Translations under genes and position numbers: made by a program
In this document: piece by piece, positions 1-64,000 of the stretch
Position numbering within the stretch: position 1 is the first letter of the stretch
Layout: the number at the start of each line of letters is the position of its first letter
From: an uncultured Clostridia bacterium
Lineage (GTDB): Bacteria; Bacillota; Clostridia; Oscillospirales; Ruminococcaceae
DNA length: 64,000 nt
Assembly: GCA_947626165.1 (NCBI GenBank)
Contig: CANQRG010000006.1
Span: forward strand, 1 to 64,000
Direction of reading: 5' to 3'
The notes under the pieces: model-generated
Database searches by the model: none
Told to the model about the DNA's origin: nothing
What the model saw: the letters and a program-made list of their open reading frames with translations, nothing else

Positions 1-1
1 T

Positions 2-265
2 TTAAGCATTTCTGCATTGTGTTTTCAAACCTTTCAAATCATTTAAACAATTACTGCATACTATCTTGTCTTTGAACTCGTTAACTTTTTCTGTACTGCC
101 ACAGAACTCGCATTTGTTCTGATACTTATGCAGAATAATAGAATCACCTTCAGTGTAAATCTCTATTGGAGTTCCTGTAGGCATATCAAAAACCTTTCTT
201 AACTCCATTGGGATCACTATCCTACCTGCGTTGTCTATTTGTCTTACTATTCCTGTTGATTTCAT
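2..265 (-). CDS. AbrB/SpoVT-type DNA-binding protein with C-terminal zinc ribbon
   Basis: The N-terminal ~45 residues match the swapped-hairpin AbrB/MazE/SpoVT fold (GIVRQIDNAGRIVIPMELRK), which in known family members is a dimeric transition-state or antitoxin-type DNA binder. Residues ~52-76 hold CEFC...CSNC, a likely zinc ribbon not found in plain AbrB. The stop lies at the window edge, so the protein is complete at 87 aa. A strong AGGAGG precedes the ATG. It is the last visible gene of the leftward operon of the integrative element, 11 nt after the DUF7666-like gene, so I infer an element-encoded regulator. Its target cannot be told. Confidence 0.8.
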   Translation of the reverse strand: MKSTGIVRQIDNAGRIVIPMELRKVFDMPTGTPIEIYTEGDSIILHKYQNKCEFCGSTEKVNEFKDKIVCSNCLNDLKGLKTQCRNA

Positions 266-276
266 TTCTCTACCTC

Positions 277-600
277 CTATTCATCTGCTTCAACAAACTT
301 GTTGTTCTCTAACTTGTAAAACGTATCCGGCTTAATAACTTTGCCGTCTACCTTATGGGATTTAACCCGTATGATATGCTCTCCGGCAGAATCCCATTCA
401 GCTAATACTATCCAACAGCCTAATGCTCCGGCAGCCTTACTTTGATAACCGATAGCCATAGCAACACTTTCTTTGCCTTCAACTTTGCTTGCTGAGCAGT
501 CGCCTGTATTGGTGCTTGCTGAGCAGTTGCCTGTATTATCATCGCTATTTTTCACTCGATCTAAAATAAATTTCACGCCTGCTTTTATGAAATCACCCAA
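277..600 (-). CDS. DUF7666-like small phage/ICE protein
   Basis: 107-aa protein. Residues ~22-40 contain a cysteine/serine/threonine-rich direct repeat (NTGNCSAS, NTGDCSAS), then a compact domain (SVAMAIGYQSKAAGALGCWIVLAEW...HIIRVKSHKVDGKVIKPDTFYKL). The second half resembles the domain seen in many phage and ICE hypothetical proteins now called DUF7666; this is from memory, not a search. The start appears to be TTG at 598-600 with AGGAG 11 nt upstream, so initiation may be weak. It lies in the leftward operon between the 34-aa membrane peptide and the AbrB-like gene. Function unknown. Confidence 0.65.
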   Translation of the reverse strand: MGDFIKAGVKFILDRVKNSDDNTGNCSASTNTGDCSASKVEGKESVAMAIGYQSKAAGALGCWIVLAEWDSAGEHIIRVKSHKVDGKVIKPDTFYKLENNKFVEADE

Positions 601-614
601 GCTAAGCTCTGCTC

Positions 615-719
615 CTATATGTAACTTTTTAGTGCAATACTTTTCGCTAAGGTCATTATTATGCTGTAGCCTATTAATACGACTAAACCTACCATCGCTA
701 TTGCTATCTTTGTTTCCAT
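615..719 (-). CDS. 34-aa single-span membrane peptide
   Basis: Too short for the ORF track. The minus strand reads ATG to TAG for 34 codons (METKIAIAMVGLVVLIGYSI...), almost entirely one hydrophobic helix with a basic end. AAGGAG sits 8 nt before the ATG, a good Shine-Dalgarno spacing, and the ORF fits tightly between two genes of the leftward operon, starting 12 nt after the upstream stop. Likely a small inner-membrane protein of the element, with holin-like or regulatory peptide both possible. No homologue is recognised. Confidence 0.55.
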   Translation of the reverse strand: METKIAIAMVGLVVLIGYSIIMTLAKSIALKSYI

Positions 720-731
720 TTTTTCAACTCC

Positions 732-1007
732 TTAACTTGTTTTTCTACGTGGTACACTGAAATACTTAATAACTGCACTTATCTCAGCCATTTTTTCTTT
801 GCCAAAATCACAGCTAGGAAAATCTGGTCTGTTGTAAAGATTTTGAACAGTATTAAGACTCCAGCCTGTTAATTCTGCCATTTCACGTATGCTGATAAAC
901 CTAAGAACCTTAGTGTTCTCAGAGAGTTGCTTTTGCAAGGTCAATAGTTCCTTAAACTTCTCAATTTCCTTGTCTAGATCGTAATCTGGCTCAAATCCTA
1001 TTCTCAT
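732..1007 (-). CDS. Excisionase/AlpA-like helix-turn-helix protein
   Basis: 91 aa. Residues ~38-70 (FISIREMAELTGWSLNTVQNLYNRPDFPSCDFGKEK) form a MerR/excisionase-type winged helix-turn-helix as in AlpA or phage Xis-like proteins: a helix pair followed by a wing ending in a short basic stretch. The N-terminal ~35 residues are acidic and probably helical. GGAGGTGAG lies just before the ATG. It belongs to the leftward operon downstream of the Cro-like repressor. Being in an element with a tyrosine integrase, it could be the directionality factor, but it is far from the integrase, so a plain regulator is equally likely. Confidence 0.6.
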   Translation of the reverse strand: MRIGFEPDYDLDKEIEKFKELLTLQKQLSENTKVLRFISIREMAELTGWSLNTVQNLYNRPDFPSCDFGKEKMAEISAVIKYFSVPRRKTS

Positions 1008-1037
1008 TTTTTCTCACCTCCTCTGTTAATTAATTTG

Positions 1038-1066
1038 TTGTTTTCTTTGATATTTTGTGGTATTAT
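1038..1066 (+). promoter_or_regulatory. Promoter for the 65-aa membrane protein
   Basis: TTGTTT (1038-1043), a 17-nt spacer and TATTAT (1061-1066) lie 33 nt before the TTG start at 1100. It points right inside an otherwise leftward operon, so the small protein is separately expressed. Confidence 0.45.
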
Positions 1067-1099
1067 TTAGAAACACTATATACGAAAGGAGAATTATCC

Positions 1100-1297
1100 T
1101 TGAAATATTTTGAACCACCAAAGCTTGTACAAGGAAAAAGCATCCCCATTCTTGAATCTGAATTTAAACAACGAAAAGAAGAATACGAGCGTAAACGTCA
1201 ATTTCGTCACGATTGGATAATTGCAACCGTTAGTGCAATAAGTGGTGCAATATTTGGCTTTCTTGCATCTTTGGTATTTTGGCTTATTGAAAAATAG
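1100..1297 (+). CDS. 65-aa tail-anchored small membrane protein
   Basis: The ORF track opens at 1055, but the only good ribosome site, AAGGAG at 1086-1091, precedes TTG at 1100, giving a 65-aa protein (starting LKYFEPPKL). Residues ~20-40 are charged and helical (EFKQRKEEYERKRQ). The last ~25 residues are one membrane span (IIATVSAISGAIFGFLASLVFW), so I expect a C-terminal anchor with a cytosolic helix. It is the only rightward gene in the leftward early block and overlaps the convergent 51-aa ORF by 14 nt. Function unknown; small membrane-depolarising or superinfection-exclusion roles are only guesses. Confidence 0.6.
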   Translation: MKYFEPPKLVQGKSIPILESEFKQRKEEYERKRQFRHDWIIATVSAISGAIFGFLASLVFWLIEK

Positions 1298-1439
1298 TCT
1301 TTCCTATCCAAAATCCTATTAGAAAGCCATTCAGGACTATTAATACAACCGATATTACCCTCCAAAAACGATATCGACTTTGATACTCATTGATTTTTAG
1401 ATTTAAGTATTCAATGTATTTTTTGTGTTTCTTCTTCAT
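1284..1439 (-). CDS. 51-aa small membrane protein
   Basis: Not on the ORF track because of its length. The minus strand reads MKKKHKKYIEYLNLKINEYQ... with a strongly basic, helical first half and a C-terminal span (VISVVLIVLNGFLIGFWIG). GGAGGTGAT lies 5 nt before the ATG, a textbook ribosome site, and the gene follows the Cro-like repressor stop by 35 nt in the same direction. Its 3' end overlaps the convergent 65-aa gene by 14 nt, so the two messages are complementary there. Both have the same plan (charged helix then tail anchor). Function unknown. Confidence 0.6.
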   Translation of the reverse strand: MKKKHKKYIEYLNLKINEYQSRYRFWRVISVVLIVLNGFLIGFWIGKTIFQ

Positions 1440-1474
1440 TTTCTATCACCTCCTCTGCTCATTTTTTTAATCAC

Positions 1475-1687
1475 TTATGAGGCTGATAGACTATCTATAT
1501 CAATAAGATAGTCTATAGACTTGTGGAACATAGATGACATTTTCAAGCACTTACTTAATGGCAAGTCACCCTTTTCTTCCCAAGAATAAAACGTGTTTTT
1601 AGAAATGCCTAATTCTTTGCAAAATTGTTCAATCGTCCAACCTTTGCGAGAAATCTCTGCTCTAATATTATCAAACGATATTTTCAT
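1475..1687 (-). CDS. Cro-like XRE helix-turn-helix regulator
   Basis: 70 aa, essentially one Cro/C1-type helix-turn-helix domain (WTIEQFCKELGISKNTFYSWEEKGDLPL) followed by the usual hydrophobic dimer helix (SIDYLIDIDS). GGAGGCG precedes the ATG. It is the first gene of the leftward operon and is transcribed divergently from the larger XRE protein at 1880. This is the standard cI/cro arrangement of temperate phages and integrative elements. The four shared operators between them suggest both proteins read the same sites. Which one is the maintenance repressor is inferred from size only. Confidence 0.8.
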   Translation of the reverse strand: MKISFDNIRAEISRKGWTIEQFCKELGISKNTFYSWEEKGDLPLSKCLKMSSMFHKSIDYLIDIDSLSAS

Positions 1688-1705
1688 TTTTTCGCCTCCT
1701 TATTT

Positions 1706-1771
1706 GCACTAAAAGTGTTGATTATGTAATTATTATAACACTTTTAGTGCAGTTGTCAACACTAAAGGTGC
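1706..1771. promoter_or_regulatory. Leftward early promoter with three repressor operators
   Basis: Minus-strand promoter TTGACA (1754-1759), 16-nt spacer, TATAAT (1732-1737). Three 13-bp palindromes of form (A/G)CACT-N3-(A/G)GTG(C/T) lie at 1706-1718, 1738-1750 and 1759-1771. The middle one fills the spacer, one overlaps the -35, and one lies just downstream of the -10. Occupancy would block the leftward operon. Confidence 0.8.
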
Positions 1772-1832
1772 AAAATAATAAACAATTTTTAGTAATATAA
1801 TTTGTGCAAAATCACGAATTGTGCACTATTCG

Positions 1833-1861
1833 TTGACTTTTTTACACTTTTTGTGTATGAT
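1833..1861 (+). promoter_or_regulatory. Promoter of the CI-like gene with fourth operator
   Basis: TTGACT (1833-1838), 17-nt spacer, TATGAT (1856-1861), 18 nt before the ATG of the XRE gene. The operator ACACTTTTTGTGT (1844-1856) lies within the spacer and overlaps the -10, so autoregulation is likely. It is the most diverged of the four sites in its centre. Confidence 0.75.
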
Positions 1862-1879
1862 TATAGTTGAGGTGATAAA

Positions 1880-2215
1880 ATGTGCGGAAGTAGATTAATA
1901 GCTTTGCGTAAAGCAAGAGGATTAAAAATTGAAGATGTTGCTTCTGAATTAGGAGTATCGGCTAGAGCTTATTATAGTTACGAAAATGATGAACGAGATC
2001 CCAGCACGCTTACTCTTGCGAAAATAGCAATTTTTTTTGGAGTGTCAGCTGATTATTTAATAGGTATTGAAAATAAAATAAGCCCATCACAAAATAGCGA
2101 TGAGCTTAATAATATTATGAATTTAGTTACAAAACTAGGAGACGAAGAACTGTTATTGCTTAGGGATTATCTGAAGTATCTGTATTGGAAGTTGGAACAA
2201 CGTAATCATAATTAG
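1880..2215 (+). CDS. CI-like XRE family repressor
   Basis: 111 aa. Residues ~5-62 form a Cro/C1 helix-turn-helix (LIALRKARGLKIEDVASELGVSARAYYSYENDERDPSTLTLAKIAIFFGVSADYLIG). The C-terminal ~45 residues are helical (LNNIMNLVTKLGDEELLLLRDYL) and probably oligomerise. There is no LexA-type peptidase domain, so induction, if any, must work through another route. GAGGTGATAAAATG gives the start. It is transcribed divergently from the Cro-like gene. The 3' end overlaps the convergent 48-aa ORF by 56 nt, so that ORF's message is antisense to the repressor tail. Confidence 0.8.
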   Translation: MCGSRLIALRKARGLKIEDVASELGVSARAYYSYENDERDPSTLTLAKIAIFFGVSADYLIGIENKISPSQNSDELNNIMNLVTKLGDEELLLLRDYLKYLYWKLEQRNHN

Positions 2216-2306
2216 ACTTTGCATTCTGATTATGTCTTAGTTCATTAATTGCTTTTATATAGTATTTTATTTCTTTAATAACAACTTTTCTTTCTTGTTT
2301 TGTCAT
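2160..2306 (-). CDS. 48-aa ORF under a LexA-box-like promoter
   Basis: Minus-strand ORF of 48 codons missed by the track (MTKQERKVVIKEIKYYIKAI... ending in an acidic, Ser/Thr-rich tail). AAGAAGG precedes the ATG by 8 nt. The first half is basic and helical, while the tail reads antisense through the last 56 nt of the CI-like gene. A near-perfect promoter lies 51 nt upstream. No family is recognised. It may be a small antirepressor-like or regulatory protein, or the transcript itself may act as antisense to the repressor mRNA. Confidence 0.5.
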   Translation of the reverse strand: MTKQERKVVIKEIKYYIKAINELRHNQNAKSNYDYVVPTSNTDTSDNP

Positions 2307-2334
2307 AACATTCAACCTTCTTTATAATATATTT

Positions 2335-2385
2335 AGAACGTATGTTCTTTAAGCATATTATAAAACATAAACATTCGTTTGTCAA
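2335..2385 (-). promoter_or_regulatory. Strong leftward promoter overlaid by a LexA/Cheo-box-like palindrome
   Basis: Minus strand: TTGACA (2380-2385), 17-nt spacer, TATAAT (2357-2362). AGAACGTATGTTCT (2335-2348) lies at the expected start point and contains GAAC-N4-GTTC, the core of the Gram-positive LexA (DinR) box. A second dyad, AAACATTCGTTT, lies in the spacer next to the -35. SOS control of the 48-aa ORF is an inference from the match. Confidence 0.6.
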
Positions 2386-2529
2386 CAGTTGTTAATGCGT
2401 TTTTTAGTACAGCGAAAATATTATAATTATCATAGATATGTAATTATGAATAAATGCATTAAATAAGGAGTTGAAATAAAAGTTACAGCTAAATTTTATT
2501 ATAAATAATGTCAACTGGAGGAAGTTTAT

Positions 2530-3390
2530 ATGAAAAAATATTTTTTTACAAAACTGATGATATTTTTACTTGGAGTAATATCCTTGTTTTGGATATTGGG
2601 TAGTATAGCTATGTTTGCAAGTACAGATCAAACACTAAGCGATCGAATGGGTGGAGGAATTTTATTTCTTATATTAGCTATTATTTTTGTTATTTCATTC
2701 CTCATAACATTAAATAAGTATTGTAAAAACACTAAAGCAGATAGAGTATCTAAAAGAGAGCATCAGAAACTTATTCAAGAAGAACAAATGCAATTAAAAT
2801 ATAAGGAAATTTTAGATCATAAAGAAAGAATAAATAAACTTACTGTTGATAATTTAGTTAGAGAGAAACATATAGACAATATAAAAGAACAAGCTCAGAA
2901 ATCCATTGAAGTGGAATCAAATAAGGAATTAAAACCACAACGACAAATGCAAACAGAACAATTAAATCCTGCTGAAATTTTACTGTTAAAAATTGATTCT
3001 ATATCAACATCTGGAATTTACTTTGAAAACATCGCCTGTAGGTTGCTAAAAGCAAATGAATTTGAAAACATAAGAAATACACCTGCCTCCGGAGATTATG
3101 GAATTGATATTTTAGCTGAAAAAGATGGTATAAGTTATGCTATTCAGTGTAAATGCTATTCAAAGAACATCGGTAATAAAGCCGTTCAAGAAGCCTTTTC
3201 GGGCAGTCAGTTTTATAATTGTATGATTGCTGTGGTTTTTACAAATAGTTATTTTACAAAGGCAGCAATTGAAACTGCAAAAGCAACGAAAGTTCTTCTT
3301 TGGGACAGGGACAAACTTATGCAAATGATTAATTCTCTAAGCGATAGTGATTTAAAAGAATTAACAAATACAAATGATATTCAAATATAG
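2530..3390 (+). CDS. Membrane-anchored Mrr-type restriction endonuclease
   Basis: 286 aa. Two membrane spans (residues ~10-31 and ~42-61) are followed by a long coiled-coil-like charged region (~65-150) and a C-terminal Mrr_cat-like PD-(D/E)xK nuclease domain (~160-270). The likely active site is D193 in GDYGIDIL and Q206-K208 in AIQCKCY, the QxK variant typical of Mrr. Known Mrr-family enzymes cut modified or foreign DNA, and membrane-tethered versions occur in defence loci. TGGAGGAAG precedes the ATG. It sits as cargo between the repressor region and the integrase. No methylase is nearby, fitting a modification-dependent or abortive role, which is inference. Confidence 0.8.
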   Translation: MKKYFFTKLMIFLLGVISLFWILGSIAMFASTDQTLSDRMGGGILFLILAIIFVISFLITLNKYCKNTKADRVSKREHQKLIQEEQMQLKYKEILDHKERINKLTVDNLVREKHIDNIKEQAQKSIEVESNKELKPQRQMQTEQLNPAEILLLKIDSISTSGIYFENIACRLLKANEFENIRNTPASGDYGIDILAEKDGISYAIQCKCYSKNIGNKAVQEAFSGSQFYNCMIAVVFTNSYFTKAAIETAKATKVLLWDRDKLMQMINSLSDSDLKELTNTNDIQI

Positions 3391-3424
3391 TAGAAATATT
3401 GTATTTAACAAAGGAGAAATACAT

Positions 3425-4300
3425 ATGACAAAAACATTAAGTATTATAACATCAATCATTATGGTAATAAGTTTATTTACTACCATTATCTCAGCACAAG
3501 CGGCAGGTTATTATAATTGTGGGGATTATCGTATATATATGACAGATATTCCTGTCGGAGACTGTATTATAGCATCTTATAGTGGTAGCGAAGCATATCT
3601 TGAAATACCAGAAGTAATCAGCAACGGACTTATTTCCGGAACAGTTCGTCAGATTGATGGCATTCGTTATAATAATTCTTTAATAAGTGTAACAATACCT
3701 AACACTGTTGAATTAATAGCTATAAGTACGTTTGAATACTGTATTAACTTAGAAAAAATCACTATTCCCCCATCTGTAAAGGAAATAAGGGAACTTGCTT
3801 TCAGAGGCTGTGATAAGCTGACTATTTACGGATATACTAATACAACAGCAGAAGCATACGCCAAAGAAAACAATATACCTTTTGAAAGCATTGGCGTTTA
3901 TACTGAGCCTACTACTTCTCCTACTACAGAAACGTCTAATAAAACAACAAACCCCACTCATACACCTACAACAAAAACTACACCTACAATTAAAACTAAA
4001 AAAGCTGTAATAAAAAAGGTTATAGCAACTAAGAAAATGACTTTAAAAATCACTTGGAAAAAAGTAAGTGGAGCAAAGGGTTATGAAATAAAGCTAGCTA
4101 CTAACAAAAAATTCACTAAAAACAAAAGAACATTTAAAGTTAAAAAGGGTACTTCTACAAGCAAGGTTATCAAAAATCTAAAGAGCGGCAAGAGATACTA
4201 TGTTAAGCTCAGAGCTTACAAAAATGTAAAAGTAGACGGATATACTGTTACTGCAAATGGACCTTGGTCTGTTATTAGAATAAGCAAAAAGATTAAGTAA
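3425..4300 (+). CDS. Secreted LRR/Fn3-like cell-surface protein
   Basis: I choose ATG 3425 (AAAGGAG 8 nt upstream) over the track start at 3374, giving 291 aa. Residues 1-27 are a signal peptide ending near AQA-AG. Residues ~60-150 hold a short BspA-type leucine-rich repeat stretch (VTIPNTVELIAISTFEYC, ITIPPSVKEIRELAFRGC). A Thr/Pro-rich linker of ~45 residues follows, then a lysine-rich beta domain (~200-291) that looks like fibronectin type III (WKKVSGAKGYEIKLATNKKF...YYVKLRAYK). Such proteins in gut Clostridia are surface adhesins or matrix binders. No sortase motif or SLH domain is seen. Probably element cargo. Confidence 0.75.
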   Translation: MTKTLSIITSIIMVISLFTTIISAQAAGYYNCGDYRIYMTDIPVGDCIIASYSGSEAYLEIPEVISNGLISGTVRQIDGIRYNNSLISVTIPNTVELIAISTFEYCINLEKITIPPSVKEIRELAFRGCDKLTIYGYTNTTAEAYAKENNIPFESIGVYTEPTTSPTTETSNKTTNPTHTPTTKTTPTIKTKKAVIKKVIATKKMTLKITWKKVSGAKGYEIKLATNKKFTKNKRTFKVKKGTSTSKVIKNLKSGKRYYVKLRAYKNVKVDGYTVTANGPWSVIRISKKIK

Positions 4301-4308
4301 ATAAAAAC

Positions 4309-4338
4309 GCCCCTGCTGAGCTGCAACTCAACAGAGGC
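4309..4338 (+). other. Imperfect 12-bp stem-loop upstream of the integrase
   Basis: GCCCCTGCTGAG and CTCAACAGAGGC flank CTGCAA with two mismatches. There is no T-tract, so it is more likely an RNA element or integrase arm site than a terminator. Confidence 0.4.
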
Positions 4339-4367
4339 AGGAAGTGACAAATTAACCCCCGAAACAT

Positions 4368-4395
4368 AAAGGGCTAATTATGCCCTTTTATTTTA
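4368..4395 (+). terminator. Terminator after the LRR/Fn3 gene
   Basis: AAAGGGC, a loop and GCCCTTTT followed by ATTTTAG form a short rho-independent terminator 68 nt after the stop and 41 nt before the integrase start. Confidence 0.6.
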
Positions 4396-4435
4396 GCATA
4401 ACATTTTTTGTATGTCAAGATAGGAGGAAAAAATA

Positions 4436-5595
4436 ATGGGAAGAACTAAAAGCAGGGCTAACGGAGACGGCACTTTCTTTTATAATGAAACTAAAAAACT
4501 GTGGGTAGGACAGATAACTTTAGGCGTTCAGGATAACGGCAAGCTAAAAGAATTACTAAGTACGGTAAAACGAGAAAAGAAGTTAAAGAAAAAATTGAGG
4601 ATTATAAGTCAGAGCTTGGTGGTAGGGAAGTACCAAACAAGAACAGCATTACACTAGTTGAGTTAATGGAGCAGCTTGCCCAGCAGAGCTATGATCTAAA
4701 CGAAATATCAGAATCAACGTATTACCGAAAGAAAGAGACAATTAAGATATATAAAAAGCATAACATTGCAAATATGCCTATTCAAAAGCTCACTGAGCAG
4801 GACGTGCTAGAGTTTTATAAATCAATCACAAACTACTCAAATTCCGTAATAGGGAAGCTATGCGGTATTCTGAAGTCCACGTTAAAAGAAGCTATACGGC
4901 TGAGAATAATCAATATAAATGTTGCAGAATATGCCAAGCTGCCTAAGTCAGATAAACCTGACAAAAAGGTAGAAGCATTTACAATAGACGAGCAGAAAGA
5001 GCTGATTAAGGCATTAAACACAGGAAATGTTTTATACAAAAATCAGTTATTGCTTAGTATGTACACAGGAATGAGAATGGGCGAGATAAACGCTTTAACC
5101 TTTGATTGTATTGATTTAGATAACAACAAAATAGAAGTTAAGCGCACCATAGCACGCGGTGAGAAAGGAAAGCCAATGCTAGGTAAGACGGCTAAAACAA
5201 AAGCCGGGCAAAGAACTATAATGCTTAATGACATAGCTAAAAGAATTATAAAGGCGTCTCTATCTGAAGCAAAAGACAACAAAGACAACTTGATTTTTTT
5301 AGATAAAAGTGGTAAACTTGTAGCAACTGCACAAGTTAATAGTGAATTGAAAAGGCTTTGTCAAAAACATAATATCGGTAAGGGTTGGAACGTCAATCAA
5401 CATATGTTAAGGCACACTTATGCAACTAGGTGTATAGAAAGCGGAATGCCTGCTACTGTGTTGCAAAAGATACTAGGACACACCGATATAAGCACCACAT
5501 TAAATACATATTGCGATGTATTTGCAGAGTATGAAAGACAGAATGTAGATCAGAGTTATGACTACTTTGTAAAGTCTGGTCTTGTGTTGCAGTAG
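4436..5595 (+). pseudogene. int: Tyrosine integrase, interrupted by a one-base frameshift
   Basis: Two track ORFs (4436-4657 and 4666-5595) are one gene. The first reads the Arm-binding AP2-like domain (SRANGDGTFFYNETKKLWVG). It loses frame at a run of four A's (4546-4549), after which the -1 frame continues (KRITKYGKTRKEVKEKIEDYKSEL...) straight into the second ORF. A fifth A would restore a ~386-aa integrase. The catalytic half is intact: R in TGMRMGEI, K in TAKTKAGQR, HMLRHTYATR, LGHTDISTT and the terminal tyrosine region. It would integrate and excise the element. Mutation, sequencing error or -1 slippage on A-AAA are all possible. AGGAGG precedes the start. Confidence 0.8.
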
Positions 5596-5744
5596 GTACT
5601 GCAATTATGATTATTTTTCTTAAAGTTTGTGTATTTTTAAAATTATTTTGAATTTAAAATTTACGGTTTTACCGAGTGTAAACGTTCATATGTCCTATCA
5701 CCTTGAACTAAAATATTGTATCTTCTTTCTCTTCCACCAGATTT

Positions 5745-5781
5745 AAAAGCACGATGTAAGCCTATTTATCGTGCTTTTTTT
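5745..5781. terminator. Bidirectional terminator between integrase and sod
   Basis: AAAAGCACGAT, a 12-nt loop and ATCGTGCTTTTTTT. The T-run on the plus strand and the A-run opposite allow use by both convergent genes. Confidence 0.75.
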
Positions 5782-5783
5782 GT

Positions 5784-6419
5784 TTACCTCTTATTTTTTA
5801 TACAATTTATAAGATTCTGTTCAGCCTGCTCCCAATTAATCATGCAAAGCCAATCGTCAACATAAGCCGCTCTGACATTGTAATGTTTTAGGTAATATGC
5901 GTGCTCCCATACGTCGATGCACAGAATAGGACATAAGCCCTGCTCTATGGGACTGTTCTGGTTAGGAGTGGTAACGATTTTCAGCCTATGACGGCTATAA
6001 ACAAGCCATGCATAGCCGGAGCCGAAAACCGAAAGCGCCGCCTTTTTTAACTCAGCTTCAAAATTGTCAAAGTCTGAGAAGCATTGCTTTATAGCCTGAG
6101 CAAGTCTGCCGTTGGGTTCTTTTTGGGCTGGGTTTGTAAGACCGTTAAAATAGAAACGGTGATTATAAACTCCGCCTGCGTTGTTGCGTATAGTTGTTTG
6201 AAGCTGTTTTGGAAGTCTGCCTGAGACTTTTATAAGCTGTTCAAGAGACAGTTTTTGCAATTCGGGGTGTTTCTCTAATGCGGCGTTTAGATTATCAATA
6301 TAGGTCTGAAGATGCCTGTCGTGATGTAAATACATTGTCTTTTCATCTATAAACGGCTCAAGAGCACTGTAATCATAAGGCAGTGGTGTGTTTACAAACG
6401 GATAGTTGTTGTTTTCCAT
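5784..6419 (-). CDS. sodA: Fe/Mn superoxide dismutase
   Basis: 211 aa, the usual SOD length. Metal ligands are visible as H32 (TMYLHHDRHLQTY), H87 (GGVYNHRFYF), D169 and H173 (IDVWEHAYY). The GSGYAWLV and WEHAYYL signatures are canonical. It disproportionates superoxide to peroxide and oxygen in the cytoplasm, an aid to aerotolerance in an anaerobe. The second His of the usual HHxxHH motif is Leu (DRHLQTY), a non-ligand position. Whether iron or manganese is used cannot be judged. Monocistronic, convergent with the integrase, and divergent from the zinc-ribbon protein. It is the first ordinary chromosomal gene next to the element. Confidence 0.93.
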   Translation of the reverse strand: MENNNYPFVNTPLPYDYSALEPFIDEKTMYLHHDRHLQTYIDNLNAALEKHPELQKLSLEQLIKVSGRLPKQLQTTIRNNAGGVYNHRFYFNGLTNPAQKEPNGRLAQAIKQCFSDFDNFEAELKKAALSVFGSGYAWLVYSRHRLKIVTTPNQNSPIEQGLCPILCIDVWEHAYYLKHYNVRAAYVDDWLCMINWEQAEQNLINCIKNKR

Positions 6420-6505
6420 ATAATAACCCTTCTCATATTTTTTAATAAATATATGCTTTGCGATAAATAATATGACATATGAAGGAAAATTAAAATATGA
6501 AAAAA

Positions 6506-6534
6506 TTGACTTATGATTTCAAGCGTGATATAAT
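6506..6534 (+). promoter_or_regulatory. Promoter of the zinc-ribbon membrane protein
   Basis: TTGACT (6506-6511), 17-nt spacer, TATAAT (6529-6534), 34 nt before the ATG at 6568. Confidence 0.7.
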
Positions 6535-6567
6535 GTAAATATACTTATAATATTGGAGGAATTATAT

Positions 6568-7104
6568 ATGGCTTTTTGTTCACAATGCGGCAATAAGCTT
6601 GCTGACGGAAGTAAGTTTTGCGACAAATGCGGTGCTCCTGTAGACAGCGGCACTGCTTCTCAGGATTCTAACAATAAAACGAAGAATTTTTCTGAATCTG
6701 TTGAGGATTTGGGAGCTAAAATTGCCGATTTTAATAATACACCCGATTACACATCTGAATACGATCAAACGGATATAACAAATAACAAGGCGCTTGCAGC
6801 TTTAGCTTACATTGGCATTTTGGTGTTAATTCCGATTTTGGCTGCGCCGAACTCAAAATTTGCAAAATTCCATTCAAATCAGGGCTTGACCCTGTTGATC
6901 GTAAATGTTGTTTTGAGTATCGCTTTATCAATTATAAGAATCGTTATGAACGCTATCGCTGACCCGTTGGGTAAAATTTTCTCAGTTATTACTTGGGCGA
7001 TAGGCATCTTAATTATTGTTTTGGCAATTATCGGTATTATAAACGCCGTTCAGGGAAAAGCTAAGGAACTTCCTATTATAGGCAAAATCAAGCTGTTGAA
7101 ATAG
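6568..7104 (+). CDS. Zinc-ribbon membrane protein with DUF4870-like domain
   Basis: The track begins at a TTG that overlaps the ribosome site; the real start is ATG 6568 after TTGGAGGA. The 178-aa protein opens with a four-cysteine zinc ribbon (FCSQCGNKLADGSKFCDKCG). After a Ser/Asn-rich linker it has a membrane part of three spans with the NKALAALAYIGIL...FHSNQGL pattern typical of DUF4870-like proteins. It ends basic (GKIKLLK). Such zinc-ribbon proteins are common in Clostridia. Their role is unknown, possibly envelope sensing. A terminator follows directly. Confidence 0.75.
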   Translation: MAFCSQCGNKLADGSKFCDKCGAPVDSGTASQDSNNKTKNFSESVEDLGAKIADFNNTPDYTSEYDQTDITNNKALAALAYIGILVLIPILAAPNSKFAKFHSNQGLTLLIVNVVLSIALSIIRIVMNAIADPLGKIFSVITWAIGILIIVLAIIGIINAVQGKAKELPIIGKIKLLK

Positions 7105-7110
7105 ATTATA

Positions 7111-7137
7111 CCCTGCATTTTTGCAGGGCGTTATATT
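7111..7137 (+). terminator. Terminator of the zinc-ribbon gene
   Basis: CCCTGCA, TTTT, TGCAGGG hairpin 6 nt after the stop, followed by an AT-rich but not pure T tract. Confidence 0.6.
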
Positions 7138-7148
7138 TATACAAATAA

Positions 7149-7200
7149 AAATGACCGCTTACGCTGTAAATTCAAGCCTAAACGGTCATTTGTTTTTTTA
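7149..7200. terminator. Bidirectional terminator before the lipoprotein gene
   Basis: AAATGACCG and CGGTCATTT form a 9-bp stem with inner GCTT/AAGC pairing. TTTTTTT follows on the plus strand and a T-rich run follows on the minus strand after the lipoprotein stop. Confidence 0.65.
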
Positions 7201-7202
7201 TT

Positions 7203-8126
7203 TTATTCTTCGTCGCTGTCAGTTACATCCTCGCCGTAGAGCCCTGCAAGGAAAATACTCAATTGATTATCGTTCATATTTAATATATCTTCCTTTGTGT
7301 AGCCCATTTCTTTTAAATCGTCATCTGTGATTCCCATAGAGTCGAGAAGCTCTAAAATATATTCGTCTGAAGAATCAGAATTGTTCAGAGAATTAATAAG
7401 CGTATCTTCAGAAACCTTTTTATAATTCTTGATTTTTTTATAGTAGCTGTCGTCACTTTCAAGTGAAATGCTTTCTATGTTTAAATACGAGTCGATTTTC
7501 ATTTCCATAACCTGATGAACATACTGTATTATTTTAAGCTCCTGATTACTGAAAAAGTATGAAACAGTCTGATTTGAACTGTTTGAATCGGTGAACTCGT
7601 ATCTCTCTCGAATATATTCTTCATTATTATAGCTAACGCTGTAGGTATCCTTGTAATTAAGCAAGTCTTTTGACGGGAAATATGTGTCGATAGTAGATTT
7701 TATGTTTTGCGCGGTCTTGTTCTTTGAAACAGCATATAGTTTGTCTTTAGAATTCAAAATATATGCAGTACCGTCTGCTACAAGGTATTCCTGATAAGAC
7801 GATACCGTCTGAACAGAGTAGTAATAATTATTTTCATCTTTTACTGATATCGTTATTGGACTTTCGGTAATAAGTCCCATTGTACCTGATTTAAGCATAC
7901 CCTTTATAGTATACACCTTGCCTGAAATTATTTTCTCTATAGAGTCTATATAGCTTGTTTTTTCATCGAATACAGAAAGCTCAGTTATTTTTGTTGAATC
8001 TTTTGATACGGTCGCGCTGTTGTTTTCATAAGAAGATGTACCTGTTTTATTGGTTTCACAAGCGCAGAGAATTGTTGTTAAAGCGCACAGAACTATTAAA
8101 GTAATTGACGATAGTATTTTTTTCAT
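7203..8126 (-). CDS. Secreted lipoprotein of unknown function
   Basis: 307 aa. Residues 1-24 form a lipoprotein signal (basic start, hydrophobic core, lipobox LCAC with Cys23 the lipidation site). A Ser/Thr/Asn-rich spacer follows. The middle part (~60-210) is beta-strand rich (GKVYTIKGMLKSGTMG, NYYYSVQTV, YLVADGTAYIL) and may fold like the LolA/LprG-type or DUF4412-like lipoprotein sheets, though I cannot assign it. The last ~50 residues are acidic helices (MGITDDDLKEMGYTKEDILNMND). It would sit on the outer face of the cytoplasmic membrane. Monocistronic between two terminators; no partner is evident. Confidence 0.75.
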   Translation of the reverse strand: MKKILSSITLIVLCALTTILCACETNKTGTSSYENNSATVSKDSTKITELSVFDEKTSYIDSIEKIISGKVYTIKGMLKSGTMGLITESPITISVKDENNYYYSVQTVSSYQEYLVADGTAYILNSKDKLYAVSKNKTAQNIKSTIDTYFPSKDLLNYKDTYSVSYNNEEYIRERYEFTDSNSSNQTVSYFFSNQELKIIQYVHQVMEMKIDSYLNIESISLESDDSYYKKIKNYKKVSEDTLINSLNNSDSSDEYILELLDSMGITDDDLKEMGYTKEDILNMNDNQLSIFLAGLYGEDVTDSDEE

Positions 8127-8181
8127 AAAGTCATATTCCTTTCTAATTGAAGTTTAACAGCTTTTAACACAAATGAGTTGT

Positions 8182-9537
8182 TTAATTCTTAAGTGAATGT
8201 AAAGGCGCAGGGATCTGACCTCCTCGATTGATAAATCGAGACGGAGATTCTTTTTTTAGCGCCATAACAGGCGCGTGACCGAAAAGTCCGCCCCAGTCAA
8301 GCTCGTCTCCTACATCTTTACCGATAGCAGGTATAATTCTTACCGCAGTCGTCTTTGTGTTTACCATACCGATCGCCGCTTCGTCTGCAATAATCGCCGC
8401 TATTGTGTCAGGAGAAGTGTCTCCGGGAATTACTATCATATCAAGCCCTACCGAGCATACCGCAGTCATAGCTTCCAGTTTTTCGATAGTTAAAACTCCA
8501 CTTTCAGCTGCCGCTATCATACCCGAATCCTCAGATACAGGTATAAACGCACCTGAAAGTCCGCCAATACTTGAGCAAGCCATTACCCCGCCCTTTTTAA
8601 CGGCGTCGTTTAAAAGAGCAAGAGTTGCTGTCGTGCCGTGAGTTCCGCAACACTCAAGACCTATTTCCTCAAGAATATGAGCAACGCTGTCTCCGACAGC
8701 AGGGGTCGGTGCGAGTGACAGATCAACTATTCCGAACGGAACGCCTAGTCGCTTTGAGGCGGTCACGCCCACAAGCTGACCAATTCTTGTTATTTTATAA
8801 GAAGTCTTTTTTATTATATCCGAAATTTCTGTGATATTTGCATCAGGGTATTTTGAAAGTGCAGAACGCACAACGCCCGGTCCTGATACTCCTACATTTA
8901 TCATACAATCAGGTTCGCCGACGCCGTGAAAGGCTCCTGCCATAAAGGGGTTATCCTCAACGGCATTGCAGAACACAACGAGCTTTGCCGCACCAAAGCA
9001 GTTTTTATCTACAGTTTCTTCAGCGCACTGCTTTACAATACCGCCCATCAGCTTGCAGGCGTCAAGATTGATTCCCGTCTTAGTCGAGCCGATATTAACT
9101 GACGAGCATACCTTTTCTGTAGACTTCAACGCCTCAGGGATAGAATTTATAAGCTCAATATCACCTGCCGAAAAGCCCTTTTGAACAAGTGCAGAATATC
9201 CTCCTATCAAATCGACCCCGACAGCCTGTGCCGCTTTATCCATAGCTAGCGCAAACGGTACGGGCGAGCATTTGCAGGCGGCTGATACTATTGCGATAGG
9301 AGTTACCGAAATTCTCTTATTTATAATAGGTATACCGAATTCCTTTGAAATTTCATCTGCGGTTTTTACCAAATCTTTAGCGCATCTTGTTATCTTTTCA
9401 TAGACCTTCCCACAAGCCTTGTCTATGTCAATGTCTATGCAGTCAAGCAGAGAAATTCCCATTGTAATTGTACGAATGTCAAGATTTTCGTCTTGGATCA
9501 TACGAATCGTTTCAAGTATATCATATGCGTTAAGCAT
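8182..9537 (-). CDS. PFL/UPF0210 (DUF711) family protein
   Basis: 451 aa, the standard length for UPF0210. Recognisable family segments: [26 protein letters not shown] near the start, [46 protein letters not shown] and [21 protein letters not shown]. Structures of relatives place the family near the pyruvate-formate-lyase/glycyl-radical barrel fold, but it lacks a glycyl-radical loop and its reaction is unknown. In many Firmicutes it sits directly after a UPF0237 ACT protein, as here, where the ACT gene lies 124 nt upstream with a repeat element in the gap. The pair probably acts in amino-acid-linked regulation, which is inference. Confidence 0.9.
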
Positions 9538-9586
9538 TACTCAACCTCCAATATCCATTGTCAATTATTATTTATCAACTGATAGA

Positions 9587-9660
9587 CCTGCCGTTGTACA
9601 AAGTTATCACATTGTACAAATTCTCCAAAGGCAGCAGAGCCACCGGTAGCTCACCGGTCA
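9587..9660. repeat. Composite intergenic repeat, copy A
   Basis: Lies between the ACT and UPF0210 genes. It reads in reverse orientation: CTGCC-type end at 9588, TTGTACAAAG...TTGTACAAATTCTCC core, CAAAGGCAG end, then the stem ACCGGT...ACCGGT. Four nucleotides separate it from the ACT stop codon, so it occupies the 3' flank of that gene and splits the two-gene transcript. Confidence 0.75.
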
Positions 9661-9661
9661 A

Positions 9662-9931
9662 TTAAATATGGTGCATACAGTTAAAAACGTCCTCGTGCAT
9701 TGCGGTTATCGAAAGCCCGAGTTCTTTTCCGAGTTCCGACATTTTATCGCTTAACTCTGCAAAAGGAATATTCAGCTTTGAAATATCTACAAGCATGATC
9801 ATAGCAAACATATCCTGCAATACAGATTGAGTAACCTCTATAACATTTGCTTTATATTCAGAACAAACTGACGAAACCTTAGCCAGAATACCTATATCGT
9901 CTTTTCCTATTACGGTAACTATAGCTCTCAT
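9662..9931 (-). CDS. ACT domain protein, UPF0237
   Basis: 89 aa and a single ACT domain throughout (MRAIVTVIGKDDIGILAKVSSVCSEYKANVIEVTQSVL). The GKDxxGI loop is where amino acids bind in ACT regulators, so it probably senses an amino acid or related ligand. It is the upstream half of the conserved UPF0237-UPF0210 pair. GGAGG precedes the ATG. The intervening repeat element may attenuate transcription into the larger partner. Confidence 0.9.
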   Translation of the reverse strand: MRAIVTVIGKDDIGILAKVSSVCSEYKANVIEVTQSVLQDMFAMIMLVDISKLNIPFAELSDKMSELGKELGLSITAMHEDVFNCMHHI

Positions 9932-10069
9932 TATTAAACCTCCGCAGTATATTTTTATATTTAAAATAAGTATATCATAAATTAGACAAAAAAGAAATAC
10001 CTTAAATGGATATTTTTATTATTCGTTTGTAATTATGTTTAAAAAAGGTAATTAACTTTTAATTTTCTG

Positions 10070-10122
10070 TTTTAGTCATTTTTTGACTAAAATAAAATAA
10101 TAATATTTATTTGTGATATAAT
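10070..10122 (+). promoter_or_regulatory. Inverted repeat and extended -10 promoter
   Basis: TTTTAGTCA and TGACTAAAA (10070-10092) form a perfect 9-bp dyad with a 5-nt loop, possible operator or hairpin. An extended -10, TGATATAAT, ends at 10122 and lies 50 nt before the ATG at 10172. Confidence 0.4.
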
Positions 10123-10171
10123 AATTTTGCAAATGAAATAGGAGTAAATTTGAAATCAGGAGGAATTAAAA

Positions 10172-10372
10172 ATGAAAAGTAAAAACACAAATATCAGACA
10201 TATACATCTTGATATTGAAGAAGAAAAATTTTATAAAATTCATTATGTTTCTGAATATTTTGGACGTTCTCTAAAAGGACAATTGATATATATGATTAAC
10301 AGTTATATTTCTAAATTTGAAAAGAATATTGGTCCTATTGATATGAATTTTTATAGTGAAAAATTTAAGTAA
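10172..10372 (+). CDS. 66-aa hypothetical, ribbon-helix-helix-like
   Basis: 66 aa with an N-terminal beta-like stretch (RHIHLDIEEEKFYKIHYVSEYFGRSLKGQLIYMINSYISKFEK) that fits a ribbon-helix-helix plan: strand, helix, turn, helix. AGGAGGAATT precedes the ATG, giving strong initiation. It stands 125 nt before the RelB gene but with its own promoter. Base composition is very AT-rich compared with its neighbours, suggesting recent acquisition. A DNA-binding or antitoxin-like role is only suggested by shape. Confidence 0.5.
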   Translation: MKSKNTNIRHIHLDIEEEKFYKIHYVSEYFGRSLKGQLIYMINSYISKFEKNIGPIDMNFYSEKFK

Positions 10373-10444
10373 TTATACATAATGACAAAAACAATTTTTT
10401 GCTGATATTTAAGTTTGAATAGAAATAAAAATCACAAAATAGTA

Positions 10445-10480
10445 TTGACAAATCTTAAAAAACGTAATACAATGTATTAC
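10445..10480 (+). promoter_or_regulatory. relBE promoter and palindromic operator
   Basis: TTGACA (10445-10450), 17-nt spacer, TACAAT (10468-10473). The perfect 7-3-7 palindrome GTAATACAATGTATTAC (10464-10480) covers the -10, so the antitoxin or toxin-antitoxin complex would block polymerase directly. Confidence 0.8.
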
Positions 10481-10496
10481 AGAAGGAGCTGATACT

Positions 10497-10715
10497 ATGA
10501 CTATTTCGGTAAGATTAAATGATGAAGATACTGAGCTTTTTAAAAAATACGCGGAGCTTAATAATATTTCCTTATCGGACTTAATCAGAAATGCGGTAAT
10601 GGAAAAAATTGAAGATGAATATGATTTAAAGTGCTATGAGGAAGCCATTGCAGAACACAGAAAAAATCCTATAACCTATTCTATTGATGAAGTTAAAAAG
10701 GAGCTAGGTTTATGA
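10497..10715 (+). CDS. relB: RelB-family antitoxin
   Basis: 72 aa. The N-terminal ~45 residues are a ribbon-helix-helix DNA-binding unit (TISVRLNDEDTELFKKYAELNNISLSDLIRNAVMEKI). The C-terminal ~25 residues (HRKNPITYSIDEVKKELGL) are the part that usually wraps the toxin. GAAGGAGC lies 9 nt before the ATG, and a palindromic operator overlaps the -10. It overlaps the toxin start by 4 nt (ATGA), so translation is coupled and antitoxin is made first. Standard type II arrangement. Confidence 0.88.
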   Translation: MTISVRLNDEDTELFKKYAELNNISLSDLIRNAVMEKIEDEYDLKCYEEAIAEHRKNPITYSIDEVKKELGL

Positions 10716-10984
10716 ATGGTTACAGGGTAGTTTTTTCTGACAGAGCATTAAAGGATCTGAAAAAATTAGACAGACATACAGCGTCATTGATTATAGGGTG
10801 GATCGAGAAAAATCTTGAGGGATGTACAAATCCACGAAGTTTTGGCAAAGGCTTGACAGCTAACAGGTCGGGTCAATGGCGGTATCGCGTTGGAAATTAC
10901 AGGCTGATTGCCGAAATTGAAGATGAACAGGTTACAATCTTAGTTTTAAATGTTGGACACAGGCGAAATATCTATGATAAATAA
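10712..10984 (+). CDS. relE: RelE/ParE-family toxin
   Basis: 90 aa with the compact RelE/ParE fold: YRVVFSDRALKDLKKLD at the start, SFGKGLTANRSGQWRYRVGNYRLIAEI in the centre and VLNVGHRRNIYD at the end. Arg62-Tyr63-Arg64 (with further basic residues) and the C-terminal HRRxIY motif are those RelE enzymes use to cut mRNA in the ribosome A site. The fold alone does not exclude a gyrase-targeting ParE. It overlaps relB by 4 nt and a strong terminator closes the operon. Confidence 0.88.
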   Translation: MNGYRVVFSDRALKDLKKLDRHTASLIIGWIEKNLEGCTNPRSFGKGLTANRSGQWRYRVGNYRLIAEIEDEQVTILVLNVGHRRNIYDK

Positions 10985-11003
10985 GAAAACATTCACATAT
11001 TAA

Positions 11004-11038
11004 AACCGGCTAGGTTATCCTTGCCGGTTGACTTTTTT
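11004..11038 (+). terminator. Terminator of relBE
   Basis: AACCGGC and GCCGGTT stem with a 12-nt loop followed by GACTTTTTT. The same T-run region serves as the -35 area of the next gene's promoter. Confidence 0.75.
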
Positions 11039-11056
11039 ATGAATATATTATATAAT
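11028..11056 (+). promoter_or_regulatory. Promoter of the Rrf2 regulator
   Basis: TTGACT (11028-11033), 17-nt spacer, TATAAT (11051-11056), 36 nt before the ATG. It overlaps the relBE terminator tail, and CTAGCTATATAG just downstream could be the Rrf2 site. Confidence 0.6.
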
Positions 11057-11091
11057 CTAGCTATATAGTATGATTTAAGGAATGAAGGCAT

Positions 11092-11529
11092 ATGAAAATT
11101 TCTACAAAGGGAAGATACGCGCTAAGGCTTATGGTGGACCTAGCGGCTAATGATAATGGCGAATACACTTCTTTAAAGGTCATTTCGCAAAGACAGGGTA
11201 TTTCAAATAAATATCTTGAGCAGATTATAACTATACTTTCCAAGGCGGGATATGTAAAAAGCGTGCGCGGTTCCAGCGGTGGATATAGGCTAGCTAAAAG
11301 CCCTAAGGATTACACTGTCGGAATGATAATCAGACTTACCGAGGGAAGTCTGGCACCTGTAGCTTGTCTTGAGGGTGAGGAAAACGACTGCGACAGAAGC
11401 GAATCGTGCGTTACATTGTATGTATGGAAAAAGCTATATGAGGCTATCAACAATGTTGTTGACAGCATTACCCTTGAGGACTTGGTTGAAATGCAAAAGA
11501 ACTTAAACGGCGGAAATTATGAGATATAA
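11092..11529 (+). CDS. Rrf2-family regulator, IscR-like
   Basis: 145 aa. A winged helix-turn-helix fills residues 1-75 (MKISTKGRYALRLMVDLA, ISNKYLEQIITILSKAGYVKSVRGSSGGYRL). Three cysteines C92, C100 and C106 are spaced as in IscR, where they hold a [2Fe-2S] cluster. It probably senses Fe-S status, oxygen or NO. No isc/suf/nif genes follow, unlike the usual cysteine-desulfurase neighbour in Clostridia. Rrf2 members also regulate cysteine and redox genes, so the target is open. A terminator separates it from the GH5 gene. Confidence 0.88.
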   Translation: MKISTKGRYALRLMVDLAANDNGEYTSLKVISQRQGISNKYLEQIITILSKAGYVKSVRGSSGGYRLAKSPKDYTVGMIIRLTEGSLAPVACLEGEENDCDRSESCVTLYVWKKLYEAINNVVDSITLEDLVEMQKNLNGGNYEI

Positions 11530-11563
11530 CTAAATATAGTATTTAAGAATAATTATGAATTTG

Positions 11564-11599
11564 AGCGTAGTATGTAAAAACCGTACTGCGCTTTTTATA
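11564..11599 (+). terminator. Terminator of the Rrf2 gene
   Basis: AGCGTAGTATG and CGTACTGCGCT pair with one G-U and one mismatch around a TAAAAAC loop, followed by TTTTTATATTTG. Confidence 0.65.
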
Positions 11600-11672
11600 T
11601 TTGTTTAATGGTCTGAAAGTTATAGTAAAAATATACAAATGATTTGTACTTTGTTTGTACAAGCCTACAAAA

Positions 11673-11713
11673 TTCATGAAAAACCAGCATGAATACAATT
11701 TTTGTGTTATAAT
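11673..11713 (+). promoter_or_regulatory. Extended -10 promoter of the GH5 gene with dyad
   Basis: TGTTATAAT ends at 11713 with no fair -35. The dyad TTCATG...CATGAA (11673-11693) lies in the -35 area, as expected for an activator or repressor site. A TTGTAC...GTACAA dyad lies 25 nt further upstream. Confidence 0.5.
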
Positions 11714-11780
11714 AGTAAATAATGGATAATATTTATTCATTATTACATTTATTAAATATTTTATACGAGGAGGAATAATA

Positions 11781-13787
11781 ATGAAAAAATTCAAGAAGTT
11801 ATTGTCTTATGCTGCAGCTGCAACATTAGCAGTTACAGGTATTGTAGGAGGAGCATCCTTAGGCGCTAACGCTGTGGACGACCTTATTATAAATGGCGGT
11901 CCGTATACAGGTGATGAAACCTATATTGCTACATACAATAGTGCTGACTATTATCATCAGACAGCATTTGTACTTCAGTTCAAGTATGATGTTGTAGGAG
12001 AGCCTTCAGCACCTCAACCTGGCGAGCCTGATCTCGGATACAACGATACTTTTGAATTTCTTGTTTTCGATGAGGATTTTAATGGTTGGAATAGGACTAA
12101 TGTAGGTCCAACAGGTTATGATTTAGGTGTAAGCTATATTAAGCCTGAAGAGGATGTAGTTTACACAGTAGAAGTTCCTATCGAAGTAATTGAAAGCAAA
12201 CTTTCAACAGGTCAAACACCTTTTGGTATCAACATTCAGACAGGTGCACAGCTTGGTACTTCAGAAGTAACAATTGTTTCACTTAAGTACAAAGATACCG
12301 AATATGTTCAAACTCCGTTTACAATTACAGGTTATTGGACTAAGGGTACATCAAGCGAAATGACTGTTGATCCTGCTGGCGCAGCATATGTAAATGCCAA
12401 TGAGAGCAATATTCTAGTTTCTGCACTTGACCTCAGTAACTGGTATAATCCAACTGTTGAAGTTACAGTAACTTATGATGAAACAAGTGATGATTTTGTT
12501 CAGGCTGAAATCTTACTCCCAACAGGTAAAACTGATCCGGGAACTCTGGGCGAAATTTATGAGACACAAGATCCTAACTATGTTAAGCCAGTGGCAGGAG
12601 AGCATACATATGTAACCGAAATTCCTAATACAACCACAAAATTTATAGCTGCATACGATCAATGCACAGTTACAAAGATTTACGTGTATGATAATAACGC
12701 AGGTCTTGAAGATAACCCTGTATCAGGTGAAGCAGCTGCAACTATCTCTCAAAACATGGGTCTTGCTTGGAATTTAGGTAATGCACTTGAAGTTGTTGAT
12801 GCTGAAGGCAAAGTAAATGAAAAAGCTACTGGTATTGCAAAAGCCACCATGAAGCTTATTCAGGCTGTAAAGGCTGCTGGTTTTAACACAATTAGAATAC
12901 CTGTTTCATTCATAAATATGGTTGGTGAAGACGGCAATGTAAATGACGATTACATGGCTAGAATTCAGCAGGTTGTTGACTATGCATATGATATGGGTAT
13001 GTATTCTATAGTTAGCTTGCATAGTGATAGTATGCCGACCGTTAATGGTAGTTGGATAAATATCGATGCAACTGGCACAGCATTTGATGACATACTAAAT
13101 AAGTATGGTGCTTTATGGACAGAAGTAGCTACTGCATTTGCCGGCTATGATCAAAAGGTATTATTCCAGGCTGGTAGTGAGTTTCAGGGTTCTGCCGGTA
13201 CTTATGCACCACCAACGCAAACAGAAACTGATAATATAAATACTCTTATGCAAACATTTGTTAATGCTGTACGTAATGCAGGCGGAGCTAACACGGACCG
13301 TGTATTATCACTTGTAGGTTATCTCAACAACATTGACTATACTGTAGCTGGATTAAAAAAGCCTACAGATACAACATATGATAGATTAATGTTTTCTGTA
13401 GGCTATTATACTCCATCTGACTTTAATTTTGGCGGATACGATGGTGGTAGTGACTATTCAACAACATGGGATGAAAACGGTGTATATGGAAAAACATACA
13501 TGAATAGCCAGTTTGAAAAGATAACCAATTTTGCATCTGGTTTAGGTATGCCTGTAATGATAGATGAATATGGTCCTGCATTTAAGAACAATATTTATCA
13601 AATAGCCAATTATTGCTACTGGTTAAATTACTATGCTGCTTTATATGGTATAGTAACTGCATACTGGGATAATGGTGTTACTGGTGAATTAGGTACAGGT
13701 TTATTTAATAGATCAACTAATACTATTACTACAAATGGTCAGGCTATTGTAGATGCAATTGTTGATGGTTATAATGATGGGCGTTAA
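11781..13787 (+). CDS. Secreted GH5-family glycoside hydrolase with two beta-sandwich modules
   Basis: 668 aa. Signal peptide 1-31 (ends GANA-VDD). Two ~130-residue beta-rich modules (~33-175 and ~178-305), each closing with a similar strand (EVTIVSLKYKD and CTVTKIYVYDN), look like carbohydrate-binding modules. Residues ~318-665 form a GH5-type barrel: MGLAWNLGNALE, R372 in TIRIPVSF, acid/base E467 in AGSEFQG, nucleophile E596 in MIDEYGP, and W629. Odd points: the Asn before the acid/base is Ser466, the usual HH motif is H414-S, and the HxY motif is G541-YY. No dockerin or anchor. A secreted beta-glucan or mannan-type enzyme or a divergent/binding form. GAGGAGG ribosome site. Confidence 0.85.
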   Translation: MKKFKKLLSYAAAATLAVTGIVGGASLGANAVDDLIINGGPYTGDETYIATYNSADYYHQTAFVLQFKYDVVGEPSAPQPGEPDLGYNDTFEFLVFDEDFNGWNRTNVGPTGYDLGVSYIKPEEDVVYTVEVPIEVIESKLSTGQTPFGINIQTGAQLGTSEVTIVSLKYKDTEYVQTPFTITGYWTKGTSSEMTVDPAGAAYVNANESNILVSALDLSNWYNPTVEVTVTYDETSDDFVQAEILLPTGKTDPGTLGEIYETQDPNYVKPVAGEHTYVTEIPNTTTKFIAAYDQCTVTKIYVYDNNAGLEDNPVSGEAAATISQNMGLAWNLGNALEVVDAEGKVNEKATGIAKATMKLIQAVKAAGFNTIRIPVSFINMVGEDGNVNDDYMARIQQVVDYAYDMGMYSIVSLHSDSMPTVNGSWINIDATGTAFDDILNKYGALWTEVATAFAGYDQKVLFQAGSEFQGSAGTYAPPTQTETDNINTLMQTFVNAVRNAGGANTDRVLSLVGYLNNIDYTVAGLKKPTDTTYDRLMFSVGYYTPSDFNFGGYDGGSDYSTTWDENGVYGKTYMNSQFEKITNFASGLGMPVMIDEYGPAFKNNIYQIANYCYWLNYYAALYGIVTAYWDNGVTGELGTGLFNRSTNTITTNGQAIVDAIVDGYNDGR

Positions 13788-13803
13788 ATATATTGCTAAT
13801 AAC

Positions 13804-13845
13804 AATGCCATTTGAACTTTAGGGTTCAAGTGGCATTCTTTTTGT
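13804..13845 (+). terminator. Terminator of the GH5 gene
   Basis: AATGCCATTTGAAC, loop, GTTCAAGTGGCATT with one G-T pair, then CTTTTTG. Very stable. Confidence 0.85.
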
Positions 13846-13907
13846 ATTAAATAATCTTTACTGCTACTAGTAGCAAAAACTATACAGCTATATTTAATTT
13901 GTCTGCA

Positions 13908-14771
13908 CTATTCATCAAGCGCCTTTTTCATAAAATCCTCAGTTGATATTCCGCTGGCTCGGTTGTATCGGTTAAGACGATAAAGACAGTCCTCGTCTTT
14001 TGAAATATAATTCATCTTACCCTCTACTCCAAAGCTGACCTTAAATCCGCAGGCTTTAATAAATTTTGTACTGTCATCAGACACAGCGCCATATGGGTAG
14101 ACGTATGTATTAGGTACTATCTCGCAGTTGGCTTTTATTTTATCCATAAAGCTGAGAGTGTCTGACATAAAAGCAGAACGGTAATCGTCGTAGCTTTCAT
14201 TACCCATTCTCTTAGCACCAACTCTTTTTGCCATAGTGTGAAAATTATCCGAGTGACAGGCTATTTCCACCCGTCCGCTGGTGTAAGCATCCTTGCAGTC
14301 TTTCCACGACATATACGAGTAATTCGGGTTTGGATCATTTTCTGCTGTCGCCTTGTCGCAGAACGCTCCCACAACTGCAAAAACAGCTTTCATATTATAC
14401 TTGGACAACAGCGGAAGAACGTAATACATATTGTTATAGCAGCCATCGTCGAAGCTCAAAATCACCGGCTTTTCAGGAAGCTCTTTATCCGAATACACAT
14501 AAGAAATAAGGTCTTGACACAGTATAGGCGTGAAGCCGTGTTCTTTTAAGTAAAGCATATCGCTTTCAAGCTCAAGAGGTGACAAAACATAATCCCCCTG
14601 CTTGCTTTCGTCTTTTAAGATTGAATGATACATTATAATAGGCAGCTTTACGCCTCTTATACTTTCTGCAAACGCAGAGCAGGCATAAACCAAAACTGAA
14701 ACTAACACTGCTCCCGAAATAAACAAGGAAAGCATTTTTAATATTTTTTTTACAGAAACGATTTTAAACAT
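13908..14771 (-). CDS. Polysaccharide deacetylase (CE4/NodB), membrane-anchored or secreted
   Basis: 287 aa. A hydrophobic N-terminal segment (~12-34) serves as signal or anchor. The CE4 motifs are visible: SFDDG at 106-110 (catalytic base and metal Asp), H173 and H178 (CHSDNFHTM, metal ligands) and VYPYGAVSD. The early PIIMYHSI motif is typical of the PgaB/PdaA-like deacetylases that act on poly-GlcNAc or peptidoglycan. It would remove N-acetyl groups from envelope glycans on the outer surface. Convergent with the GH5 gene and divergent from pfk. Substrate cannot be fixed from sequence. Confidence 0.88.
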   Translation of the reverse strand: MFKIVSVKKILKMLSLFISGAVLVSVLVYACSAFAESIRGVKLPIIMYHSILKDESKQGDYVLSPLELESDMLYLKEHGFTPILCQDLISYVYSDKELPEKPVILSFDDGCYNNMYYVLPLLSKYNMKAVFAVVGAFCDKATAENDPNPNYSYMSWKDCKDAYTSGRVEIACHSDNFHTMAKRVGAKRMGNESYDDYRSAFMSDTLSFMDKIKANCEIVPNTYVYPYGAVSDDSTKFIKACGFKVSFGVEGKMNYISKDEDCLYRLNRYNRASGISTEDFMKKALDE

Positions 14772-14843
14772 TTGGTCACTCCCTGATGCTAAACGCTATA
14801 ATACTATAATATTAGAATGTTAGTGTAATTATTTGTATTATTC

Positions 14844-14872
14844 TTGTTTTTGATAATTTAATATGCTATAAT
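14844..14872 (+). promoter_or_regulatory. pfk promoter
   Basis: TTGTTT (14844-14849), 17-nt spacer, TATAAT (14867-14872), 31 nt before the ATG. Confidence 0.65.
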
Positions 14873-14903
14873 TATGAAAAGAATCAAAAACAGGTGAAAT
14901 ATT

Positions 14904-15986
14904 ATGGTAAAGCGAATAGGTATTTTAACAAGCGGAGGAGACTGTCCGGGTCTTAACGCTACTATCAGAGGCGTTGCAAAGGCTTGTTATCAGAAATTCG
15001 GCGTTGACGGCGTTGAAATTATCGGTATTCAAGACGGATACTCAGGGCTTATAAACAACCAGTGCAAGCTGATGTCGCCGTCTGATTTTTCGGGAATTCT
15101 CACTCAAGGCGGAACTATTTTCGGAACAAAAAGAACGCCGTACAAGATGATGCAGGTCATTGAGGAGGATAACATAAACAAAGTAAAGGCAATGAAGCAG
15201 ACCTACAAAAAGCAGAAGCTTGACTGTCTTTTAACGCTTGGCGGAAACGGAACTCACAAGACGGCAAATCTTCTCTCGAGCGAAGGGTTAAACGTGATAG
15301 GACTTCCTAAAACCATAGACAACGACATCTGGGGAACAGACGTTACCTTTGGCTTTCACTCTGCCGTTGACATTGCCACCGACGTTATAGACAGGCTTCA
15401 CACAACGGCTAACTCTCACGGAAGGACTCTTGTAGTTGAAATAATGGGAAACAAGGCTGGCTGGCTGACGCTCTACTCGGGAATAGCAGGAGGAGCGGAT
15501 ATAATAGTTATTCCTGAGATACCGTTTAATATAGATAAAATCTGCAAAGCAGTTGAAAAGCGTGCAAAAAGGGGAAGCGCCTTTTCGATACTGGCTGTTG
15601 CAGAGGGTGCGTTCGATGAGGACGAAGCAAAGCTCAAGAAAAAAGAGCGTGCAAGAAGAAGAGCAGAGGCAGGCGAAACGACAGCTACAAACAGAATTGC
15701 CAAAGCTATCGAGCAAAACACAGGCTTTGAAACAAGGGTTTGCGTTCCGGGTCATATGCTTAGAGGCGGAAGCCCGTCCGCTTACGACAGAGTTCTGGCA
15801 ACAAAGTTTGGCTGTCACGCGGCTAATCTTATAGAGCAGGATAAGTACGGCTACGCAGTTGCTATGAAGAATAATATAGTCACCGAAAACAAGCTAGAAG
15901 ATGTTGCAGGCAAGACAAAATTTGTACCTGTTGACGACCAGCTGGTTCAGACAGCCAGAGACATAGGAATTTCCTTTGGCAATTAA
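14904..15986 (+). CDS. pfkA: 6-phosphofructokinase
   Basis: 360 aa. GILTSGGDCPGLNATIRG opens the nucleotide site and PKTIDNDIWGTD (135-) holds the catalytic Asp. The phosphoryl-donor loop reads GGNG (113-116), where E. coli has GGDG and PPi enzymes GGDD. The following motif is PKTIDND, with the Lys common to PPi and mixed group III enzymes. Gly116 favours ATP, but Asn in place of Asp is unusual and the donor is worth testing. An insertion of charged residues (DEDEAKLKKKERARRRAEAGE) interrupts the middle. It phosphorylates fructose-6-phosphate, and the aldolase gene follows. The stop abuts repeat copy I with no spacer. Confidence 0.92.
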   Translation: MVKRIGILTSGGDCPGLNATIRGVAKACYQKFGVDGVEIIGIQDGYSGLINNQCKLMSPSDFSGILTQGGTIFGTKRTPYKMMQVIEEDNINKVKAMKQTYKKQKLDCLLTLGGNGTHKTANLLSSEGLNVIGLPKTIDNDIWGTDVTFGFHSAVDIATDVIDRLHTTANSHGRTLVVEIMGNKAGWLTLYSGIAGGADIIVIPEIPFNIDKICKAVEKRAKRGSAFSILAVAEGAFDEDEAKLKKKERARRRAEAGETTATNRIAKAIEQNTGFETRVCVPGHMLRGGSPSAYDRVLATKFGCHAANLIEQDKYGYAVAMKNNIVTENKLEDVAGKTKFVPVDDQLVQTARDIGISFGN

Positions 15987-16108
15987 CCAGCGAGCCGGCG
16001 TGACGCCGGATGCTCTGCCCAATTAGAGGCAAGAAGCAAGAGGCAAGAATCAAGATGCAAGAGACAAGAAACTAGAGGCAAGAGACTAGAGGCTAGAGGC
16101 TAGAAAAA
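15987..16108 (+). repeat. Composite repeat, copy I: hairpin plus eleven 7-bp units
   Basis: Starts on the base after the pfk stop (TAA then CCAGCG). Stem CCGGCG-TGA-CGCCGG at 15995-16009, then TGCTCTGCC. From 16025, AGAGGCA-type heptamers run in exact 7-nt register through 16101 (variants AGAAGCA, AGATGCA, AGAGACA, AGAAACT, AGAGGCT) plus one degenerate unit. The palindromic core found in other copies is missing here. Confidence 0.85.
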
Positions 16109-16121
16109 TTTTAAGATAAAT

Positions 16122-16150
16122 TTGCTTTTTAAAGAATAATAATGTATAAT
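16122..16150 (+). promoter_or_regulatory. fba promoter
   Basis: TTGCTT (16122-16127), 17-nt spacer, TATAAT (16145-16150), 45 nt before the ATG. It lies immediately after the heptamer array, so aldolase need not depend on pfk readthrough. Confidence 0.65.
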
Positions 16151-16194
16151 AATTTTATTGCATTAAAATTAATTAATTTGGAGGTAAAATATTT

Positions 16195-17058
16195 ATGTTA
16201 GTTTCGGCAAAGGAAATGCTAAACAAAGCAAGAGATGGTAAATATGCAGTAGGTCAGTTCAACATCAACAATCTTGAATGGACTAAGGCTATTTTACTTA
16301 CCGCACAGGAGCAAAACTCGCCTGTTATTCTCGGAGTTTCAGAGGGCGCAGGAAAGTATATGTGCGGTTATAAGACGGTCGTAGGAATGGTAAACGGAAT
16401 GTTAGAGGAGCTTAATATCACAGTTCCTGTTGCACTCCACCTTGATCACGGCTCATACGACGGAGCAAAGGCTTGTATTGAAGCAGGCTTCAGTTCGGTT
16501 ATGTTCGACGGCTCACATTATCCAATCGAGGAAAACATTGAAAAGACAAAGGAGCTTGTAGCGGAGTGTGAAAAGCTTGGTCTTTCAATTGAAGCAGAGG
16601 TCGGCTCGATAGGCGGAGAGGAAGACGGAGTTATCGGCGCAGGTGAATGTGCAGACCCAAATGAGTGCAAGGCTATAGCTGATTTAGGTGTTACAATGCT
16701 TGCAGCAGGTATCGGAAACATTCACGGAAAATATCCTGAAAACTGGGCAGGTCTTTCATTTGAAACTCTTGCCGCTGTCAAGGAAAAGGTAGGAGATATG
16801 CCTTTAGTTCTTCACGGCGGAACAGGAATCCCTGAGGATATGATAAAGAAAGCAATCTCTTTGGGAGTTGCGAAAATCAACGTAAATACAGAATGTCAGC
16901 TTGCTTTTCAGGAGGCTACAAGAAAGTATATAGAAGAAGGCAAGGATAAGCAGGGTAAGGGCTTCGACCCGAGAAAGCTGCTTGCTCCGGGCTTTGAAGC
17001 TATTAAAGAAACCGTTAAAGAAAAAATGGAGCTTTTCGGTTCAATAGGCAAAGCGTAA
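16195..17058 (+). CDS. fba: Class II fructose-1,6-bisphosphate aldolase
   Basis: 287 aa. Residues of the class II (zinc) aldolase are seen: D84 and H85 in HLDHGSYDG (catalytic Asp and zinc His), H177 in GNIHGKYPE, H207 in LVLHGGTGIP, and the phosphate-binding KINVNTE segment. It splits fructose-1,6-bisphosphate to DHAP and glyceraldehyde-3-phosphate, the step after the product of the gene upstream. TTTGGAGG precedes the ATG. It has its own promoter and terminator, so the two glycolytic genes are neighbours but separable transcripts. Confidence 0.95.
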   Translation: MLVSAKEMLNKARDGKYAVGQFNINNLEWTKAILLTAQEQNSPVILGVSEGAGKYMCGYKTVVGMVNGMLEELNITVPVALHLDHGSYDGAKACIEAGFSSVMFDGSHYPIEENIEKTKELVAECEKLGLSIEAEVGSIGGEEDGVIGAGECADPNECKAIADLGVTMLAAGIGNIHGKYPENWAGLSFETLAAVKEKVGDMPLVLHGGTGIPEDMIKKAISLGVAKINVNTECQLAFQEATRKYIEEGKDKQGKGFDPRKLLAPGFEAIKETVKEKMELFGSIGKA

Positions 17059-17131
17059 ATATAAATCTAAGTTCATACCGAGTGTAGCCTAGTCACCACT
17101 CGTTAATAAAAACAGGGATAATACTGAAATT

Positions 17132-17163
17132 AAAGGCGTATCCTTGTGGTACGCCTTTTTTAG
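17132..17163 (+). terminator. Terminator of fba
   Basis: AAAGGCGTA, 9-nt loop, TACGCCTTT followed by TTTAGTTTTTT. Confidence 0.85.
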
Positions 17164-17168
17164 TTTTT

Positions 17169-17264
17169 TAGAAGTTAGAGATTAGATTGTACAAAGTAAA
17201 TACATTGTACTAACTCTCCAAAGACAAATTGCGTGCAGGGCTCAGATCTGCTCTTGTCTCTAAC
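17169..17264. repeat. Composite repeat, copy B, in the queT leader
   Basis: Heptamers AGAAGTT, AGAGATT, AGATTGT run into TTGTACAAAGTAAATACATTGTACTAACTCTCCAAAG (core, reverse orientation). Then comes a hairpin of form GCAGATC-TGA-GCCCTGC on the minus strand, with two mismatches, and TCTTGTCTCT heptamers. It ends 19 nt before the queT start, so it is probably part of its 5' leader. Confidence 0.7.
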
Positions 17265-17283
17265 AGCAGAAAGGAAAGTGTAT

Positions 17284-17832
17284 ATGAAAAATCTAAGTGT
17301 AAAAAAAATCGCAATTTTATCAGTAACAGCGGCTTTATATGTCGCAGTAACAATGGCTTTAGGCTCTCTTGCCTACGGCAGTATTCAGTTTCGTATCTCA
17401 GAGGCATTGGTGCTTCTCTGCTTTTATAAAAAAGAATACTGCTACTCAATGGTTGTTGGCTGTCTTATCGCCAATATAATAAGCACCGTCGGTGCTATAG
17501 ATATGATTGTCGGAACATTCGCAACTCTGCTTGCGGTCGTTGTAATAGTCTTGTGTTCAAAATATCTCCCCGAATTTTTTATTAAAAAGTTCGGAATGAG
17601 TGAAAATGCCGCTTCGACTGCCGCATTGATAACAGCGTCTCTGTCGCCTGTGGTGTTTAACGGAGTTTTAGTAGGTCTTGAGCTTAAATACGTATTTGAC
17701 CTACCGCTTTTTCTGTCAATGTGTCAGATCGCTCTTGGGGAGCTTGTATGCGTGACCGTTGTGGGAGTAATTCTATTTAAAATCTTAGAGAAAAACAAAG
17801 GATTTATGAAACTGATCAATTTTGAAAAGTAA
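17284..17832 (+). CDS. queT: QueT-family queuosine-precursor transporter (ECF S-component)
   Basis: The track start at 17233 lies in the repeat; ATG 17284 with AAAGGAAAG upstream gives 182 aa. About five membrane spans and the early motif KKIAILSVTAALYVAVTMAL...GSIQFRISEALVLL are those of the QueT family, which serves preQ0/preQ1 uptake with a shared ECF energy module. No energising ATPases are nearby, as usual for group II S-components. I looked for a preQ1 riboswitch upstream and saw none; the leader is repeat copy B. A terminator follows. Confidence 0.85.
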   Translation: MKNLSVKKIAILSVTAALYVAVTMALGSLAYGSIQFRISEALVLLCFYKKEYCYSMVVGCLIANIISTVGAIDMIVGTFATLLAVVVIVLCSKYLPEFFIKKFGMSENAASTAALITASLSPVVFNGVLVGLELKYVFDLPLFLSMCQIALGELVCVTVVGVILFKILEKNKGFMKLINFEK

Positions 17833-17880
17833 TCAGGTATATATTCTTTACCAATAATCAGTGTAAAATATGATAACTTT

Positions 17881-17911
17881 AATCGCTTTGCAATAGCAGA
17901 GCGATTTTTTA
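17881..17911 (+). terminator. Terminator of queT
   Basis: AATCGCT, 12-nt loop, AGCGATT then TTTTTA. Confidence 0.8.
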
Positions 17912-17939
17912 CTTTTGAACAAAAAAATAATAAAATTAC

Positions 17940-17968
17940 TTGCAATTTATAGTTAAATAGTATATAAT
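17940..17968 (+). promoter_or_regulatory. Promoter of the EF-G paralogue
   Basis: TTGCAA (17940-17945), 17-nt spacer, TATAAT (17963-17968), 85 nt before the GTG start. Confidence 0.55.
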
Positions 17969-18053
17969 TGCATTATGGGCAGTAGTGTATTTTGTTTAGT
18001 ATAAATAAAACATATTATATTCTGCAAATTTAATCGAATGGAGAGATAAAAAG

Positions 18054-20144
18054 GTGAAAACATACGATAATACCAAAATAAAAAATATTGCGCTGTGCGG
18101 TCATGCAGGCTCGGGAAAAACCTCGCTGTGCGAGGGGCTTTTATACAAGAGCGGAGCAAGTGAAAGGCTTGGTAAAATTTTAGATGGCAATACTGTTTCT
18201 GATTATACAAATGAGGAAATTACAAGAAAATCCTCTGTTTATACATCTCTTTGTACCTTTGAAAGAGACGGTTTCAAAGTAAATATTTTAGATACTCCGG
18301 GTCTTTTTGACTTCGCAGGGGAAATGATAGAAGGAATATCAGCCTGTGATACCGCTATGATAACTGTATCGGGAAAATCAGGAGTAAATGTCGGAACGCA
18401 CAAGGCATATTCAGCGGCGGTTTCTATGAAAAAGCCGAGAATGTTTGTTGTTACAAAGCTTGATTCTGAAAACGCAAACTTCTACAATGTGTTAACTGAC
18501 CTAAAGGCTGCATTCGGTCCGACAGTATGTCCTGTAGTTGTACCTGTTATAGCTGACAGAAAAATCGTTTCATACGTAAATTTGATAGAGATGAAAGCGT
18601 ATAAATACGACAGCAGCGGCAACGCCGTTGAAACGGAAATGCCGACATCTGAACTGGGCGACAAGATAGAGTATCGTCTGCAAGGACTAAAAGAGGCTAT
18701 ATCTGAAGCTGTTGCCGAAACAGACGAGGAGCTTTTTGAAAAGTTCTTCAGCGGAGAGGCTTTCACACAAAAAGAGCTCATCGACGGAATACACAAGGGT
18801 ATGAACGAAGGGGTAATAACTCCTGTGACCTGTGTATCCTCCGCAACTCTGGCAGGCGTTGATATGCTGTTAAAGGAAATATCCCTGCTTCTGCCTGTTT
18901 CAACCGACGATGAAACTGCCGTCGCAACTGACAAAGACGGTTCGCCTGTTGAGGTAAAATGTGATATGTCAGAGCCGTTGAGTGCCTTTGTATTCAAAAC
19001 GGTTGCCGACCCGTTTGTAGGAAAAATGTCGTTTCTTAAAGTTATGTCGGGCAAAATCAAAACAGGTATCGACGCTGTAAACGCTTCAAACGGCAGTACG
19101 CTTAAAATAGGAAAGCTGTTTACGCTGGTCGGCAAAAAGCAAATTGAGCTTAATGAGGCAAGCTGTGGAGATATTGTAGTCGCAACAAAGCTTGACATTA
19201 ATACAAACGACACTATCTGCGATGCGTCAAGAGTTGTAAAATTCGATGCTGTAGACCTGCCGAAGCCTTGCTACCCGATGGCTGTTAAGGCTAAGGCTCA
19301 GGGCGATGAAAGCAAGATCTCAAGTGCTGTATCAAAGCTCTTGGAACAGGATCTAACTCTTGAATACTATCAGGATGAACTCACTCACGAGCAGATTTTA
19401 AAGGGTTTGGGAGATCAGCATTTAGGCTCTGCGCTTACAAAACTCAAAAACGATTTCGGAGTTGACATTGAACTAACCGTTCCGAAAATTCCTTACAGAG
19501 AAACAATAAGAAAGAAAGTCAAGGTTCAGGGAAAACATAAAAAGCAATCGGGCGGACACGGTCAATACGGTGACGTTTGGATAGAATTTGAACCCTGTGT
19601 TTCAGACGATTTGATTTTTGAAGAAAAGATTTTCGGCGGAGCAGTACCTAAAAACTACTTCCCTGCTGTAGAAAAAGGCTTACAGGAGTGTATTTCTAAG
19701 GGCGTTCTGGCAGGTTTCCCTGTTGTGGGACTAAAGGCTATCTTAGTCGACGGCTCTTACCACCCTGTTGATTCCTCTGAAATGGCGTTCAAGATGGCGG
19801 CTACCATAGCATATAAGGAAGGTCTTGCTCAGGCTGACCCTGTACTTTTAGAACCTATCGGAGCATTAAATGTAAGCGTACCTGATGAAAACACAGGCGA
19901 CATAATCGGTGAGCTTAACAAGAGGCGCGGCAGAGTTCTCGGTATGAACCCGTCGGAGACCGAAAAGGGTATGACAGAGGTTATTGCAGAAGTACCGATT
20001 TCTGAAATGAGCGACTTTACTATGCTTCTTCGTCAGATGACTCAGGGCAGAGGAAGCTTTACATTAAAGCAGGAAAGATACGAACAGCTTCCTGCACACT
20101 TGGTTGCAAACGTGATCGCCGAAGCGTCGGTAAGCGGGGATTAA
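18054..20144 (+). CDS. Elongation factor G paralogue (EF-G2-like GTPase)
   Basis: 696 aa. GTPase domain with GHAGSGKTS (16-24), DTPGLFDF and TKLD in place of the usual NKxD. Then EF-G domains II-V (KQSGGHGQYGDVWIEFEP in domain IV, PIGALNVSVPDEN in V, RGRVLGM, LRQMTQGRGSF). It differs from housekeeping FusA in the shortened switch region (RKSSVYTSLCTFERDG) and matches the EF-G-like paralogues found in many Clostridia and actinobacteria. Those may act in recycling or under stress, but the role is not settled. GTG start after GGAGAG. The radical SAM gene follows within 6 nt. Confidence 0.88.
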   Translation: MKTYDNTKIKNIALCGHAGSGKTSLCEGLLYKSGASERLGKILDGNTVSDYTNEEITRKSSVYTSLCTFERDGFKVNILDTPGLFDFAGEMIEGISACDTAMITVSGKSGVNVGTHKAYSAAVSMKKPRMFVVTKLDSENANFYNVLTDLKAAFGPTVCPVVVPVIADRKIVSYVNLIEMKAYKYDSSGNAVETEMPTSELGDKIEYRLQGLKEAISEAVAETDEELFEKFFSGEAFTQKELIDGIHKGMNEGVITPVTCVSSATLAGVDMLLKEISLLLPVSTDDETAVATDKDGSPVEVKCDMSEPLSAFVFKTVADPFVGKMSFLKVMSGKIKTGIDAVNASNGSTLKIGKLFTLVGKKQIELNEASCGDIVVATKLDINTNDTICDASRVVKFDAVDLPKPCYPMAVKAKAQGDESKISSAVSKLLEQDLTLEYYQDELTHEQILKGLGDQHLGSALTKLKNDFGVDIELTVPKIPYRETIRKKVKVQGKHKKQSGGHGQYGDVWIEFEPCVSDDLIFEEKIFGGAVPKNYFPAVEKGLQECISKGVLAGFPVVGLKAILVDGSYHPVDSSEMAFKMAATIAYKEGLAQADPVLLEPIGALNVSVPDENTGDIIGELNKRRGRVLGMNPSETEKGMTEVIAEVPISEMSDFTMLLRQMTQGRGSFTLKQERYEQLPAHLVANVIAEASVSGD

Positions 20145-20150
20145 ATTACC

Positions 20151-21068
20151 ATGCTTTGCAATCTATGTCCACGAGAATGTAATATTGACAGAGAAATTTC
20201 CGCAGGCTTTTGCAGAGCCTGCGGAAATCTTGATAATGTCATAGTTTCGAGAGCGGCTCTCCACTTCTGGGAGGAGCCTTGCATAAGCGGAGAAAGCGGC
20301 AGCGGTACGGTTTTCTTTTCAAACTGCAATTTAAGATGCGTTTTCTGTCAAAACGCTGAAATAAGCATAAACGGCGCAGGCAAGGAAATATCCTGTAACC
20401 GTTTAGCGGATATATTTTTAGAGCTTGAGGAACAGGGTGCGGAGAACATAAACCTTGTAACTCCGACACACTATTCATATCAAATCTTAAAGGCTCTTGA
20501 TATGGTAAAACACAAGCTGGATATTCCTATAGTGATGAACTGCGGAGGGTATGAGTCAGCGGACACTATAAAGATGTTCGACGGGTATATAGACATTTAT
20601 CTGCCTGATTTGAAGTACAAAAGCAGTGAAATGTCGAGCAAATATTCCTCTTGCCCTGATTACTTTGAAAGGGCTGTAGATGCATTAAAGGAAATGCACA
20701 GGCAAGCACCCAAGCTCGTCTGGGACAGGGGAATAAAAGACGAGGATATAAAAATACTCAAAAAGGGGCTTATAATAAGGCATCTTGTTTTGCCTAACTG
20801 TTACCACGACAGCCTCGACATACTCGACTGGCTCAATGAGTGCAGATTTTTGACAAAGTACAATTTTCTGCTTAGTCTTATGAGTCAATTCACGCCCACC
20901 GAAGCGTGTAAGGATCACCCTGAGATTAACAGGCGCATCACCACCTTTGAATACAATAAAGTGGTCAGCAGAGCCGGGCAATACGGGTTCAGGGGATTTG
21001 TTCAAGAACGTTCATCTGCGCAGGAGGAATATATTCCGCCGTTTGATTTAACCGGAGTAAACTATTAG
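20151..21068 (+). CDS. PflA/PflX-like radical SAM protein
   Basis: 305 aa. An N-terminal cysteine cluster (CNLCPREC...GFCRACGN) is followed by the radical SAM motif C59-x3-C63-x2-C66 (NCNLRCVFCQN), which binds the [4Fe-4S] cluster for SAM cleavage. The order matches the family annotated as putative pyruvate-formate-lyase activating enzyme (PflX/YgiQ-distinct), whose real substrate is unknown. It starts 6 nt after the EF-G paralogue with no clear ribosome site, so translation is probably coupled. The TAG stop shares its AG with the first AGAAACT heptamer of repeat copy C. Confidence 0.85.
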   Translation: MLCNLCPRECNIDREISAGFCRACGNLDNVIVSRAALHFWEEPCISGESGSGTVFFSNCNLRCVFCQNAEISINGAGKEISCNRLADIFLELEEQGAENINLVTPTHYSYQILKALDMVKHKLDIPIVMNCGGYESADTIKMFDGYIDIYLPDLKYKSSEMSSKYSSCPDYFERAVDALKEMHRQAPKLVWDRGIKDEDIKILKKGLIIRHLVLPNCYHDSLDILDWLNECRFLTKYNFLLSLMSQFTPTEACKDHPEINRRITTFEYNKVVSRAGQYGFRGFVQERSSAQEEYIPPFDLTGVNY

Positions 21069-21210
21069 AAACTAGAAACTAGAAGCAAGACCGCCGAGCC
21101 GGCGGTGGCTCTCTGCCTTTGAGAAATTTTATTAATGTTTAACTTTGATAAACGGCAGGCTAGTACATAGATGCAAGAAATTAGAAGCCAGAAGCCAGAA
21201 GCAAGATGTT
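21067..21210 (+). repeat. Composite repeat, copy C (full form)
   Basis: Heptamers AGAAACT, AGAAACT, AGAAGCA from 21067 (overlapping the upstream stop codon), the stem CCGCC-GAGCC-GGCGG at 21091, GGCTCTCTGCC, a diverged core ending GGCAG at 21158, then a second heptamer run 21169-21210 (AGATGCA, AGAAATT, AGAAGCC, AGAAGCC, AGAAGCA, AGATGTT). Here both heptamer runs are in the same orientation. Confidence 0.85.
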
Positions 21211-21241
21211 ACAATCAGAACTTTGTGGAAAAGATAAAAAG

Positions 21242-21275
21242 CTGTCAAGGTTAAAAGTTTCCTTGACAGTTTTAT
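21242..21275. terminator. Bidirectional terminator
   Basis: CTGTCAAGG, 10-nt loop, CCTTGACAG then TTTTATT; an A-run precedes it, so it serves the XRE gene on the minus strand and any readthrough from the left. Confidence 0.75.
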
Positions 21276-21287
21276 TATGCTTTATTT

Positions 21288-21506
21288 TTAGTCTTTATAA
21301 CTTCTCTTTTTGTTTGTTAATCCGCTTATATAATCTAAAGATGTGTCGTACAAAATCGCTAACTTCACAGCAAAATCCATAGGTACTTTACTCTCCCCTC
21401 GTTCATATCGCTGATACTGTGAAGTATGCATATTTAATAATTTAGATACTTCTGCTTGGCTCATATCTCTATCTTCTCTAAGGTCTTTTATTCTATTGAA
21501 TATCAT
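21288..21506 (-). CDS. Small XRE family regulator
   Basis: 72 aa, one Cro/C1 helix-turn-helix (RIKDLREDRDMSQAEVSKLLNMHTSQYQRYERGESKVPMDFAVKLAILYDTSLDYISGL) with a basic tail. GAGGTGATTTTATG start. It is clearly paralogous to the 68-aa XRE protein at 42550 (RIRDIREDNDMTQQQVADVLQ), same length and plan, but here there is no divergent RHH partner. No operator is obvious in the short upstream gap. Target unknown. Confidence 0.8.
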   Translation of the reverse strand: MIFNRIKDLREDRDMSQAEVSKLLNMHTSQYQRYERGESKVPMDFAVKLAILYDTSLDYISGLTNKKRSYKD

Positions 21507-21545
21507 AAAATCACCTCTAAATCCACTATAAATCAGTAGGTTTTT

Positions 21546-22412
21546 TCATTTATCCATTCTAACAAACTCAGGCTTATGCTTTTTAAAATAAGCCAGATAC
21601 TTAAATCCTGCCCGTTTAACAAGCTCCCCGCACTCGGCTATCCCTTTGCCCAAATCGGAAACTCGGTGTGCGTCCGAGCCGAGAGAGATGATCTCTCCGC
21701 CTAAATCACGATACAGCTTTATATACTTAAAATCAGGAAAAGGCTTGCCGTACTTCTGCCTTAGCCCCGATGTGTTCACCTCTATACCCTTTGAATTTTG
21801 AATGATGACCTTAAAACACTCCTTAATTATATCGTCGTATTTTGAAATGTCTGTTTTAAGTCCGTACTCTCCCTCTATGTATCGGAGCGTGTAAGTTAAA
21901 TGCCCTAAAACGTCGAATTTTCCCCAATTGCATAGCTTCAGAAGCTCTAGGAAATAGTCCTCTAACAGCTTGTCGATTTCGCTGTCTGAATAGTTTTCAT
22001 ACTTGATAAAGCAAAAGTCGGGACGCTTCGGAAGCTCGTGCATTGAACCGATTATAAAGTCCAGACGCTTATCCTCAACCGCTTTGTCGGCAATGTCAAA
22101 GTCGTGAGTTGCCTGACCAAGCTCAATTCCACAGATAAGATTTATCTTGTCTGAGTATCTCTCCTTCAGCTTTGTTACACAGTCAAGAGATTTGTCAAAA
22201 TCCTTTCCGAAGCCGTATGTGTCGTGTTCGTTAGGCTCGACGTTATAGTAGTCAATACCATACCAGCGGTTGCACTCGCAATGGTCTGTTATTGCATAAG
22301 CCTCAAGACCCAACTCTATCGCCCTCTCAACCATTTGAATAGGTTCGGCGTCGGCATCGGGCGAAAAATGTGTGTGTGTATGGCAGTCGATAAGACCTTT
22401 GAGTTCGTTCAT
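21546..22412 (-). CDS. hisK: Histidinol-phosphatase, PHP family
   Basis: 288 aa. PHP-domain metal motifs appear in order: DCHTHTHFSPDA, ITDHCE, CGIELG, IIGSMHEL, LGHLTY, and the C-terminal LGSDAHRVSDLG. These bind the three-metal site of HisJ/HisK-type phosphatases that release histidinol from histidinol phosphate. No other his genes lie in the window, so an alternative phosphatase activity of the PHP family is possible. Monocistronic, divergent from the ECF gene. Confidence 0.85.
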   Translation of the reverse strand: MNELKGLIDCHTHTHFSPDADAEPIQMVERAIELGLEAYAITDHCECNRWYGIDYYNVEPNEHDTYGFGKDFDKSLDCVTKLKERYSDKINLICGIELGQATHDFDIADKAVEDKRLDFIIGSMHELPKRPDFCFIKYENYSDSEIDKLLEDYFLELLKLCNWGKFDVLGHLTYTLRYIEGEYGLKTDISKYDDIIKECFKVIIQNSKGIEVNTSGLRQKYGKPFPDFKYIKLYRDLGGEIISLGSDAHRVSDLGKGIAECGELVKRAGFKYLAYFKKHKPEFVRMDK

Positions 22413-22504
22413 TTTATTTCTCCGTTTCTTAATTTATAGTTTATAGTATACCATAATCGCAATAAATTGCAAGAAAGTTAGTCTTTAAGCGTACACAAAA
22501 AGTG

Positions 22505-22533
22505 TTGAAATAATCTTCGGTGTATGATATAAT
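22505..22533 (+). promoter_or_regulatory. Promoter of the ECF S-component gene
   Basis: TTGAAA (22505-22510), 17-nt spacer, TATAAT (22528-22533), 46 nt before the ATG. Confidence 0.7.
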
Positions 22534-22579
22534 TTTGTATAATGATGAAATAAAACCTCACAGAAAATGGTGATTAAAG

Positions 22580-23107
22580 ATGAGAGTAAATATAAAGCTG
22601 TTTATTTTATCGATAATACTCGGAGTGTTGGGCATTTTGCTGCCTTGGTTCTTCGGCGGGATTACTCTGTTCGGTACCGGACTGCTCCCTATGGAGTTTC
22701 CTATACTGCTTTGCGGAATGGCATGCGGTTTGGGTTACGGCGGCGTTGTCGGGGCAATAGTACCTATACTGTACTCGCTTATTTTCGGTACAATGGATAT
22801 ATATCCGCTGGGAGTTGCAACAGCCGTTGAGCTTTGCGCTTACGGTGTTTTGTGCGGTCTGCTTTATAAGACGCTGAAGCAAAATGTTTATGTATCCCTG
22901 CTGCTTTCTATGTTCAGCGGAAGGGCGATATTCTATATCGTATATTATTTTACTCTCCGCTATGAGGGGAAAGTTTACACAGCCGATATGTTTATAAACG
23001 GAGAAGTTTTAAACGTACTTGCAGGAATAGCAATTCAGATTATATTTATACCTCTTATCGTTCTGATACTTAACAAGACGGGTATTGTACACAAAGGCGA
23101 AAAGTAA
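22580..23107 (+). CDS. ECF transporter S-component, substrate unknown
   Basis: 175 aa, about five to six membrane spans, with the pattern of small ECF S-components (an early span, GAIVPILYSLIFG, then the loop with charged YEGKVYTADMF and a last span). Basic C-terminus. S-components bind a vitamin or metal and share a common EcfAAT module elsewhere. No riboswitch signature was recognised in the leader, so the ligand is open. Weak ribosome site (GGTGAT). DUF1015 follows after 27 nt, probably co-transcribed. Confidence 0.65.
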   Translation: MRVNIKLFILSIILGVLGILLPWFFGGITLFGTGLLPMEFPILLCGMACGLGYGGVVGAIVPILYSLIFGTMDIYPLGVATAVELCAYGVLCGLLYKTLKQNVYVSLLLSMFSGRAIFYIVYYFTLRYEGKVYTADMFINGEVLNVLAGIAIQIIFIPLIVLILNKTGIVHKGEK

Positions 23108-23134
23108 AACACATTATATAAAGGAGAACACACT

Positions 23135-24412
23135 ATGTCAACAGCATTTAAACCGGCGGATATTCTTCTGCCGAACGGCAAAACAGATATGTTTGCGTGG
23201 TCGGTCGTTGCCTGCGACCAGTATACAAGCGAGCCTGAATACTGGAAGGACGTCGAAAGAACCGTCGGAGATAAAGCGTCTACGCTCAATATGATTTTGC
23301 CTGAGATATATCTTTCAGACAGCGATGTTGAAGAAAGAATACAAAACATACATAAGACAATGGATAAATACTTGTCATTAAACATTTTCAACGAGTACAG
23401 AAATTCATATATCTACACCGAGAGGATCCAGAGCAACGGAATACTTCGTCAGGGCTTGGTAGGAATGATAGACCTTGAAGAATATGATTACTCAAAGGGA
23501 AGCACTTCCCCTGTTCGTGCGACTGAGGCGACAGTAGTTGAGCGAATACCTCCGAGAATAAAGGTAAGGCGAGGCGCTAAGCTTGAACTTCCGCACATAA
23601 TGATACTTATAGACGATGAGAACAAGACCGTAATCGAGCCAATAGGTGAGAAAGTTGGCTCTATGGAAAAGCTGTACGATTTCTCACTTATGAAAAACGG
23701 CGGAAGTATAAAGGGATACCTTGTTCAAGACGGCCAAAAAGATATGATCGACAGAGCATTAACGGCTCTTGGCGACAAGAAAGCCTTTAATGAAAAGTAC
23801 GGCTTATCAAACGCTCCTGTTTTACTATATGCTATGGGCGACGGCAACCACTCGCTTGCAACTGCAAAAGCGTATTATGAGGAACTCAAGGCAAGCAATC
23901 CTGATAAAGATATGTCTCTACACCCTGCAAGATACGCACTGGTTGAGATAGTCAATCTACACAGCGCGGCTTTGCAGTTTGAAGCTATCCACCGCATTGT
24001 CACAGATGTTGACTGCGACGATTTGCTGGCAAATCTTAAATCTGTGCTTTTGCTTACTGAAACGGACAGTGGTTCAGGTCAGGCATTTACATATGTTTTC
24101 AAGGGTGTTAAAAAGAAGGTGTTTATAAACAATAAGCTTTCAAATTTAACTGTCGGCTCACTGCAAGCAGTATTGGACGATTATATTAAAGAAAACGGCG
24201 GAAAGGTAGATTATATTCACGGAGCAGATGTTTTGGAAAAGCTGGCTCAGGCAGATAACAGCATAGGTTTCATACTTCCCGATATGCTTAAATCGGAGCT
24301 TTTCCCGACCGTTATTAAAGACGGCGCTCTGCCGAGAAAAACATTCTCTATGGGTCACGCTGAGGATAAGAGATTTTATATAGAGTGTAGGAAAATTATA
24401 ATGGATAATTGA
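23135..24412 (+). CDS. DUF1015 family protein
   Basis: 425 aa, the full length of DUF1015 (PF06245-type) proteins. Family hallmarks: MFAWSVVACDQYTS near the start, DLEEYDYSKGSTSPVRATEATVVERIPPR, the GDGNHSLATAKAYYE motif, and GFILPDMLKSELFPTVIKDGALPRKTFSMGHA at the end. Some members are linked to sugar-phosphate or HTH-type gene neighbourhoods, but no reaction is proven. AAAGGAG precedes the ATG. Likely in one transcript with the ECF S-component, closed by a terminator shared in space with rpiB. Confidence 0.88.
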   Translation: MSTAFKPADILLPNGKTDMFAWSVVACDQYTSEPEYWKDVERTVGDKASTLNMILPEIYLSDSDVEERIQNIHKTMDKYLSLNIFNEYRNSYIYTERIQSNGILRQGLVGMIDLEEYDYSKGSTSPVRATEATVVERIPPRIKVRRGAKLELPHIMILIDDENKTVIEPIGEKVGSMEKLYDFSLMKNGGSIKGYLVQDGQKDMIDRALTALGDKKAFNEKYGLSNAPVLLYAMGDGNHSLATAKAYYEELKASNPDKDMSLHPARYALVEIVNLHSAALQFEAIHRIVTDVDCDDLLANLKSVLLLTETDSGSGQAFTYVFKGVKKKVFINNKLSNLTVGSLQAVLDDYIKENGGKVDYIHGADVLEKLAQADNSIGFILPDMLKSELFPTVIKDGALPRKTFSMGHAEDKRFYIECRKIIMDN

Positions 24413-24440
24413 TATTGGATAATGGATAAATCAATAAGCA

Positions 24441-24475
24441 AAAAAGTGTTCGGAAAAAAACGAACACTTTTTCTA
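24441..24475. terminator. Bidirectional terminator between DUF1015 and rpiB
   Basis: AAAAAGTGTTCG, AAAAAAA-type loop, CGAACACTTTTT then CTATT. Perfect 12-bp stem with A and T runs on either side. Confidence 0.85.
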
Positions 24476-24503
24476 TTCTCTAACTTCTAACCTCTAACCT
24501 CTA
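24474..24503 (-). repeat. Heptamer array inside the 3' end of rpiB
   Basis: Minus strand reads AGAGGTT, AGAGGTT, AGAAGTT, AGAGAAT in 7-nt register. The first units encode the final residues (EVRG) of RpiB and its TAG stop at 24487-24489. Confidence 0.8.
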
Positions 24504-24927
24504 TATCCGTTATCATATCCACACGTCTCTTGTGGCGTCCGCCGAGAAACTTTGTTTTCAAAAAGACATCGACAAGCTCGATTGCAAGACCTTTGCCTAC
24601 AACTCTTCCGCCCATACAAAGAACATTAGCGTCGTTGTGCTGCCTTGTCAGCTTTGCCGAATAGTAGTCTGAACAGCAAGCCGCCCTTATTCCTTTGACC
24701 TTATTTGCGGCGATTGAAATTCCTATACCTGTTCCGCAGACGAGTATCGCCTTTTCAATAGCTCCGTTTACTACATCTGCGCAGACCTCTTTTGCCTTTT
24801 GCGGATAGTCGCACTTCTCTCCGCTCATACAGCCGTAGTCTTTATACTCTATCCCGTTTTCCTTGAAATATTCAACTACAGCTTCTTTTATTTCAATTCC
24901 TGCGTGGTCGTTGCCTATTCCTATCAT
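24487..24927 (-). CDS. rpiB: Ribose-5-phosphate isomerase B
   Basis: 146 aa. RpiB/LacAB fold with GNDHAGIEIKEAVVEY at the N-terminus and the active loop VCGTGIGISIAANK (catalytic Cys), plus ACCSDYYSAKLTRQHNDANVLCMGGR. It interconverts ribose-5-phosphate and ribulose-5-phosphate in the cytoplasm; allose-phosphate activity is possible in this family. Usual length is 140-150. The last four residues and the stop codon are written in an AGAGGTT heptamer repeat, showing that the repeat invaded or was tolerated in the coding end. GGAG ribosome site. Confidence 0.93.
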   Translation of the reverse strand: MIGIGNDHAGIEIKEAVVEYFKENGIEYKDYGCMSGEKCDYPQKAKEVCADVVNGAIEKAILVCGTGIGISIAANKVKGIRAACCSDYYSAKLTRQHNDANVLCMGGRVVGKGLAIELVDVFLKTKFLGGRHKRRVDMITDIEVRG

Positions 24928-24995
24928 AATTTTTCTCCTTAAAATATTGTGTCGGTTTCTTGCCTCATATATCTGTAAGTTATTACATTCAATAA

Positions 24996-25196
24996 TTATT
25001 TATTATCCTTTTCCTTGTCTCTCTCCATAGTTTCACTAATTGCCCGATTAACAAATTTGTTTAATGAGCCGTCATACTTATTTGCGTGAGCCGATATGTT
25101 CTCTCGTTTCCCTTTAGGAACTCTTATATTAATATTATCATAATGATTTTTATTATATTTATTAATTGCTCTTTTTTGAGCTTTACTAACTGGCAT
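24996..25196 (-). CDS. RHH/Arc-like small protein, second of a tandem pair
   Basis: I take ATG 25196 (by alignment with its neighbour and AAAGGA 9 nt upstream) rather than the track start at 25202, giving 66 aa (MPVSKAQKRAINKYNKNHYDNINIRVPKG...). The strand-helix-helix pattern (INIRVPKGKRENISAHANKYDGSLNKFVNRAISETMERD) is that of Arc/MetJ-type RHH DNA binders, often antitoxins. About 60% identical in sight to the upstream twin. Its start region overlaps the twin's TGA stop, so the two are translationally coupled. No toxin is adjacent. Confidence 0.7.
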   Translation of the reverse strand: MPVSKAQKRAINKYNKNHYDNINIRVPKGKRENISAHANKYDGSLNKFVNRAISETMERDKEKDNK

Positions 25197-25201
25197 ATTC
25201 A

Positions 25202-25396
25202 TCAGTCCTTTTCATTATCTCTCTCCATAGCTTCATTGATTGCTCTGTTAAGAAATTTGTTCAACGATCCATCATGTTTAATTGCATGAGACTTAACTAC
25301 TTCCTTTTCACCCTTAGGAAGCCTAAGATCAATCCTGTCATAATGATTTTTATTATACTTTGCATTCGCTCTAATTTTCGCTTTACTAGCTGGCAT
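25202..25396 (-). CDS. RHH/Arc-like small protein, first of a tandem pair
   Basis: 64 aa (MPASKAKIRANAKYNKNHYDRIDLRLPKG...DGSLNKFLNRAINEAMERD), a ribbon-helix-helix protein with a basic N-terminal arm. It is the upstream copy of a recent tandem duplication with the gene at 24996; both keep the NKNHYD, PKG and DGSLNKF motifs. In mobile elements this family is often annotated as an Arc-like or antitoxin protein. Here it lies alone between rpiB and a block of repeats. AGGTGAAAAAATATG start. Confidence 0.7.
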   Translation of the reverse strand: MPASKAKIRANAKYNKNHYDRIDLRLPKGEKEVVKSHAIKHDGSLNKFLNRAINEAMERDNEKD

Positions 25397-25469
25397 ATTT
25401 TTTCACCTTAAGTAATTATTTATTAATAAAATCACATTTAATCAAAAATTATTGTACCTAGTCGAAAAG

Positions 25470-25736
25470 GAGAGTTCTTGCCTCTTGCCTCTAAAATTCT
25501 TGCCTCTTATAGCCCAAAGGCAGCACTGAATGCAACGTCACCGTTGCCTTACCGTTCTTACTTTTTGTTTCTTGTATCTCGGTACTAGCCTGCCGTTGCA
25601 CAAAATAAATACATTTTACGAACTATCCAAAGGCAGCACTGGATGCAACGTCACCGTTGCCCGCCGTTGTACAAACTATAACACTTGTCATACTACCCAA
25701 AGGCGGCAGAGCCCCCGCTGGTTCAGCGGCGGCGGT
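25470..25736. repeat. Composite repeat, copies D1 and D2 in tandem
   Basis: Minus-orientation heptamers (TTCTTGCCTCTTGCCTCT) from 25475, then two elements head to tail. D1 includes CTGCCGTTGCACAAAATAAA...CCAAAGGCAG and a GCAACG-GTGA-CGTTGC stem. D2 has CCGCCGTTGTACAAAC...CCAAAGGCGG and the stem CCGCTG-AAC-CAGCGG. The outer pairs differ (CTGCC/GGCAG against CCGCC/GGCGG) but keep complementarity. D2 runs into the tsaB coding end. No gene is seen in this stretch. Confidence 0.8.
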
Positions 25737-26451
25737 CTTTTTCCGCTTTTGTTATCTGCAAATAGCTTGCGTTGAGTTTTGAAGCGTCATCAAAAAGGCT
25801 TTCGTCATTAAGCGCTATCATACATAAAGAACTTGCATTTTGAAGTCTTTTTCCGATAGGAGCCAATACGACGCTTTCATCGTCATTAAACAAGCCGTCT
25901 TTGATTTCTTTTGCATTATCGCCGACAAGGATTATACTCTCAAAAGCATTATCCTGCCTGTATTTCAGTATATCATCGTTACTGCAAACAGTATCGTCGT
26001 AAATACATTCAATCTTTTCAGCGTAAATTTTGTACGCTCCGAAATAAGACACATTCGGTCTTGCCCTCATAACTGAAAATACGATTTTCCCGTCACGCTC
26101 TCCGCTGCATACATTCATAGCAAGCGATTTCAATGTCGAGATACCTGCGCACTTTTTGTTATCCTTAAAGCATAACCCCTTTACCGCCGAAATACCTATT
26201 CTAAGACCCGTATAGCTTCCCGGCCCGTTTGCAACAGCAACAGCGTAAATGTCAGCGAGAGTTAAATCGGCGTCAATTAATAGCCTTTTCAAAATCGGGA
26301 GCAAAACCTGAGAATGGGTAAGCTCGGTTATAACGGTGGTGTTTGCCAAGATCCTGTCCTTGTCCGCAACGGCTAAAGACGCTATTTTTCCCGAAGTGTC
26401 AACGCCGAGAACTATTTTTGATTTTTCATCTTTTTTATTCAAAGCGTTCAT
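25723..26451 (-). CDS. tsaB: TsaB, t6A37 threonylcarbamoyl transfer complex subunit
   Basis: True start is ATG 26451, inside the end of tsaE (17-nt overlap); the track's 36-residue extension is tsaE out of frame. 242 aa with the ASKHA fold: VLGVDTSGKIASLAVADKD, LTHSQVLLPILKRLL and VANGPGSYTGLRIGISAVKGLC are TsaB hallmarks. It dimerises with TsaD in making t6A37 in tRNAs reading ANN codons. tsaE lies upstream; tsaD is not in the window. The C-terminal KDRRR and TGA stop are encoded by the hairpin part of repeat copy D2, so the protein tail was rewritten by the repeat. Confidence 0.92.
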   Translation of the reverse strand: MNALNKKDEKSKIVLGVDTSGKIASLAVADKDRILANTTVITELTHSQVLLPILKRLLIDADLTLADIYAVAVANGPGSYTGLRIGISAVKGLCFKDNKKCAGISTLKSLAMNVCSGERDGKIVFSVMRARPNVSYFGAYKIYAEKIECIYDDTVCSNDDILKYRQDNAFESIILVGDNAKEIKDGLFNDDESVVLAPIGKRLQNASSLCMIALNDESLFDDASKLNASYLQITKAEKDRRR

Positions 26452-26869
26452 CTCCGATGATTTCAATTTCCCTTTCGTTTTCACTAAGCCTTGTGATTTT
26501 AATGTATATGGTATTCTCGGGCAGTGCGTCTGAAATGTTTTCGCTCCACTCCACCGCAAGAATGTTTCTGTCGTTCATATAATCGTAAAAGCCGGTCGTT
26601 TCAAGGTCTAGCGAGCTTGTTATTCTATACATATCAAAGTGACACAGCATAATATTGCTGCTGTCAGACCTGTATTCATTTACAAGCGCAAAGGTAGGAG
26701 ATGTAACCATATCTCCTATCCCAAGACCGATAGAAAGTCCTCTTGTAAAGGTAGTTTTTCCAACGCCTAAGCCGCCTACATAGGCAATAACGTCTCCGCC
26801 CTTGAGCTTTTTACCGACGCTTTCTGCAAATTTAATTGTCTCCTCAGGCGAGCTGGTTACTACCTTCAT
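26435..26869 (-). CDS. tsaE: TsaE, t6A biosynthesis ATPase
   Basis: 144 aa. Walker A GGLGVGKTTFTRG (32-44), TSPTFALVNEY, and the FDMYRI and AVEWSEN motifs of the YjeE/TsaE family. The ATPase activates or resets the TsaBD complex during t6A37 synthesis. ATGA-style coupling to tsaB. Upstream spacing to the membrane protein gene is 19 nt, so the three may be one operon. Confidence 0.93.
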   Translation of the reverse strand: MKVVTSSPEETIKFAESVGKKLKGGDVIAYVGGLGVGKTTFTRGLSIGLGIGDMVTSPTFALVNEYRSDSSNIMLCHFDMYRITSSLDLETTGFYDYMNDRNILAVEWSENISDALPENTIYIKITRLSENEREIEIIGDERFE

Positions 26870-26888
26870 TTTAATTCTCCTGTTATAA

Positions 26889-27605
26889 TTATTTCAAAAG
26901 CGCTTCTTCCGAATGGTCATCGTACAGCGGCTCGTTTGACAAAACCTCGTCTATTTTACTGCTTTGGTCGCTGTCGGTTACCGCTTCGGCTGGTTCAGGT
27001 TCGTTTTTATCGGCGCTGCCGTCATTCTTATGCCTTACCTTTGTATCAAATCTCTCGATAAACGTAAAATACTTCTGTGCCGCTTCAATTTGATCTATCT
27101 CAAACGGACACTCGTCTGCTATCTGCTTTGTATTGAGAGCCGCAACGGTAAACTCTATTATTTCATTGCCGTCGTTATCATAGAATATGGCGTTAGTTTT
27201 CATATATCTTATTACAATTCTCGAAACATTGTCAAGAGCAAGACGGATAGGTTCTTCGGCAATAGCCCTGTCGCCTCTGAATTTGATAGGGATAGCATAA
27301 CTTTCCCACTCTTTAAAAGCGTAGATGAAATACTCATATGTGTATGATTTCTTACCTCTGGCATTTGCAGTCGAGCCTGTTTTATTTGCAAATACTATTG
27401 TCAAGTCTTTTACATCTACATCAGGCAGTGCGTTTTCCACAAGAGTGTTTACACGCTGAATGTCACGCTTGAGTTTATGCTTGCGTCTTTTTTTGCCCAG
27501 CACTTTAAAGACTATTGCAAACAATATAATTAAAACAACTGCTGCGCATACCGCAAAGAAAATCATAGTTCCCTTTTCACCGAAAATATCTTTCAAAAAG
27601 TCCAT
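26889..27605 (-). CDS. Single-span membrane protein of unknown function
   Basis: 238 aa. One span at ~14-36 (MIFFAVCAAVVLIILFAIVFKVL) followed by a very basic patch (GKKRRKHKLKRD), so the bulk is cytoplasmic. A globular alpha/beta part (~50-180) has ESYAIPIKFRGDRAIAEEPIRLAL and VIRYMKTNAIFYDNDGNEIIEF. The tail is acidic and disordered (DKNEPEPAEAVTDSD). I do not recognise the family. Directly upstream of tsaE and 37 nt downstream of fhs, same direction, so probably co-transcribed with one or both. Confidence 0.7.
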   Translation of the reverse strand: MDFLKDIFGEKGTMIFFAVCAAVVLIILFAIVFKVLGKKRRKHKLKRDIQRVNTLVENALPDVDVKDLTIVFANKTGSTANARGKKSYTYEYFIYAFKEWESYAIPIKFRGDRAIAEEPIRLALDNVSRIVIRYMKTNAIFYDNDGNEIIEFTVAALNTKQIADECPFEIDQIEAAQKYFTFIERFDTKVRHKNDGSADKNEPEPAEAVTDSDQSSKIDEVLSNEPLYDDHSEEALLK

Positions 27606-27642
27606 TTTACATTCTCCGTTCGTATGATTTTTTAATAAAGCC

Positions 27643-29322
27643 TTAGAAAAGACCGCTTATATTTCCGTTATTGTCGCAATCTATATTATTCGCAGCAGGA
27701 GATTTAGGAAGTCCCGGCATAGTCATAATATCACCTGTATACGCAACTATAAAGCCTGCTCCGTTTGAAAGCTTCAAGTCTCGAACCGTTATCTCAAAGC
27801 CCTCCGGCTTACCCAGCTTTGTCGGATCGTCAGAAAGCGAATACTGCGTCTTTGCAACGCAAACAGGTATATCAGCATGACCTAACGCCTCGATTTCCTT
27901 TATAGCCTTTTCAGCTTGTTTGGTGTAAATAACACCGTCAGCACGGTATATCTCCTTTGAGATTATATCGAGCTTCTCCTTGATTGGAAGTTTCTCGTCA
28001 TAAAGAGTGTGGAAATTCGTTTCACTACCCTCGCACTTGTCTATAGTATCGCAGACCTTTTGCGCTAAGTCTGTTCCGCCGTCTCCGCCCTTTGCAAAAA
28101 TCTCAGCGAGAGACACCTCAACACCCATTTCCCTGCAAAAGTCTTTTATGTACTCTATCTCAGCCTCTGTATCAGTGTGAAATCTGTTTATCGCAACCAC
28201 AACAGGAACGCCGAATTTGTGCATATTTTCAATGTGGGTCTTAAGGTTCACTATACCCTTTTTAAGAGCGTCAACATTCTCTTCGGTAAGCTTATCTCTT
28301 GCAACTCCGCCGTTGTACTTGAGCGCGCGGATAGTCGCAACCAAAACTACGCAGTCAGGACTTAGATTTCCGAACCTGCACTTGATATCAAGAAACTTTT
28401 CAGCACCTAAGTCTGCGCCGAAGCCTGCCTCAGTAATACAGTAATCGCCCAGCTTCAAAGCCAGCTTTGTCGCACGAATAGAGTTACAGCCGTGTGCAAT
28501 ATTTGCAAAAGGACCTCCATGCATAATTGCAGGATTGTTCTCAAGCGTCTGAACAAGATTCGGCTTAAGAGCGTCCTTCAAGAGCGCGGTCATTGCGCCG
28601 CAGCCCTTTAACTGCTTTGCGTAAACGGGATTGCCGTCCAAATCATATGCCACCAGAATACGCTCAAGACGTTTCTTTAAGTCGTCCAAATCCGACGCTA
28701 AACAAAGTACAGCCATTATCTCAGTAGCGACGGTTATCTGAAAGCCGTCCTCACGGGGAACGCCGTTTACCTTTCCGCCAAGACCTATATTTATATATCT
28801 AAGCGCTCTGTCGTTCATATCAAGACAGCGCTTTATAAGAATTCTTCTCTGGTCTATTCTAAGCTCGTTGCCCTGCTGAAGATGGTTGTCAATAAGAGCG
28901 CAAAGCAGGTTGTTTGCAGAGGTTATAGCGTGCATATCTCCGGTAAAATGGAGGTTAATATCCTCCATCGGCACTACCTGAGCGTATCCTCCGCCTGCGG
29001 CGCCGCCCTTTATTCCGAACACAGGACCGAGTGACGGCTCTCTCAAAGCCAGAACGGCATTTTTGTTTATCTTAGCCATAGCCTGAGCAAGACCAACCGA
29101 AATAGTTGTTTTTCCCTCGCCGGCAGGGGTGGGATTTATTGCCGTAACCAAAATCAGCTTGCCGTCTTTTTTGCTTTCAAGCTTTTTAAATAGAGACTCC
29201 GAAAGCTTTGCCTTGTAATGTCCGTAAGGCTCGATATCTTCTTCATCTACCCCTAGTTTTTTGGCGATCTCATTAATTTTCAGCATTTTTGCTCTAGACG
29301 CAATCTCAATATCAGATAACAT
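27643..29322 (-). CDS. fhs: Formate--tetrahydrofolate ligase
   Basis: The start is ATG 29322 ([14 protein letters not shown]) with TAGGAGG upstream. The track's earlier start runs through the promoter. 559 aa, standard length. ATP site [64 protein letters not shown], and [19 protein letters not shown] at the C-terminus are all intact. It makes 10-formyl-THF from formate, ATP and THF for purine synthesis or one-carbon supply. No acetogenesis genes are nearby. Confidence 0.96.
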
Positions 29323-29385
29323 AAAAAACCTCCTAATATATGAAAGTATATTCGCAAATATCTTATCCATACAATACTTATAAAT

Positions 29386-29414
29386 AGTATAACATACATT
29401 ATCCAATTTTGCAA
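29386..29414 (-). promoter_or_regulatory. fhs promoter
   Basis: Minus strand TTGCAA (29409-29414), 17-nt spacer, TATACT (29386-29391). It lies just inside repeat copy E's left flank. Confidence 0.6.
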
Positions 29415-29438
29415 AAATTTTTTGCATATGGTATAATT

Positions 29439-29552
29439 AGAGACAAGATACAAGAAGCAAGACCGGCGAACGCCGATGGCTCTTCAGCCTATTATTAACA
29501 AAGTATAGCTGTTAGTATCTTGTTTCTTGCCTCTGGTCTCTTGCTTCTAACT
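29439..29552. repeat. Composite repeat, copy E, with inverted heptamer arms
   Basis: Left arm AGAGACA, AGATACA, AGAAGCA; stem CGGCG-AA-CGCCG; a decayed core; right arm TCTTGTT, TCTTGCC, TCTGGTC, TCTTGCT, TCTAACT. The arms are complementary, so the entire element could fold into one long hairpin. It separates the divergent fhs and rsmE genes. Confidence 0.8.
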
Positions 29553-29569
29553 ATGGGGAGGTAATCAAT

Positions 29570-30304
29570 ATGCCCAGATTTTTTGTAAATAAAAATAACA
29601 TAAATGACGATCATATAACTATAAACGGCGGAGACGCTAAGCATATCGGAAGGTCGCTCAGAATGAAAATCGGAGACGAGCTTATTTTGTGCTGTGAAAA
29701 AGTTGACTATAAAACTAAAATTTTAAGTATAAGCGACAATGAGGTGCTTTGCGAGATTCTGTCGCAGTCTGAAATATGTTCAGAAGCAAATATGGACCTC
29801 ACATTATATCAGGCAGTGCCAAAAGGCGATAAGCTAGAATTTATCATACAAAAGGCTGTCGAGCTGGGAGCGGTCAAAATCGTTCCTGTTATAACCTCAC
29901 GCTGTATTTCACGTCCTGACAAGAAAGGCTTTTCAAAGAAAAAGGAGCGTCTTGGCAGGATTTCCCTTGAAGCCGCAAAGCAGTCGGGCAGAGGAATAAT
30001 TCCTGAAATTTCGGATATAATAGACTTTAAAACCGCAGTTTCTCAGCTTTCAGAACACGATTTTTCGTTTGTTTGCTACGAAAATGGCGGAGTTCCTTTT
30101 TCAAGCGTTGTCAACGCATCTGATTTCAAGAACAAAAGTATCGGTCTTTTTATCGGCAGTGAGGGCGGTTTTGATGAAAGCGAAATAGAAGTCTGCGAGG
30201 AAACGGGCATAAAAATAATAAGTATGGGAAAACGCATATTAAGATGCGAAACTGCTCCGATTAGTGCGATAAGCATAATTATGGCACTAAGCGGAAATAT
30301 GTAA
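29570..30304 (+). CDS. rsmE: 16S rRNA m3U1498 methyltransferase RsmE
   Basis: 244 aa with the SPOUT fold of RsmE: N-terminal PUA-like part (MPRFFVNKNNIN...GGDAKHIGRSLRMKIGDELIL), YQAVPKGDKLEFIIQKAVELGA, SLEAAKQSGRGIIPEI, and the knot FIGSEGGFDESEIE...LGKRILRCETAPISAIS-type end (MGKRILRCETAPISAI). It methylates U1498 in the decoding region with SAM. GGGGAGG start. No prmA upstream, which is unusual because the pair is often linked. Confidence 0.94.
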   Translation: MPRFFVNKNNINDDHITINGGDAKHIGRSLRMKIGDELILCCEKVDYKTKILSISDNEVLCEILSQSEICSEANMDLTLYQAVPKGDKLEFIIQKAVELGAVKIVPVITSRCISRPDKKGFSKKKERLGRISLEAAKQSGRGIIPEISDIIDFKTAVSQLSEHDFSFVCYENGGVPFSSVVNASDFKNKSIGLFIGSEGGFDESEIEVCEETGIKIISMGKRILRCETAPISAISIIMALSGNM

Positions 30305-30345
30305 CCCAATTTAATTCAGATAAGTAATAAATTTGATTAAAAGAC

Positions 30346-30374
30346 TTGAAATTGTCAGATAAACGTGTTATAAT
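30346..30374 (+). promoter_or_regulatory. Promoter of the acidic membrane protein
   Basis: TTGAAA (30346-30351), 17-nt spacer, TATAAT (30369-30374), with a predicted ~95-nt leader before the ATG. Confidence 0.65.
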
Positions 30375-30400
30375 TTTGATGTAATAAAGATAAAATATTA

Positions 30401-30476
30401 TTGCTAACTGAGATTAGCGTGGAAGTGTTTCACGCTGGAAAGGAAGCCTTTGCAAAACAGAGGTACGGTGATCAAT
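30401..30476 (+). promoter_or_regulatory. Structured 5' leader, candidate cis RNA element
   Basis: Three short hairpins in a row: GCTAA-CTGAGA-TTAGC, AGCGTG-GAAGTGTTT-CACGCT and AAAGG-AAG-CCTTT. The first two share bases (TTAGCG), so they could be alternatives. The ribosome site GGTGATC follows. No known riboswitch consensus is recognised. Confidence 0.35.
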
Positions 30477-30776
30477 ATGAGTAAATTAAAAACTATTCTA
30501 GGCATTTCAGCAATTGCAGGCGCAATAGGAGCATTACTTGCGTACAAGAAGAAAAAAGAAATGGAAGAGTACGAATACGAAGAATTTGACGAGTGCTTCT
30601 GCGACGACTGCTGCTATCCCGATGAGGAAAGTGCTGAGGAAGCAATAAACGAAGCGGCTGAAAATACGGCTGATGAAACGTCTGACGATAAGAGTGAGGA
30701 TACAACTGACAGTGTAGCTGAGGAAACTGACGAAAGCACTGCACCTGAAGCTGAAGCAGATCAGGCAGAAGAGTAA
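30477..30776 (+). CDS. Small membrane-anchored acidic protein
   Basis: Start chosen at ATG 30477 (GGTGAT ribosome site), 99 aa. One N-terminal span (LKTILGISAIAGAIGALLAY), a KKKK stop-transfer signal, then an almost wholly acidic tail with a small cysteine cluster (DECFCDDCCYPDEE) and Glu/Asp/Ala/Thr repeats. Orientation rule puts the acidic tail in the cytosol. The cysteines could bind metal. Acidic low-complexity proteins of this kind are common in Clostridia and uncharacterised. A strong terminator follows. Confidence 0.65.
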   Translation: MSKLKTILGISAIAGAIGALLAYKKKKEMEEYEYEEFDECFCDDCCYPDEESAEEAINEAAENTADETSDDKSEDTTDSVAEETDESTAPEAEADQAEE

Positions 30777-30803
30777 TTGATAATTCAATAATTTAATAAA
30801 AAT

Positions 30804-30854
30804 AACCGATGGCGTTTATTATTAGTTGAAACAAACCCATCGGTTTTTTATTTT
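30804..30854. terminator. Bidirectional terminator before uvrC
   Basis: AACCGATGG and CCATCGGTT enclose 24 nt, then TTTTTATTTTTT; convergent use by the acidic protein gene and uvrC. Confidence 0.75.
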
Positions 30855-32708
30855 TTAGGACTTCATATTGTCAATTATTTGTTTAAGCTCTAAGAGCTGT
30901 TCTTCACTGCCGCCTATTACAGACTTGATTTCATCTATCGTTGCCGACTTTAACGCCTCTTTGGTCTTAAAGTGCATAATCAGCTTTTTTGCCTTTGCGT
31001 CGCCTATGCCCTTAACCTTAGTAAGCTCAAGCTGATAGGTATTCTTTTTATGTTTGGCAGTCTGAAAGGTTATCGCGTAGCGGTGGACCTCGTCCTGGAT
31101 ACGGGTAATTAGGTTAAATGCAGACTTCATCTGAGAAACGCTTATTTCTCCTCCGCCTGTGGCGATTGCCCTTGTGCGGTGCTTTGAATCCTTTACCAAG
31201 CCGTAGAGAGGAATATCCAGATGATACTTTTCCAAAACGGCATTGACGGCATTAACGTGACCTTTTCCGCCGTCTAAGAATATAAGGTCGGGGAGAGTTT
31301 TAAAGCCCTCGTCTGTTTCATCAGCGTCAAGATATCGCTTGATACGCCGTTCAATGACCTCCTGCATACAGGCGTAGTCATTTTGCTCTAAAACGGTCTT
31401 AATGGTGAATTTCTTATAGTTCTTCTTAAATGGTCTGGCGTTTTTAAACACGACCATTCCTGCAACCATATTAGCAGACGCAAGATTTGATATGTCGTAG
31501 CACTCTATATATTTAGGCGGATTGGAAAGTCCTAAAAGCTTTGAAAGCTCGTCTAAGGCGATAATTTCTTTGCCCGTTCTGCCCACCTTTATAGATATCT
31601 GCTCACCTGCATTGGCACGAGCCATTTCAACAAGTCTTAACATATCTCCTCTCTGGGGAATTTTTATACGAACCGCCCTGCCTGACTTTTCACGCAGAAA
31701 CCTCTCGGCAAGCTCTATATCCTCCGGCTCGCCGTCTAAGAAGATATTTTTAGGTATATCAGCCTTATCCGAATAGAACTGATACAAAAAATCGCCGCGC
31801 ATTTTCTTTGTGTCCTCTATCTCGCCAAGCATAAAGCTCACCTTATCAAACAGACGTCCGCCGCGATACATCAAAACGCTTGCACAGGCTATCTCGACAT
31901 TCTCCGCAAGCGCAATTATGTCGGCGTCTTTCATATTCTCGTCGATTATCTTCTGGTTTTCTGAAATTTTCTCTATAGCACGGATTCTGTCACGCAGACT
32001 TGCCGCCTGCTCGAAATCAAGCTCCTCTGCAGCTTTTTCCATAAGCGAAGTAAGCCTTTCAACCGACTTCGCAGAGCCGTTTTTCATATAATCCACAGCC
32101 TGATTTATGATCTCTCTGTAATCCTCTTTGGAGATTTTTCCTCTGCAAAGACCCATACACTTGTTTATGTGGTGGTTAAGACAAGGTCTGCCCTTTTTAA
32201 AATCTCTCGGGAAAACCTTATGGCAGGTGGGGAGCTTAAATACCCTATTCGCTTCCTCGACAGCCTGTTTAACGGCGTAACTGCTGGTGTAAGGTCCTAT
32301 ATAGACTGCGTTGTCGTCGTCTTTTTGCAAAACCGCCGAAATTCTGGGGTAATCCTCATTTGTGACTTTTATATAGCTGTAGCCCTTGTCGTCCTTTAAC
32401 AGAATATTATATCTCGGCATATTTTGTTTAATGAGCGAACACTCTAATACCAGAGCCTCAAACTCACTGTCGGTGACGATGAAATCGTAGTCATAAACCT
32501 GAGACACCATTTTCGCAACCTTGGGAAGGTGGTCGGCTGACGCGCGAAAATAGCTGGTAACACGCTTTCTCAGAGACTTAGCCTTGCCGATATAAATAAT
32601 TTTCCCTTTATCATTTTTCATCAGGTAGCAACCGGGTGAAAGAGTTAGCTTTGATGTTTTATCTCTTAAAAAGGGAAGTCTTTTATTATCATTTTCAGTT
32701 ACTTTCAT
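30855..32708 (-). CDS. uvrC: Excinuclease ABC subunit C
   Basis: I prefer ATG 32708 with GGTGAT upstream, giving 617 aa; the track uses a GTG three codons earlier. Domains: GIY-YIG nuclease (SPGCYLMKNDKGKIIYIGKAKSLRKRV, ~24-100), UVR motif (LMEKAAEELDFEQAASLRDRI, ~205), RNase-H-like nuclease (PKYIECYDISNLASANMVAGMVVF...LDGGKGHVNAV), tandem helix-hairpin-helix at the end (LTKVKGIGDAKAKKLIMHFKT). It makes both incisions of nucleotide excision repair with UvrAB. No LexA box seen upstream. Confidence 0.95.
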   Translation of the reverse strand: MKVTENDNKRLPFLRDKTSKLTLSPGCYLMKNDKGKIIYIGKAKSLRKRVTSYFRASADHLPKVAKMVSQVYDYDFIVTDSEFEALVLECSLIKQNMPRYNILLKDDKGYSYIKVTNEDYPRISAVLQKDDDNAVYIGPYTSSYAVKQAVEEANRVFKLPTCHKVFPRDFKKGRPCLNHHINKCMGLCRGKISKEDYREIINQAVDYMKNGSAKSVERLTSLMEKAAEELDFEQAASLRDRIRAIEKISENQKIIDENMKDADIIALAENVEIACASVLMYRGGRLFDKVSFMLGEIEDTKKMRGDFLYQFYSDKADIPKNIFLDGEPEDIELAERFLREKSGRAVRIKIPQRGDMLRLVEMARANAGEQISIKVGRTGKEIIALDELSKLLGLSNPPKYIECYDISNLASANMVAGMVVFKNARPFKKNYKKFTIKTVLEQNDYACMQEVIERRIKRYLDADETDEGFKTLPDLIFLDGGKGHVNAVNAVLEKYHLDIPLYGLVKDSKHRTRAIATGGGEISVSQMKSAFNLITRIQDEVHRYAITFQTAKHKKNTYQLELTKVKGIGDAKAKKLIMHFKTKEALKSATIDEIKSVIGGSEEQLLELKQIIDNMKS

Positions 32709-32817
32709 AATAATCACCGTTTTGTATGAAATGTACTACATATATTATAGTAGCATAGATAGCGAAAAAATAATATTAAAATTTATTAATTATTAAATTA
32801 ATAATTATTTGTTGTTC

Positions 32818-32846
32818 TTGAATTTATATATTTTAAGATATATAAT
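32818..32846 (+). promoter_or_regulatory. Promoter of the cation/proton antiporter
   Basis: TTGAAT (32818-32823), 17-nt spacer, TATAAT (32841-32846), 38 nt before ATG 32885. Confidence 0.65.
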
Positions 32847-32884
32847 GTATAAAGTTTTATTTTAATATGAAAGGAAGTAATTTT

Positions 32885-34102
32885 ATGCATTCTTTTATAA
32901 ACAGCATAATAAACTCTGATTTTAGTTACCTACTGTTTATTGCAATAATTTTACTGTCTACAAAATTTTTAGGACTTGTTACAATGAAGTTCCGTATGCC
33001 GCAGGTAGTTGGAGCTTTAATTGCGGGTTTCATACTTGGTCCTGCGGTTCTGAATTTAGTGCGAGACACTGATCTGATATCATCTCTTGCGGAGATAGGA
33101 GTAATAGTTTTAATGTTCTGCGCAGGTCTTGAAACTGACCTGAACGAGATGAAAAAGACGGGTGCCGCCTCGTTTGTGATAGCGTTTATCGGAGTTTTAC
33201 TGCCGTTAGCAGGAGGCTTCGGGGTCGCATACTTTGCAAACAGCGATCCTGATTTAATACTTCACGACGTATTTATCGGAATTATCTTAACGGCGACATC
33301 AGTAAGCATTACCGTTGAAACCTTAAAGGAGCTTGGAAAACTAAACTCCCGTGCAGGAAATGCGATACTAGGAGCGGCAATTATAGACGATGTTCTGGGA
33401 ATTATCGGCTTAACTATAGTTATGAGCTTAGCAGACTCATCTGTAAGCATACTGATAGTGCTTTTGAAAATAATTGCTTTCTTTGTATTTGCTATTATTG
33501 CTTGTTATCTGTTCCGTAAATTATACGAAAAATGGACCTCAAGAACAGAAAAGGATTTACGTAGATATTCAATCACCGCATTTGCATTTTGTCTGCTTTT
33601 GTCCTTCTGCGCCGAGTTTTTCTTCGGCGTTGCAGACATTACAGGTGCGTACATTGCAGGTCTTGCGATAGCAAAGACCCCGAAAACCGAGTATGTTACC
33701 AAAAAGTTTGACACCCTTTCATATCTGCTCTTATCGCCTATTTTCTTTGCGAGCATAGGCTTAAAGGTCAACTTCTCCGGAATGACCTCGACCATCTGGA
33801 TATTTGCAATAGTTCTTACTCTTGTTGCAATTATAACAAAAATACTCGGCTGCGGTCTGGGCGCAAAGCTGTTCAGATTTACTACAAAAGAAAGCTTACA
33901 AATCGGCATAGGAATGATATCCAGAGGAGAGGTTGCGCTTATTGTCGCAAGCAAGGGCGAAAAAATGGGGCTTATGCCGCCTCAATATTTCGGTCCTGTA
34001 GTTCTTATGGTCATAGTCACGACTATTATAACCCCTGTCCTTTTAAAAATAGTCTTCAAAGACCGCCGAGCCGGCGGTGGCTCTCTGCCTTTGGAGAGTT
34101 AG
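32885..34102 (+). CDS. CPA2-family cation:proton antiporter
   Basis: ATG 32885 after AAAGGAAG gives 405 aa; the track start overlaps the ribosome site. About 12 membrane spans, with the exchanger motifs MPQVVGALIAGFILGPAVL, AEIGVIVLMFCAGLETDL, ATSVSITVETLKELGKL and the ion-binding Asp pair AAIIDDVLG. No TrkA-N or USP domain follows. It would swap K+ or Na+ for H+ across the membrane. The last 14 residues (from KDRRAGGGSLPLES) and the TAG stop are encoded by repeat copy F1, so the native C-terminus has been replaced. Confidence 0.9.
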   Translation: MHSFINSIINSDFSYLLFIAIILLSTKFLGLVTMKFRMPQVVGALIAGFILGPAVLNLVRDTDLISSLAEIGVIVLMFCAGLETDLNEMKKTGAASFVIAFIGVLLPLAGGFGVAYFANSDPDLILHDVFIGIILTATSVSITVETLKELGKLNSRAGNAILGAAIIDDVLGIIGLTIVMSLADSSVSILIVLLKIIAFFVFAIIACYLFRKLYEKWTSRTEKDLRRYSITAFAFCLLLSFCAEFFFGVADITGAYIAGLAIAKTPKTEYVTKKFDTLSYLLLSPIFFASIGLKVNFSGMTSTIWIFAIVLTLVAIITKILGCGLGAKLFRFTTKESLQIGIGMISRGEVALIVASKGEKMGLMPPQYFGPVVLMVIVTTIITPVLLKIVFKDRRAGGGSLPLES

Positions 34103-34505
34103 TACAATGTGTTTACTTTGTACAACGGCAGGCTAATACAAAGTGAAAAAGGTAAGTTCTAGTCTCTTGCCTCTAATCTCTAGCTTCTAATCGGTGCCGT
34201 TGCATCCAATCCGCCTTTGGAAAGTTAGCATAATGTATTTTCTTTGCATAACGGCGGTTAGTATTTTGTGTAAAAGGTAAGTGGTAACGGTGACTGCCGA
34301 GCCGGCGGAGGCTCTCTGCCTTTGGAAAGTTAGTACAATGTGTTTACTTTGTACAACGGCAGGTTAGAACCTTGAGGCAAGAGGTTATAACTAATCTTTT
34401 CCACAAAGTATAAGTCTGCTGTTTTTCAAACTATAACACTTATCAAATTACCCAAAGGCAGACTGCATGCAGGGCTCAGCCCTGCTCTTGCCTCTAAATT
34501 TCTTG
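34061..34505. repeat. Composite repeat cluster F (four cores)
   Basis: F1 34061-34133 and F3 34293-34363 are near-identical full elements: stem CCGCC-GAGCC-GGCGG or close variant, GGCTCTCTGCC, AGTTAGTACAATG...CTTTGTACAACGGCAG. F2 (34211-34257) has CCGCC...GGCGG ends and GCATAA in both places where F1 has GTACAA. F4 (34410-34495) is inverted with stem GCAGGGC-TGA-GCCCTGC. Heptamer runs (TCTTGCCTCTAATCTC and others) lie between. 400 bp of noncoding DNA with no gene seen. Confidence 0.85.
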
Positions 34506-34516
34506 CATCTATTTAC

Positions 34517-34544
34517 TTGACAAATTAAAATTATATGTTATAAT
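34517..34544 (+). promoter_or_regulatory. Promoter of the candidate antitoxin RNA
   Basis: TTGACA (34517-34522), 16-nt spacer, TATAAT (34539-34544). Full consensus hexamers with no ORF downstream on this strand, so an RNA gene is likely. Confidence 0.75.
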
Positions 34545-34550
34545 ATAGAC

Positions 34551-34660
34551 ATAAAAAGAGAGTACTGCACATGGGCAATTAAATTGCCGTGGCGGTTTTA
34601 CTCCCTGTTTAGTGTTAGAAACACCGCAACTTTGGGAGCACGGCGGTGTTTCTTATTTTA
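34551..34660 (+). ncRNA. Candidate antisense antitoxin RNA of a type I TA locus
   Basis: About 105 nt from the expected start to a strong terminator (GAAACACCGC...GCGGTGTTTC at 34618-34652, then TTATTTTATTT). It contains only trivial ORFs. A GGCAATT-AA-ATTGCC-type hairpin lies near the 5' end. CTCCCTGTTT (34601-34610) is perfectly complementary over 10 nt to AAACAGGGAG covering the toxin ribosome site. Its 5' portion is an inverted copy of the toxin mRNA leader (GAGAGTACTG, GGCGGTTT, CTCCCTG shared in sense). Confidence 0.6.
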
Positions 34661-34684
34661 TTTAAAAATAAAAAACTTCTATTA

Positions 34685-34768
34685 TTACTTATGAAATATA
34701 AGGTAACATAGAGCGATAACGCTGATAAGCATATTCGTATATGTAATTAATATCGAACAATCTACCAT
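34685..34768 (-). CDS. 27-aa hydrophobic peptide, candidate type I toxin
   Basis: Not on the track. Minus strand ATG to TAA, 27 codons (MVDCSILITYTNMLISVIAL...), one membrane span ending in FHK. This is the form of Fst/TxpA/holin-like toxins of Firmicutes, which depolarise the membrane, although no exact family match is recognised. GGGAGGTGA lies 6 nt before the ATG but is sequestered: CTCCCTG-AAAA-CAGGGAG forms a perfect 7-bp hairpin over it. A consensus promoter lies 65 nt upstream, and a convergent RNA faces it. Confidence 0.6.
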   Translation of the reverse strand: MVDCSILITYTNMLISVIALCYLIFHK

Positions 34769-34788
34769 TGCTATCACCTCCCTGTTTT

Positions 34789-34826
34789 CAGGGAGAAACC
34801 GCCTACCGTTCATGTACAGTACTCTC
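34789..34826 (-). repeat. Toxin leader copy of a dispersed inverted repeat
   Basis: Reads GAGAGTACTGTACATGAACGG... on the minus strand and matches 34558-34607 on the plus strand at GAGAGTACTG, ACATG, GGCGGTTT and CTCCCTG. The pair encloses the toxin ORF and gives both RNAs similar 5' ends. Confidence 0.7.
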
Positions 34827-34832
34827 GCATTT

Positions 34833-34861
34833 ATTATAAATCAAAATGAATACTTTGTCAA
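34833..34861 (-). promoter_or_regulatory. Promoter of the candidate toxin
   Basis: Minus strand TTGACA (34856-34861), 17-nt spacer, TATAAT (34833-34838). Both hexamers match consensus. Confidence 0.8.
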
Positions 34862-34865
34862 ATTA

Positions 34866-34900
34866 AGCCGAACGGAAAACCCGTTCGGCTCTTGTTTTAT
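34866..34900. terminator. Terminator of nfnAB
   Basis: AGCCGAACGG, AAAAC loop, CCGTTCGGCT; on the minus strand it follows the nfnB stop by 18 nt and precedes TTAATTTG. It ends only a few bases before the toxin -35. Confidence 0.75.
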
Positions 34901-34907
34901 CACTATA

Positions 34908-36296
34908 CTATTTCGACTTTATATACTCGTCTATCGACTTGGCAGCGTCCTTTCCTGCGCCCATAGCAAGAATAACCGTAGCTGCACCCGTAACTGCGTC
35001 TCCGCCGGCGTAAATTCCCTCACGAGAAGTCTTTCCCGTTTCCTCATCGACTACAAAACAGCCGTGCTTGTTGGTTTCAAGACCCTCTGTCGTGTTCCTA
35101 ATAAGCGGATTGGGAGATGTTCCAATCGCCATAACTACGCAGTCGACGTCGAGAACAAACTCGCTGTTCTCTTTAGGAACAGGTCTGCGCCGTCCGCTTT
35201 CATCAGGCTCGCCAAGCTCCATCTCAATACACTTCATTCCCTTTACAAACTTATGCTCGTCGCCCAAAATTTCAACGGGGTTGTTCAGCGTTTTGAAGAT
35301 AATACCCTCTTCCTTAGCGTGTTCAACCTCCTCAGCACGGGCAGGAAGCTCGTTCATAGAACGGCGGTAAACTATATACACATTCTCTGCGCCCAGCCTT
35401 TTCGCGCTCCTTGCAGCGTCCATCGCAACGTTTCCTCCGCCGACAACGGCTACGCTTTTTGAGTTATGTATCGGAGTATCGCTGCCTTTTATGTAAGCCT
35501 TCATAAGGTTTACCCTTGTTAAATACTCGTTTGCGGAATACACGCCTTTAAGGTTTTCGCCGGGTATTCGCATAAATCTCGGAAGTCCCGCTCCCGAGCC
35601 TATGAATACAGCCTCATAGCCGTCATCAAACAGCTCGTCAACAGAAATCGTCTTGCCGACAACTGTGTTCGTCATTATCTTAACGCCCATTGCTTCAAGG
35701 TTTTGAATTTCTTTCTGAACGATAGCCTTAGGCAGTCTGAACTCAGGTATGCCGTACACCAAAACTCCTCCTGCCAAGTGGAGTGCCTCGTAAACCGTAA
35801 CCTCATATCCTAGCCTTGCAAGATCGCCAGCGCAGGTCAGACCCGAAGGCCCTGCGCCAATTATTGCTACCCTGTGACCGTTTTGGTCGGGCTTTTTAGG
35901 TTCTTCCTTGCAGTTGTTCATATGATAATCGGCGACAAAACGCTCAAGTCTTCCGATAGCTACAGGCTCGCCCTTTATTCCCCTTACGCACTTGCTTTCG
36001 CACTGCGTTTCCTGAGGGCAAACCCTACCGCATACGGCAGGGAGCGAGCTTGACTTCGATATTATTTGATATGCGCCCTCGAAGTCCTCTTCTCTTATCT
36101 TGGCGATAAATTCAGGTATATCAATAGCAACAGGACATCCGCCTACGCAAGGCTTGTTCTTGCAGTTTAAGCACCTGTTAGCCTCGTCTATTGCCTGATC
36201 TTTTGTGTAGCCGAGTGCTACCTCTTTAAAGTTTTTATTTCTTACGTCAGGAGCCTGAGACGGCATTTCATTTTTCTTTAGTGACATATTAGGCAT
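34908..36296 (-). CDS. nfnB: NfnB / NADPH-dependent glutamate-synthase-like subunit
   Basis: 462 aa. N-terminal [4Fe-4S] cysteines (CLNCKNKPCVGGCPV, CGRVCPQETQCESKC) are followed by two Rossmann domains (VAIIGAGPSGLTCAGDLARLGYEVTVYEA; SVAVVGGGNVAMDAARSAKRLG) and a C-terminal IYAGGDAVTGAATVILAMGAGK. This is shared by GltA-type glutamate synthase small subunits and NfnB. The adjacent nfnA makes electron-bifurcating NADH-dependent ferredoxin:NADP+ oxidoreductase the better call. It links ferredoxin and NADH to NADPH in anaerobes. 5-nt gap from nfnA. Closed by the terminator at 34866. Confidence 0.9.
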   Translation of the reverse strand: MPNMSLKKNEMPSQAPDVRNKNFKEVALGYTKDQAIDEANRCLNCKNKPCVGGCPVAIDIPEFIAKIREEDFEGAYQIISKSSSLPAVCGRVCPQETQCESKCVRGIKGEPVAIGRLERFVADYHMNNCKEEPKKPDQNGHRVAIIGAGPSGLTCAGDLARLGYEVTVYEALHLAGGVLVYGIPEFRLPKAIVQKEIQNLEAMGVKIMTNTVVGKTISVDELFDDGYEAVFIGSGAGLPRFMRIPGENLKGVYSANEYLTRVNLMKAYIKGSDTPIHNSKSVAVVGGGNVAMDAARSAKRLGAENVYIVYRRSMNELPARAEEVEHAKEEGIIFKTLNNPVEILGDEHKFVKGMKCIEMELGEPDESGRRRPVPKENSEFVLDVDCVVMAIGTSPNPLIRNTTEGLETNKHGCFVVDEETGKTSREGIYAGGDAVTGAATVILAMGAGKDAAKSIDEYIKSK

Positions 36297-36301
36297 AAGA
36301 T

Positions 36302-37150
36302 CTACACGCTCCTTTCCAATTTTCTGAACAGATTGCAGGTTTCCTCATATCTTTGTCTCTCAAAGTCCTTGTACATATTTGAACGCTCGATAGCCTCGTC
36401 GAAATCCACAAGATGACCGTCAAAATCAGGACCGTCAACGCAGGCGAACTTAGTCTCTCCGCCGACAGAAAGACGGCAACCGCCGCACATACCTGTACCG
36501 TCTATCATAATGGGGTTCATAGAAACCATAGTCTTGATGTCATATTCTTTAGTGAGCTTGCAAACGAACTTCATCATAACAAGCGGTCCTATCGCAATAA
36601 CCTCGTCGTACTTCTCTCCGCTTTCGATTAGCTTTTTCAAAGCGTCGGTCACAAGACCCTTTTCGCCATAGCTTCCGTCGTCTGTCATAACTACATATTT
36701 GTCGCTGACAGCCTTAAACTCGTCCTCGAGAATGAGCAGATCCTTATTTCTAAAGCCCACTACCGAGTGTACCTCACAGCCCGAGTTATGCAGCTTTTTA
36801 GCAACAGGATATGCAATTGCACAGCCTACTCCGCCGCCTACAACAGCTACCTTTTTAAGACCCGCTGTATGAGTAGGAACTCCTAGCGGACCTACAAAGT
36901 CCTTTATATCGTCGCCCTCGTTTAAGTGATTGAGCTTTTCGGTCGTACTGCCGACTATCTGAAAAATAATCGTAACGGTACCTGCCTGCCTGTCAAAATC
37001 TGCAACGGTAAGCGGAATGCGCTCTCCCTCGTCATCAACACGAAGTATGATAAACTGACCCGGTTCAGCCTTTTTTGCAACTAAAGGAGCGTCTATTTCC
37101 ATAAGAGTAACCGTAGGGTTAAGCTCTTTTTTCTTGATTATTCTATACAT
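36302..37150 (-). CDS. nfnA: NfnA, FAD/NAD-binding ferredoxin-NADP reductase subunit
   Basis: Likely start ATG 37150 (MYRIIKKKELN, the usual family N-terminus); the track uses a GTG five codons earlier. 283 aa. FAD-binding part (PGQFIILRVDDEGERIPLTVAD), NAD site (VAVVGGGVGCAIAYPVAKKL) and a [2Fe-2S] cluster motif (GTGMCGGCRLSVGGETKFACVDGP). It pairs with NfnB for flavin-based electron bifurcation. A consensus promoter is 69 nt upstream. An isolated dihydroorotate dehydrogenase electron-transfer role is less likely, since no pyrD is near. Confidence 0.92.
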   Translation of the reverse strand: MYRIIKKKELNPTVTLMEIDAPLVAKKAEPGQFIILRVDDEGERIPLTVADFDRQAGTVTIIFQIVGSTTEKLNHLNEGDDIKDFVGPLGVPTHTAGLKKVAVVGGGVGCAIAYPVAKKLHNSGCEVHSVVGFRNKDLLILEDEFKAVSDKYVVMTDDGSYGEKGLVTDALKKLIESGEKYDEVIAIGPLVMMKFVCKLTKEYDIKTMVSMNPIMIDGTGMCGGCRLSVGGETKFACVDGPDFDGHLVDFDEAIERSNMYKDFERQRYEETCNLFRKLERSV

Positions 37151-37218
37151 TTCATTCTTCACCACTTATATATTAAATATAGTATTAGGGTCAAAACCCT
37201 GTGATCACACCGATATTA

Positions 37219-37247
37219 ATTATACTTTACATACCCCGTTTTGTCAA
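37219..37247 (-). promoter_or_regulatory. nfnAB promoter
   Basis: Minus strand TTGACA (37242-37247), 17-nt spacer, TATAAT (37219-37224). The -35 abuts repeat copy G. Confidence 0.8.
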
Positions 37248-37248
37248 C

Positions 37249-37481
37249 CGCCAGCGAGCCGCTGGTGGCACTGCTGCTAGAGACAAGAAACCAGAAGCAA
37301 GATGCAAGACGTTACTATTAGAACTTTGTGAAAAAGATAATTTCTTACCTCTGACTTCTGGTCTCTTGCCTCTAGGTACTAGCCTGCCGTTGCACAAAAT
37401 AAACACTTTATACAAATTCTCCAAAGGCAGAGAGCCTGCGGCGGTTCGTCGCTGGCTTCTGGTCTCTTGCTTCTAAGAGGG
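37249..37481. repeat. Composite repeats, copies G1 and G2, with long inverted heptamer arms
   Basis: G1: stem CCAGCG-AGC-CGCTGG, then heptamers AGAGACA, AGAAACC, AGAAGCA, AGATGCA; 45 nt later the complementary TCTGACTTCTGGTCTCTTGCCTCT, giving a ~25-bp imperfect stem. G2: CTGCCGTTGCACAAAATAAA...CCAAAGGCAG and heptamers that end in the adaptor gene stop codon. It fills the space between nfnA and the adaptor gene with no ORF of its own. Confidence 0.8.
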
Positions 37482-38504
37482 TAATATTATCTGCTCTCCG
37501 CCCGACAGACCGCTTACTATCTCAGTCTCAGTATCGTCCTGAATACCTATCTCAACATCAGTCTGAATTTTCATACCGTCCACAAGAACGTCCACATAGT
37601 TTGTTTCATTAACGGTTTTAATTGCCTCAGTGGGAACTATAACCACATTCGGCTTTGAATAAACGTCAATGGACGCATTTATCGTATCTCCGTAGCTTAC
37701 AAGCTCGGAATTTTTCTTGTCAGGCGTAATTACATAGTAGTATGCATCGTAATCTCCTCCGCCCTCTTGAAATACTATATCGGTTATTTTACCGCTCTCG
37801 GTCGTTTTCCCCTGCGTTAGAGTGCAATTCATACCAAAACTCACATCTTCAAACTGCTCGTTAGCGTATACCATTATACACAGTCTCTCGCCATTTGCCG
37901 CCTGCATAGTGCAGAGCGTCTGCCCTGCCGATACAAAAGAGCCTTTTTTTATCTCCTTGCCCTCCTCGTACTGAACGCTTACCTCTCCTTTATATGGAGC
38001 TTTAACAGTGTACTTCTCACGCTCATTTATGAGACTGTCATATGCGTTCTGCTCAATCAATACGTCGTATTCAGCAGATTTTATCTCGTTTTTATCAGAC
38101 TTCTTATTTTTATTCAGCTTGGATAAAGTCTTTTTAGCAGAGCTTAATCTCAGCTTTTGTTCATCAATCCTCTTGTCTATCTCGTCGGTGTTAAGTCGTG
38201 CCAGAACTTCTCCCTTTTTTACCTTTTCTCCGTCCTCAGCATTGAACGACGATACTATGCCGTCTATCTCAAAGGAAATCGCTTCTTTGTAAGGATTGAC
38301 ATAGTCAGCCTCGTGATAATACTTTTGATTTATCGTTCCTATCTTTGCCTCGACGATATTATTCTCATCGTTTTCAGAGCTGACCTGCGGAGTGTATATT
38401 TCTTTGGTAACATCTGCCGTTTCACTTTGCTGTGAACAGCTTGTAAATAAGATAACACACAATATCGTCAGCAAAACGCAAAAAAACCTTTGCGTTTTTT
38501 TCAT
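37473..38504 (-). CDS. HlyD/MacA-like adaptor lipoprotein
   Basis: 343 aa. Lipoprotein signal with lipobox TSCS (Cys23). A barrel-sandwich lipoyl-like domain is split in the normal way: EISFEIDGIVSSFNAEDGEKVKKGEVLARLN and YTVKAPYKGEVSVQYEEGKEIKKGSFVSAG flank a coiled-coil hairpin (~115-165). A beta-barrel part and C-terminal VPTEAIKTVNETNYVDVLVDG follow. Such adaptors normally work with a MacB-type ABC exporter, but none is adjacent, so it is an orphan or partner to a distant locus. The TAG stop lies in a heptamer (TAGAAGC). Confidence 0.82.
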   Translation of the reverse strand: MKKTQRFFCVLLTILCVILFTSCSQQSETADVTKEIYTPQVSSENDENNIVEAKIGTINQKYYHEADYVNPYKEAISFEIDGIVSSFNAEDGEKVKKGEVLARLNTDEIDKRIDEQKLRLSSAKKTLSKLNKNKKSDKNEIKSAEYDVLIEQNAYDSLINEREKYTVKAPYKGEVSVQYEEGKEIKKGSFVSAGQTLCTMQAANGERLCIMVYANEQFEDVSFGMNCTLTQGKTTESGKITDIVFQEGGGDYDAYYYVITPDKKNSELVSYGDTINASIDVYSKPNVVIVPTEAIKTVNETNYVDVLVDGMKIQTDVEIGIQDDTETEIVSGLSGGEQIILPS

Positions 38505-38535
38505 AAAATTACACCCCCTTAATAAAAATCAACCG

Positions 38536-39672
38536 CTAATTCATCAATCTAGAAATCACTGCGTTTGATACCAAAAAACCTCTCTCGGTAAGTGATAAAT
38601 TCTTTCCGTCCCGTGAAATATTTACCAGTCTTTCACCCGACAGCCTGTTTATCTCCTCTGCATTTGAAATTATATTCTTATATCTGCCTTCCTTGTCTAA
38701 TCCTGCAAGCCTGTCGGCGTCCAGCCCCTCCGCAAGCCTTAAAGAAAGCATAATATATTCCTCTGCCTTATCAACGTCAGTATCGGTATAAGTTATCTTC
38801 GGCTCGCCGTTATTCTTGATAAATTCCGATACGCCGCAGTCCTCAAAGTATCTCTTGTTGTCAAAGTATGAGTGAGCGTGCGGTCCGAAGCCTAAATACT
38901 CCTCGCATCTCCAGTATTTAAGATTGTGTTTGCTTTCAAAGCCATTCTTTGCAAAGTTAGATATCTCGTACTGCAAAAAGCCCTTTTCTTCAAGAAGTCT
39001 TGTCATAAGCAGATACCTGTCTGACAGCTCGTCTTCATCTGCAATGCTCTTTAAAAGACTGCCGTCTCTTTTTATCATCTCATCAAGCGGAGTATTCTCC
39101 TCGACCTTGAGCATATATGCTGATATGTGACGTACAGGGAGCGAGGTTATCTTATCTATCGAATCAATAAGGCTTTTCCTTGTCTGATCAATAATACCTA
39201 TCATAATGTCTGCTGATATGTTTGTAAATCCTGCCCTTTCGGCATTAAAAACCGCCGCTTCCGCCTGCTCGTAGTTGTGAAGCCGAGACAGCGCCGACAA
39301 CTCACTGTCAACAGCCGATTGAATACCGAATGATATTCGGTTAAATCCGCCATTAAAAAGCTCGCTCAAGCTTTCCTCTGTTACAGTACACGGGTTTGCC
39401 TCGACAGTAATCTCAGCGTTGGGAGAAACATCAAAGCTGTGTTTAACAGTGTTCAGAATTAAAACCAGCTGACTGCTTTTTAAAACTGTGGGCGTACCTC
39501 CGCCGAAATAGACAGTATCGACCTTTATCGACTTGTTTGAACGTCTTTTTATTGAATTGCTAACAGCTGAAACGAAACCGCTGTACAGCTTATCGTCACC
39601 GCACACCGAATAGAAATCGCAATATATACATTTCCTTTTGCAAAAGGGAATATGAATATAAACTCCGCACAT
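38536..39672 (-). CDS. hemW: HemW-like radical SAM heme chaperone
   Basis: 378 aa. Radical SAM motif C11-x3-C15-x2-C18 (PFCKRKCIYCDFYS), VYFGGGTPTVL, EANPCTVTEESL, NRISFGIQSAVDSELSALSRLH, and YLGFGPHAHSYFDNKRY. These identify the HemN-like family now called HemW, a heme-binding chaperone rather than true coproporphyrinogen oxidase. It is downstream of lepA as in many Firmicutes (lepA-hemW), here with a 160-aa membrane protein inserted. The first base of its ATG is shared with the end of the preceding gene. Confidence 0.9.
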   Translation of the reverse strand: MCGVYIHIPFCKRKCIYCDFYSVCGDDKLYSGFVSAVSNSIKRRSNKSIKVDTVYFGGGTPTVLKSSQLVLILNTVKHSFDVSPNAEITVEANPCTVTEESLSELFNGGFNRISFGIQSAVDSELSALSRLHNYEQAEAAVFNAERAGFTNISADIMIGIIDQTRKSLIDSIDKITSLPVRHISAYMLKVEENTPLDEMIKRDGSLLKSIADEDELSDRYLLMTRLLEEKGFLQYEISNFAKNGFESKHNLKYWRCEEYLGFGPHAHSYFDNKRYFEDCGVSEFIKNNGEPKITYTDTDVDKAEEYIMLSLRLAEGLDADRLAGLDKEGRYKNIISNAEEINRLSGERLVNISRDGKNLSLTERGFLVSNAVISRLMN

Positions 39673-40154
39673 TATAAATTATCCTCATTAGAATTAACGT
39701 CATCGAACGCATTGTCGATATAATCTTTGACTGCCGCTTGATTGTCTCTGAATTTTCTAAAAAGACCTTTAAACCCGAATATTATCAGGCAAACTAAATA
39801 TCCCGACAGCAAGATCAACAAAACAGAAACATAATATCTGAAGTGTTCCGTCATTTCAAGAGCAAAATATTTAGAATTTTTCTCTAAGAAATCAACGACC
39901 TTTTCGTGAATAAACAGATAAAGACAAGCTCCCAAAACAGATGATACAGCAAGCGTTATCGTAATTCCGAGCAAAGCCTCCTTAAAGCTGAACTGTGACA
40001 GCCTGACAGTCATAGCCAATACAAGTGCCGACAGCACCAAAAGTGAAAAGGTTTTTCCAATATTGGCGTAGCTTTCGTGTATAAACGGCAGTAACACCGC
40101 ACCGATAAATCCGTAGATAAGCGAATATTTCATTGCATTTTGAATATTAGTCAT
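39672..40154 (-). CDS. Four-span membrane protein of unknown function
   Basis: 160 aa. Four hydrophobic segments (~10-27, ~30-50, ~58-82, ~108-132) followed by a basic then acidic C-terminal tail (FRKFRDNQAAVKDYIDNAFDDVNSNEDNL). I do not recognise the family. It lies between lepA (41 nt upstream) and hemW (overlapping stop and start), so it is almost surely part of that operon. Its conservation with lepA-hemW in relatives would hint at function. Confidence 0.7.
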   Translation of the reverse strand: MTNIQNAMKYSLIYGFIGAVLLPFIHESYANIGKTFSLLVLSALVLAMTVRLSQFSFKEALLGITITLAVSSVLGACLYLFIHEKVVDFLEKNSKYFALEMTEHFRYYVSVLLILLSGYLVCLIIFGFKGLFRKFRDNQAAVKDYIDNAFDDVNSNEDNL

Positions 40155-40195
40155 TTAGTTGCGGATATCCTTTCAATAATGTTGTTCTATGTTAC

Positions 40196-41998
40196 CTACT
40201 CGTCAAGTTTCAGAACGCTCATAAACGCCTCCTGTGGAACTTCTACCGAGCCCAGCTGACGCATTTTCTTTTTACCTTCCTTTTGCTTTTCAAGAAGTTT
40301 TTTCTTCCTGGTTATATCACCGCCGTAGCACTTAGCTAAGACGTCTTTTCTCATAGCTTTAACAGTTTCTCTGGCGATTATCTTTCCGCCTATTGCCGCC
40401 TGAATCGGTACTTCAAAAAGCTGACGGGGAATAGTTTCCTTTAGCTTTTCGCAGATACGTCTTCCTCTTGCATAAGCCTTATCGGTATGAACGATAAACG
40501 AAAGGGCGTCCACGACCTCGCCGTTTAAGAGAATATCCAGCTTGACCAGCTTGCTCTCCTGATAGCCCTTCATCTCGTAGTCGAACGACGCATATCCCCT
40601 CGTACGCGACTTCAAAGCGTCGAAGAAGTCATAAACAATCTCATTGAGCGGAAGCTCATAGTGAAGCTCCACTCTTGTCTCGTCTAAATACTTCATATCC
40701 TTGAACGTACCCCGTCTGTCCTGACAAAGCTCCATAATATTACCCACAAACTCGCTCGGGGCGAGAATATCTGCGCTGACAACAGGCTCCTCAGCAGACG
40801 ATATAAGCCCGAGATTAGGGTAATTTGTAGGGTTGTCGATATAAAGAACGTCACCGTTTGTCATAGTCACCCTATAAATAACCGACGGCGCAGTTGTTAT
40901 CAAATCGAGATTATACTCTCTCTCAAGACGCTCTGCGATTATCTCCATATGCAAAAGACCCAAAAATCCGCATCTGAAGCCAAAGCCCAGAGCAATAGAC
41001 GTTTCAGGCTCAAACGACAAAGAAGCGTCGTTAAGTCTCAGCTTTTCGAGAGCGTCGCGGAGGTCGGGATATTTAGCGCCGTCTGTGGGGTAAATACCCG
41101 AATAAACCATTGGATTTACCTTTTTATATCCCTCCAGCGGTTCTGAGCAGGGATGCTCAACAGACGTTACTGTATCGCCCACACGGGTATCGCCAATGTC
41201 CTTTATAGAAGCCGCAATATAGCCTACCTCACCCGATTTAAGTTCGCCCGACGGCACTAAGCTGGTCGCACCCATATAACCTATCTCAACGGTCTGGAAC
41301 TCTGCTCCTGTTGCAAACATCTTTATAGTCTCGCCGACCTTGAGCGTACCCTCTTTAACTCTGACGAATATGATTACGCCCTTGTACTGGTCGTAGTAGC
41401 TGTCAAATATAAGAGCCTTCAGAGGGGCGTTATCATCGCCTTTCGGAGCAGGAATATAGGTAATTACCCTTTCCAGAACCTCCTCAATATTCGTTCCCAT
41501 TTTGGCTGATATTCTCGGTGCGTTGAGCGCGGGAATTCCAATTACGTTTTCTATCTCCTCACAGGCATTCTGAGGATCGGCGCTGGGGAGGTCTATCTTG
41601 TTCACCACAGGCAGGACTTCAAGGTCGTGTTCAATGGCGAGATAAGTATTAGCGAGCGTCTGAGCCTCTATCCCCTGAGAGGCGTCAACGACCAAAATCG
41701 CTCCCTCGCACGCCGCTAAAGAACGTGAGACCTCGTAGTTAAAGTCAACGTGACCCGGTGTATCTATCAAATTAAATACATAAGTCTCACCATTTTTAGC
41801 CTTGTAGTTAAGCCTTACAGCCCTTGCTTTTATGGTTATGCCCCTCTCACGTTCGATATCCATATTGTCGAGAAGCTGTTCCTCCATATCCCTCAACTCA
41901 ACTGAGGAGGTAAGCTCCAAGATCCTATCGGCAAGCGTGGACTTACCGTGATCTATATGTGCGATTATGCAAAAATTTCTTATTTGTTCTTTTTTCAT
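40196..41998 (-). CDS. lepA: Elongation factor 4 (LepA)
   Basis: 600 aa. GTPase motifs [39 protein letters not shown]; domains II and III; and the LepA-specific C-terminal domain ([73 protein letters not shown]). It back-translocates or remodels stalled ribosomes. First gene of a leftward lepA-membrane protein-hemW operon. Confidence 0.97.
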
Positions 41999-42062
41999 TT
42001 ATGATCTTCCAATCGTAATAAATATACTAAAGTATTTTACCATAAACGCAATAAAAATTCAA

Positions 42063-42220
42063 CTGCCGAGCCGGCAGGGGCTTTGCTGCCTATTAAAGTT
42101 TTATTAATGTTTTACGTTTCAAAACGGCAGGCTTGTACTTTGTGGGAAAGATTAGTTCTAGCTTCTTGCTTCTAACTTCTATTCTCTTAACGGTGACCCC
42201 TGCACGCAGTTCGCCTTTGT
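42063..42220. repeat. Composite repeat, copy H
   Basis: Stem CTGCC-GAGCC-GGCAG, GGGGCTTTGCTGCC, a core with AAAGTTTTATTAATG...CAAAACGGCAG, then heptamers TCTAGCT, TCTTGCT, TCTAACT, TCTATTC, and a CGGTGACC-bearing remnant. It fills the gap between lepA and the RHH gene. Confidence 0.8.
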
Positions 42221-42226
42221 ATAGTT

Positions 42227-42406
42227 CTATTTTTCATTATTGTTAGTATCATCTAAATTATTTATTGCATAATTTAAACATTGTATAACTAATTTGTTGG
42301 AAGATATATTATTCTTAAGTGCAAGATTATCAATTTTATTCGCTAGTTCTTCGGGCAAACGAAAAGATTTGTTTACCGAAACGTAACCTTTTTTTATTTT
42401 CCACAT
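42227..42406 (-). CDS. Ribbon-helix-helix protein, divergent to an XRE regulator
   Basis: ATG 42406 with GGAGG 10 nt upstream gives 59 aa (track starts 8 codons earlier). Pattern YVSVNKSFRLPEELANKIDNLALKNNISSNKLVIQCLNYAINNL is a CopG/Arc RHH fold: strand, helix, helix. Transcribed divergently from the XRE gene at 42550 with a 14-bp perfect inverted repeat over its promoter. The pair looks like a small regulatory module or a degenerate plasmid/phage maintenance unit. Confidence 0.65.
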   Translation of the reverse strand: MWKIKKGYVSVNKSFRLPEELANKIDNLALKNNISSNKLVIQCLNYAINNLDDTNNNEK

Positions 42407-42460
42407 AAAACTTTTTCCTCCACTACTCAATTTTTTGTACGATTATTTTATTACAGATAA

Positions 42461-42504
42461 ATTATAGTATTCAAACGAATACATTTCAAGTGTATTCGTT
42501 TGAA
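42461..42504. promoter_or_regulatory. Leftward promoter inside a 14-bp perfect inverted repeat
   Basis: TTCAAACGAATACA (42470-42483) and TGTATTCGTTTGAA (42491-42504), 7-nt spacer. The minus-strand promoter TTGAAA (42484-42489), 17-nt spacer, TATAAT (42461-42466) is buried in it. A TATAAT at 42512-42517 could serve the rightward XRE gene. Both genes would be controlled by one bound dimer of dimers. Confidence 0.75.
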
Positions 42505-42549
42505 TTCGTAATATAATCTATATATACCATGAATTTTAGGAGGATTTTT

Positions 42550-42756
42550 ATGTATTTTTATCAAAGAATCAGGGATATAAGAGAAGATAATGATATGACA
42601 CAGCAGCAAGTTGCTGATGTTCTTCAAATATCCAGACCTCAATATAGCTTATATGAAACTGGGAAACGTGAAATACCTGTACATTTACTTAAGAAGCTGG
42701 CGGAATACTATAAAGTGTCAACGGATTATTTAATAGGTTTAAAAGTACATAAATAG
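42550..42756 (+). CDS. Small XRE family regulator
   Basis: ATG 42550 (TAGGAGG upstream) gives 68 aa: one helix-turn-helix (RIRDIREDNDMTQQQVADVLQISRPQYSLYETGKREIPVHLLKKLAEYYKVSTDYLIGL). Paralogue of the 72-aa XRE gene at 21288. The operator between it and the RHH gene is likely its own. Followed by an A/T-rich gap with a trace of AGAAGCAAGAT heptamer. Confidence 0.8.
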   Translation: MYFYQRIRDIREDNDMTQQQVADVLQISRPQYSLYETGKREIPVHLLKKLAEYYKVSTDYLIGLKVHK

Positions 42757-42821
42757 AAACAGCTATATGTGTTTTATAAATAGAAGCAAGATATAATCCT
42801 CTTTCACCTAAACGCCATTAG

Positions 42822-42849
42822 TTGCAAAATAATATAAATGTGTTATAAT
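42822..42849 (+). promoter_or_regulatory. Promoter of the flippase gene
   Basis: TTGCAA (42822-42827), 16-nt spacer, TATAAT (42844-42849), 32 nt before the ATG. Confidence 0.6.
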
Positions 42850-42881
42850 AATTAGTATTAATATCGGAAAGGCAAAAAAAT

Positions 42882-44339
42882 ATGTCTGAGGAAACACAAA
42901 AATCAAAGAGCAGTTATAAAAAGCTCTTTTCTAACACTATAATTTTTGCGATAGGTCAGTTCAGCTCAAAGATTCTGGTACTTCTTTTAGTGCCTATCTA
43001 CACATATGCCATGACCGACGCAGAGTTCGGTATAACAGACGTTATTATACAAATGGCAAACTGGCTTGTTCCTATTGTATCTCTTGCTGTGGCAGAAGCC
43101 ATAACAAGGTACGGTCTTGACAAGGACTATGACAAAGCGAGCGTATTCACAATAGGCAATATTGCCAATATAGGAGGATTACTCCTGCTTGGCATAGTTA
43201 TACCCTTTATCAGCGGAACAAGCTTTATTCACAGATTTATAGATAACTACTCTGTTTTGTTGTATATTTATGTTGCTACTTCAAGCCTAAAGCTCTTATA
43301 CTCATATTTCGTAAGAGCGCTTGAAATGATAAAGCTGTATGCCTTTTGCAGTATATTCACAACTTTCAGCACACTTATATTGACTGTACTGTTTTTACTT
43401 ATACTTAAAATCGGAGTTACAGGATATCTTCTTGCAATTATAATCTCCGATCTTGCGTCTATAGTATTTCTCATATATGCTGCAAGACTATGGCGGTTTA
43501 TTAATTTCAAAAAACTTGATTTATCGCTTGCAAAGCAAATGCTCAAATACTGTATACCGCTTATTCCCGCACAACTGCTGTGGCTTATAACAAATTCGTC
43601 AAACTCTTTCCTTACGACCTATTTTCTAGGTCAAGAAAGAAACGGAATACTTTCCGCATCATATAAAATACCCAATATAGTGTCTACGGTGTATATGATT
43701 TTCGGTATGGCGTGGAATATGTCGGCAATAACAGAAAAGGATAAAACAGATCAGGAACGCTTTTATAAAAATGTATTTGATTCAAACCAGTCTGTTTTGT
43801 ATATAGTATCTGCGTTTATACTGCTTGTGGTCACGCCTGTAACAAACTTCTGGATAGGTCCTGCGTTCAGAGAATCTGTCAAATATGCGCCGATACTCAT
43901 ATTTGCAACAATATTCACCTGCTATGTTACATTTTTCGGAACAATTTACTCGGTAGCTCAAAGGTCTGTACGTTCACTTGTAACAAGCCTTATTGCAGGA
44001 GTGATAAACGTACTTCTCAATGTGACGCTTCTCCCTGTTATAGGACTTTACGCGGCGGCAATTTCCACCCTTGCGTCGTATTTTGTGGTGTTTATAATAA
44101 GGGCAGTCGATACGCAGAAATATCAGAAATTTGACTTGAGGTTAGAAAAACTTATCACAAACTGCATTTTGCTTATACTTATGGTACTTGCAAATTATAT
44201 CGGGTACACATATATTAAATACACATCTTTAATTATATTATTTATGATAGTATTTTTACTTAACTACAGATGTCTGTTCAAGGTAGCAAAAACCGTATTA
44301 CCACAAAAGGTTTTGAAGTTTTTGCCCTTCATAAAATAA
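42882..44339 (+). CDS. Wzx-like polysaccharide flippase (MOP superfamily)
   Basis: 485 aa, about 14 membrane spans. The N-terminal signature SNTIIFAIGQFSSKILVLLLVPIYTYAMTDAEFGITDVIIQM and the C-terminal spans are of the RfbX/Wzx and SpoVB-like group that moves lipid-linked oligosaccharides across the membrane. No glycosyltransferases surround it, so the substrate is unknown. GGAAAGG ribosome site. The YdbC/PC4-like gene follows by 18 nt, probably co-transcribed. Confidence 0.85.
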   Translation: MSEETQKSKSSYKKLFSNTIIFAIGQFSSKILVLLLVPIYTYAMTDAEFGITDVIIQMANWLVPIVSLAVAEAITRYGLDKDYDKASVFTIGNIANIGGLLLLGIVIPFISGTSFIHRFIDNYSVLLYIYVATSSLKLLYSYFVRALEMIKLYAFCSIFTTFSTLILTVLFLLILKIGVTGYLLAIIISDLASIVFLIYAARLWRFINFKKLDLSLAKQMLKYCIPLIPAQLLWLITNSSNSFLTTYFLGQERNGILSASYKIPNIVSTVYMIFGMAWNMSAITEKDKTDQERFYKNVFDSNQSVLYIVSAFILLVVTPVTNFWIGPAFRESVKYAPILIFATIFTCYVTFFGTIYSVAQRSVRSLVTSLIAGVINVLLNVTLLPVIGLYAAAISTLASYFVVFIIRAVDTQKYQKFDLRLEKLITNCILLILMVLANYIGYTYIKYTSLIILFMIVFLLNYRCLFKVAKTVLPQKVLKFLPFIK

Positions 44340-44357
44340 ATATCGGAGGTTATACAA

Positions 44358-44609
44358 ATGGCAGAACTGAAATTTGAGATCACAAAGGAACTCGGTGTTT
44401 TATCAACAAACGCCAAAGGCTGGACAAAGGAGCTTAATATGGTTTCCTGGAATGAAAGAGAACCTAAATACGATTTAAGAGAATGGAGTCCCGATCATAC
44501 AAGAATGGGAAAGGGAATAACTCTCACTGAAGAGGAAATAGACTCGCTTAGGGCTGTTTTAAACGGTGAAGAGCTGGACGATGATATTGATGAAGATAAG
44601 TTTGTTTAA
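44358..44609 (+). CDS. YdbC-family PC4-like ssDNA-binding protein
   Basis: 83 aa with the PC4/Sub1-like core: FEITKELGVLSTNAKGWTKELNMVSWNEREPKYDLREWSPDHTRMGKGITLTEEEIDSLRAVL. The bacterial family (YdbC of Lactococcus) binds single-stranded nucleic acid as a dimer. The C-terminus is acidic (ELDDDIDEDKFV). It probably acts as a transcription or replication accessory factor. Terminator follows. Confidence 0.88.
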   Translation: MAELKFEITKELGVLSTNAKGWTKELNMVSWNEREPKYDLREWSPDHTRMGKGITLTEEEIDSLRAVLNGEELDDDIDEDKFV

Positions 44610-44630
44610 ATAGTAAAATGAAGTTACAAA

Positions 44631-44665
44631 AAACCGCTGAAACTAATCTCAGCGGTTTTAATTTA
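44631..44665 (+). terminator. Terminator of the flippase-YdbC operon
   Basis: AAACCGCTGA, 8-nt loop, TCAGCGGTTT then TAATTTATAATT. Confidence 0.85.
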
Positions 44666-44697
44666 TAATTAATCAAGAAACAAAATATGTAAAACTA

Positions 44698-45942
44698 TTA
44701 TTTATCGTCATCAGCCGTATCAAATCCGCCTCTTGCGAAAAAAAGCTCTCTTATTGCTATTGCGCAGCCCGACAAAAAGCCATGCTTCCTTTCAATAACG
44801 CTCATTTCAATTTTTGATGCTACATTTTCACCGGCAATTTTAGCAACCTCTTTTTTTATATAATCAAATTCATCTTCATTGACTCTGATATTGTGCAAAA
44901 CTATTTTTTGAGGTTCAGTTAAGTAGTACAAATTATTTATCAAAACAGCGCCCAGCCTTACCGCATTATCAATGATTTCACAAACCGCCTTATCACCGCC
45001 CAACGCAGCAGCTCTTATAGTTTCATATCCTATCCTGCTCACGTCGCCGTCAGTAAGCTCGTAAAGTTTAGATGTGTTTTCCTTTGAATACGCATCTGTA
45101 ATTTTCTTCTTAACGCCTGCTCTGCTTATTTCGTCTTCAACTGAGCCGCCTGTTAAATTATCATTTCCGACCGCCGCAGGGTCAACTATAATTTTATCAA
45201 CAAAGTCTGTTTTGCTGTTATAACCATTAATCGATCCAATCAAATCAGCAACCACAAAATGCAAGCTGTCACCGTATCTCAAAAACGCAATATTACTTAT
45301 GTTTATATCATTTTCAGGCTGAAAATCCATATTAGCTATTGCCATACCCTTGACAGCATTGTCAAATATCAGCGGAACCTTAAACTTTTCATAAATATCA
45401 ACTGCAAGACTTTTAAAATCCGGCTCACCATTTTCTGATATTTCCACTCCTGCATTTTCATACATTCCCGGAAATACTCCAAAACCTATTCCTAAAATTT
45501 CATCAAGCTTTAAACAGTTATCCAATAAAATAGAATCTATTGACTCGATTATAAAATCTACAATTTCTTTATACGTTATATCAGACTTTATATCAAGGTT
45601 TCGCTTATCCAAAACAGCGCCAGAAAGCGTCGAAATTCCAACGCTTATCATATCGTTATCAATAAGAACTCCCAAAACGAACTTATAATTTTGATTAATG
45701 TCAATGAGTATCTTCTTTCTTCCTCTCGAAGCTTTTTTGTTCACGCTGTGAAGCTCGCCTATTTCATGGATTATACCCTTTGATATCATTTCATTTGTAA
45801 TTATAGTTACAGCAGCTCTTGTAAGCTCCAACGTATTTGCAATATCAATTCTCGATATAGGTCCTCGCTGCTTTAAAAGCCTTAGTATCTGCATACGGTT
45901 CTGTCTTTTTAAATCTAATTTGCTGATTCCATGCTGCTGCAT
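44698..45942 (-). CDS. ROK-family (NagC/XylR) transcription regulator, kinase motifs lost
   Basis: 414 aa. N-terminal winged helix (LKRQNRMQILRLLKQRGPISRIDIANTLELTRAAVTIITNEMISKGII) as in XylR/NagC. The ROK domain follows, but the phosphate loop (normally DIGGT) reads VLIDNDMISVGIS and the zinc motif CxCGxxGC is missing (VDPAAVGNDNLTGGSVEDEI). It is therefore a pure regulator, perhaps sensing a sugar or peptide by a changed site. No sugar operon is adjacent; it stands alone between two terminator-like regions. Confidence 0.85.
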   Translation of the reverse strand: MQQHGISKLDLKRQNRMQILRLLKQRGPISRIDIANTLELTRAAVTIITNEMISKGIIHEIGELHSVNKKASRGRKKILIDINQNYKFVLGVLIDNDMISVGISTLSGAVLDKRNLDIKSDITYKEIVDFIIESIDSILLDNCLKLDEILGIGFGVFPGMYENAGVEISENGEPDFKSLAVDIYEKFKVPLIFDNAVKGMAIANMDFQPENDINISNIAFLRYGDSLHFVVADLIGSINGYNSKTDFVDKIIVDPAAVGNDNLTGGSVEDEISRAGVKKKITDAYSKENTSKLYELTDGDVSRIGYETIRAAALGGDKAVCEIIDNAVRLGAVLINNLYYLTEPQKIVLHNIRVNEDEFDYIKKEVAKIAGENVASKIEMSVIERKHGFLSGCAIAIRELFFARGGFDTADDDK

Positions 45943-46062
45943 ACCTTACACCTCTTTGCAAATTGCATTTTAATAATGTCTAATTAATTACTTTTATTGT
46001 AATAGGTAAATATTATTAAACTGTTAATAGCACATTTCCAGATTAACAAATTTGCATACAAT

Positions 46063-46153
46063 TAGAGGCAAAAACCAAACACAAGATACAAAAACTCATT
46101 TTTCTATCAAACCCTCAAAGTTTTCATCTTGATTTTAGTTACTTGCCTCTTAT
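46063..46153. repeat. Inverted heptamer-derived repeat, copy L
   Basis: Left arm AGAGGCAAAAACCAAACACAAGATACAAAA and right arm TTTTCATCTTGATTTTAGTTACTTGCCTCT pair along ~30 nt with mismatches around a 30-nt loop. It lies 20 nt before the tyrA stop side on the minus strand, so its RNA would act as a terminator-like hairpin for tyrA. Confidence 0.65.
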
Positions 46154-46172
46154 TTTACCTGCACACCGACTT

Positions 46173-47021
46173 TTACTTTACGGCATTTATCTCATTAGAT
46201 TTTTCTTTAAGCTCTCTTCCCTCTCTAAGCAAATCACAAAGCGCCTTGCTGTTATCAGTTTCAATAGCTGTTTTGTACTCACTAAGATGCTTCATAAGCT
46301 GATTTATTTCCTCCAGCAAAGCAGATTTGTTCATCATAAACAGAGTCGTCCACATATTTTCATTCAGCTTTGCAACGCGGGTCAAATCCTTAAAGCTGCC
46401 TGCCGAAAACCCCGACTGATTAAGCAGAGTAGGACTTTTAACATATGCGCTTGATACAATGTGCGCAAGCTGTGAAGTAAATGCAATTATTTCGTCATGC
46501 TCCTTAGGCGTAGATATTACATTTCTTAAAAAGCCTATTTCCTTTGAGAATTCTTTAACTCTTTCTAAAGCCTCAGGGTTTGTATTTTCTGTTGGAGTTA
46601 TTATAAAACTTGCTTTTTCAAAAAGGTTGTCTAATGAATATTCAAAGCCGGAAAATTCACGCCCTGCCATTGGATGACAGCCTATAAAGCAAACTCCCAT
46701 TTCGTTTAGCTTTTTATCAACAGACTTTATTATCTCCTCTTTAACTCCGCAGGTGTCAATTAATATTCCGCCCTTTTTAAAGTATGTCAAGTTCTCGTTT
46801 ATAAAGCTGATAGTATCGTCAGGATACAAACCTAATATGACAATATCAAAGGAAGAAAGCTGGTTGGGTGCAAAGCTGCCGTCTATAGAATCCTGCTGAA
46901 TCGCATCTGCAACAGCTTTTTTGTTTATATCGTAAGCGAAACAAAGATGCTTGGTATTTTTCTTTATAGCCTTTGCAAGCGATCCGCCTATCAGACCAAG
47001 TCCAACAATTCCGATTTTCAT
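46173..47021 (-). CDS. tyrA: Prephenate dehydrogenase
   Basis: 282 aa. NAD site KIGIVGLGLIGGSLAKAIKK, IVILGLYP, GCHPMAGREFSGFEYS (substrate His) and the C-terminal AHIVSSAYV...GFSAGSFKDLTRVAKLNENMW are TyrA signatures. It oxidises prephenate to 4-hydroxyphenylpyruvate for tyrosine. There is no ACT domain at the end, so feedback must act otherwise. It is the last gene of the leftward opp-peptidase cluster. Confidence 0.93.
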   Translation of the reverse strand: MKIGIVGLGLIGGSLAKAIKKNTKHLCFAYDINKKAVADAIQQDSIDGSFAPNQLSSFDIVILGLYPDDTISFINENLTYFKKGGILIDTCGVKEEIIKSVDKKLNEMGVCFIGCHPMAGREFSGFEYSLDNLFEKASFIITPTENTNPEALERVKEFSKEIGFLRNVISTPKEHDEIIAFTSQLAHIVSSAYVKSPTLLNQSGFSAGSFKDLTRVAKLNENMWTTLFMMNKSALLEEINQLMKHLSEYKTAIETDNSKALCDLLREGRELKEKSNEINAVK

Positions 47022-47066
47022 TTTAATTTGTCCTTTCAGCAGTATTAGTTTTATTTTGCAGTAACA

Positions 47067-48506
47067 TTACTCAGCACAAAGTCTGAAAATTACATCTGCA
47101 TATATTTTCGCTATATTCATAAATGAACTTATATTTATGTGCTCATCAGCGCCGTGCATATTGTTGTTCTCTCCAGGGAACTCAGCGCCGAAGCCAACAC
47201 CCATTTTAGTATTATGAAGATAGGTCGCCCCGCCCTCGGCAAGACATTCGCCCTTTAAGCCTGTAAGCTCGGTATATGACTTCAAAAGCGTTTGTATAAA
47301 ATCAGAATTTCCATCGACATAGTGAGGTTCCATAGCGTCGTCGTCTACATACGTCTGTCCAAGACTTCCCAAACGCTCATCAAGCTTAGCATAAATATCT
47401 TTCAGGCATGTGCAGACTGGAAAACGAATATCCATTCCGCCCTTATACTTGCCGCCATTTATGTCAATCAGACTGTAGACCTCAGTGATTTTTCCCGAAA
47501 TATCATCTTCACAGAACAAATCAAGAGCCTCACCATAATACTCTCCGTAAGGGAAAATCTTTTCAAGCTCACACACAAGGTCATAAGCTCCGCCTTTATC
47601 AAATGGAATTTCTGTGAGCAATTTAAGCAAAGCAGTTATTGCGTTTTCGCCAAGCTCAGGTAAAGAGCCGTGAGCAGACTTACCTAGCGATGTGATTTTT
47701 ATTTTGCCGTCTGTCTCCTCGGCAATAAATCTTACATTCATTTGCATTTCAGAAATTTTTCTGTCGATAACGCTTTTATCTATTCCCTTCACAATCGCAT
47801 AAGCTCTGTCCGGAACAGCGTTTATAACAGTTCCTCCGGTAATGCTTTCAATAACTGCACCGTCAATTTTATTATTGTAGCTTCCCACCATAATTATGTG
47901 AGAAACTCCCTTTTCAACATTAATAACTGGAAAAGCGGAATCGGGCGTCAGCATCTTATCCGGAAGCTCTACCTTATTTGAATAATACTTTAGGTCCTCC
48001 ATACCTGTTTCTTCGCTTGCCCCAAGCATAACCCTGACCTTTTTATTCAGCTTTATACCCAAATCCTTTATCGCCTTAACAGCGTACAAAACAGCGACAG
48101 CAGGACCCTTATCGTCTATAGTTCCCCTGCCGTAAAGTCTGCCCTCCTGTTCGTTTACTGTAAGCCTAAACGGCTCATACGTCCAGCCAGAGCCCTTTGG
48201 CACAACATCTAAATGTGCAATAATTCCAAGCTCCGGCTTATCTGCCTGCTCGCCGCCTAAATCAAACGTGACCATATAATTTTCGTGGTTTTGAAAAATA
48301 AATCCGAAGTCGTGAAGTATTTCTCCGGCAACCTCCAATACCTTTGCAGGTCCTTCGCCAAAAGGCTGATTGCTTTGCAGATCCTTTTTGCCTAATACGC
48401 TTTCTACTTCAACAAGTCTGGCAAGAGTTTTAAACATCTCCTGCTTGTTTTCCTCCAAATAATCCGAAATGCTGTCTCTGAATGCTTTTAGTTCTTTATT
48501 TGTCAT
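47067..48506 (-). CDS. PepV-like M20 dipeptidase
   Basis: 479 aa. M20 metal residues in LGIIAHLDVVPKGSGW (His, Asp), RGTIDDKGPAVAVLYAVKA (Asp), LGASEETGMEDLKYY (Glu pair), PDSAFPVINVEKGV and a lid domain, ending with GATYLHNTKMGVGFGAEFPGENNNMHGADEHI. Length and motifs fit PepV/Sapep-type dinuclear zinc dipeptidases. It would split imported dipeptides in the cytoplasm, in keeping with opp genes just upstream. Confidence 0.92.
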   Translation of the reverse strand: MTNKELKAFRDSISDYLEENKQEMFKTLARLVEVESVLGKKDLQSNQPFGEGPAKVLEVAGEILHDFGFIFQNHENYMVTFDLGGEQADKPELGIIAHLDVVPKGSGWTYEPFRLTVNEQEGRLYGRGTIDDKGPAVAVLYAVKAIKDLGIKLNKKVRVMLGASEETGMEDLKYYSNKVELPDKMLTPDSAFPVINVEKGVSHIIMVGSYNNKIDGAVIESITGGTVINAVPDRAYAIVKGIDKSVIDRKISEMQMNVRFIAEETDGKIKITSLGKSAHGSLPELGENAITALLKLLTEIPFDKGGAYDLVCELEKIFPYGEYYGEALDLFCEDDISGKITEVYSLIDINGGKYKGGMDIRFPVCTCLKDIYAKLDERLGSLGQTYVDDDAMEPHYVDGNSDFIQTLLKSYTELTGLKGECLAEGGATYLHNTKMGVGFGAEFPGENNNMHGADEHINISSFMNIAKIYADVIFRLCAE

Positions 48507-48570
48507 AAAAGTTAACCCTCTCTATGTAAAAATGAGAGCAAGAACCACTTGCCCTCTGTGATTATAAAAA

Positions 48571-49647
48571 TTAATATATTATTTCAAGCTCTTTGCTGTA
48601 ATGATTAAGAATTTCCACTCCGTCGTGAGTTACAAGAACCAAATCCTCAATTCTCACTCCGACATCTCCCTCAATATATATGCCGGGCTCTATAGAAAAA
48701 ATCATACCCTCCTTGACAATATTGTCATTAGCAGACGAAACGTCACCGAACTCATGACATTCTATCCCTATAGAATGTCCCAAACGGTGGGTGAATTTAT
48801 CACCGTAACCTGCCTGCTCAATAATATCTCTTGCTGTCTTGTCTATATCGCAGAACCGAACTCCCGGCTTTATCATATCTTCCGCCGCTTTCTGCGCTTT
48901 CAAGACGGTTTCATATACCTTTTTATGCTCGTAACTGACATTCTTATAAAAGAAAGTTCTTGTCATATCCGAGCAATACCCGTCCTTTATACATCCCATA
49001 TCAATGAGAATACAGTCGCCCTCGCAAAGTATGTTGTTCCCTGCCTCATAATGTCCGATAGCGGCGCACTTACCAAAGCCTACAAGAGGGTCGAATGAAT
49101 ACCCATAAGCCCCCATTGACGCATAGATATCCTTTAATTGTGACGCCAGCTCCCGTTCAATCATACCTGCTCTAATACGGGTTTTAAGCTCTCGCATTGC
49201 CTCGTCGTTCACCCTAGACGCTTCTCTCATAAGAGCAATTTCCTCACTGTCCTTGCAGGCACGAACGGTATCAACGCATACAGACGTATTCTTATAGTCC
49301 GACGCACTTTTTAGCTCCATAAGTCTTAGCAAAAACCTTGCAGGAAGATTTTTGTCAACTCCGAGAGTTTTTCCGCTGTCGATATATTTTGCGACTATCT
49401 CACAAGGGTCGTCCTCGTCGCTAAACCAAATCTTTTCCACTCCCAAATCCTCAGGAACAGTGAATAGAGAGTTGACAAAAAGCTTATTATCACCGTTTTC
49501 CTTAATGAAAAGCGCAAAAAACCTCTCTCCGGGATCTATCATTTTTCCAGTGAGATAGAAAATGGACGCAGGATCGCTTATCAGCATTTGTGAAACGCCG
49601 TTTTCTTTAAGCATTGAAATAATATTATTAAGTCTGTTTGTTTTCAA
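48571..49647 (-). CDS. M24-family Xaa-Pro aminopeptidase/dipeptidase
   Basis: 358 aa. N-terminal creatinase-like domain and C-terminal pita-bread domain. Metal ligands: LIDMGCIKDGYCSDMTRTF (two Asp), HRLGHSIGIECHE (His), EGMIFSIEPGIY (Glu), VRIEDLVLVT (Glu). It removes N-terminal residues before proline or splits Xaa-Pro dipeptides. It follows the oppF gene by 27 nt and precedes the M20 gene, so peptide import and cleavage are likely co-expressed. Confidence 0.92.
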   Translation of the reverse strand: MKTNRLNNIISMLKENGVSQMLISDPASIFYLTGKMIDPGERFFALFIKENGDNKLFVNSLFTVPEDLGVEKIWFSDEDDPCEIVAKYIDSGKTLGVDKNLPARFLLRLMELKSASDYKNTSVCVDTVRACKDSEEIALMREASRVNDEAMRELKTRIRAGMIERELASQLKDIYASMGAYGYSFDPLVGFGKCAAIGHYEAGNNILCEGDCILIDMGCIKDGYCSDMTRTFFYKNVSYEHKKVYETVLKAQKAAEDMIKPGVRFCDIDKTARDIIEQAGYGDKFTHRLGHSIGIECHEFGDVSSANDNIVKEGMIFSIEPGIYIEGDVGVRIEDLVLVTHDGVEILNHYSKELEIIY

Positions 49648-49674
49648 ATAGATTCTTCTCTCTGTATTGAAGTC

Positions 49675-50652
49675 TTACTTACCGCAAAAATCACAGGCAA
49701 CCAAATGTCCGCCTCCTACATCTTCAAGCTGCGGACAATGCTCGCTGCATTTATCCTCAGCCCTAAAGCAGCGTGACGCAAATCGACAGCCTTCAGGCGG
49801 ATTGATAGGAGTTGGAACATCGCCTTTGAGGATAATTCTTTCTTTCTTGTGTGTAATATCCACAGACGGGATCGCCGATAAAAGAGCCTGTGTATAAGGA
49901 TTAAGCGGATTGTTATAAAGCTCGTTTTTCTCTGCTATCTCCATCAGCTTGCCCAAATACATAACGCCTACTCTGTCGCTTATGTGTTTAACAACATTAA
50001 GTCCGTGAGCAATAAACAAATATGTAAGACCAAACTCGTCCTTTAAGTCGTCAAGAAGGTTTAACACCTGTGCCTGAATAGAAACGTCAAGAGCCGAGAC
50101 AGGCTCGTCGCAAACTATCAGTTTTGGATTAACAGCCAAAGCTCTTGCAATACCAACTCTCTGTCTTTGTCCTCCCGAGAACTCGTGAGGATACCTGTTT
50201 CTCTGGTGGTTTGCAAGTCCAACGCAGTCAAGAAGATAGTTTACCCTTTTCTCGACCTCGTTTTTTGGCAGCAGCTTGTTTATTATAATGGGTTCGGCTA
50301 TAATATCGCCGACTGTCATCTTTGGGTTTAATGAAGCGTAAGGGTCTTGGAAGATAAGCTGGATTTCCCTGCAGTATTTTCTTCTTTCCTTTTGCTTTAA
50401 CGCAGTAAGCTCCACGCCGTCGTAAATTATCTTACCGCTTGTCGGAGTGTAGAGATTGACAAGCATCTTTCCTATAGTTGACTTTCCGCAGCCTGATTCT
50501 CCAACAAGACCGAATGCCTCGCCCTTGTAGATTTTGAATGATACGTCGTCAACAGCCTTTAAAACATCAATAGGCTTTCCGAAAAAGCTGGTGTTTACGG
50601 TAAAGAACTTCGATAAGTTCTGAACCTCTAAAAGAACTTCCCTATTTTCCAT
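49675..50652 (-). CDS. oppF: Oligopeptide ABC transporter ATPase OppF
   Basis: 325 aa. Walker A GLVGESGCGKSTIGKM, Q-loop LIFQDPYASLNPKMTV, signature FSGGQRQRVGIARAL and Walker B LIVCDEPVSALD are all intact. The C-terminal extension with CRFASRCFRAEDKCSEHCPQL holds a cysteine motif likely binding a [4Fe-4S] cluster as in other OppD/F and DppD/F. Partner to OppD; the start overlaps its stop by one base. Confidence 0.94.
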   Translation of the reverse strand: MENREVLLEVQNLSKFFTVNTSFFGKPIDVLKAVDDVSFKIYKGEAFGLVGESGCGKSTIGKMLVNLYTPTSGKIIYDGVELTALKQKERRKYCREIQLIFQDPYASLNPKMTVGDIIAEPIIINKLLPKNEVEKRVNYLLDCVGLANHQRNRYPHEFSGGQRQRVGIARALAVNPKLIVCDEPVSALDVSIQAQVLNLLDDLKDEFGLTYLFIAHGLNVVKHISDRVGVMYLGKLMEIAEKNELYNNPLNPYTQALLSAIPSVDITHKKERIILKGDVPTPINPPEGCRFASRCFRAEDKCSEHCPQLEDVGGGHLVACDFCGK

Positions 50653-51626
50653 TAAACATCAACCTCCTCTTCATCGCTGTGCAAAAAGCATCTTACCTTT
50701 CTTCCGCCGACATCAACAAGCGCCGGCATATGCTCTTTACATTTCTCCATACAGTTTTCACACCTGTCCGCAAAAGAACATCCCTTTGGCAGCTTTGTCG
50801 GGTCGGGAACAACTCCTTTTATCATAAACAGTCTGTCCCTGTCCTCCTCCATTCGGGGTATAGACTCAAGCAGTCCCTTTGTATAAGGGTGAAGCGGGTC
50901 TGTGAATATGTCTTTAACATCTGCCTGCTCTACGATTCTTCCGCAGTACATTACAACTACTCTGTCAGCCGTTTCAGCAACAACCCCCAAATCGTGTGTA
51001 ATAAGCAAAACAGCCATACCTATTTTATTTCTCAGCTTGTCAATAAGCTCTAATATCTGAGCCTGAATAGTAACGTCAAGAGCAGTTGTAGGCTCGTCGG
51101 CAATCAAGACCTCAGGATTGCACGAAAGCGCCATTGCAATCATAACTCTCTGACGCATTCCTCCGCTCATCTGATGCGGATAATCCTCCATTCTCTGCTC
51201 CGGAGACGGTATGCCGACTAAATCAAGCATTTTTATTGCCGTTTTTCTGGCGTCCGCCTTTGATAAGTCTGTGTGCGTCAATATCGACTCCATTATCTGG
51301 TCGCCGATTTTATAAACAGGGTTTAAAGAAGTCATAGGCTCTTGGAAAATCATTGAAATCTTATCTCCCCTGATTTTGTTCATTTCCTTTTTAGTCTTTT
51401 CAACCAGATTCTCTCCGTGAAACATTATCTTACCGCCCGTTACCTTTCCCGGATCGCGGATAAGCCCCATAACAGACAGCGAAGAAACACTCTTTCCTGA
51501 GCCTGATTCTCCGACTATAGCCAGTATTTCACCCTTTTCAACGCCAAAGCTTACATTGTTTACAGCCTTGACCGTTCCTCTTTTGACCTTAAATTCCGTT
51601 TTTAAATTCTCAACCTCTAATAGCAT
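50652..51626 (-). CDS. oppD: Oligopeptide ABC transporter ATPase OppD
   Basis: 324 aa. Walker A AIVGESGSGKSVSSLS, MIFQEPMTSLNPVYKIGDQ, signature MSGGMRQRVMIAMALS, Walker B VLIADEPTTALD. C-terminal CSFADRCENCMEKCKEHMP cysteine motif. It forms the heterodimeric motor with OppF under OppBC. 12 nt upstream gap to oppC. Confidence 0.94.
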   Translation of the reverse strand: MLLEVENLKTEFKVKRGTVKAVNNVSFGVEKGEILAIVGESGSGKSVSSLSVMGLIRDPGKVTGGKIMFHGENLVEKTKKEMNKIRGDKISMIFQEPMTSLNPVYKIGDQIMESILTHTDLSKADARKTAIKMLDLVGIPSPEQRMEDYPHQMSGGMRQRVMIAMALSCNPEVLIADEPTTALDVTIQAQILELIDKLRNKIGMAVLLITHDLGVVAETADRVVVMYCGRIVEQADVKDIFTDPLHPYTKGLLESIPRMEEDRDRLFMIKGVVPDPTKLPKGCSFADRCENCMEKCKEHMPALVDVGGRKVRCFLHSDEEEVDV

Positions 51627-51637
51627 CTCACAACCTC

Positions 51638-52546
51638 CTAACTTCTTGACTTAGGATCAAGAGCGTCTCTCAATCCGTCACCGAACAGGTTAAATGCAAG
51701 TACCGCAAGAGTTATAGCAAGTCCCGGGAAAATAAGCATATAAGGATATACCAAAATCATACTCCTTACACGTCCCAGCATATCTCCCCATTCCGCCGTA
51801 GGCGGCTGAACGCCCAAACCTAAGAATCCCAAAGCGGCAGTATCAAGAATAGCCGTTGAAATTCCCAGAGTAGCTCTTACCACTATTGACGAAACTACAT
51901 TAGGAATGATGTGGTGGAAAATAATTCTCCTGTCGCTGTTTCCTATTACCTTTGCCGCAGCGACATAATCGTTTTCCTTTGTAGACAAAATCGAACTCCT
52001 TATAATTCTTGCGTACTCGGGAATTGAAACAACTCCGATAGCGATGATAGCCTTGTCAATACCCTTACCCAAAGCTGCCATAAGCGTAATAGCAAGCAAT
52101 ATCGAAGGTATTGAAAGCATCATATCCATAATTCTCATAATAACGGCGTCGATCTTTCCGCCGAAGTAACCTGCAATAGAACCCAGTATCGTACCGATAA
52201 GAAGCGACATAGCAACTGCCGCAATTCCCACAAAAAGCGATACCCTTGTTCCGACTATTATACGGCTGAAAATATCTCTGCCCAGATTGTCAGTACCAAA
52301 CCAGTGGCTTGCCGACGGACTCTGGTATGCCTCTTTCATAACCTGACTGTTAGGGTCGTAAGGCGTTATGTATGGACCGATTATTGCTATTATAACCAGA
52401 ATAATAATTACAAAAAGACCAAACAGCGCCGCCTTATTTTTCTTTAGCGTATCCCACATTGCTTTAAAGCGGGATTCAGGCTTTTCTATATGAACAGCCT
52501 CCTGAACGTCAGCGCCGTCGGCTGCTAAAACTTTTTTACTAGCCAT
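51638..52546 (-). CDS. oppC: Oligopeptide ABC transporter permease OppC
   Basis: 302 aa with a long cytoplasmic N-tail, one span, then the five-span core. The EAA loop reads EYARIIRSSILSTKENDYVAAAKVIGNSDRRIIFHHIIPNV, which docks the ATPases. Second part (PPTAEWGDMLGRVRSM) is standard for DppC/OppC. Works with OppB. Confidence 0.93.
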   Translation of the reverse strand: MASKKVLAADGADVQEAVHIEKPESRFKAMWDTLKKNKAALFGLFVIIILVIIAIIGPYITPYDPNSQVMKEAYQSPSASHWFGTDNLGRDIFSRIIVGTRVSLFVGIAAVAMSLLIGTILGSIAGYFGGKIDAVIMRIMDMMLSIPSILLAITLMAALGKGIDKAIIAIGVVSIPEYARIIRSSILSTKENDYVAAAKVIGNSDRRIIFHHIIPNVVSSIVVRATLGISTAILDTAALGFLGLGVQPPTAEWGDMLGRVRSMILVYPYMLIFPGLAITLAVLAFNLFGDGLRDALDPKSRS

Positions 52547-52641
52547 TAAAAATATGCTCCTCTCATTGTTTTTACATTTTATAAGCGTGTCTGTAAAACA
52601 CTTCTCAAATGCAAAAACTTATATTCATATCCTTTAATTTA

Positions 52642-53658
52642 TCAGCTTTCCCTCTTTCCGTACTTGATTCTCGGATCTAAGAATGCATAAATTATATCGA
52701 CAATCAAGTTCATAAGCACAAATATAGTTGCGATTATCAGCACAACTGCCTGAATTACAGGGAAGTCTGATTTTGTTATACACTCAACAGTATAGCTTCC
52801 TATTCCGGGCCATGCAAAAACCGTCTCGGTCAAAACCGCTCCGCCTAACAGCGAACCAAACTGAAGTCCTATTACTGTGACAATAGGCATAAGCGCATTT
52901 CTCAAGCCGTGCTTGAGTACAACCTTGCCCTCGCCTATTCCCTTTGAACGCGCTGTTCTTATGTAATCCTGATTTAAAGCGTCGAGCATACTAGACCTTG
53001 TCATTCTGGAAATAATCGCAAGAGTGTAAAGCGCTAAAGTAACTCCCGGTAAAATTAAATGCCATAACGCATTTTTAAACGCCTCAAAATCGCCCTGAAC
53101 AAGAGTGTCTATAAGGTAAAATCCAGTGCCTCCCTCAGGTCTGAGCATTGAGTCGATTCTTCCGCTGGCGGGAAGCCAGCCTAATATCTTGACAAAAAGT
53201 ATAATAAATAAAATACCCAGCCAGAATATCGGAATTGAAACTCCCACAAGGGATAAAACCATACTTGCGTTATCAATAATACTGTTTTTCTTAACAGCGG
53301 CGACAACTCCTATTAAAATTCCGAACACCGTCGCAACTATAATTGCAAATATCGCAATTTCTATTGTCGCAGGAAATCTTGAACCTATCTCATTAAGAAC
53401 AGAGTTATTTGTGTAATAAGATTCTCCGAAGTCTCCCGTAACTGCTCCCTTTATAAAGTTCACATACTGAACGACTATATTCTCGTTCAAGCCGTTTGCC
53501 TCTCGCCACTCCTGCATAGAAGCCTCTGTCGCGTGCTGACCCAAAACAACAGGCGCAGGATCGGGAGCGCAAACTCTCAATAGGAAGAATACGATTATTG
53601 ATACTCCTATCAAAACCGGAATAAGCATCAGCAATCGCTTGATGATATACTTTATCAT
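52642..53658 (-). CDS. oppB: Oligopeptide ABC transporter permease OppB
   Basis: ATG 53658 (MIKYIIKRLLMLIPVLIG) is the likely start; the track's ATG four codons earlier overlaps AAAGGA. 339 aa with six spans. Hallmarks: APDPAPVVLGQHATEASMQEWREANGLNENIVVQY (periplasmic loop), SRMTRSSMLDALNQDYIRTARSKGIGEGKVVLKHGLRNAL (EAA loop). First gene after the oppA hairpin region. Confidence 0.92.
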   Translation of the reverse strand: MIKYIIKRLLMLIPVLIGVSIIVFFLLRVCAPDPAPVVLGQHATEASMQEWREANGLNENIVVQYVNFIKGAVTGDFGESYYTNNSVLNEIGSRFPATIEIAIFAIIVATVFGILIGVVAAVKKNSIIDNASMVLSLVGVSIPIFWLGILFIILFVKILGWLPASGRIDSMLRPEGGTGFYLIDTLVQGDFEAFKNALWHLILPGVTLALYTLAIISRMTRSSMLDALNQDYIRTARSKGIGEGKVVLKHGLRNALMPIVTVIGLQFGSLLGGAVLTETVFAWPGIGSYTVECITKSDFPVIQAVVLIIATIFVLMNLIVDIIYAFLDPRIKYGKRES

Positions 53659-53689
53659 ATAAAATATCATTCCTTTCTGCGGTAAAAGC

Positions 53690-53895
53690 CCGTAGTGCTT
53701 CGTGAAAAAACATTTTTCACGCTATACCTTTTATATGTATCTTTCCGCTTTAAAAACTATTAGTTCTCTTTTCAGCATATATTTTTCTGTCAAATACTCA
53801 ATGTATGCTGAAAATAAAACTGATAAAAACAACAATGGCAAATATAGAGATAACGCCATTGTTTCCGTCATTCTCTATATTTGCTTGTTGTGAAA
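53690..53895 (-). promoter_or_regulatory. Attenuator-like hairpins between oppA and oppB
   Basis: In transcript sense: GCAAATATAGAGA...TCTCTATATTTGC overlaps the alternative ACAATGGC...GCCATTGT, followed by GTTTTTATC, so the two stems exclude each other. Next is a TTTTCAGCATA...TATGCTGAAAA dyad, then GTGAAAAATGTTTTTTCAC. Partial termination here would give excess OppA over the membrane parts, as is common in opp operons. No gene in this 235-nt gap. Confidence 0.6.
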
Positions 53896-53905
53896 AATCT
53901 AAAAT

Positions 53906-55477
53906 TTAGTCTTTAGTAACCTTATACAGCTTAACTGTAGCTGTGCAGTGATATGTGAAGTTCTTTACATTCGACTTGCAAGCTGTAAGATCCTGCTGGT
54001 GTGAAATAGGCAGCCAGATTGCACGGTCTGCAACATACTGTTCCATATCAGCATACATCTTGTTTCTTGATTCTCCCGCAGGCTCCTTAGCAGCGTCTGA
54101 GATCATCTGTGCATACTCCTTATAATCTGCCTTATCTTCCTTATTCTTAGCAAGGTTGTATCTTGCTACGTTCATACCTGCGTTTGTATCGCTCATAAGA
54201 TTCATAAAGTTATCAGGGTCACCGTTGTCTCCCGACCAGCCATAGAAACAGATATCGTAGTCGCCTGCGATTGTTCTGTCCTTGTAAGTTGTCCAGTCGT
54301 AAGAATCAATTGTACACTCAACGCCTACCTTTGACAAGTATCCCTGAATTGCCTCAGTAAGTGTCTGACCTGTTGCAGTGTTGTAAGGTCTTGGATTTGT
54401 GTATGTGATAACGTGAAGCTTCTTAATGCCCTTCTTTTCAAGAGTAACCTTAGCATCCTCAGGATCATAAGCGATCTGCTTTACATCTGCGCTGTATCCC
54501 GGAACAAATGAAGGAAGAACCGTTGTAGCCTTTTCAGCATAACCGTTATAAAGAGTATCAACCAACTCGTCAACATTTATAGCCTGTGAAAGAGCAACAC
54601 GAGTTTCCTTATCAAGTCTCTCAATGTTGTAAGCCATATAGTTTATGTTCATACCCGGTGTCTGAGAAACAGTGATATTGCTGTCCTTTTTCAGGTTTTC
54701 CATCTGGTTTGTGTCAATACCGTCGATGATGTCTACATCACCTGACTGTAACTCAACTATCTTTGTTGAAGCGTCCTTGATAGTACGGATAACAACGTTC
54801 TTAGTTTTAGCTATATTATCCTTATCCCAGTAATCCTCGTTAGCAACAAGCTTAACGTCCTGATCCTTCTTCCACTCAACGAACTTGTAAGGACCCGTTC
54901 CTACAGGGTTGTTCATAAGATCGCCCTCTTTTGCAGCAGTTGGGCTTACCATAGGTGCGCCGAATACCATTGCAAGGTTAGCTAAAAACGGTGTTGACGG
55001 CTGTTTTAGTTTGATTTTGATAGTATAGTTGTCAACAACTTCACTCTTTTCAACATATCCCCATACGAAATCAGCATATGTCATATCCTCTGTCTTGTTG
55101 ATAGTGTTACGCTCAACATTGAACTTAACAGCCTCTGCGTTAAAGTCTGTTCCGTCGTGGAACTTAACGCCCTCTCTCAGTTTGAATGTGTACTCAAGTC
55201 CGTCGTCAGAAATCGTCCATGACTCAGCCAGACAAGGCTTGACCTCTGTTGAATCGTCAGCATAGGTCAGTAATCCCTCATAGATCTGGTTTGTAACCTT
55301 TGCAGATTCTCCGTCGTCAACGATCTGTGGATCAAGACCTCTCGGGTCAGCACCCTGTGCATAAACTAAAGTATCTGCACTTGATGAACCGCCTGATTTC
55401 TTGTCCCCGCCGCAGGCTGCAAGACAGGATACTGCCATTACCGCAGCCAGCATTGCACTAAAAACCTTTTTCTTCAT
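53906..55477 (-). CDS. oppA: Oligopeptide-binding lipoprotein OppA
   Basis: 523 aa. Lipobox LAAC (Cys22) after a typical signal. SBP_bac_5 fold: LVYAQGADPRGLDPQIVDDGESAKVTNQIYEGLLTY, FKLREGVKFHDGTDFNAEAVKFNVER, NPVGTGPYKFVEWKKDQDVKL, and VEFT-like C-terminal region. It captures peptides on the cell surface for OppBCDF. First gene of the operon and probably its most abundant product. Confidence 0.94.
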   Translation of the reverse strand: MKKKVFSAMLAAVMAVSCLAACGGDKKSGGSSSADTLVYAQGADPRGLDPQIVDDGESAKVTNQIYEGLLTYADDSTEVKPCLAESWTISDDGLEYTFKLREGVKFHDGTDFNAEAVKFNVERNTINKTEDMTYADFVWGYVEKSEVVDNYTIKIKLKQPSTPFLANLAMVFGAPMVSPTAAKEGDLMNNPVGTGPYKFVEWKKDQDVKLVANEDYWDKDNIAKTKNVVIRTIKDASTKIVELQSGDVDIIDGIDTNQMENLKKDSNITVSQTPGMNINYMAYNIERLDKETRVALSQAINVDELVDTLYNGYAEKATTVLPSFVPGYSADVKQIAYDPEDAKVTLEKKGIKKLHVITYTNPRPYNTATGQTLTEAIQGYLSKVGVECTIDSYDWTTYKDRTIAGDYDICFYGWSGDNGDPDNFMNLMSDTNAGMNVARYNLAKNKEDKADYKEYAQMISDAAKEPAGESRNKMYADMEQYVADRAIWLPISHQQDLTACKSNVKNFTYHCTATVKLYKVTKD

Positions 55478-55794
55478 GTCTTTTCGTCCTTTCTGTTAAT
55501 ACAAAAATAAGGACGCTCACAAAAACAATTACAAAACACATATAGTTAATGTAAATGTGAATTAAAGCATCCTTGCCTTTGCTTTTTTTATTATACTCGA
55601 AACAGCTTCGAGTTTAATACATTATATACACTTTATATTATATACTATTAAAATATAACATTCAATAGTAATTCTCAACAAATAGTAAGCGCAAATTTCG
55701 TGAATTTGACAATAAATAAATGCCATTTGTTTAATTATGTCCGTAATTTGATGATAATTTCTGTAATTCAGAATTTAAAATTATGAATAATACT
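55478..55794 (-). promoter_or_regulatory. oppA promoter and leader
   Basis: Minus strand TTGAAT (55660-55665), 17-nt spacer, TATAAT (55637-55642), leaving a ~150-nt leader. CTCGAAGCTGTTTCGAG just downstream is a dyad. AAGGATGC and GCGTCCTT pair across the leader, ending near ATTTTTG, which might be an attenuator. No T-box consensus seen. AGAAAGGACG is the ribosome site. The rest of the 317 nt is AT-rich without ORFs. Confidence 0.55.
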
Positions 55795-56577
55795 TTACAG
55801 CTTATTTCCGCACTCTATACAGAACACAGCGCCCTCACGAGCAGCAGCTCCGCAGTTAGGGCAAGTATTCTCTACTATTTCAGCCTTCGCTGTCTGAACA
55901 TCGTTTGACGGCACAAAAGTCTTATCAGAAACAGAATACTCATAAGACTGCTTAGCGTCATCGTCATCCATAATAAACGACACGTCCTTCTCGCCGTTTT
56001 TTCTTGGACGCCGCATATCCGTCTTTGCAGGAAACGCCGCAAACAAGGATATAAGAAGCATTAGCAATCCCAAAGCAAAAACAGGAAGCGATGATAATAT
56101 GATCAGCCACTTTCCTACAGTAAAGGCATTTTCGTAACCGGAATAGTAATTCTCAGCAAAACGGCTCATTAAAGGGTCTGCGATCAACCCTAATAAAATC
56201 ACCAACCCTGAGACGCATATTAATGATACCCCATATCCCCTGAAAGCTCTGTAGGTGTAAACGGAGTTTAACTTATAAAGAGAAACCCATATAACAAGCA
56301 AAAACAATATTATTGCAATTATTAAAATGAATATAGGCGTTGAGCCAAGCCAGCTTAACGAGCTGTTGATGTCAAATGTCTGATGTATGTCAGCGTTCTC
56401 TATTCCGAAAGTCTCAAGAAAGCCATTAATTCTGTCAGAATTATGCAGAACATATTTAATAAAGCCTGAAGCTATAAAAAGCAATCCTGTTATTATCGTT
56501 GTTATAATTAAAACGACTGTCACTACCACACCGCTTGTTCCAAGCCTATTTTCAAGTCTGAATTTTTCCTTGCCCAT
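55795..56577 (-). CDS. Four-span membrane protein with C-terminal zinc ribbon
   Basis: 260 aa. Four spans (~16-41, ~80-104, ~117-136, ~152-182), a cytoplasmic basic and acidic linker (MRRPRKNGEKDVSFIMDDDDAKQ), and a C-terminal zinc ribbon (CPNCGAAAREGAVFCIECGNKL). The plan mirrors the zinc-ribbon protein at 6568 with the order reversed. Family not recognised. Monocistronic, divergent from the MarR operon. Confidence 0.75.
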   Translation of the reverse strand: MGKEKFRLENRLGTSGVVVTVVLIITTIITGLLFIASGFIKYVLHNSDRINGFLETFGIENADIHQTFDINSSLSWLGSTPIFILIIAIILFLLVIWVSLYKLNSVYTYRAFRGYGVSLICVSGLVILLGLIADPLMSRFAENYYSGYENAFTVGKWLIILSSLPVFALGLLMLLISLFAAFPAKTDMRRPRKNGEKDVSFIMDDDDAKQSYEYSVSDKTFVPSNDVQTAKAEIVENTCPNCGAAAREGAVFCIECGNKL

Positions 56578-56800
56578 TATATCCTCCCTGTTTGTGCTAA
56601 ACTTATGTTTTTATTATAGCTTTTTTAGTGTTTTTTGTCAATATAACTACTAAGACATTTTATATTTTATATATTTTTACCAGATTTTCTTGACTTCATA
56701 CCTAATTTTGAAATATTCTTCTTTTAATTTCAAAATTTCCTTTGTGCATCTTTAGCAAAAATACTTAAATAATAATCTAAAAATTCTGCTTGGTTTTCCC

Positions 56801-56858
56801 TTGACAAATATATTTAACTATGTTAAAGTATAACAATGTTAATTGTTAACTATGTTAA
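56801..56858 (+). promoter_or_regulatory. marR-ABC promoter with repeated operators
   Basis: TTGACA (56801-56806) and a -10 near TAAAGT or TATAAC. TTAACTATGTTAA occurs twice exactly (56814-56826, 56846-56858), with AACAATGTTAATTGTT between them. These are dyads of the MarR type, covering the spacer and start site, so autorepression is likely. Confidence 0.75.
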
Positions 56859-56906
56859 ATGTTTTGCGAATTGTCCAAAATCATTATTAAAGAACGGAGA
56901 ATTAAA

Positions 56907-57389
56907 ATGCAAAAGTTAGAGGAATGTAAAAAGGGTTCAGAGTTTTTTAAATTTATAGTGATAATGAAGAAATTTCACATACTTACATCATCATTTCACA
57001 GCTTACCTTTGAATGTATCCCACACAGATTTTCATACAATGTCTTATATTGTAAAAAGCGCTGAAGAAAATCCCAACGGAGCGAGTATGGGCGACTTAGC
57101 AAGAGAGCTTCAGATCTCACCGCCTGCGGTATCTAGGGCTATATCATCACTTGAAAACAGAGGTTACGTTAAGCGAACGACCGATATAAATAACAGAAGA
57201 AGCGTTACCGTCACTCCGACCATTGAAGGCATAACGGCAATGAATGAGGACAGAAAATTCTTTGAAAAAATCACAAAAAAGATATCCGCTGAAATGGGCG
57301 AAGAAAAGCTAAACGAGCTTGAAGCATTGCTAAAACAGCTTTACCAAACTGTAAATGACACTATAAAAGAGGAGTTATCACACATATGA
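56907..57389 (+). CDS. MarR family repressor
   Basis: ATG 56907 after GGAG gives 160 aa; the track's longer form starts inside the operator region. Winged helix: MSYIVKSAEENPNGASMGDLARELQISPPAVSRAISSLENRGYVKRTTDINNRRSVTVTPTIEG with the DxRxxx wing (DINNRRSV). Followed by a dimer helix. It overlaps the first ABC gene by 4 nt (ATGA), the standard layout of local drug-responsive control. Confidence 0.92.
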   Translation: MQKLEECKKGSEFFKFIVIMKKFHILTSSFHSLPLNVSHTDFHTMSYIVKSAEENPNGASMGDLARELQISPPAVSRAISSLENRGYVKRTTDINNRRSVTVTPTIEGITAMNEDRKFFEKITKKISAEMGEEKLNELEALLKQLYQTVNDTIKEELSHI

Positions 57390-59725
57390 AAAACATCTTA
57401 AAATACTTAAAAAAATACTGGTTCCAATGTATTTTTGTATTCGTTCTGCTGCTTGTTCAAGCCTATTGCGATTTGTCGCTGCCTGATTACACGTCAAAGA
57501 TAGTAGACACAGGAATACAAAACGAGGGAGTTGAAGCCGTTGCTCCAAAGATAATTACAGACAGCGATTTTAACAAGCTCGGCATATTTTTAAAGGAAAG
57601 CGAAATAAACTATATCAAAAAGTTTTACAAAAAGACGAATAGTCTTAATGACAAAGACATTCCTCTTAAAGAGAGTAAAGGTTCGTCTTATTATGTTTTA
57701 AACACAGATGAAAATAAGGATTTAAAAGCTCTTGAAAACACTTTTACAGAAGCTATGGTTGCCGTTACCGTTCTTGACAACGTAACAAAAGAGCAATTTG
57801 ATAAAATGGCTCAAAAAGTCACACAGCAAAACCCGTCAGCTAGTCAAGCTCCGGCTCAGAATATGACAAAAGAGCAAACAGACGCACTTATAAAAATTCA
57901 AGAAATGATGAGTGGAAAAAGTGGGTTCAATGCAATAGAGCTTTTCGGTTTGCAGGTAGAGGCAGGGGTAATGTCAAAAGACGACCTTATACTGATCAGA
58001 GATAAAATGTATGATACATACGGAGAAGATATGGCTGACTCCGTTGCTATAACCTACACCAAGCAAATATATTCAAATGCAGGAGTGGACCTAGACGAAC
58101 TCCAGCATAATTACCTGCTAAGCACAGGAGCAAAAATGCTTTTGCTCGCTTTACTTATGATGTCTGTATCAATAATTGTCGGATTGATCGCATCAAGAGT
58201 TTCAGCAGGACTTAGCGTCGATCTAAGAAGCAGTTTATTTAAGAAAGTAGTGTCCTTCTCGCATACCGAAATGGATAAGTTTTCAACCTCCTCTCTTATA
58301 ACAAGAAGCACTAACGACATTCAGCAGATTCAGATGGTCGTCGTTATGTTTTTGCGAATGATAGCCTATGCGCCTATTCTCGCTGTCGGCGGAATATTCA
58401 AGGTGCTTTCTACAACCGTTTCAATGACTTGGATAGTCGGCGTTGCAGTTGTTGCGGTTTTGTGTATAGTTATTGTACTGATGGCTGTCGCTATGCCCAA
58501 GTTTAAAATTATGCAAAGGCTTATAGACAATCTTAACCTTATCGCAAGAGAAATTCTCACAGGACTTCCCGTTATAAGAGCGTTCAGCAGGGAAAAATAT
58601 GAGGAGGATAGATTTGACAAAGCCAACATAAACTTAAAAAGCACTCAGCTTTTTACTAATCGGGTCATGTCGTTTATGATGCCGTCTATGATGCTTGTTA
58701 TGAACGCTGTTACCGTTTTGATTATCTGGGTAGCCGCAAAGCACATTGACAAAGGCACGCTTCAGGTCGGACAAATGACAGCTTTTATAACATATTCTAT
58801 GCAGATAATAATGTCATTTCTGATGCTTACGATGATTTCGGTAATGCTTCCTCGTGCTATAATTTCGGCTAACAGAGTGGAGGAGGTTCTTAAAACCGAG
58901 CCTGTCATAAAGGATAAAACTAACACGACTATGCAGAAAATTTCAAAAGCTGAAGTCAAGTTTAATAACGTCTGGTTTAAATACCCCGACGCTGACGAAT
59001 ATGTTTTAGAGGATATCGACCTCACAGCCAAACCTGGCGAAATAACTGCGTTTATAGGAAGTACGGGAAGCGGAAAGTCAACGCTTATCCACCTGATACC
59101 GAGATTTTACGATGTGACAAAGGGAAGCATAACCATAGACGGAATTGATATACGGGATATGTCACAAAGCGCACTCAGAAAGGATATCGGCTTTGTTCCG
59201 CAGAAGGGAACGCTTTTCTCTGGAACTATTGAATCAAATCTGCGTTTTGGCAATGAAAACGCCTCAGACGAACAAATCAAAAAAGCGGCGTCGATAGCTC
59301 AAGCAACTGAGTTTATTGAAGCAAAGCCCGATAAATACAAAAGCGAGATCGCTCAGGGCGGAGATAACGTGTCGGGTGGTCAAAAGCAGAGGCTTTCCAT
59401 TGCAAGGGCTATCGCAAAAGAACCGAAAATATTTATTTTTGACGACAGCTTTTCCGCTCTTGATTTTAAAACAGACGCAACGCTCAGAAAAGAGCTGCTA
59501 AAGAACATTTCAGACGCAACTGTATTTATCGTAGCACAGAGAATTTCAACTATTATGAATGCCGACCAGATAATCGTTCTTGACGAGGGTAAAATAGTCG
59601 GCAAGGGAACGCATAAAGAGCTTCTGGACACCTGCGACGTATACAAGCAAATTGCGTTATCACAGCTTTCACAAAGCGAGCTTGACAGCAGTACAGAAAA
59701 CGCTGATAGAAAGGAGGAAAAGTAG
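57386..59725 (+). CDS. ABC exporter half with degenerate NBD and large extracellular insert
   Basis: 779 aa. After the first span (~12-30) comes ~200 residues (40-240) with charged helices and QNPSASQAPAQN before the second span (TGAKMLLLALLMMSVSIIVGLIA). This is much longer than in ordinary half-transporters, so it is probably an extracytoplasmic domain. Then the membrane core and NBD: Walker A GSTGSGKSTLI, signature VSGGQKQRLSIARAI, and Walker B IFIFDDSFSALD, where D687 replaces the catalytic Glu. It pairs with the next gene as in LmrCD/BmrCD heterodimers. Confidence 0.92.
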   Translation: MKNILKYLKKYWFQCIFVFVLLLVQAYCDLSLPDYTSKIVDTGIQNEGVEAVAPKIITDSDFNKLGIFLKESEINYIKKFYKKTNSLNDKDIPLKESKGSSYYVLNTDENKDLKALENTFTEAMVAVTVLDNVTKEQFDKMAQKVTQQNPSASQAPAQNMTKEQTDALIKIQEMMSGKSGFNAIELFGLQVEAGVMSKDDLILIRDKMYDTYGEDMADSVAITYTKQIYSNAGVDLDELQHNYLLSTGAKMLLLALLMMSVSIIVGLIASRVSAGLSVDLRSSLFKKVVSFSHTEMDKFSTSSLITRSTNDIQQIQMVVVMFLRMIAYAPILAVGGIFKVLSTTVSMTWIVGVAVVAVLCIVIVLMAVAMPKFKIMQRLIDNLNLIAREILTGLPVIRAFSREKYEEDRFDKANINLKSTQLFTNRVMSFMMPSMMLVMNAVTVLIIWVAAKHIDKGTLQVGQMTAFITYSMQIIMSFLMLTMISVMLPRAIISANRVEEVLKTEPVIKDKTNTTMQKISKAEVKFNNVWFKYPDADEYVLEDIDLTAKPGEITAFIGSTGSGKSTLIHLIPRFYDVTKGSITIDGIDIRDMSQSALRKDIGFVPQKGTLFSGTIESNLRFGNENASDEQIKKAASIAQATEFIEAKPDKYKSEIAQGGDNVSGGQKQRLSIARAIAKEPKIFIFDDSFSALDFKTDATLRKELLKNISDATVFIVAQRISTIMNADQIIVLDEGKIVGKGTHKELLDTCDVYKQIALSQLSQSELDSSTENADRKEEK

Positions 59726-59726
59726 T

Positions 59727-61574
59727 ATGGCAGAAACAAGAAGAACGCCAATGCGCAGAGGACCGCACAGTGCGGGAAGAATGTCTTTTGAAAAAGCAAA
59801 AGACTTCAAGGGATCGATAATAAAGCTTATCGGATATATCGCCAAATACAAGGTCGGAATAATACTGGCTTTGGTCTTTGCTGTAGGCGGTACTGTATTT
59901 AACATAATTGGACCGAAAATCTCAGGTAAAGCCACGACTAAGCTATTTAACGGTCTTGTTGCAAAGATACAAGGTACTGGCGGAATTGACTTTGACGCTA
60001 TCAAGCGGCTTTTGCTTATTCTTTTGGGACTTTACTGCCTTTCTGCTGTTTTCTCCTTAATTCAAGGCTGGATAATGACAGGAATATCTCAGAAGATCGC
60101 CTACAGGCTAAGGCAGGAGCTTTCTCAAAAGCTCAACCGTCTGCCGATGAGCTTTTTTGACAAAAACACCAACGGAGAGATTCTCTCCCGCATAACAAAC
60201 GACGTTGATACTCTTTCTATGAACCTGAACCAAGCGGCAACACAGCTTATAACATCAGTCACAACGCTTATCGGAATACTTATAATGATGCTTTCAATAA
60301 GCGGCGTTATGACGCTTATTGCTCTCATAATGCTTCCTGTTTCGGCTATACTGATCATGCTTGTGGTGAAAAAATCACAGAAATTCTTTAAAGCCCAGCA
60401 GGATTATCTCGGACACATAAACGGTCAGGTAGAGGAGGTCTACAGCGGACACACGGTAGTAAAGGCATTTAACAGAGAGAAAGCTGTTATCAAGGAGTTT
60501 CGCCACACCAGCAACATACTCTACAAGGCAAGCTGGAGAGCGCAGTTTTTATCAGGTATGATGATGCCTATTATGCAGTTTGTGGGTAATCTCGGATATG
60601 TTGCCGTTTCGGTAAGCGGAGCATACCTTGCAGTAAAGGGTACTATCGAGGTCGGAGACATTCAGTCATTCATTCAGTATGTAAAGCAGTTCACCCAGCC
60701 TATTCAGCAGGTAGCGCAGGTTTCAAATATGCTTCAAGCGACTGCCGCCGCCGCAGAGAGAGTTTTTGAATTCTTAGAAGAACCCGAAGAATCACAGCTT
60801 GCTGAAAACCACGCCCCTGTTGACGCTTCATCGCTGAAGGGCAATGTTGAGTTTGATCACGTTTCATTCGGCTACACGCCTGATAAAATCATTATAAACG
60901 ACTTCTCAGCTAACATAAAAGAGGGTCAGAAGATAGCCATTGTAGGACCTACAGGTGCAGGAAAAACAACTATGGTCAAACTTATAATGAGGTTCTACGA
61001 CATAAATTCGGGCAGCATAAAAATAGACGGATATAACGTCCGTGACTTTGACCGAAGCGAGCTTAGAAAGGCGTTTGGAATGGTACTTCAGGATACATGG
61101 CTTTTCAAGGGCACTGTTATGGAGAACATTCGCTACGGACGGCTTGACGCTACTGATGAAGAAGTTATAGCCGCTGCGAAAGCCGCTCACGTTCACCACT
61201 TTATACAAACGCTCCCAAACGGTTATAATATGGAGCTTAACGAGGAAGCCTCCAACGTATCGGGAGGACAGAAACAGCTGCTTACCATAGCAAGGGCAAT
61301 CCTTGCCGACAACAAGATACTTATTCTTGACGAGGCTACCTCTTCGGTTGACACACGAACTGAAATAAGAATTCAAAAGGCTATGGATAACCTTATGAAG
61401 GGCAGAACGAGTTTTATCATAGCTCACAGGCTGTCCACGATAAAGGACGCCGATTTGATTTTAGTTATGAAAGACGGAGACATTGTCGAGCAGGGAAATC
61501 ACGACGAGCTTTTAGCTAAAAACGGTCTTTATGCCGAGCTATACAACTCGCAGTTTGAATCAGCCACAGCATAA
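59727..61574 (+). CDS. ABC exporter half with canonical NBD
   Basis: ATG 59727 after AAAGGAGG gives 616 aa. A basic N-tail (RRTPMRRGPHSAGRMSF) leads to six spans with no large insert. Walker A GPTGAGKTTMVKL, signature VSGGQKQLLTIARAI, Walker B ILILDEATSSVD with catalytic E536, and the H-loop IAHRLSTI are intact. With the degenerate partner it forms one active and one inactive ATP site. Probably exports a drug, peptide or lipid that MarR senses. The stop TAA is directly followed by repeat copy J. Confidence 0.94.
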   Translation: MAETRRTPMRRGPHSAGRMSFEKAKDFKGSIIKLIGYIAKYKVGIILALVFAVGGTVFNIIGPKISGKATTKLFNGLVAKIQGTGGIDFDAIKRLLLILLGLYCLSAVFSLIQGWIMTGISQKIAYRLRQELSQKLNRLPMSFFDKNTNGEILSRITNDVDTLSMNLNQAATQLITSVTTLIGILIMMLSISGVMTLIALIMLPVSAILIMLVVKKSQKFFKAQQDYLGHINGQVEEVYSGHTVVKAFNREKAVIKEFRHTSNILYKASWRAQFLSGMMMPIMQFVGNLGYVAVSVSGAYLAVKGTIEVGDIQSFIQYVKQFTQPIQQVAQVSNMLQATAAAAERVFEFLEEPEESQLAENHAPVDASSLKGNVEFDHVSFGYTPDKIIINDFSANIKEGQKIAIVGPTGAGKTTMVKLIMRFYDINSGSIKIDGYNVRDFDRSELRKAFGMVLQDTWLFKGTVMENIRYGRLDATDEEVIAAAKAAHVHHFIQTLPNGYNMELNEEASNVSGGQKQLLTIARAILADNKILILDEATSSVDTRTEIRIQKAMDNLMKGRTSFIIAHRLSTIKDADLILVMKDGDIVEQGNHDELLAKNGLYAELYNSQFESATA

Positions 61575-61698
61575 CCAGCGTGACGCTGGATGCTCTGCTG
61601 CCTTTGTGAAGTTTGAAAAATGTATTTACTTTGTACAACGGCAGGATTATTAATTGATAATTGACAAAAGCCAATGGATAGTTACAAGAAGCAAGAAG
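61575..61698 (+). repeat. Composite repeat, copy J
   Basis: Begins on the base after the ABC gene stop: stem CCAGCG-TGA-CGCTGG, TGCTCTGCTGCC, core AAGTTTGAAAAATG...CTTTGTACAACGGCAG (ends 61654), then AGAAGCAAGAAGC heptamers running into the terminator. Confidence 0.85.
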
Positions 61699-61732
61699 CG
61701 TCCGGAAATAATTCCGGACGCTGTTATTTTAC
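61697..61732. terminator. Bidirectional terminator
   Basis: AGCGTCCGGAA, 4-nt loop, TTCCGGACGCT then GTTATTTTA; shared by the ABC operon and the YfbR-like gene. Confidence 0.8.
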
Positions 61733-61742
61733 GCTATCAAAT

Positions 61743-62327
61743 TTACGTCTGCTTATCAAGGGTAAGTCCGTAAGACGGCATAAATTCCTCTAAGAATACG
61801 TCCGCCTCTTTGACATTAAGCTCTTTTATAATTTTCAATGTCGCACTCTCAGCGTCGCTGAAGTCTTTGTTTCCCATCTGTTTTTCCTCAACGCATTTGA
61901 TAAGCGCAGAAATTTTATCCGCCGCCTTCACAAGCTCCCAATGCTCGCTTTCACTTTCGTGTTTATAAAACAACGGCTCATAATCTTCTTTTATGTCATC
62001 AGGAAGATACGATAATAGCTGTCTGCTCGCATTGTTCTCTATTTCAGAGTAAGCAGACTTTATATTCTTATTATAATACTTAATGGGGGTAGGAAGATCG
62101 CCTGTGATTATTTCAGGCGTGTCGTGGTACATTGCCAATAGAGCGACCCTCTCAGGATTTACATTTCCGCCAAAGCGTTTGTTTCTCAAAACTGCCAAAA
62201 GATGTGCTATAAACGCAACCTCCAGCGAATGCTCGCTGATATTCTCAGTGACGGTGTTTCGCATAAGGCTCCAGCGATTTATATACTTCATTCTTGAAAT
62301 GATAGCAAAAAACTTACTGCTTTTCAT
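61743..62327 (-). CDS. yfbR: YfbR-like HD-domain 5'-nucleotidase
   Basis: ATG 62327 with AAGGCGG upstream gives 195 aa. HD residues appear as NISEHSLEVAFIAHLLA, LLAMYHDTPEIITGDLPTPIKY, and a late Asp in KAADKISALIKC. These match YfbR, which removes phosphate from deoxynucleoside monophosphates. Follows oadB by 32 nt in the same direction but is functionally unrelated. Confidence 0.9.
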   Translation of the reverse strand: MKSSKFFAIISRMKYINRWSLMRNTVTENISEHSLEVAFIAHLLAVLRNKRFGGNVNPERVALLAMYHDTPEIITGDLPTPIKYYNKNIKSAYSEIENNASRQLLSYLPDDIKEDYEPLFYKHESESEHWELVKAADKISALIKCVEEKQMGNKDFSDAESATLKIIKELNVKEADVFLEEFMPSYGLTLDKQT

Positions 62328-62358
62328 TTTCAATCCGCCTTTAATTCAAAGTTTTATA

Positions 62359-63567
62359 TTAATACGGAATAATACTTAACAGCACGCCTGCCGCAACAGC
62401 CGAACCTATAACTCCTGCAACATTAGGTCCCATTGCGTGCATAAGCAGGTAGTTTGTAGGGTTCTCCTGCTGACCTACCTTCTGTGACACTCTCGCAGCC
62501 ATTGGAACAGCAGATACTCCTGCCGAACCAATAAGCGGATTTACCTTTCCCTTTGTGAAAAAGCACATTATCTTTCCGAAAATCACTCCGCAGGCAGTAC
62601 CCAGACAGAATGCGGCAACGCCGAGAAGGATAACTCCCAAAAACTCCTTATTAACTATTTTGTCAGCAGTGGTTGTTGAGCCTACAGAAATGCCCAAGAA
62701 AATTGTGATAATATTCATAAGCTCGTTCTGAGCAGTTTTAACAAGTCTGTCGCAAACTCCGCTTTCTTTTAAAAGATTCCCTAGCATAAGCATACCTACC
62801 AACGGCGCCGCCGAAGGTACAAGCAGTGATATAACTATTGTAACAACTATCGGGAAAATGATTTTTTCCGTCTTTGAAACTGGTCTTAGCTGACCCATAA
62901 CGATAGAACGCTCTTTTCGGGTTGTAAGCGCTTTCATTATAGGTGGCTGAATGATAGGAACTAAAGCCATATAAGTATATGCCGCAAGAGCGATAGTACC
63001 TGTGTCTATTTTAAATCCGCCCGAAGAAAGCAACTTTGACGAAACGTAAATTGCCGTTGGTCCGTCAGCTCCGCCGATAATTGCAATAGAGCCTGCCTCA
63101 GCGGCAGAGAATCCAAGCAAAGCCGCTCCGATAAAGGTAAAGAATATTCCTCCCTGTGCTGCAGCGCCGAGCAAAAAGCTCTTTGGATTAGCAATTAAAG
63201 GCGCAAAGTCGGTCATAGCGCCTATTCCGAGAAATATCAGCGGCGGATAAAGCTGGAGCTTAACGCCCAAATAGAGTATGTCTAACAACCCTCCGTCGTG
63301 AAGCACCTTGCCAAAGTCTATCCCCTCTCCTGTTATTTTCCAAAGGTCGGGGTGGTACATTTCCGTAAAAGGCAGGTTTGTCAAAAGCATACCGAAAGCT
63401 ATTGGAAGTAAAAGCAGAGGCTCAAATCCCTTTGAAATAGCCAGATACATAAATATAAATGAAATGCCTATCATAATCAGCGATTTCCAGCCGCCGTCAG
63501 CGATAAAACCGGCAAAACCAGAGGTAGTCGCTAAATCTACAAGTGTGTCAAGAAACTTATCTATCAT
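62359..63567 (-). CDS. oadB: Na+-translocating decarboxylase beta subunit
   Basis: 402 aa, about ten spans. Family motifs: GIGAMTDFAPLIANPKSFLLGAAAQGGIFFTFIGAALLGF, IAIIGGADGPTAIYVSS (membrane Asp for Na+), SKTEKIIFPIVVTI and NPLIGSAGVSAVPMAARVSQ...NYLLMHAMGPNVAGVIGSAVAAG. The beta subunit couples decarboxylation of carboxybiotin to Na+ export. Oxaloacetate, methylmalonyl-CoA and glutaconyl-CoA enzymes share it, so the acid is open. The gamma subunit lies upstream; the alpha and biotin subunits are probably beyond the window. Confidence 0.93.
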   Translation of the reverse strand: MIDKFLDTLVDLATTSGFAGFIADGGWKSLIMIGISFIFMYLAISKGFEPLLLLPIAFGMLLTNLPFTEMYHPDLWKITGEGIDFGKVLHDGGLLDILYLGVKLQLYPPLIFLGIGAMTDFAPLIANPKSFLLGAAAQGGIFFTFIGAALLGFSAAEAGSIAIIGGADGPTAIYVSSKLLSSGGFKIDTGTIALAAYTYMALVPIIQPPIMKALTTRKERSIVMGQLRPVSKTEKIIFPIVVTIVISLLVPSAAPLVGMLMLGNLLKESGVCDRLVKTAQNELMNIITIFLGISVGSTTTADKIVNKEFLGVILLGVAAFCLGTACGVIFGKIMCFFTKGKVNPLIGSAGVSAVPMAARVSQKVGQQENPTNYLLMHAMGPNVAGVIGSAVAAGVLLSIIPY

Positions 63568-63585
63568 AGTTTGATTGTCCTTTCA

Positions 63586-63963
63586 TTAAAATGGGCGTGT
63601 GTTGTCCATAAGACCTGCGGCAGCCCATGCAGTTCTCTGAGGCTTAGCGGTCTTAATGCTTTTAATAGCAAGCCTTTTACCGCTTTTTTCACTCATATGT
63701 GCAATAGCCGCAGTAATAACCGCTACTATTTCTTCTTCTATGTTATCCTCTATTTCAAGAGCTGGCTTTATTGTCTCGACTTTAGGCATTGACGTATCAG
63801 CAGTTTTAACATTGTTTTTCAATTCCGCTTTTTTGTCGGCAGACTTTCTTCTAACCTTTGAAATAAGTCCGAACAATAACAGAATAACTACAAGCAAAAC
63901 AAGACCGATAAACACTACGGTTATTCCTGTTATTACAACAGACGCTACATATTCAAAGTTCAT
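63586..63963 (-). CDS. oadG: Decarboxylase gamma subunit (OadG family)
   Basis: ATG 63963 (MNFEYVASVVITG) with GGAGATG upstream gives 126 aa; the track's start 11 codons earlier lacks a ribosome site. One N-terminal span (VVITGITVVFIGLVLLVVILLLFGLI), a basic stretch, a linker and a C-terminal helical part (EEEIVAVITAAIAHMSEKSGKRLAIKSIKTAKPQRTAWAAAGLMDNTRPF) typical of OadG. It holds the complex together at the membrane. 18 nt before oadB. Confidence 0.88.
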   Translation of the reverse strand: MNFEYVASVVITGITVVFIGLVLLVVILLLFGLISKVRRKSADKKAELKNNVKTADTSMPKVETIKPALEIEDNIEEEIVAVITAAIAHMSEKSGKRLAIKSIKTAKPQRTAWAAAGLMDNTRPF

Positions 63964-64000
63964 ATCAACATCTCCAGCCAATAAGGAACTTAACAAATTC

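Follow-up and report, generated by a model that had tools for sequence, protein, structure and literature searches.

Our analysis points to a 48-aa protein, encoded against the 3' end of a CI-like repressor gene and driven by a promoter with a LexA-type box, as an SOS-induced antirepressor that would provide the damage input of a prophage-like element whose repressor does not cleave itself, a reading to which we give a probability of roughly three in four. The stretch of DNA analysed (hereafter the window; 64,000 nucleotides, beginning at a contig end, G000:C6:1-64000) opens with this element, the right end of which occupies about the first 5.7 kb. The promoter, the identity of its operator, the open reading frame (ORF), selection on the ORF family, the terminator and the conservation of the layout all find support at the level of sequence, and we infer that the 48-aa protein contacts the repressor and thereby inactivates it. 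The features concerned are as follows.

1475..1687, minus strand: Cro-like helix-turn-helix (HTH) gene, 70 aa, divergent from the repressor gene
1688-1879: likely repressor operator region
1732..1759, minus strand: promoter of the Cro-like gene, TTGACA-N16-TATAAT
1833..1861, plus strand: likely promoter of the repressor gene, TTGACT-N17-TATGAT
1880..2215, plus strand: CI-like repressor P0002, 111 aa, HTH plus short helical tail (Pfam HTH_3, E 1.5e-15)
2069..2108, minus strand: intrinsic terminator for the antisense RNA, within codons of the repressor linker; 12-bp stem 2108-2079, then TTTTATTTTC
2160..2215: 56 nt shared, tail to tail, by the 48-aa ORF and the repressor ORF
2160..2306, minus strand: 48-aa ORF P0001, proposed SOS-induced antirepressor; 48 codons from the ATG at 2306 to a stop that ends at 2160
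2316..2322, minus strand: ribosome-binding site AAGAAGG, 9 nt ahead of the ATG, as read from the sequence
2335..2348, minus strand: putative LexA operator AGAACATACGTTCT over the start point, a perfect GAACRNRYGTTC match
2357..2385, minus strand: sigma-70 promoter of the SOS transcript, TTGACA-N17-TATAAT, 12/12 consensus (TTGACA 2385-2380, 17-nt spacer, TATAAT 2362-2357)
2530-3390: Mrr-type nuclease gene
4436-5595: tyrosine integrase gene, frame interrupted
First ~5.7 kb of the window: also an AbrB-like gene and small genes

Promoter, box and open reading frame

An earlier note on this DNA had described TTGACA-N17-TATAAT with GAAC-N4-GTTC over the start point and a 48-aa ORF antisense to the CI-like gene, and both descriptions hold, the hexamers matching consensus at 12/12 positions, the box being perfect and the ORF lying at 2306-2160 on the minus strand. 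The minus-strand promoter (2385-2357) carries GAACATACGTTC at the start point and, since the GAAC of the box begins 9 nt past TATAAT, the expected start point would be covered by the box. The same note had the transcript running 56 nt into the complement of the repressor gene; that figure is correct for the overlap of the two ORFs, whereas the predicted transcript (roughly 280 nt) would continue to the hairpin at 2108-2079 and so be antisense to the repressor gene over ~145 nt.

The box at 2348-2335 is the sole perfect GAAC-N4-GTTC within the 64-kb window, and a flexible search (CGAACNNNNGTTCG, at most two mismatches) returned 15 matches against 17.4 expected by chance, thus no excess. A first-order Markov model of the region puts the expected number per 6 kb at 0.05 for such boxes and at 0.01 for perfect promoters, and the combination of box and promoter arose in none of 3000 sequences simulated with a model of this kind. 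Only three GAACRNRYGTTC sites, the window box included, occur in the whole 1.84-Mb genome; one of the other two lies within coding sequence (L015), and the second separates a DUF896-type gene from a small operon that includes a sigma-like protein (L013). Perfect GAACRNRYGTTC sites within coding sequence (e.g. L015 and L040) were set aside and taken as chance. The protein itself, P0001, is highly charged and lacks any hydrophobic segment, properties on which a type I toxin-antitoxin system (a small hydrophobic toxin with an antisense RNA) was rejected. Pfam, PHROGs and NCBIfam contain nothing that it matches above cut-off, and it is therefore not filed in any known antirepressor family.

The repressor and the surrounding element

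Pfam finds an HTH domain only in P0002, with no peptidase or self-cleavage domain, and a lexA profile that matched other loci of the genome did not match the repressor locus (1880-2215); the earlier statement that this 111-aa repressor has no self-cleavage domain is thus borne out. Its structure model, predicted without an alignment, is all-helical and of a confidence too low for fold searches (mean pLDDT 58). The best NCBIfam match of P0002 is the RstR family (NF041951; residues 3-107 of 111), at 63.2 bits and hence under the curated cut-off of 80 bits, and membership of that family was rejected.

The Mrr-type restriction nuclease gene (2530-3390) adjoins the lysogeny module. The nuclease has a hydrophobic N-terminus, and Mrr-like genes also stand beside a homologous module (L036) and beside the repressor of another relative (L037). 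The interruption of the integrase frame is seen relative to a 92%-identical copy on contig C4, and as a result the element may be defective, or the interruption may be an assembly error. Four related elements in the same genome (L009, L010, L011 and L012, on G000 contigs C4, C13, C5 and C10) have flanking genes in common with the window element, and their repressor modules differ, being S24-type in C5 and C13, an HTH protein plus an ImmA-like protease in C10, and an HTH protein without S24 in C4. This looks like an exchange of induction modules within one genome. The S24-type repressors and the ImmA-like protease of these siblings are alternative damage inputs at the same place, which we counted in favour of the antirepressor model.

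Conservation in related elements

An element in G006 that is 97% identical keeps the whole layout, with both promoter hexamers unchanged and the box present, and its 48-aa ORF differs from that of G000 by one synonymous and zero non-synonymous changes. Homologues of the repressor (40-43% identical) occur in other genera of the family (G177, G243, G269 and G295), and three of the four (G177, G243 and G269) are accompanied by a convergent, boxed small-ORF module; these three modules (L035, L036 and L038) fall in two other genera, and L036 was also found in an IMG/VR viral contig (L065). The module is absent at the G295 homologue (L037) and at a viral relative with an arrangement like that of L037 (L066). 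L035 and L036 each have TTGACA and two perfect boxes, one abutting TATAAT and the other near the start point, and L038 has a box with one mismatch. The small ORFs of L035, L036 and L038 (41, 42 and 40 aa, respectively) are convergent with the repressor gene and overlap its 3' end, and each is preceded by AAGGAG or AAAGGAGG as a ribosome-binding site, positioned as in the window. An antisense hairpin followed by a T-run lies within the codons for the linker that joins HTH and tail in 4/4 modules (-17.8 to -26.4 kcal/mol, z -4.5 to -6.8; for the window terminator, -17.8 kcal/mol and z -6.8). The earlier note had named absence of the box from related elements as evidence against its proposal and had suggested searching for the small protein beside other CI-like genes; the box is present in the G006 element and in the three homologous modules, and beside the homologous repressor genes lie the syntenic relatives L035, L036 and L038.

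Comparison of the small ORFs of L035 and L036 over the 26 codons outside the overlap gave pS 0.94 and pN 0.05, indicating that the small ORF family is under purifying selection at the codon level. The window protein is most similar to that of L035 (38% identity in this best pair, shuffle P 3e-4), and a profile of the other three small proteins barely beats shuffles when set against it, so that its homology to the syntenic relatives is argued largely from position. A peptide-pattern search of viral contigs for the 48-aa protein and the repressor found no relatives, the A2 profile had no matches in viral contigs, and the L036 small protein had none in phage records. The small-protein profile was run over about 400 genomes of the family and 394 of the order; among the matches inspected, only the five known members carry a box, and the weaker ones lay in coiled-coil-like stretches of larger proteins or in phage ORFs that lack a box, the order level contributing a single match (L279). 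Short phage ORFs at L091, L092 and L070 share the N-terminal pattern of L035 and L036 (xxKLIxxIIxKFxRLxxIRxxK); they sit in phage operons that have no SOS boxes, some of them in tandem.

Convergent modules in viral contigs

Scans of viral contigs for sigma-70 promoters that carry GAAC-N4-GTTC either within the spacer or at the start of transcription gave at least 107-108 distinct promoter-plus-box sites (for the third scan, among the matches listed). At 24 of the 107-108 distinct sites among the matches listed, an HTH repressor gene converges on the promoter, its 3' end lying 20-350 nt downstream, compared with 1.25% of random positions on the same contigs (binomial P about 4e-23 for the 24 sites). 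The association is also present at third-scan sites that had not been used in building the HTH model (12/40 among the matches listed, P 3e-13) and with an HTH model made from the window repressor family alone (16/107 among the matches listed, P 1.5e-16), and an HTH gene in the same direction occurs at only 2 sites among the matches listed. With the box reversed as a control, viral contigs yielded 8 matches, none of them with a convergent HTH gene, versus 47 for the true box. The small ORFs of these parallel modules are mostly 30-58 aa long, and ten small proteins (nine from modules and one unboxed relative) belong to no curated Pfam or PHROGs family.

The scans also brought out two recurring protein types. 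SOS-boxed genes at L117, L128, L206, L214, L222, L243 and L251 encode 32-45-aa hairpin-like proteins (DYKKAIIDLLNKATDEDVLELIYRFCRKLIG type), convergent with HTH repressors of the 'WLRTGEGEMF' type, and those members that were scanned have no Pfam or PHROGs family. At L099, L100, L119, L126, L129 and L134, SOS-boxed phage promoters drive an acidic family of 108-127 aa (MNIFSLLGKI...) away from HTH genes.

Some of the small proteins resemble the C-terminus of the repressor they face. Among 25 modules, small proteins score higher against the C-terminus of their own repressor than in swapped pairs (permutation P 2e-4), the clearest cases being L240 (YEMLTNEEKEVVIREIEDLIAARS / YDLLTPDEKKVVDSLIEQLLSLRS), L122 (YTSEDVRLAERIAALTEDDR / YTDEDLRAAKMINSLPEEDR) and L252. 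The signal derives chiefly from one group of twelve modules and is weak once the three best pairs are removed (P 0.035), and the group of short hairpin-like proteins has no signal of C-terminal resemblance (P 0.19). The window pair ranks third of 25 with a shuffle P of 0.14, and a profile comparison of small protein with repressor C-terminus found no match for the window family; mimicry of the P0002 C-terminus is not detectable there, the alignment of IKYYIKAINELRHN with LKYLYWKLEQRNHN being attractive and not significant. In TP901-1 an all-helical C-terminal region mediates dimerisation of the repressor (PMC11149083), which makes capture of such helices by a small protein a reasonable candidate route.

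These comparisons bear on whether the place of the 48-aa gene beside the repressor is incidental, as it would be if the protein were an SOS-induced accessory acting on the host itself or on replication of the phage. Similar N-terminal sequences do occur in phage operons that lack boxes (L091, L092), and some SOS-boxed phage promoters from these scans stand ahead of genes for unrelated proteins, but a convergent position by an HTH repressor gene is found far above chance and in many unrelated families, and several of the small proteins copy the repressor C-terminus, so we regard an accessory role as unlikely.

The active product could instead be the RNA, an SOS-induced antisense transcript that would lower repressor synthesis either by pairing with the repressor mRNA at its 3' end or by a collision with transcription of the repressor gene. 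The ~145 nt of antisense coverage and a strong terminator at one shared place in 4/4 homologues would fit such a role. Against this, the ORF shows codon-level selection and has ribosome-binding sites, and a halt to synthesis would by itself leave the repressor already present to be diluted slowly. Moreover, the two genes of L117, L128 and L178 do not overlap and have a terminator-like hairpin between them, so these modules do not in general involve antisense pairing. An RNA product therefore appears improbable. The earlier note had offered an antirepressor protein or an antisense RNA, and it is the protein that is favoured by codon selection, by a ribosome-binding site in every homologue and by the parallel modules, several of which lack the overlap.

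Identity of the operator

LexA operators of clostridia have been described as GAAC-N4-GTTT/C (PMC4234289). In a survey of 15 genomes of the genus, GAAC-N4-GTTC outside genes was found in two settings, namely upstream of DinB-type polymerase genes and in an operon divergent from a DUF896 gene (ten genomes). The dinB-type promoters of the genus carry up to three copies of the box, and that of the host reads AAACATTTGTTC-TTGACA-...AAACAAATGTTC-TATAAT-N9-GAACTTATGTTC, in which the first two boxes overlap or abut the promoter hexamers and the third lies 9 nt past TATAAT, the same spacing as the window box. The DUF896 family includes YnzC, part of an SOS operon in Bacillus. The L013 locus of the host and nine syntenic loci (L039, L045, L047, L049, L051, L054, L059, L062 and L064) constitute a conserved LexA-boxed chromosomal operon in the genus, which encodes a 76-78-aa protein (MENLFRAYIKTADALKKQ...) and then a sigma-like HTH protein and is divergent from the DUF896-type gene. 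The host genome encodes both LexA and RecA; no GAAC-N4-GTTC box is visible ahead of host lexA or recA (L016, L019), which is unusual for a Firmicute SOS circuit.

Because the motif stands on dinB-type promoters, including that of the host with its equal 9-nt spacing, control of the window promoter by LexA is very likely. The identity of the window site as a LexA box is thus well supported on comparative grounds, and LexA would be expected to bind it. When the earlier note predicted SOS control from the box, the prediction was without support; it now has that of a genus-wide motif on dinB-type and DUF896-operon promoters. That the box is instead an operator for the element's own HTH proteins is highly improbable, for although both HTH genes adjoin the box, the control region at 1688-1879 carries different, TGCACTAAAAGTG-like repeats and no GAAC-N4-GTTC, the box is the only such site in the window, and the motif lies with matching spacing on chromosomal dinB-type promoters.

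Proposed mechanism and comparison with known systems

We propose that, during normal growth, host LexA would occupy the box at 2335-2348 and keep the minus-strand promoter shut, so that the HTH-only repressor (1880-2215) maintains lysogeny. Upon DNA damage LexA would be cleaved and a transcript of roughly 280 nt would be made, ending at the terminator within the repressor gene. Its translation would give the 48-aa protein, which would bind the neighbouring repressor, most likely via the helical C-terminal part of the latter, and remove it from its operators, allowing the Cro-like gene and the lytic genes to be expressed. Over the final ~145 nt of the repressor gene, antisense pairing and the converging transcription may help to stop repressor synthesis, a contribution that is probably secondary. 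On the other side of the balance we set the lack of a match between the 48-aa protein and any known antirepressor family, its modest resemblance to the syntenic relatives, the undetectable C-terminal mimicry in the window family, the failure to see a box ahead of host lexA or recA, and the interrupted integrase frame.

The closest parallel is with the Gifsy prophages of Salmonella, which possess the LexA-controlled small antirepressors GfoA, GftA and GfhA (PMC3121763). The window element shares with them a short non-cleavable repressor and a small protein made from a LexA-boxed promoter, Gifsy induction proceeding via LexA cleavage, but the Gifsy antirepressor unit lies far from the immunity region, in 'two spatially separated modules' (PMC3121763), whereas the window gene is convergent with the repressor gene and overlaps it, its terminator lies inside the repressor codons and its sequence differs. 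In TF-smORF modules, including Qtip, small proteins without recognisable domains inactivate the cI repressor; there a phage transcription factor is the activator, the response is SOS-independent and the arrangement divergent (PMC10432266), while the window gene is convergent and host LexA is its predicted regulator. Assignment of the window to the TF-smORF modules (Silpe et al., 2023) was rejected on the convergent orientation of its small gene and the presence of the LexA box.

The CI protein of TP901-1 likewise combines an HTH with an all-helical C-terminal dimerisation region and has no self-cleavage, and its RecA-dependent induction occurs 'through unknown mechanisms' (PMC11149083). Its MOR, an HTH protein, is encoded divergently from cI, in contrast to the convergent small gene of the window, and no convergent small gene is annotated downstream of TP901-1 cI, where the genes run in the direction of cI. 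RstR of CTXphi and RS1 is also countered by a small antirepressor (RstC), and P0002 falls below the cut-off of the RstR family. ImmR/ImmA of ICEBs1-type elements provides an SOS-linked input for a non-cleaving HTH repressor, via a protease and not a small protein. Coliphage 186 has in Tum a LexA-controlled antirepressor of a non-cleaved repressor; Tum is larger than the window protein, its gene has another position and its LexA box is of the Gram-negative kind. LexA-controlled antirepressors such as those of Gifsy and 186 are therefore known, and what is new here is a gene encoded against that of the repressor, a terminator within the repressor gene, and the sequence. In the open-access papers searched, we came across no account of small LexA-boxed genes that converge on a repressor gene.

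Significance

Many Gram-positive temperate phages have short repressors that are unable to cleave themselves. For the phages that carry it, the module would be a simple answer, a LexA-controlled microprotein encoded against the repressor gene. As the layout occurs at about a fifth of the SOS-type phage promoters among the matches listed, it is predictable from sequence. We tentatively suggest, as something that is quite possible, that these modules represent a widespread and unrecognised phage switch in bacteria with the GAAC-N4-GTTC LexA box, in which unrelated proteins of 30-58 aa, encoded tail-to-tail with HTH-only repressors under LexA, disarm the repressor by copying or capturing its C-terminal dimerisation helices. 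If true, such a class would account for the sensing of DNA damage by many non-cleavable repressors. The apparent mimics of the repressor C-terminus seen in several families would amount to dominant-negative microproteins of natural origin. The switch may also bear on the response of gut prophages to DNA-damaging drugs.
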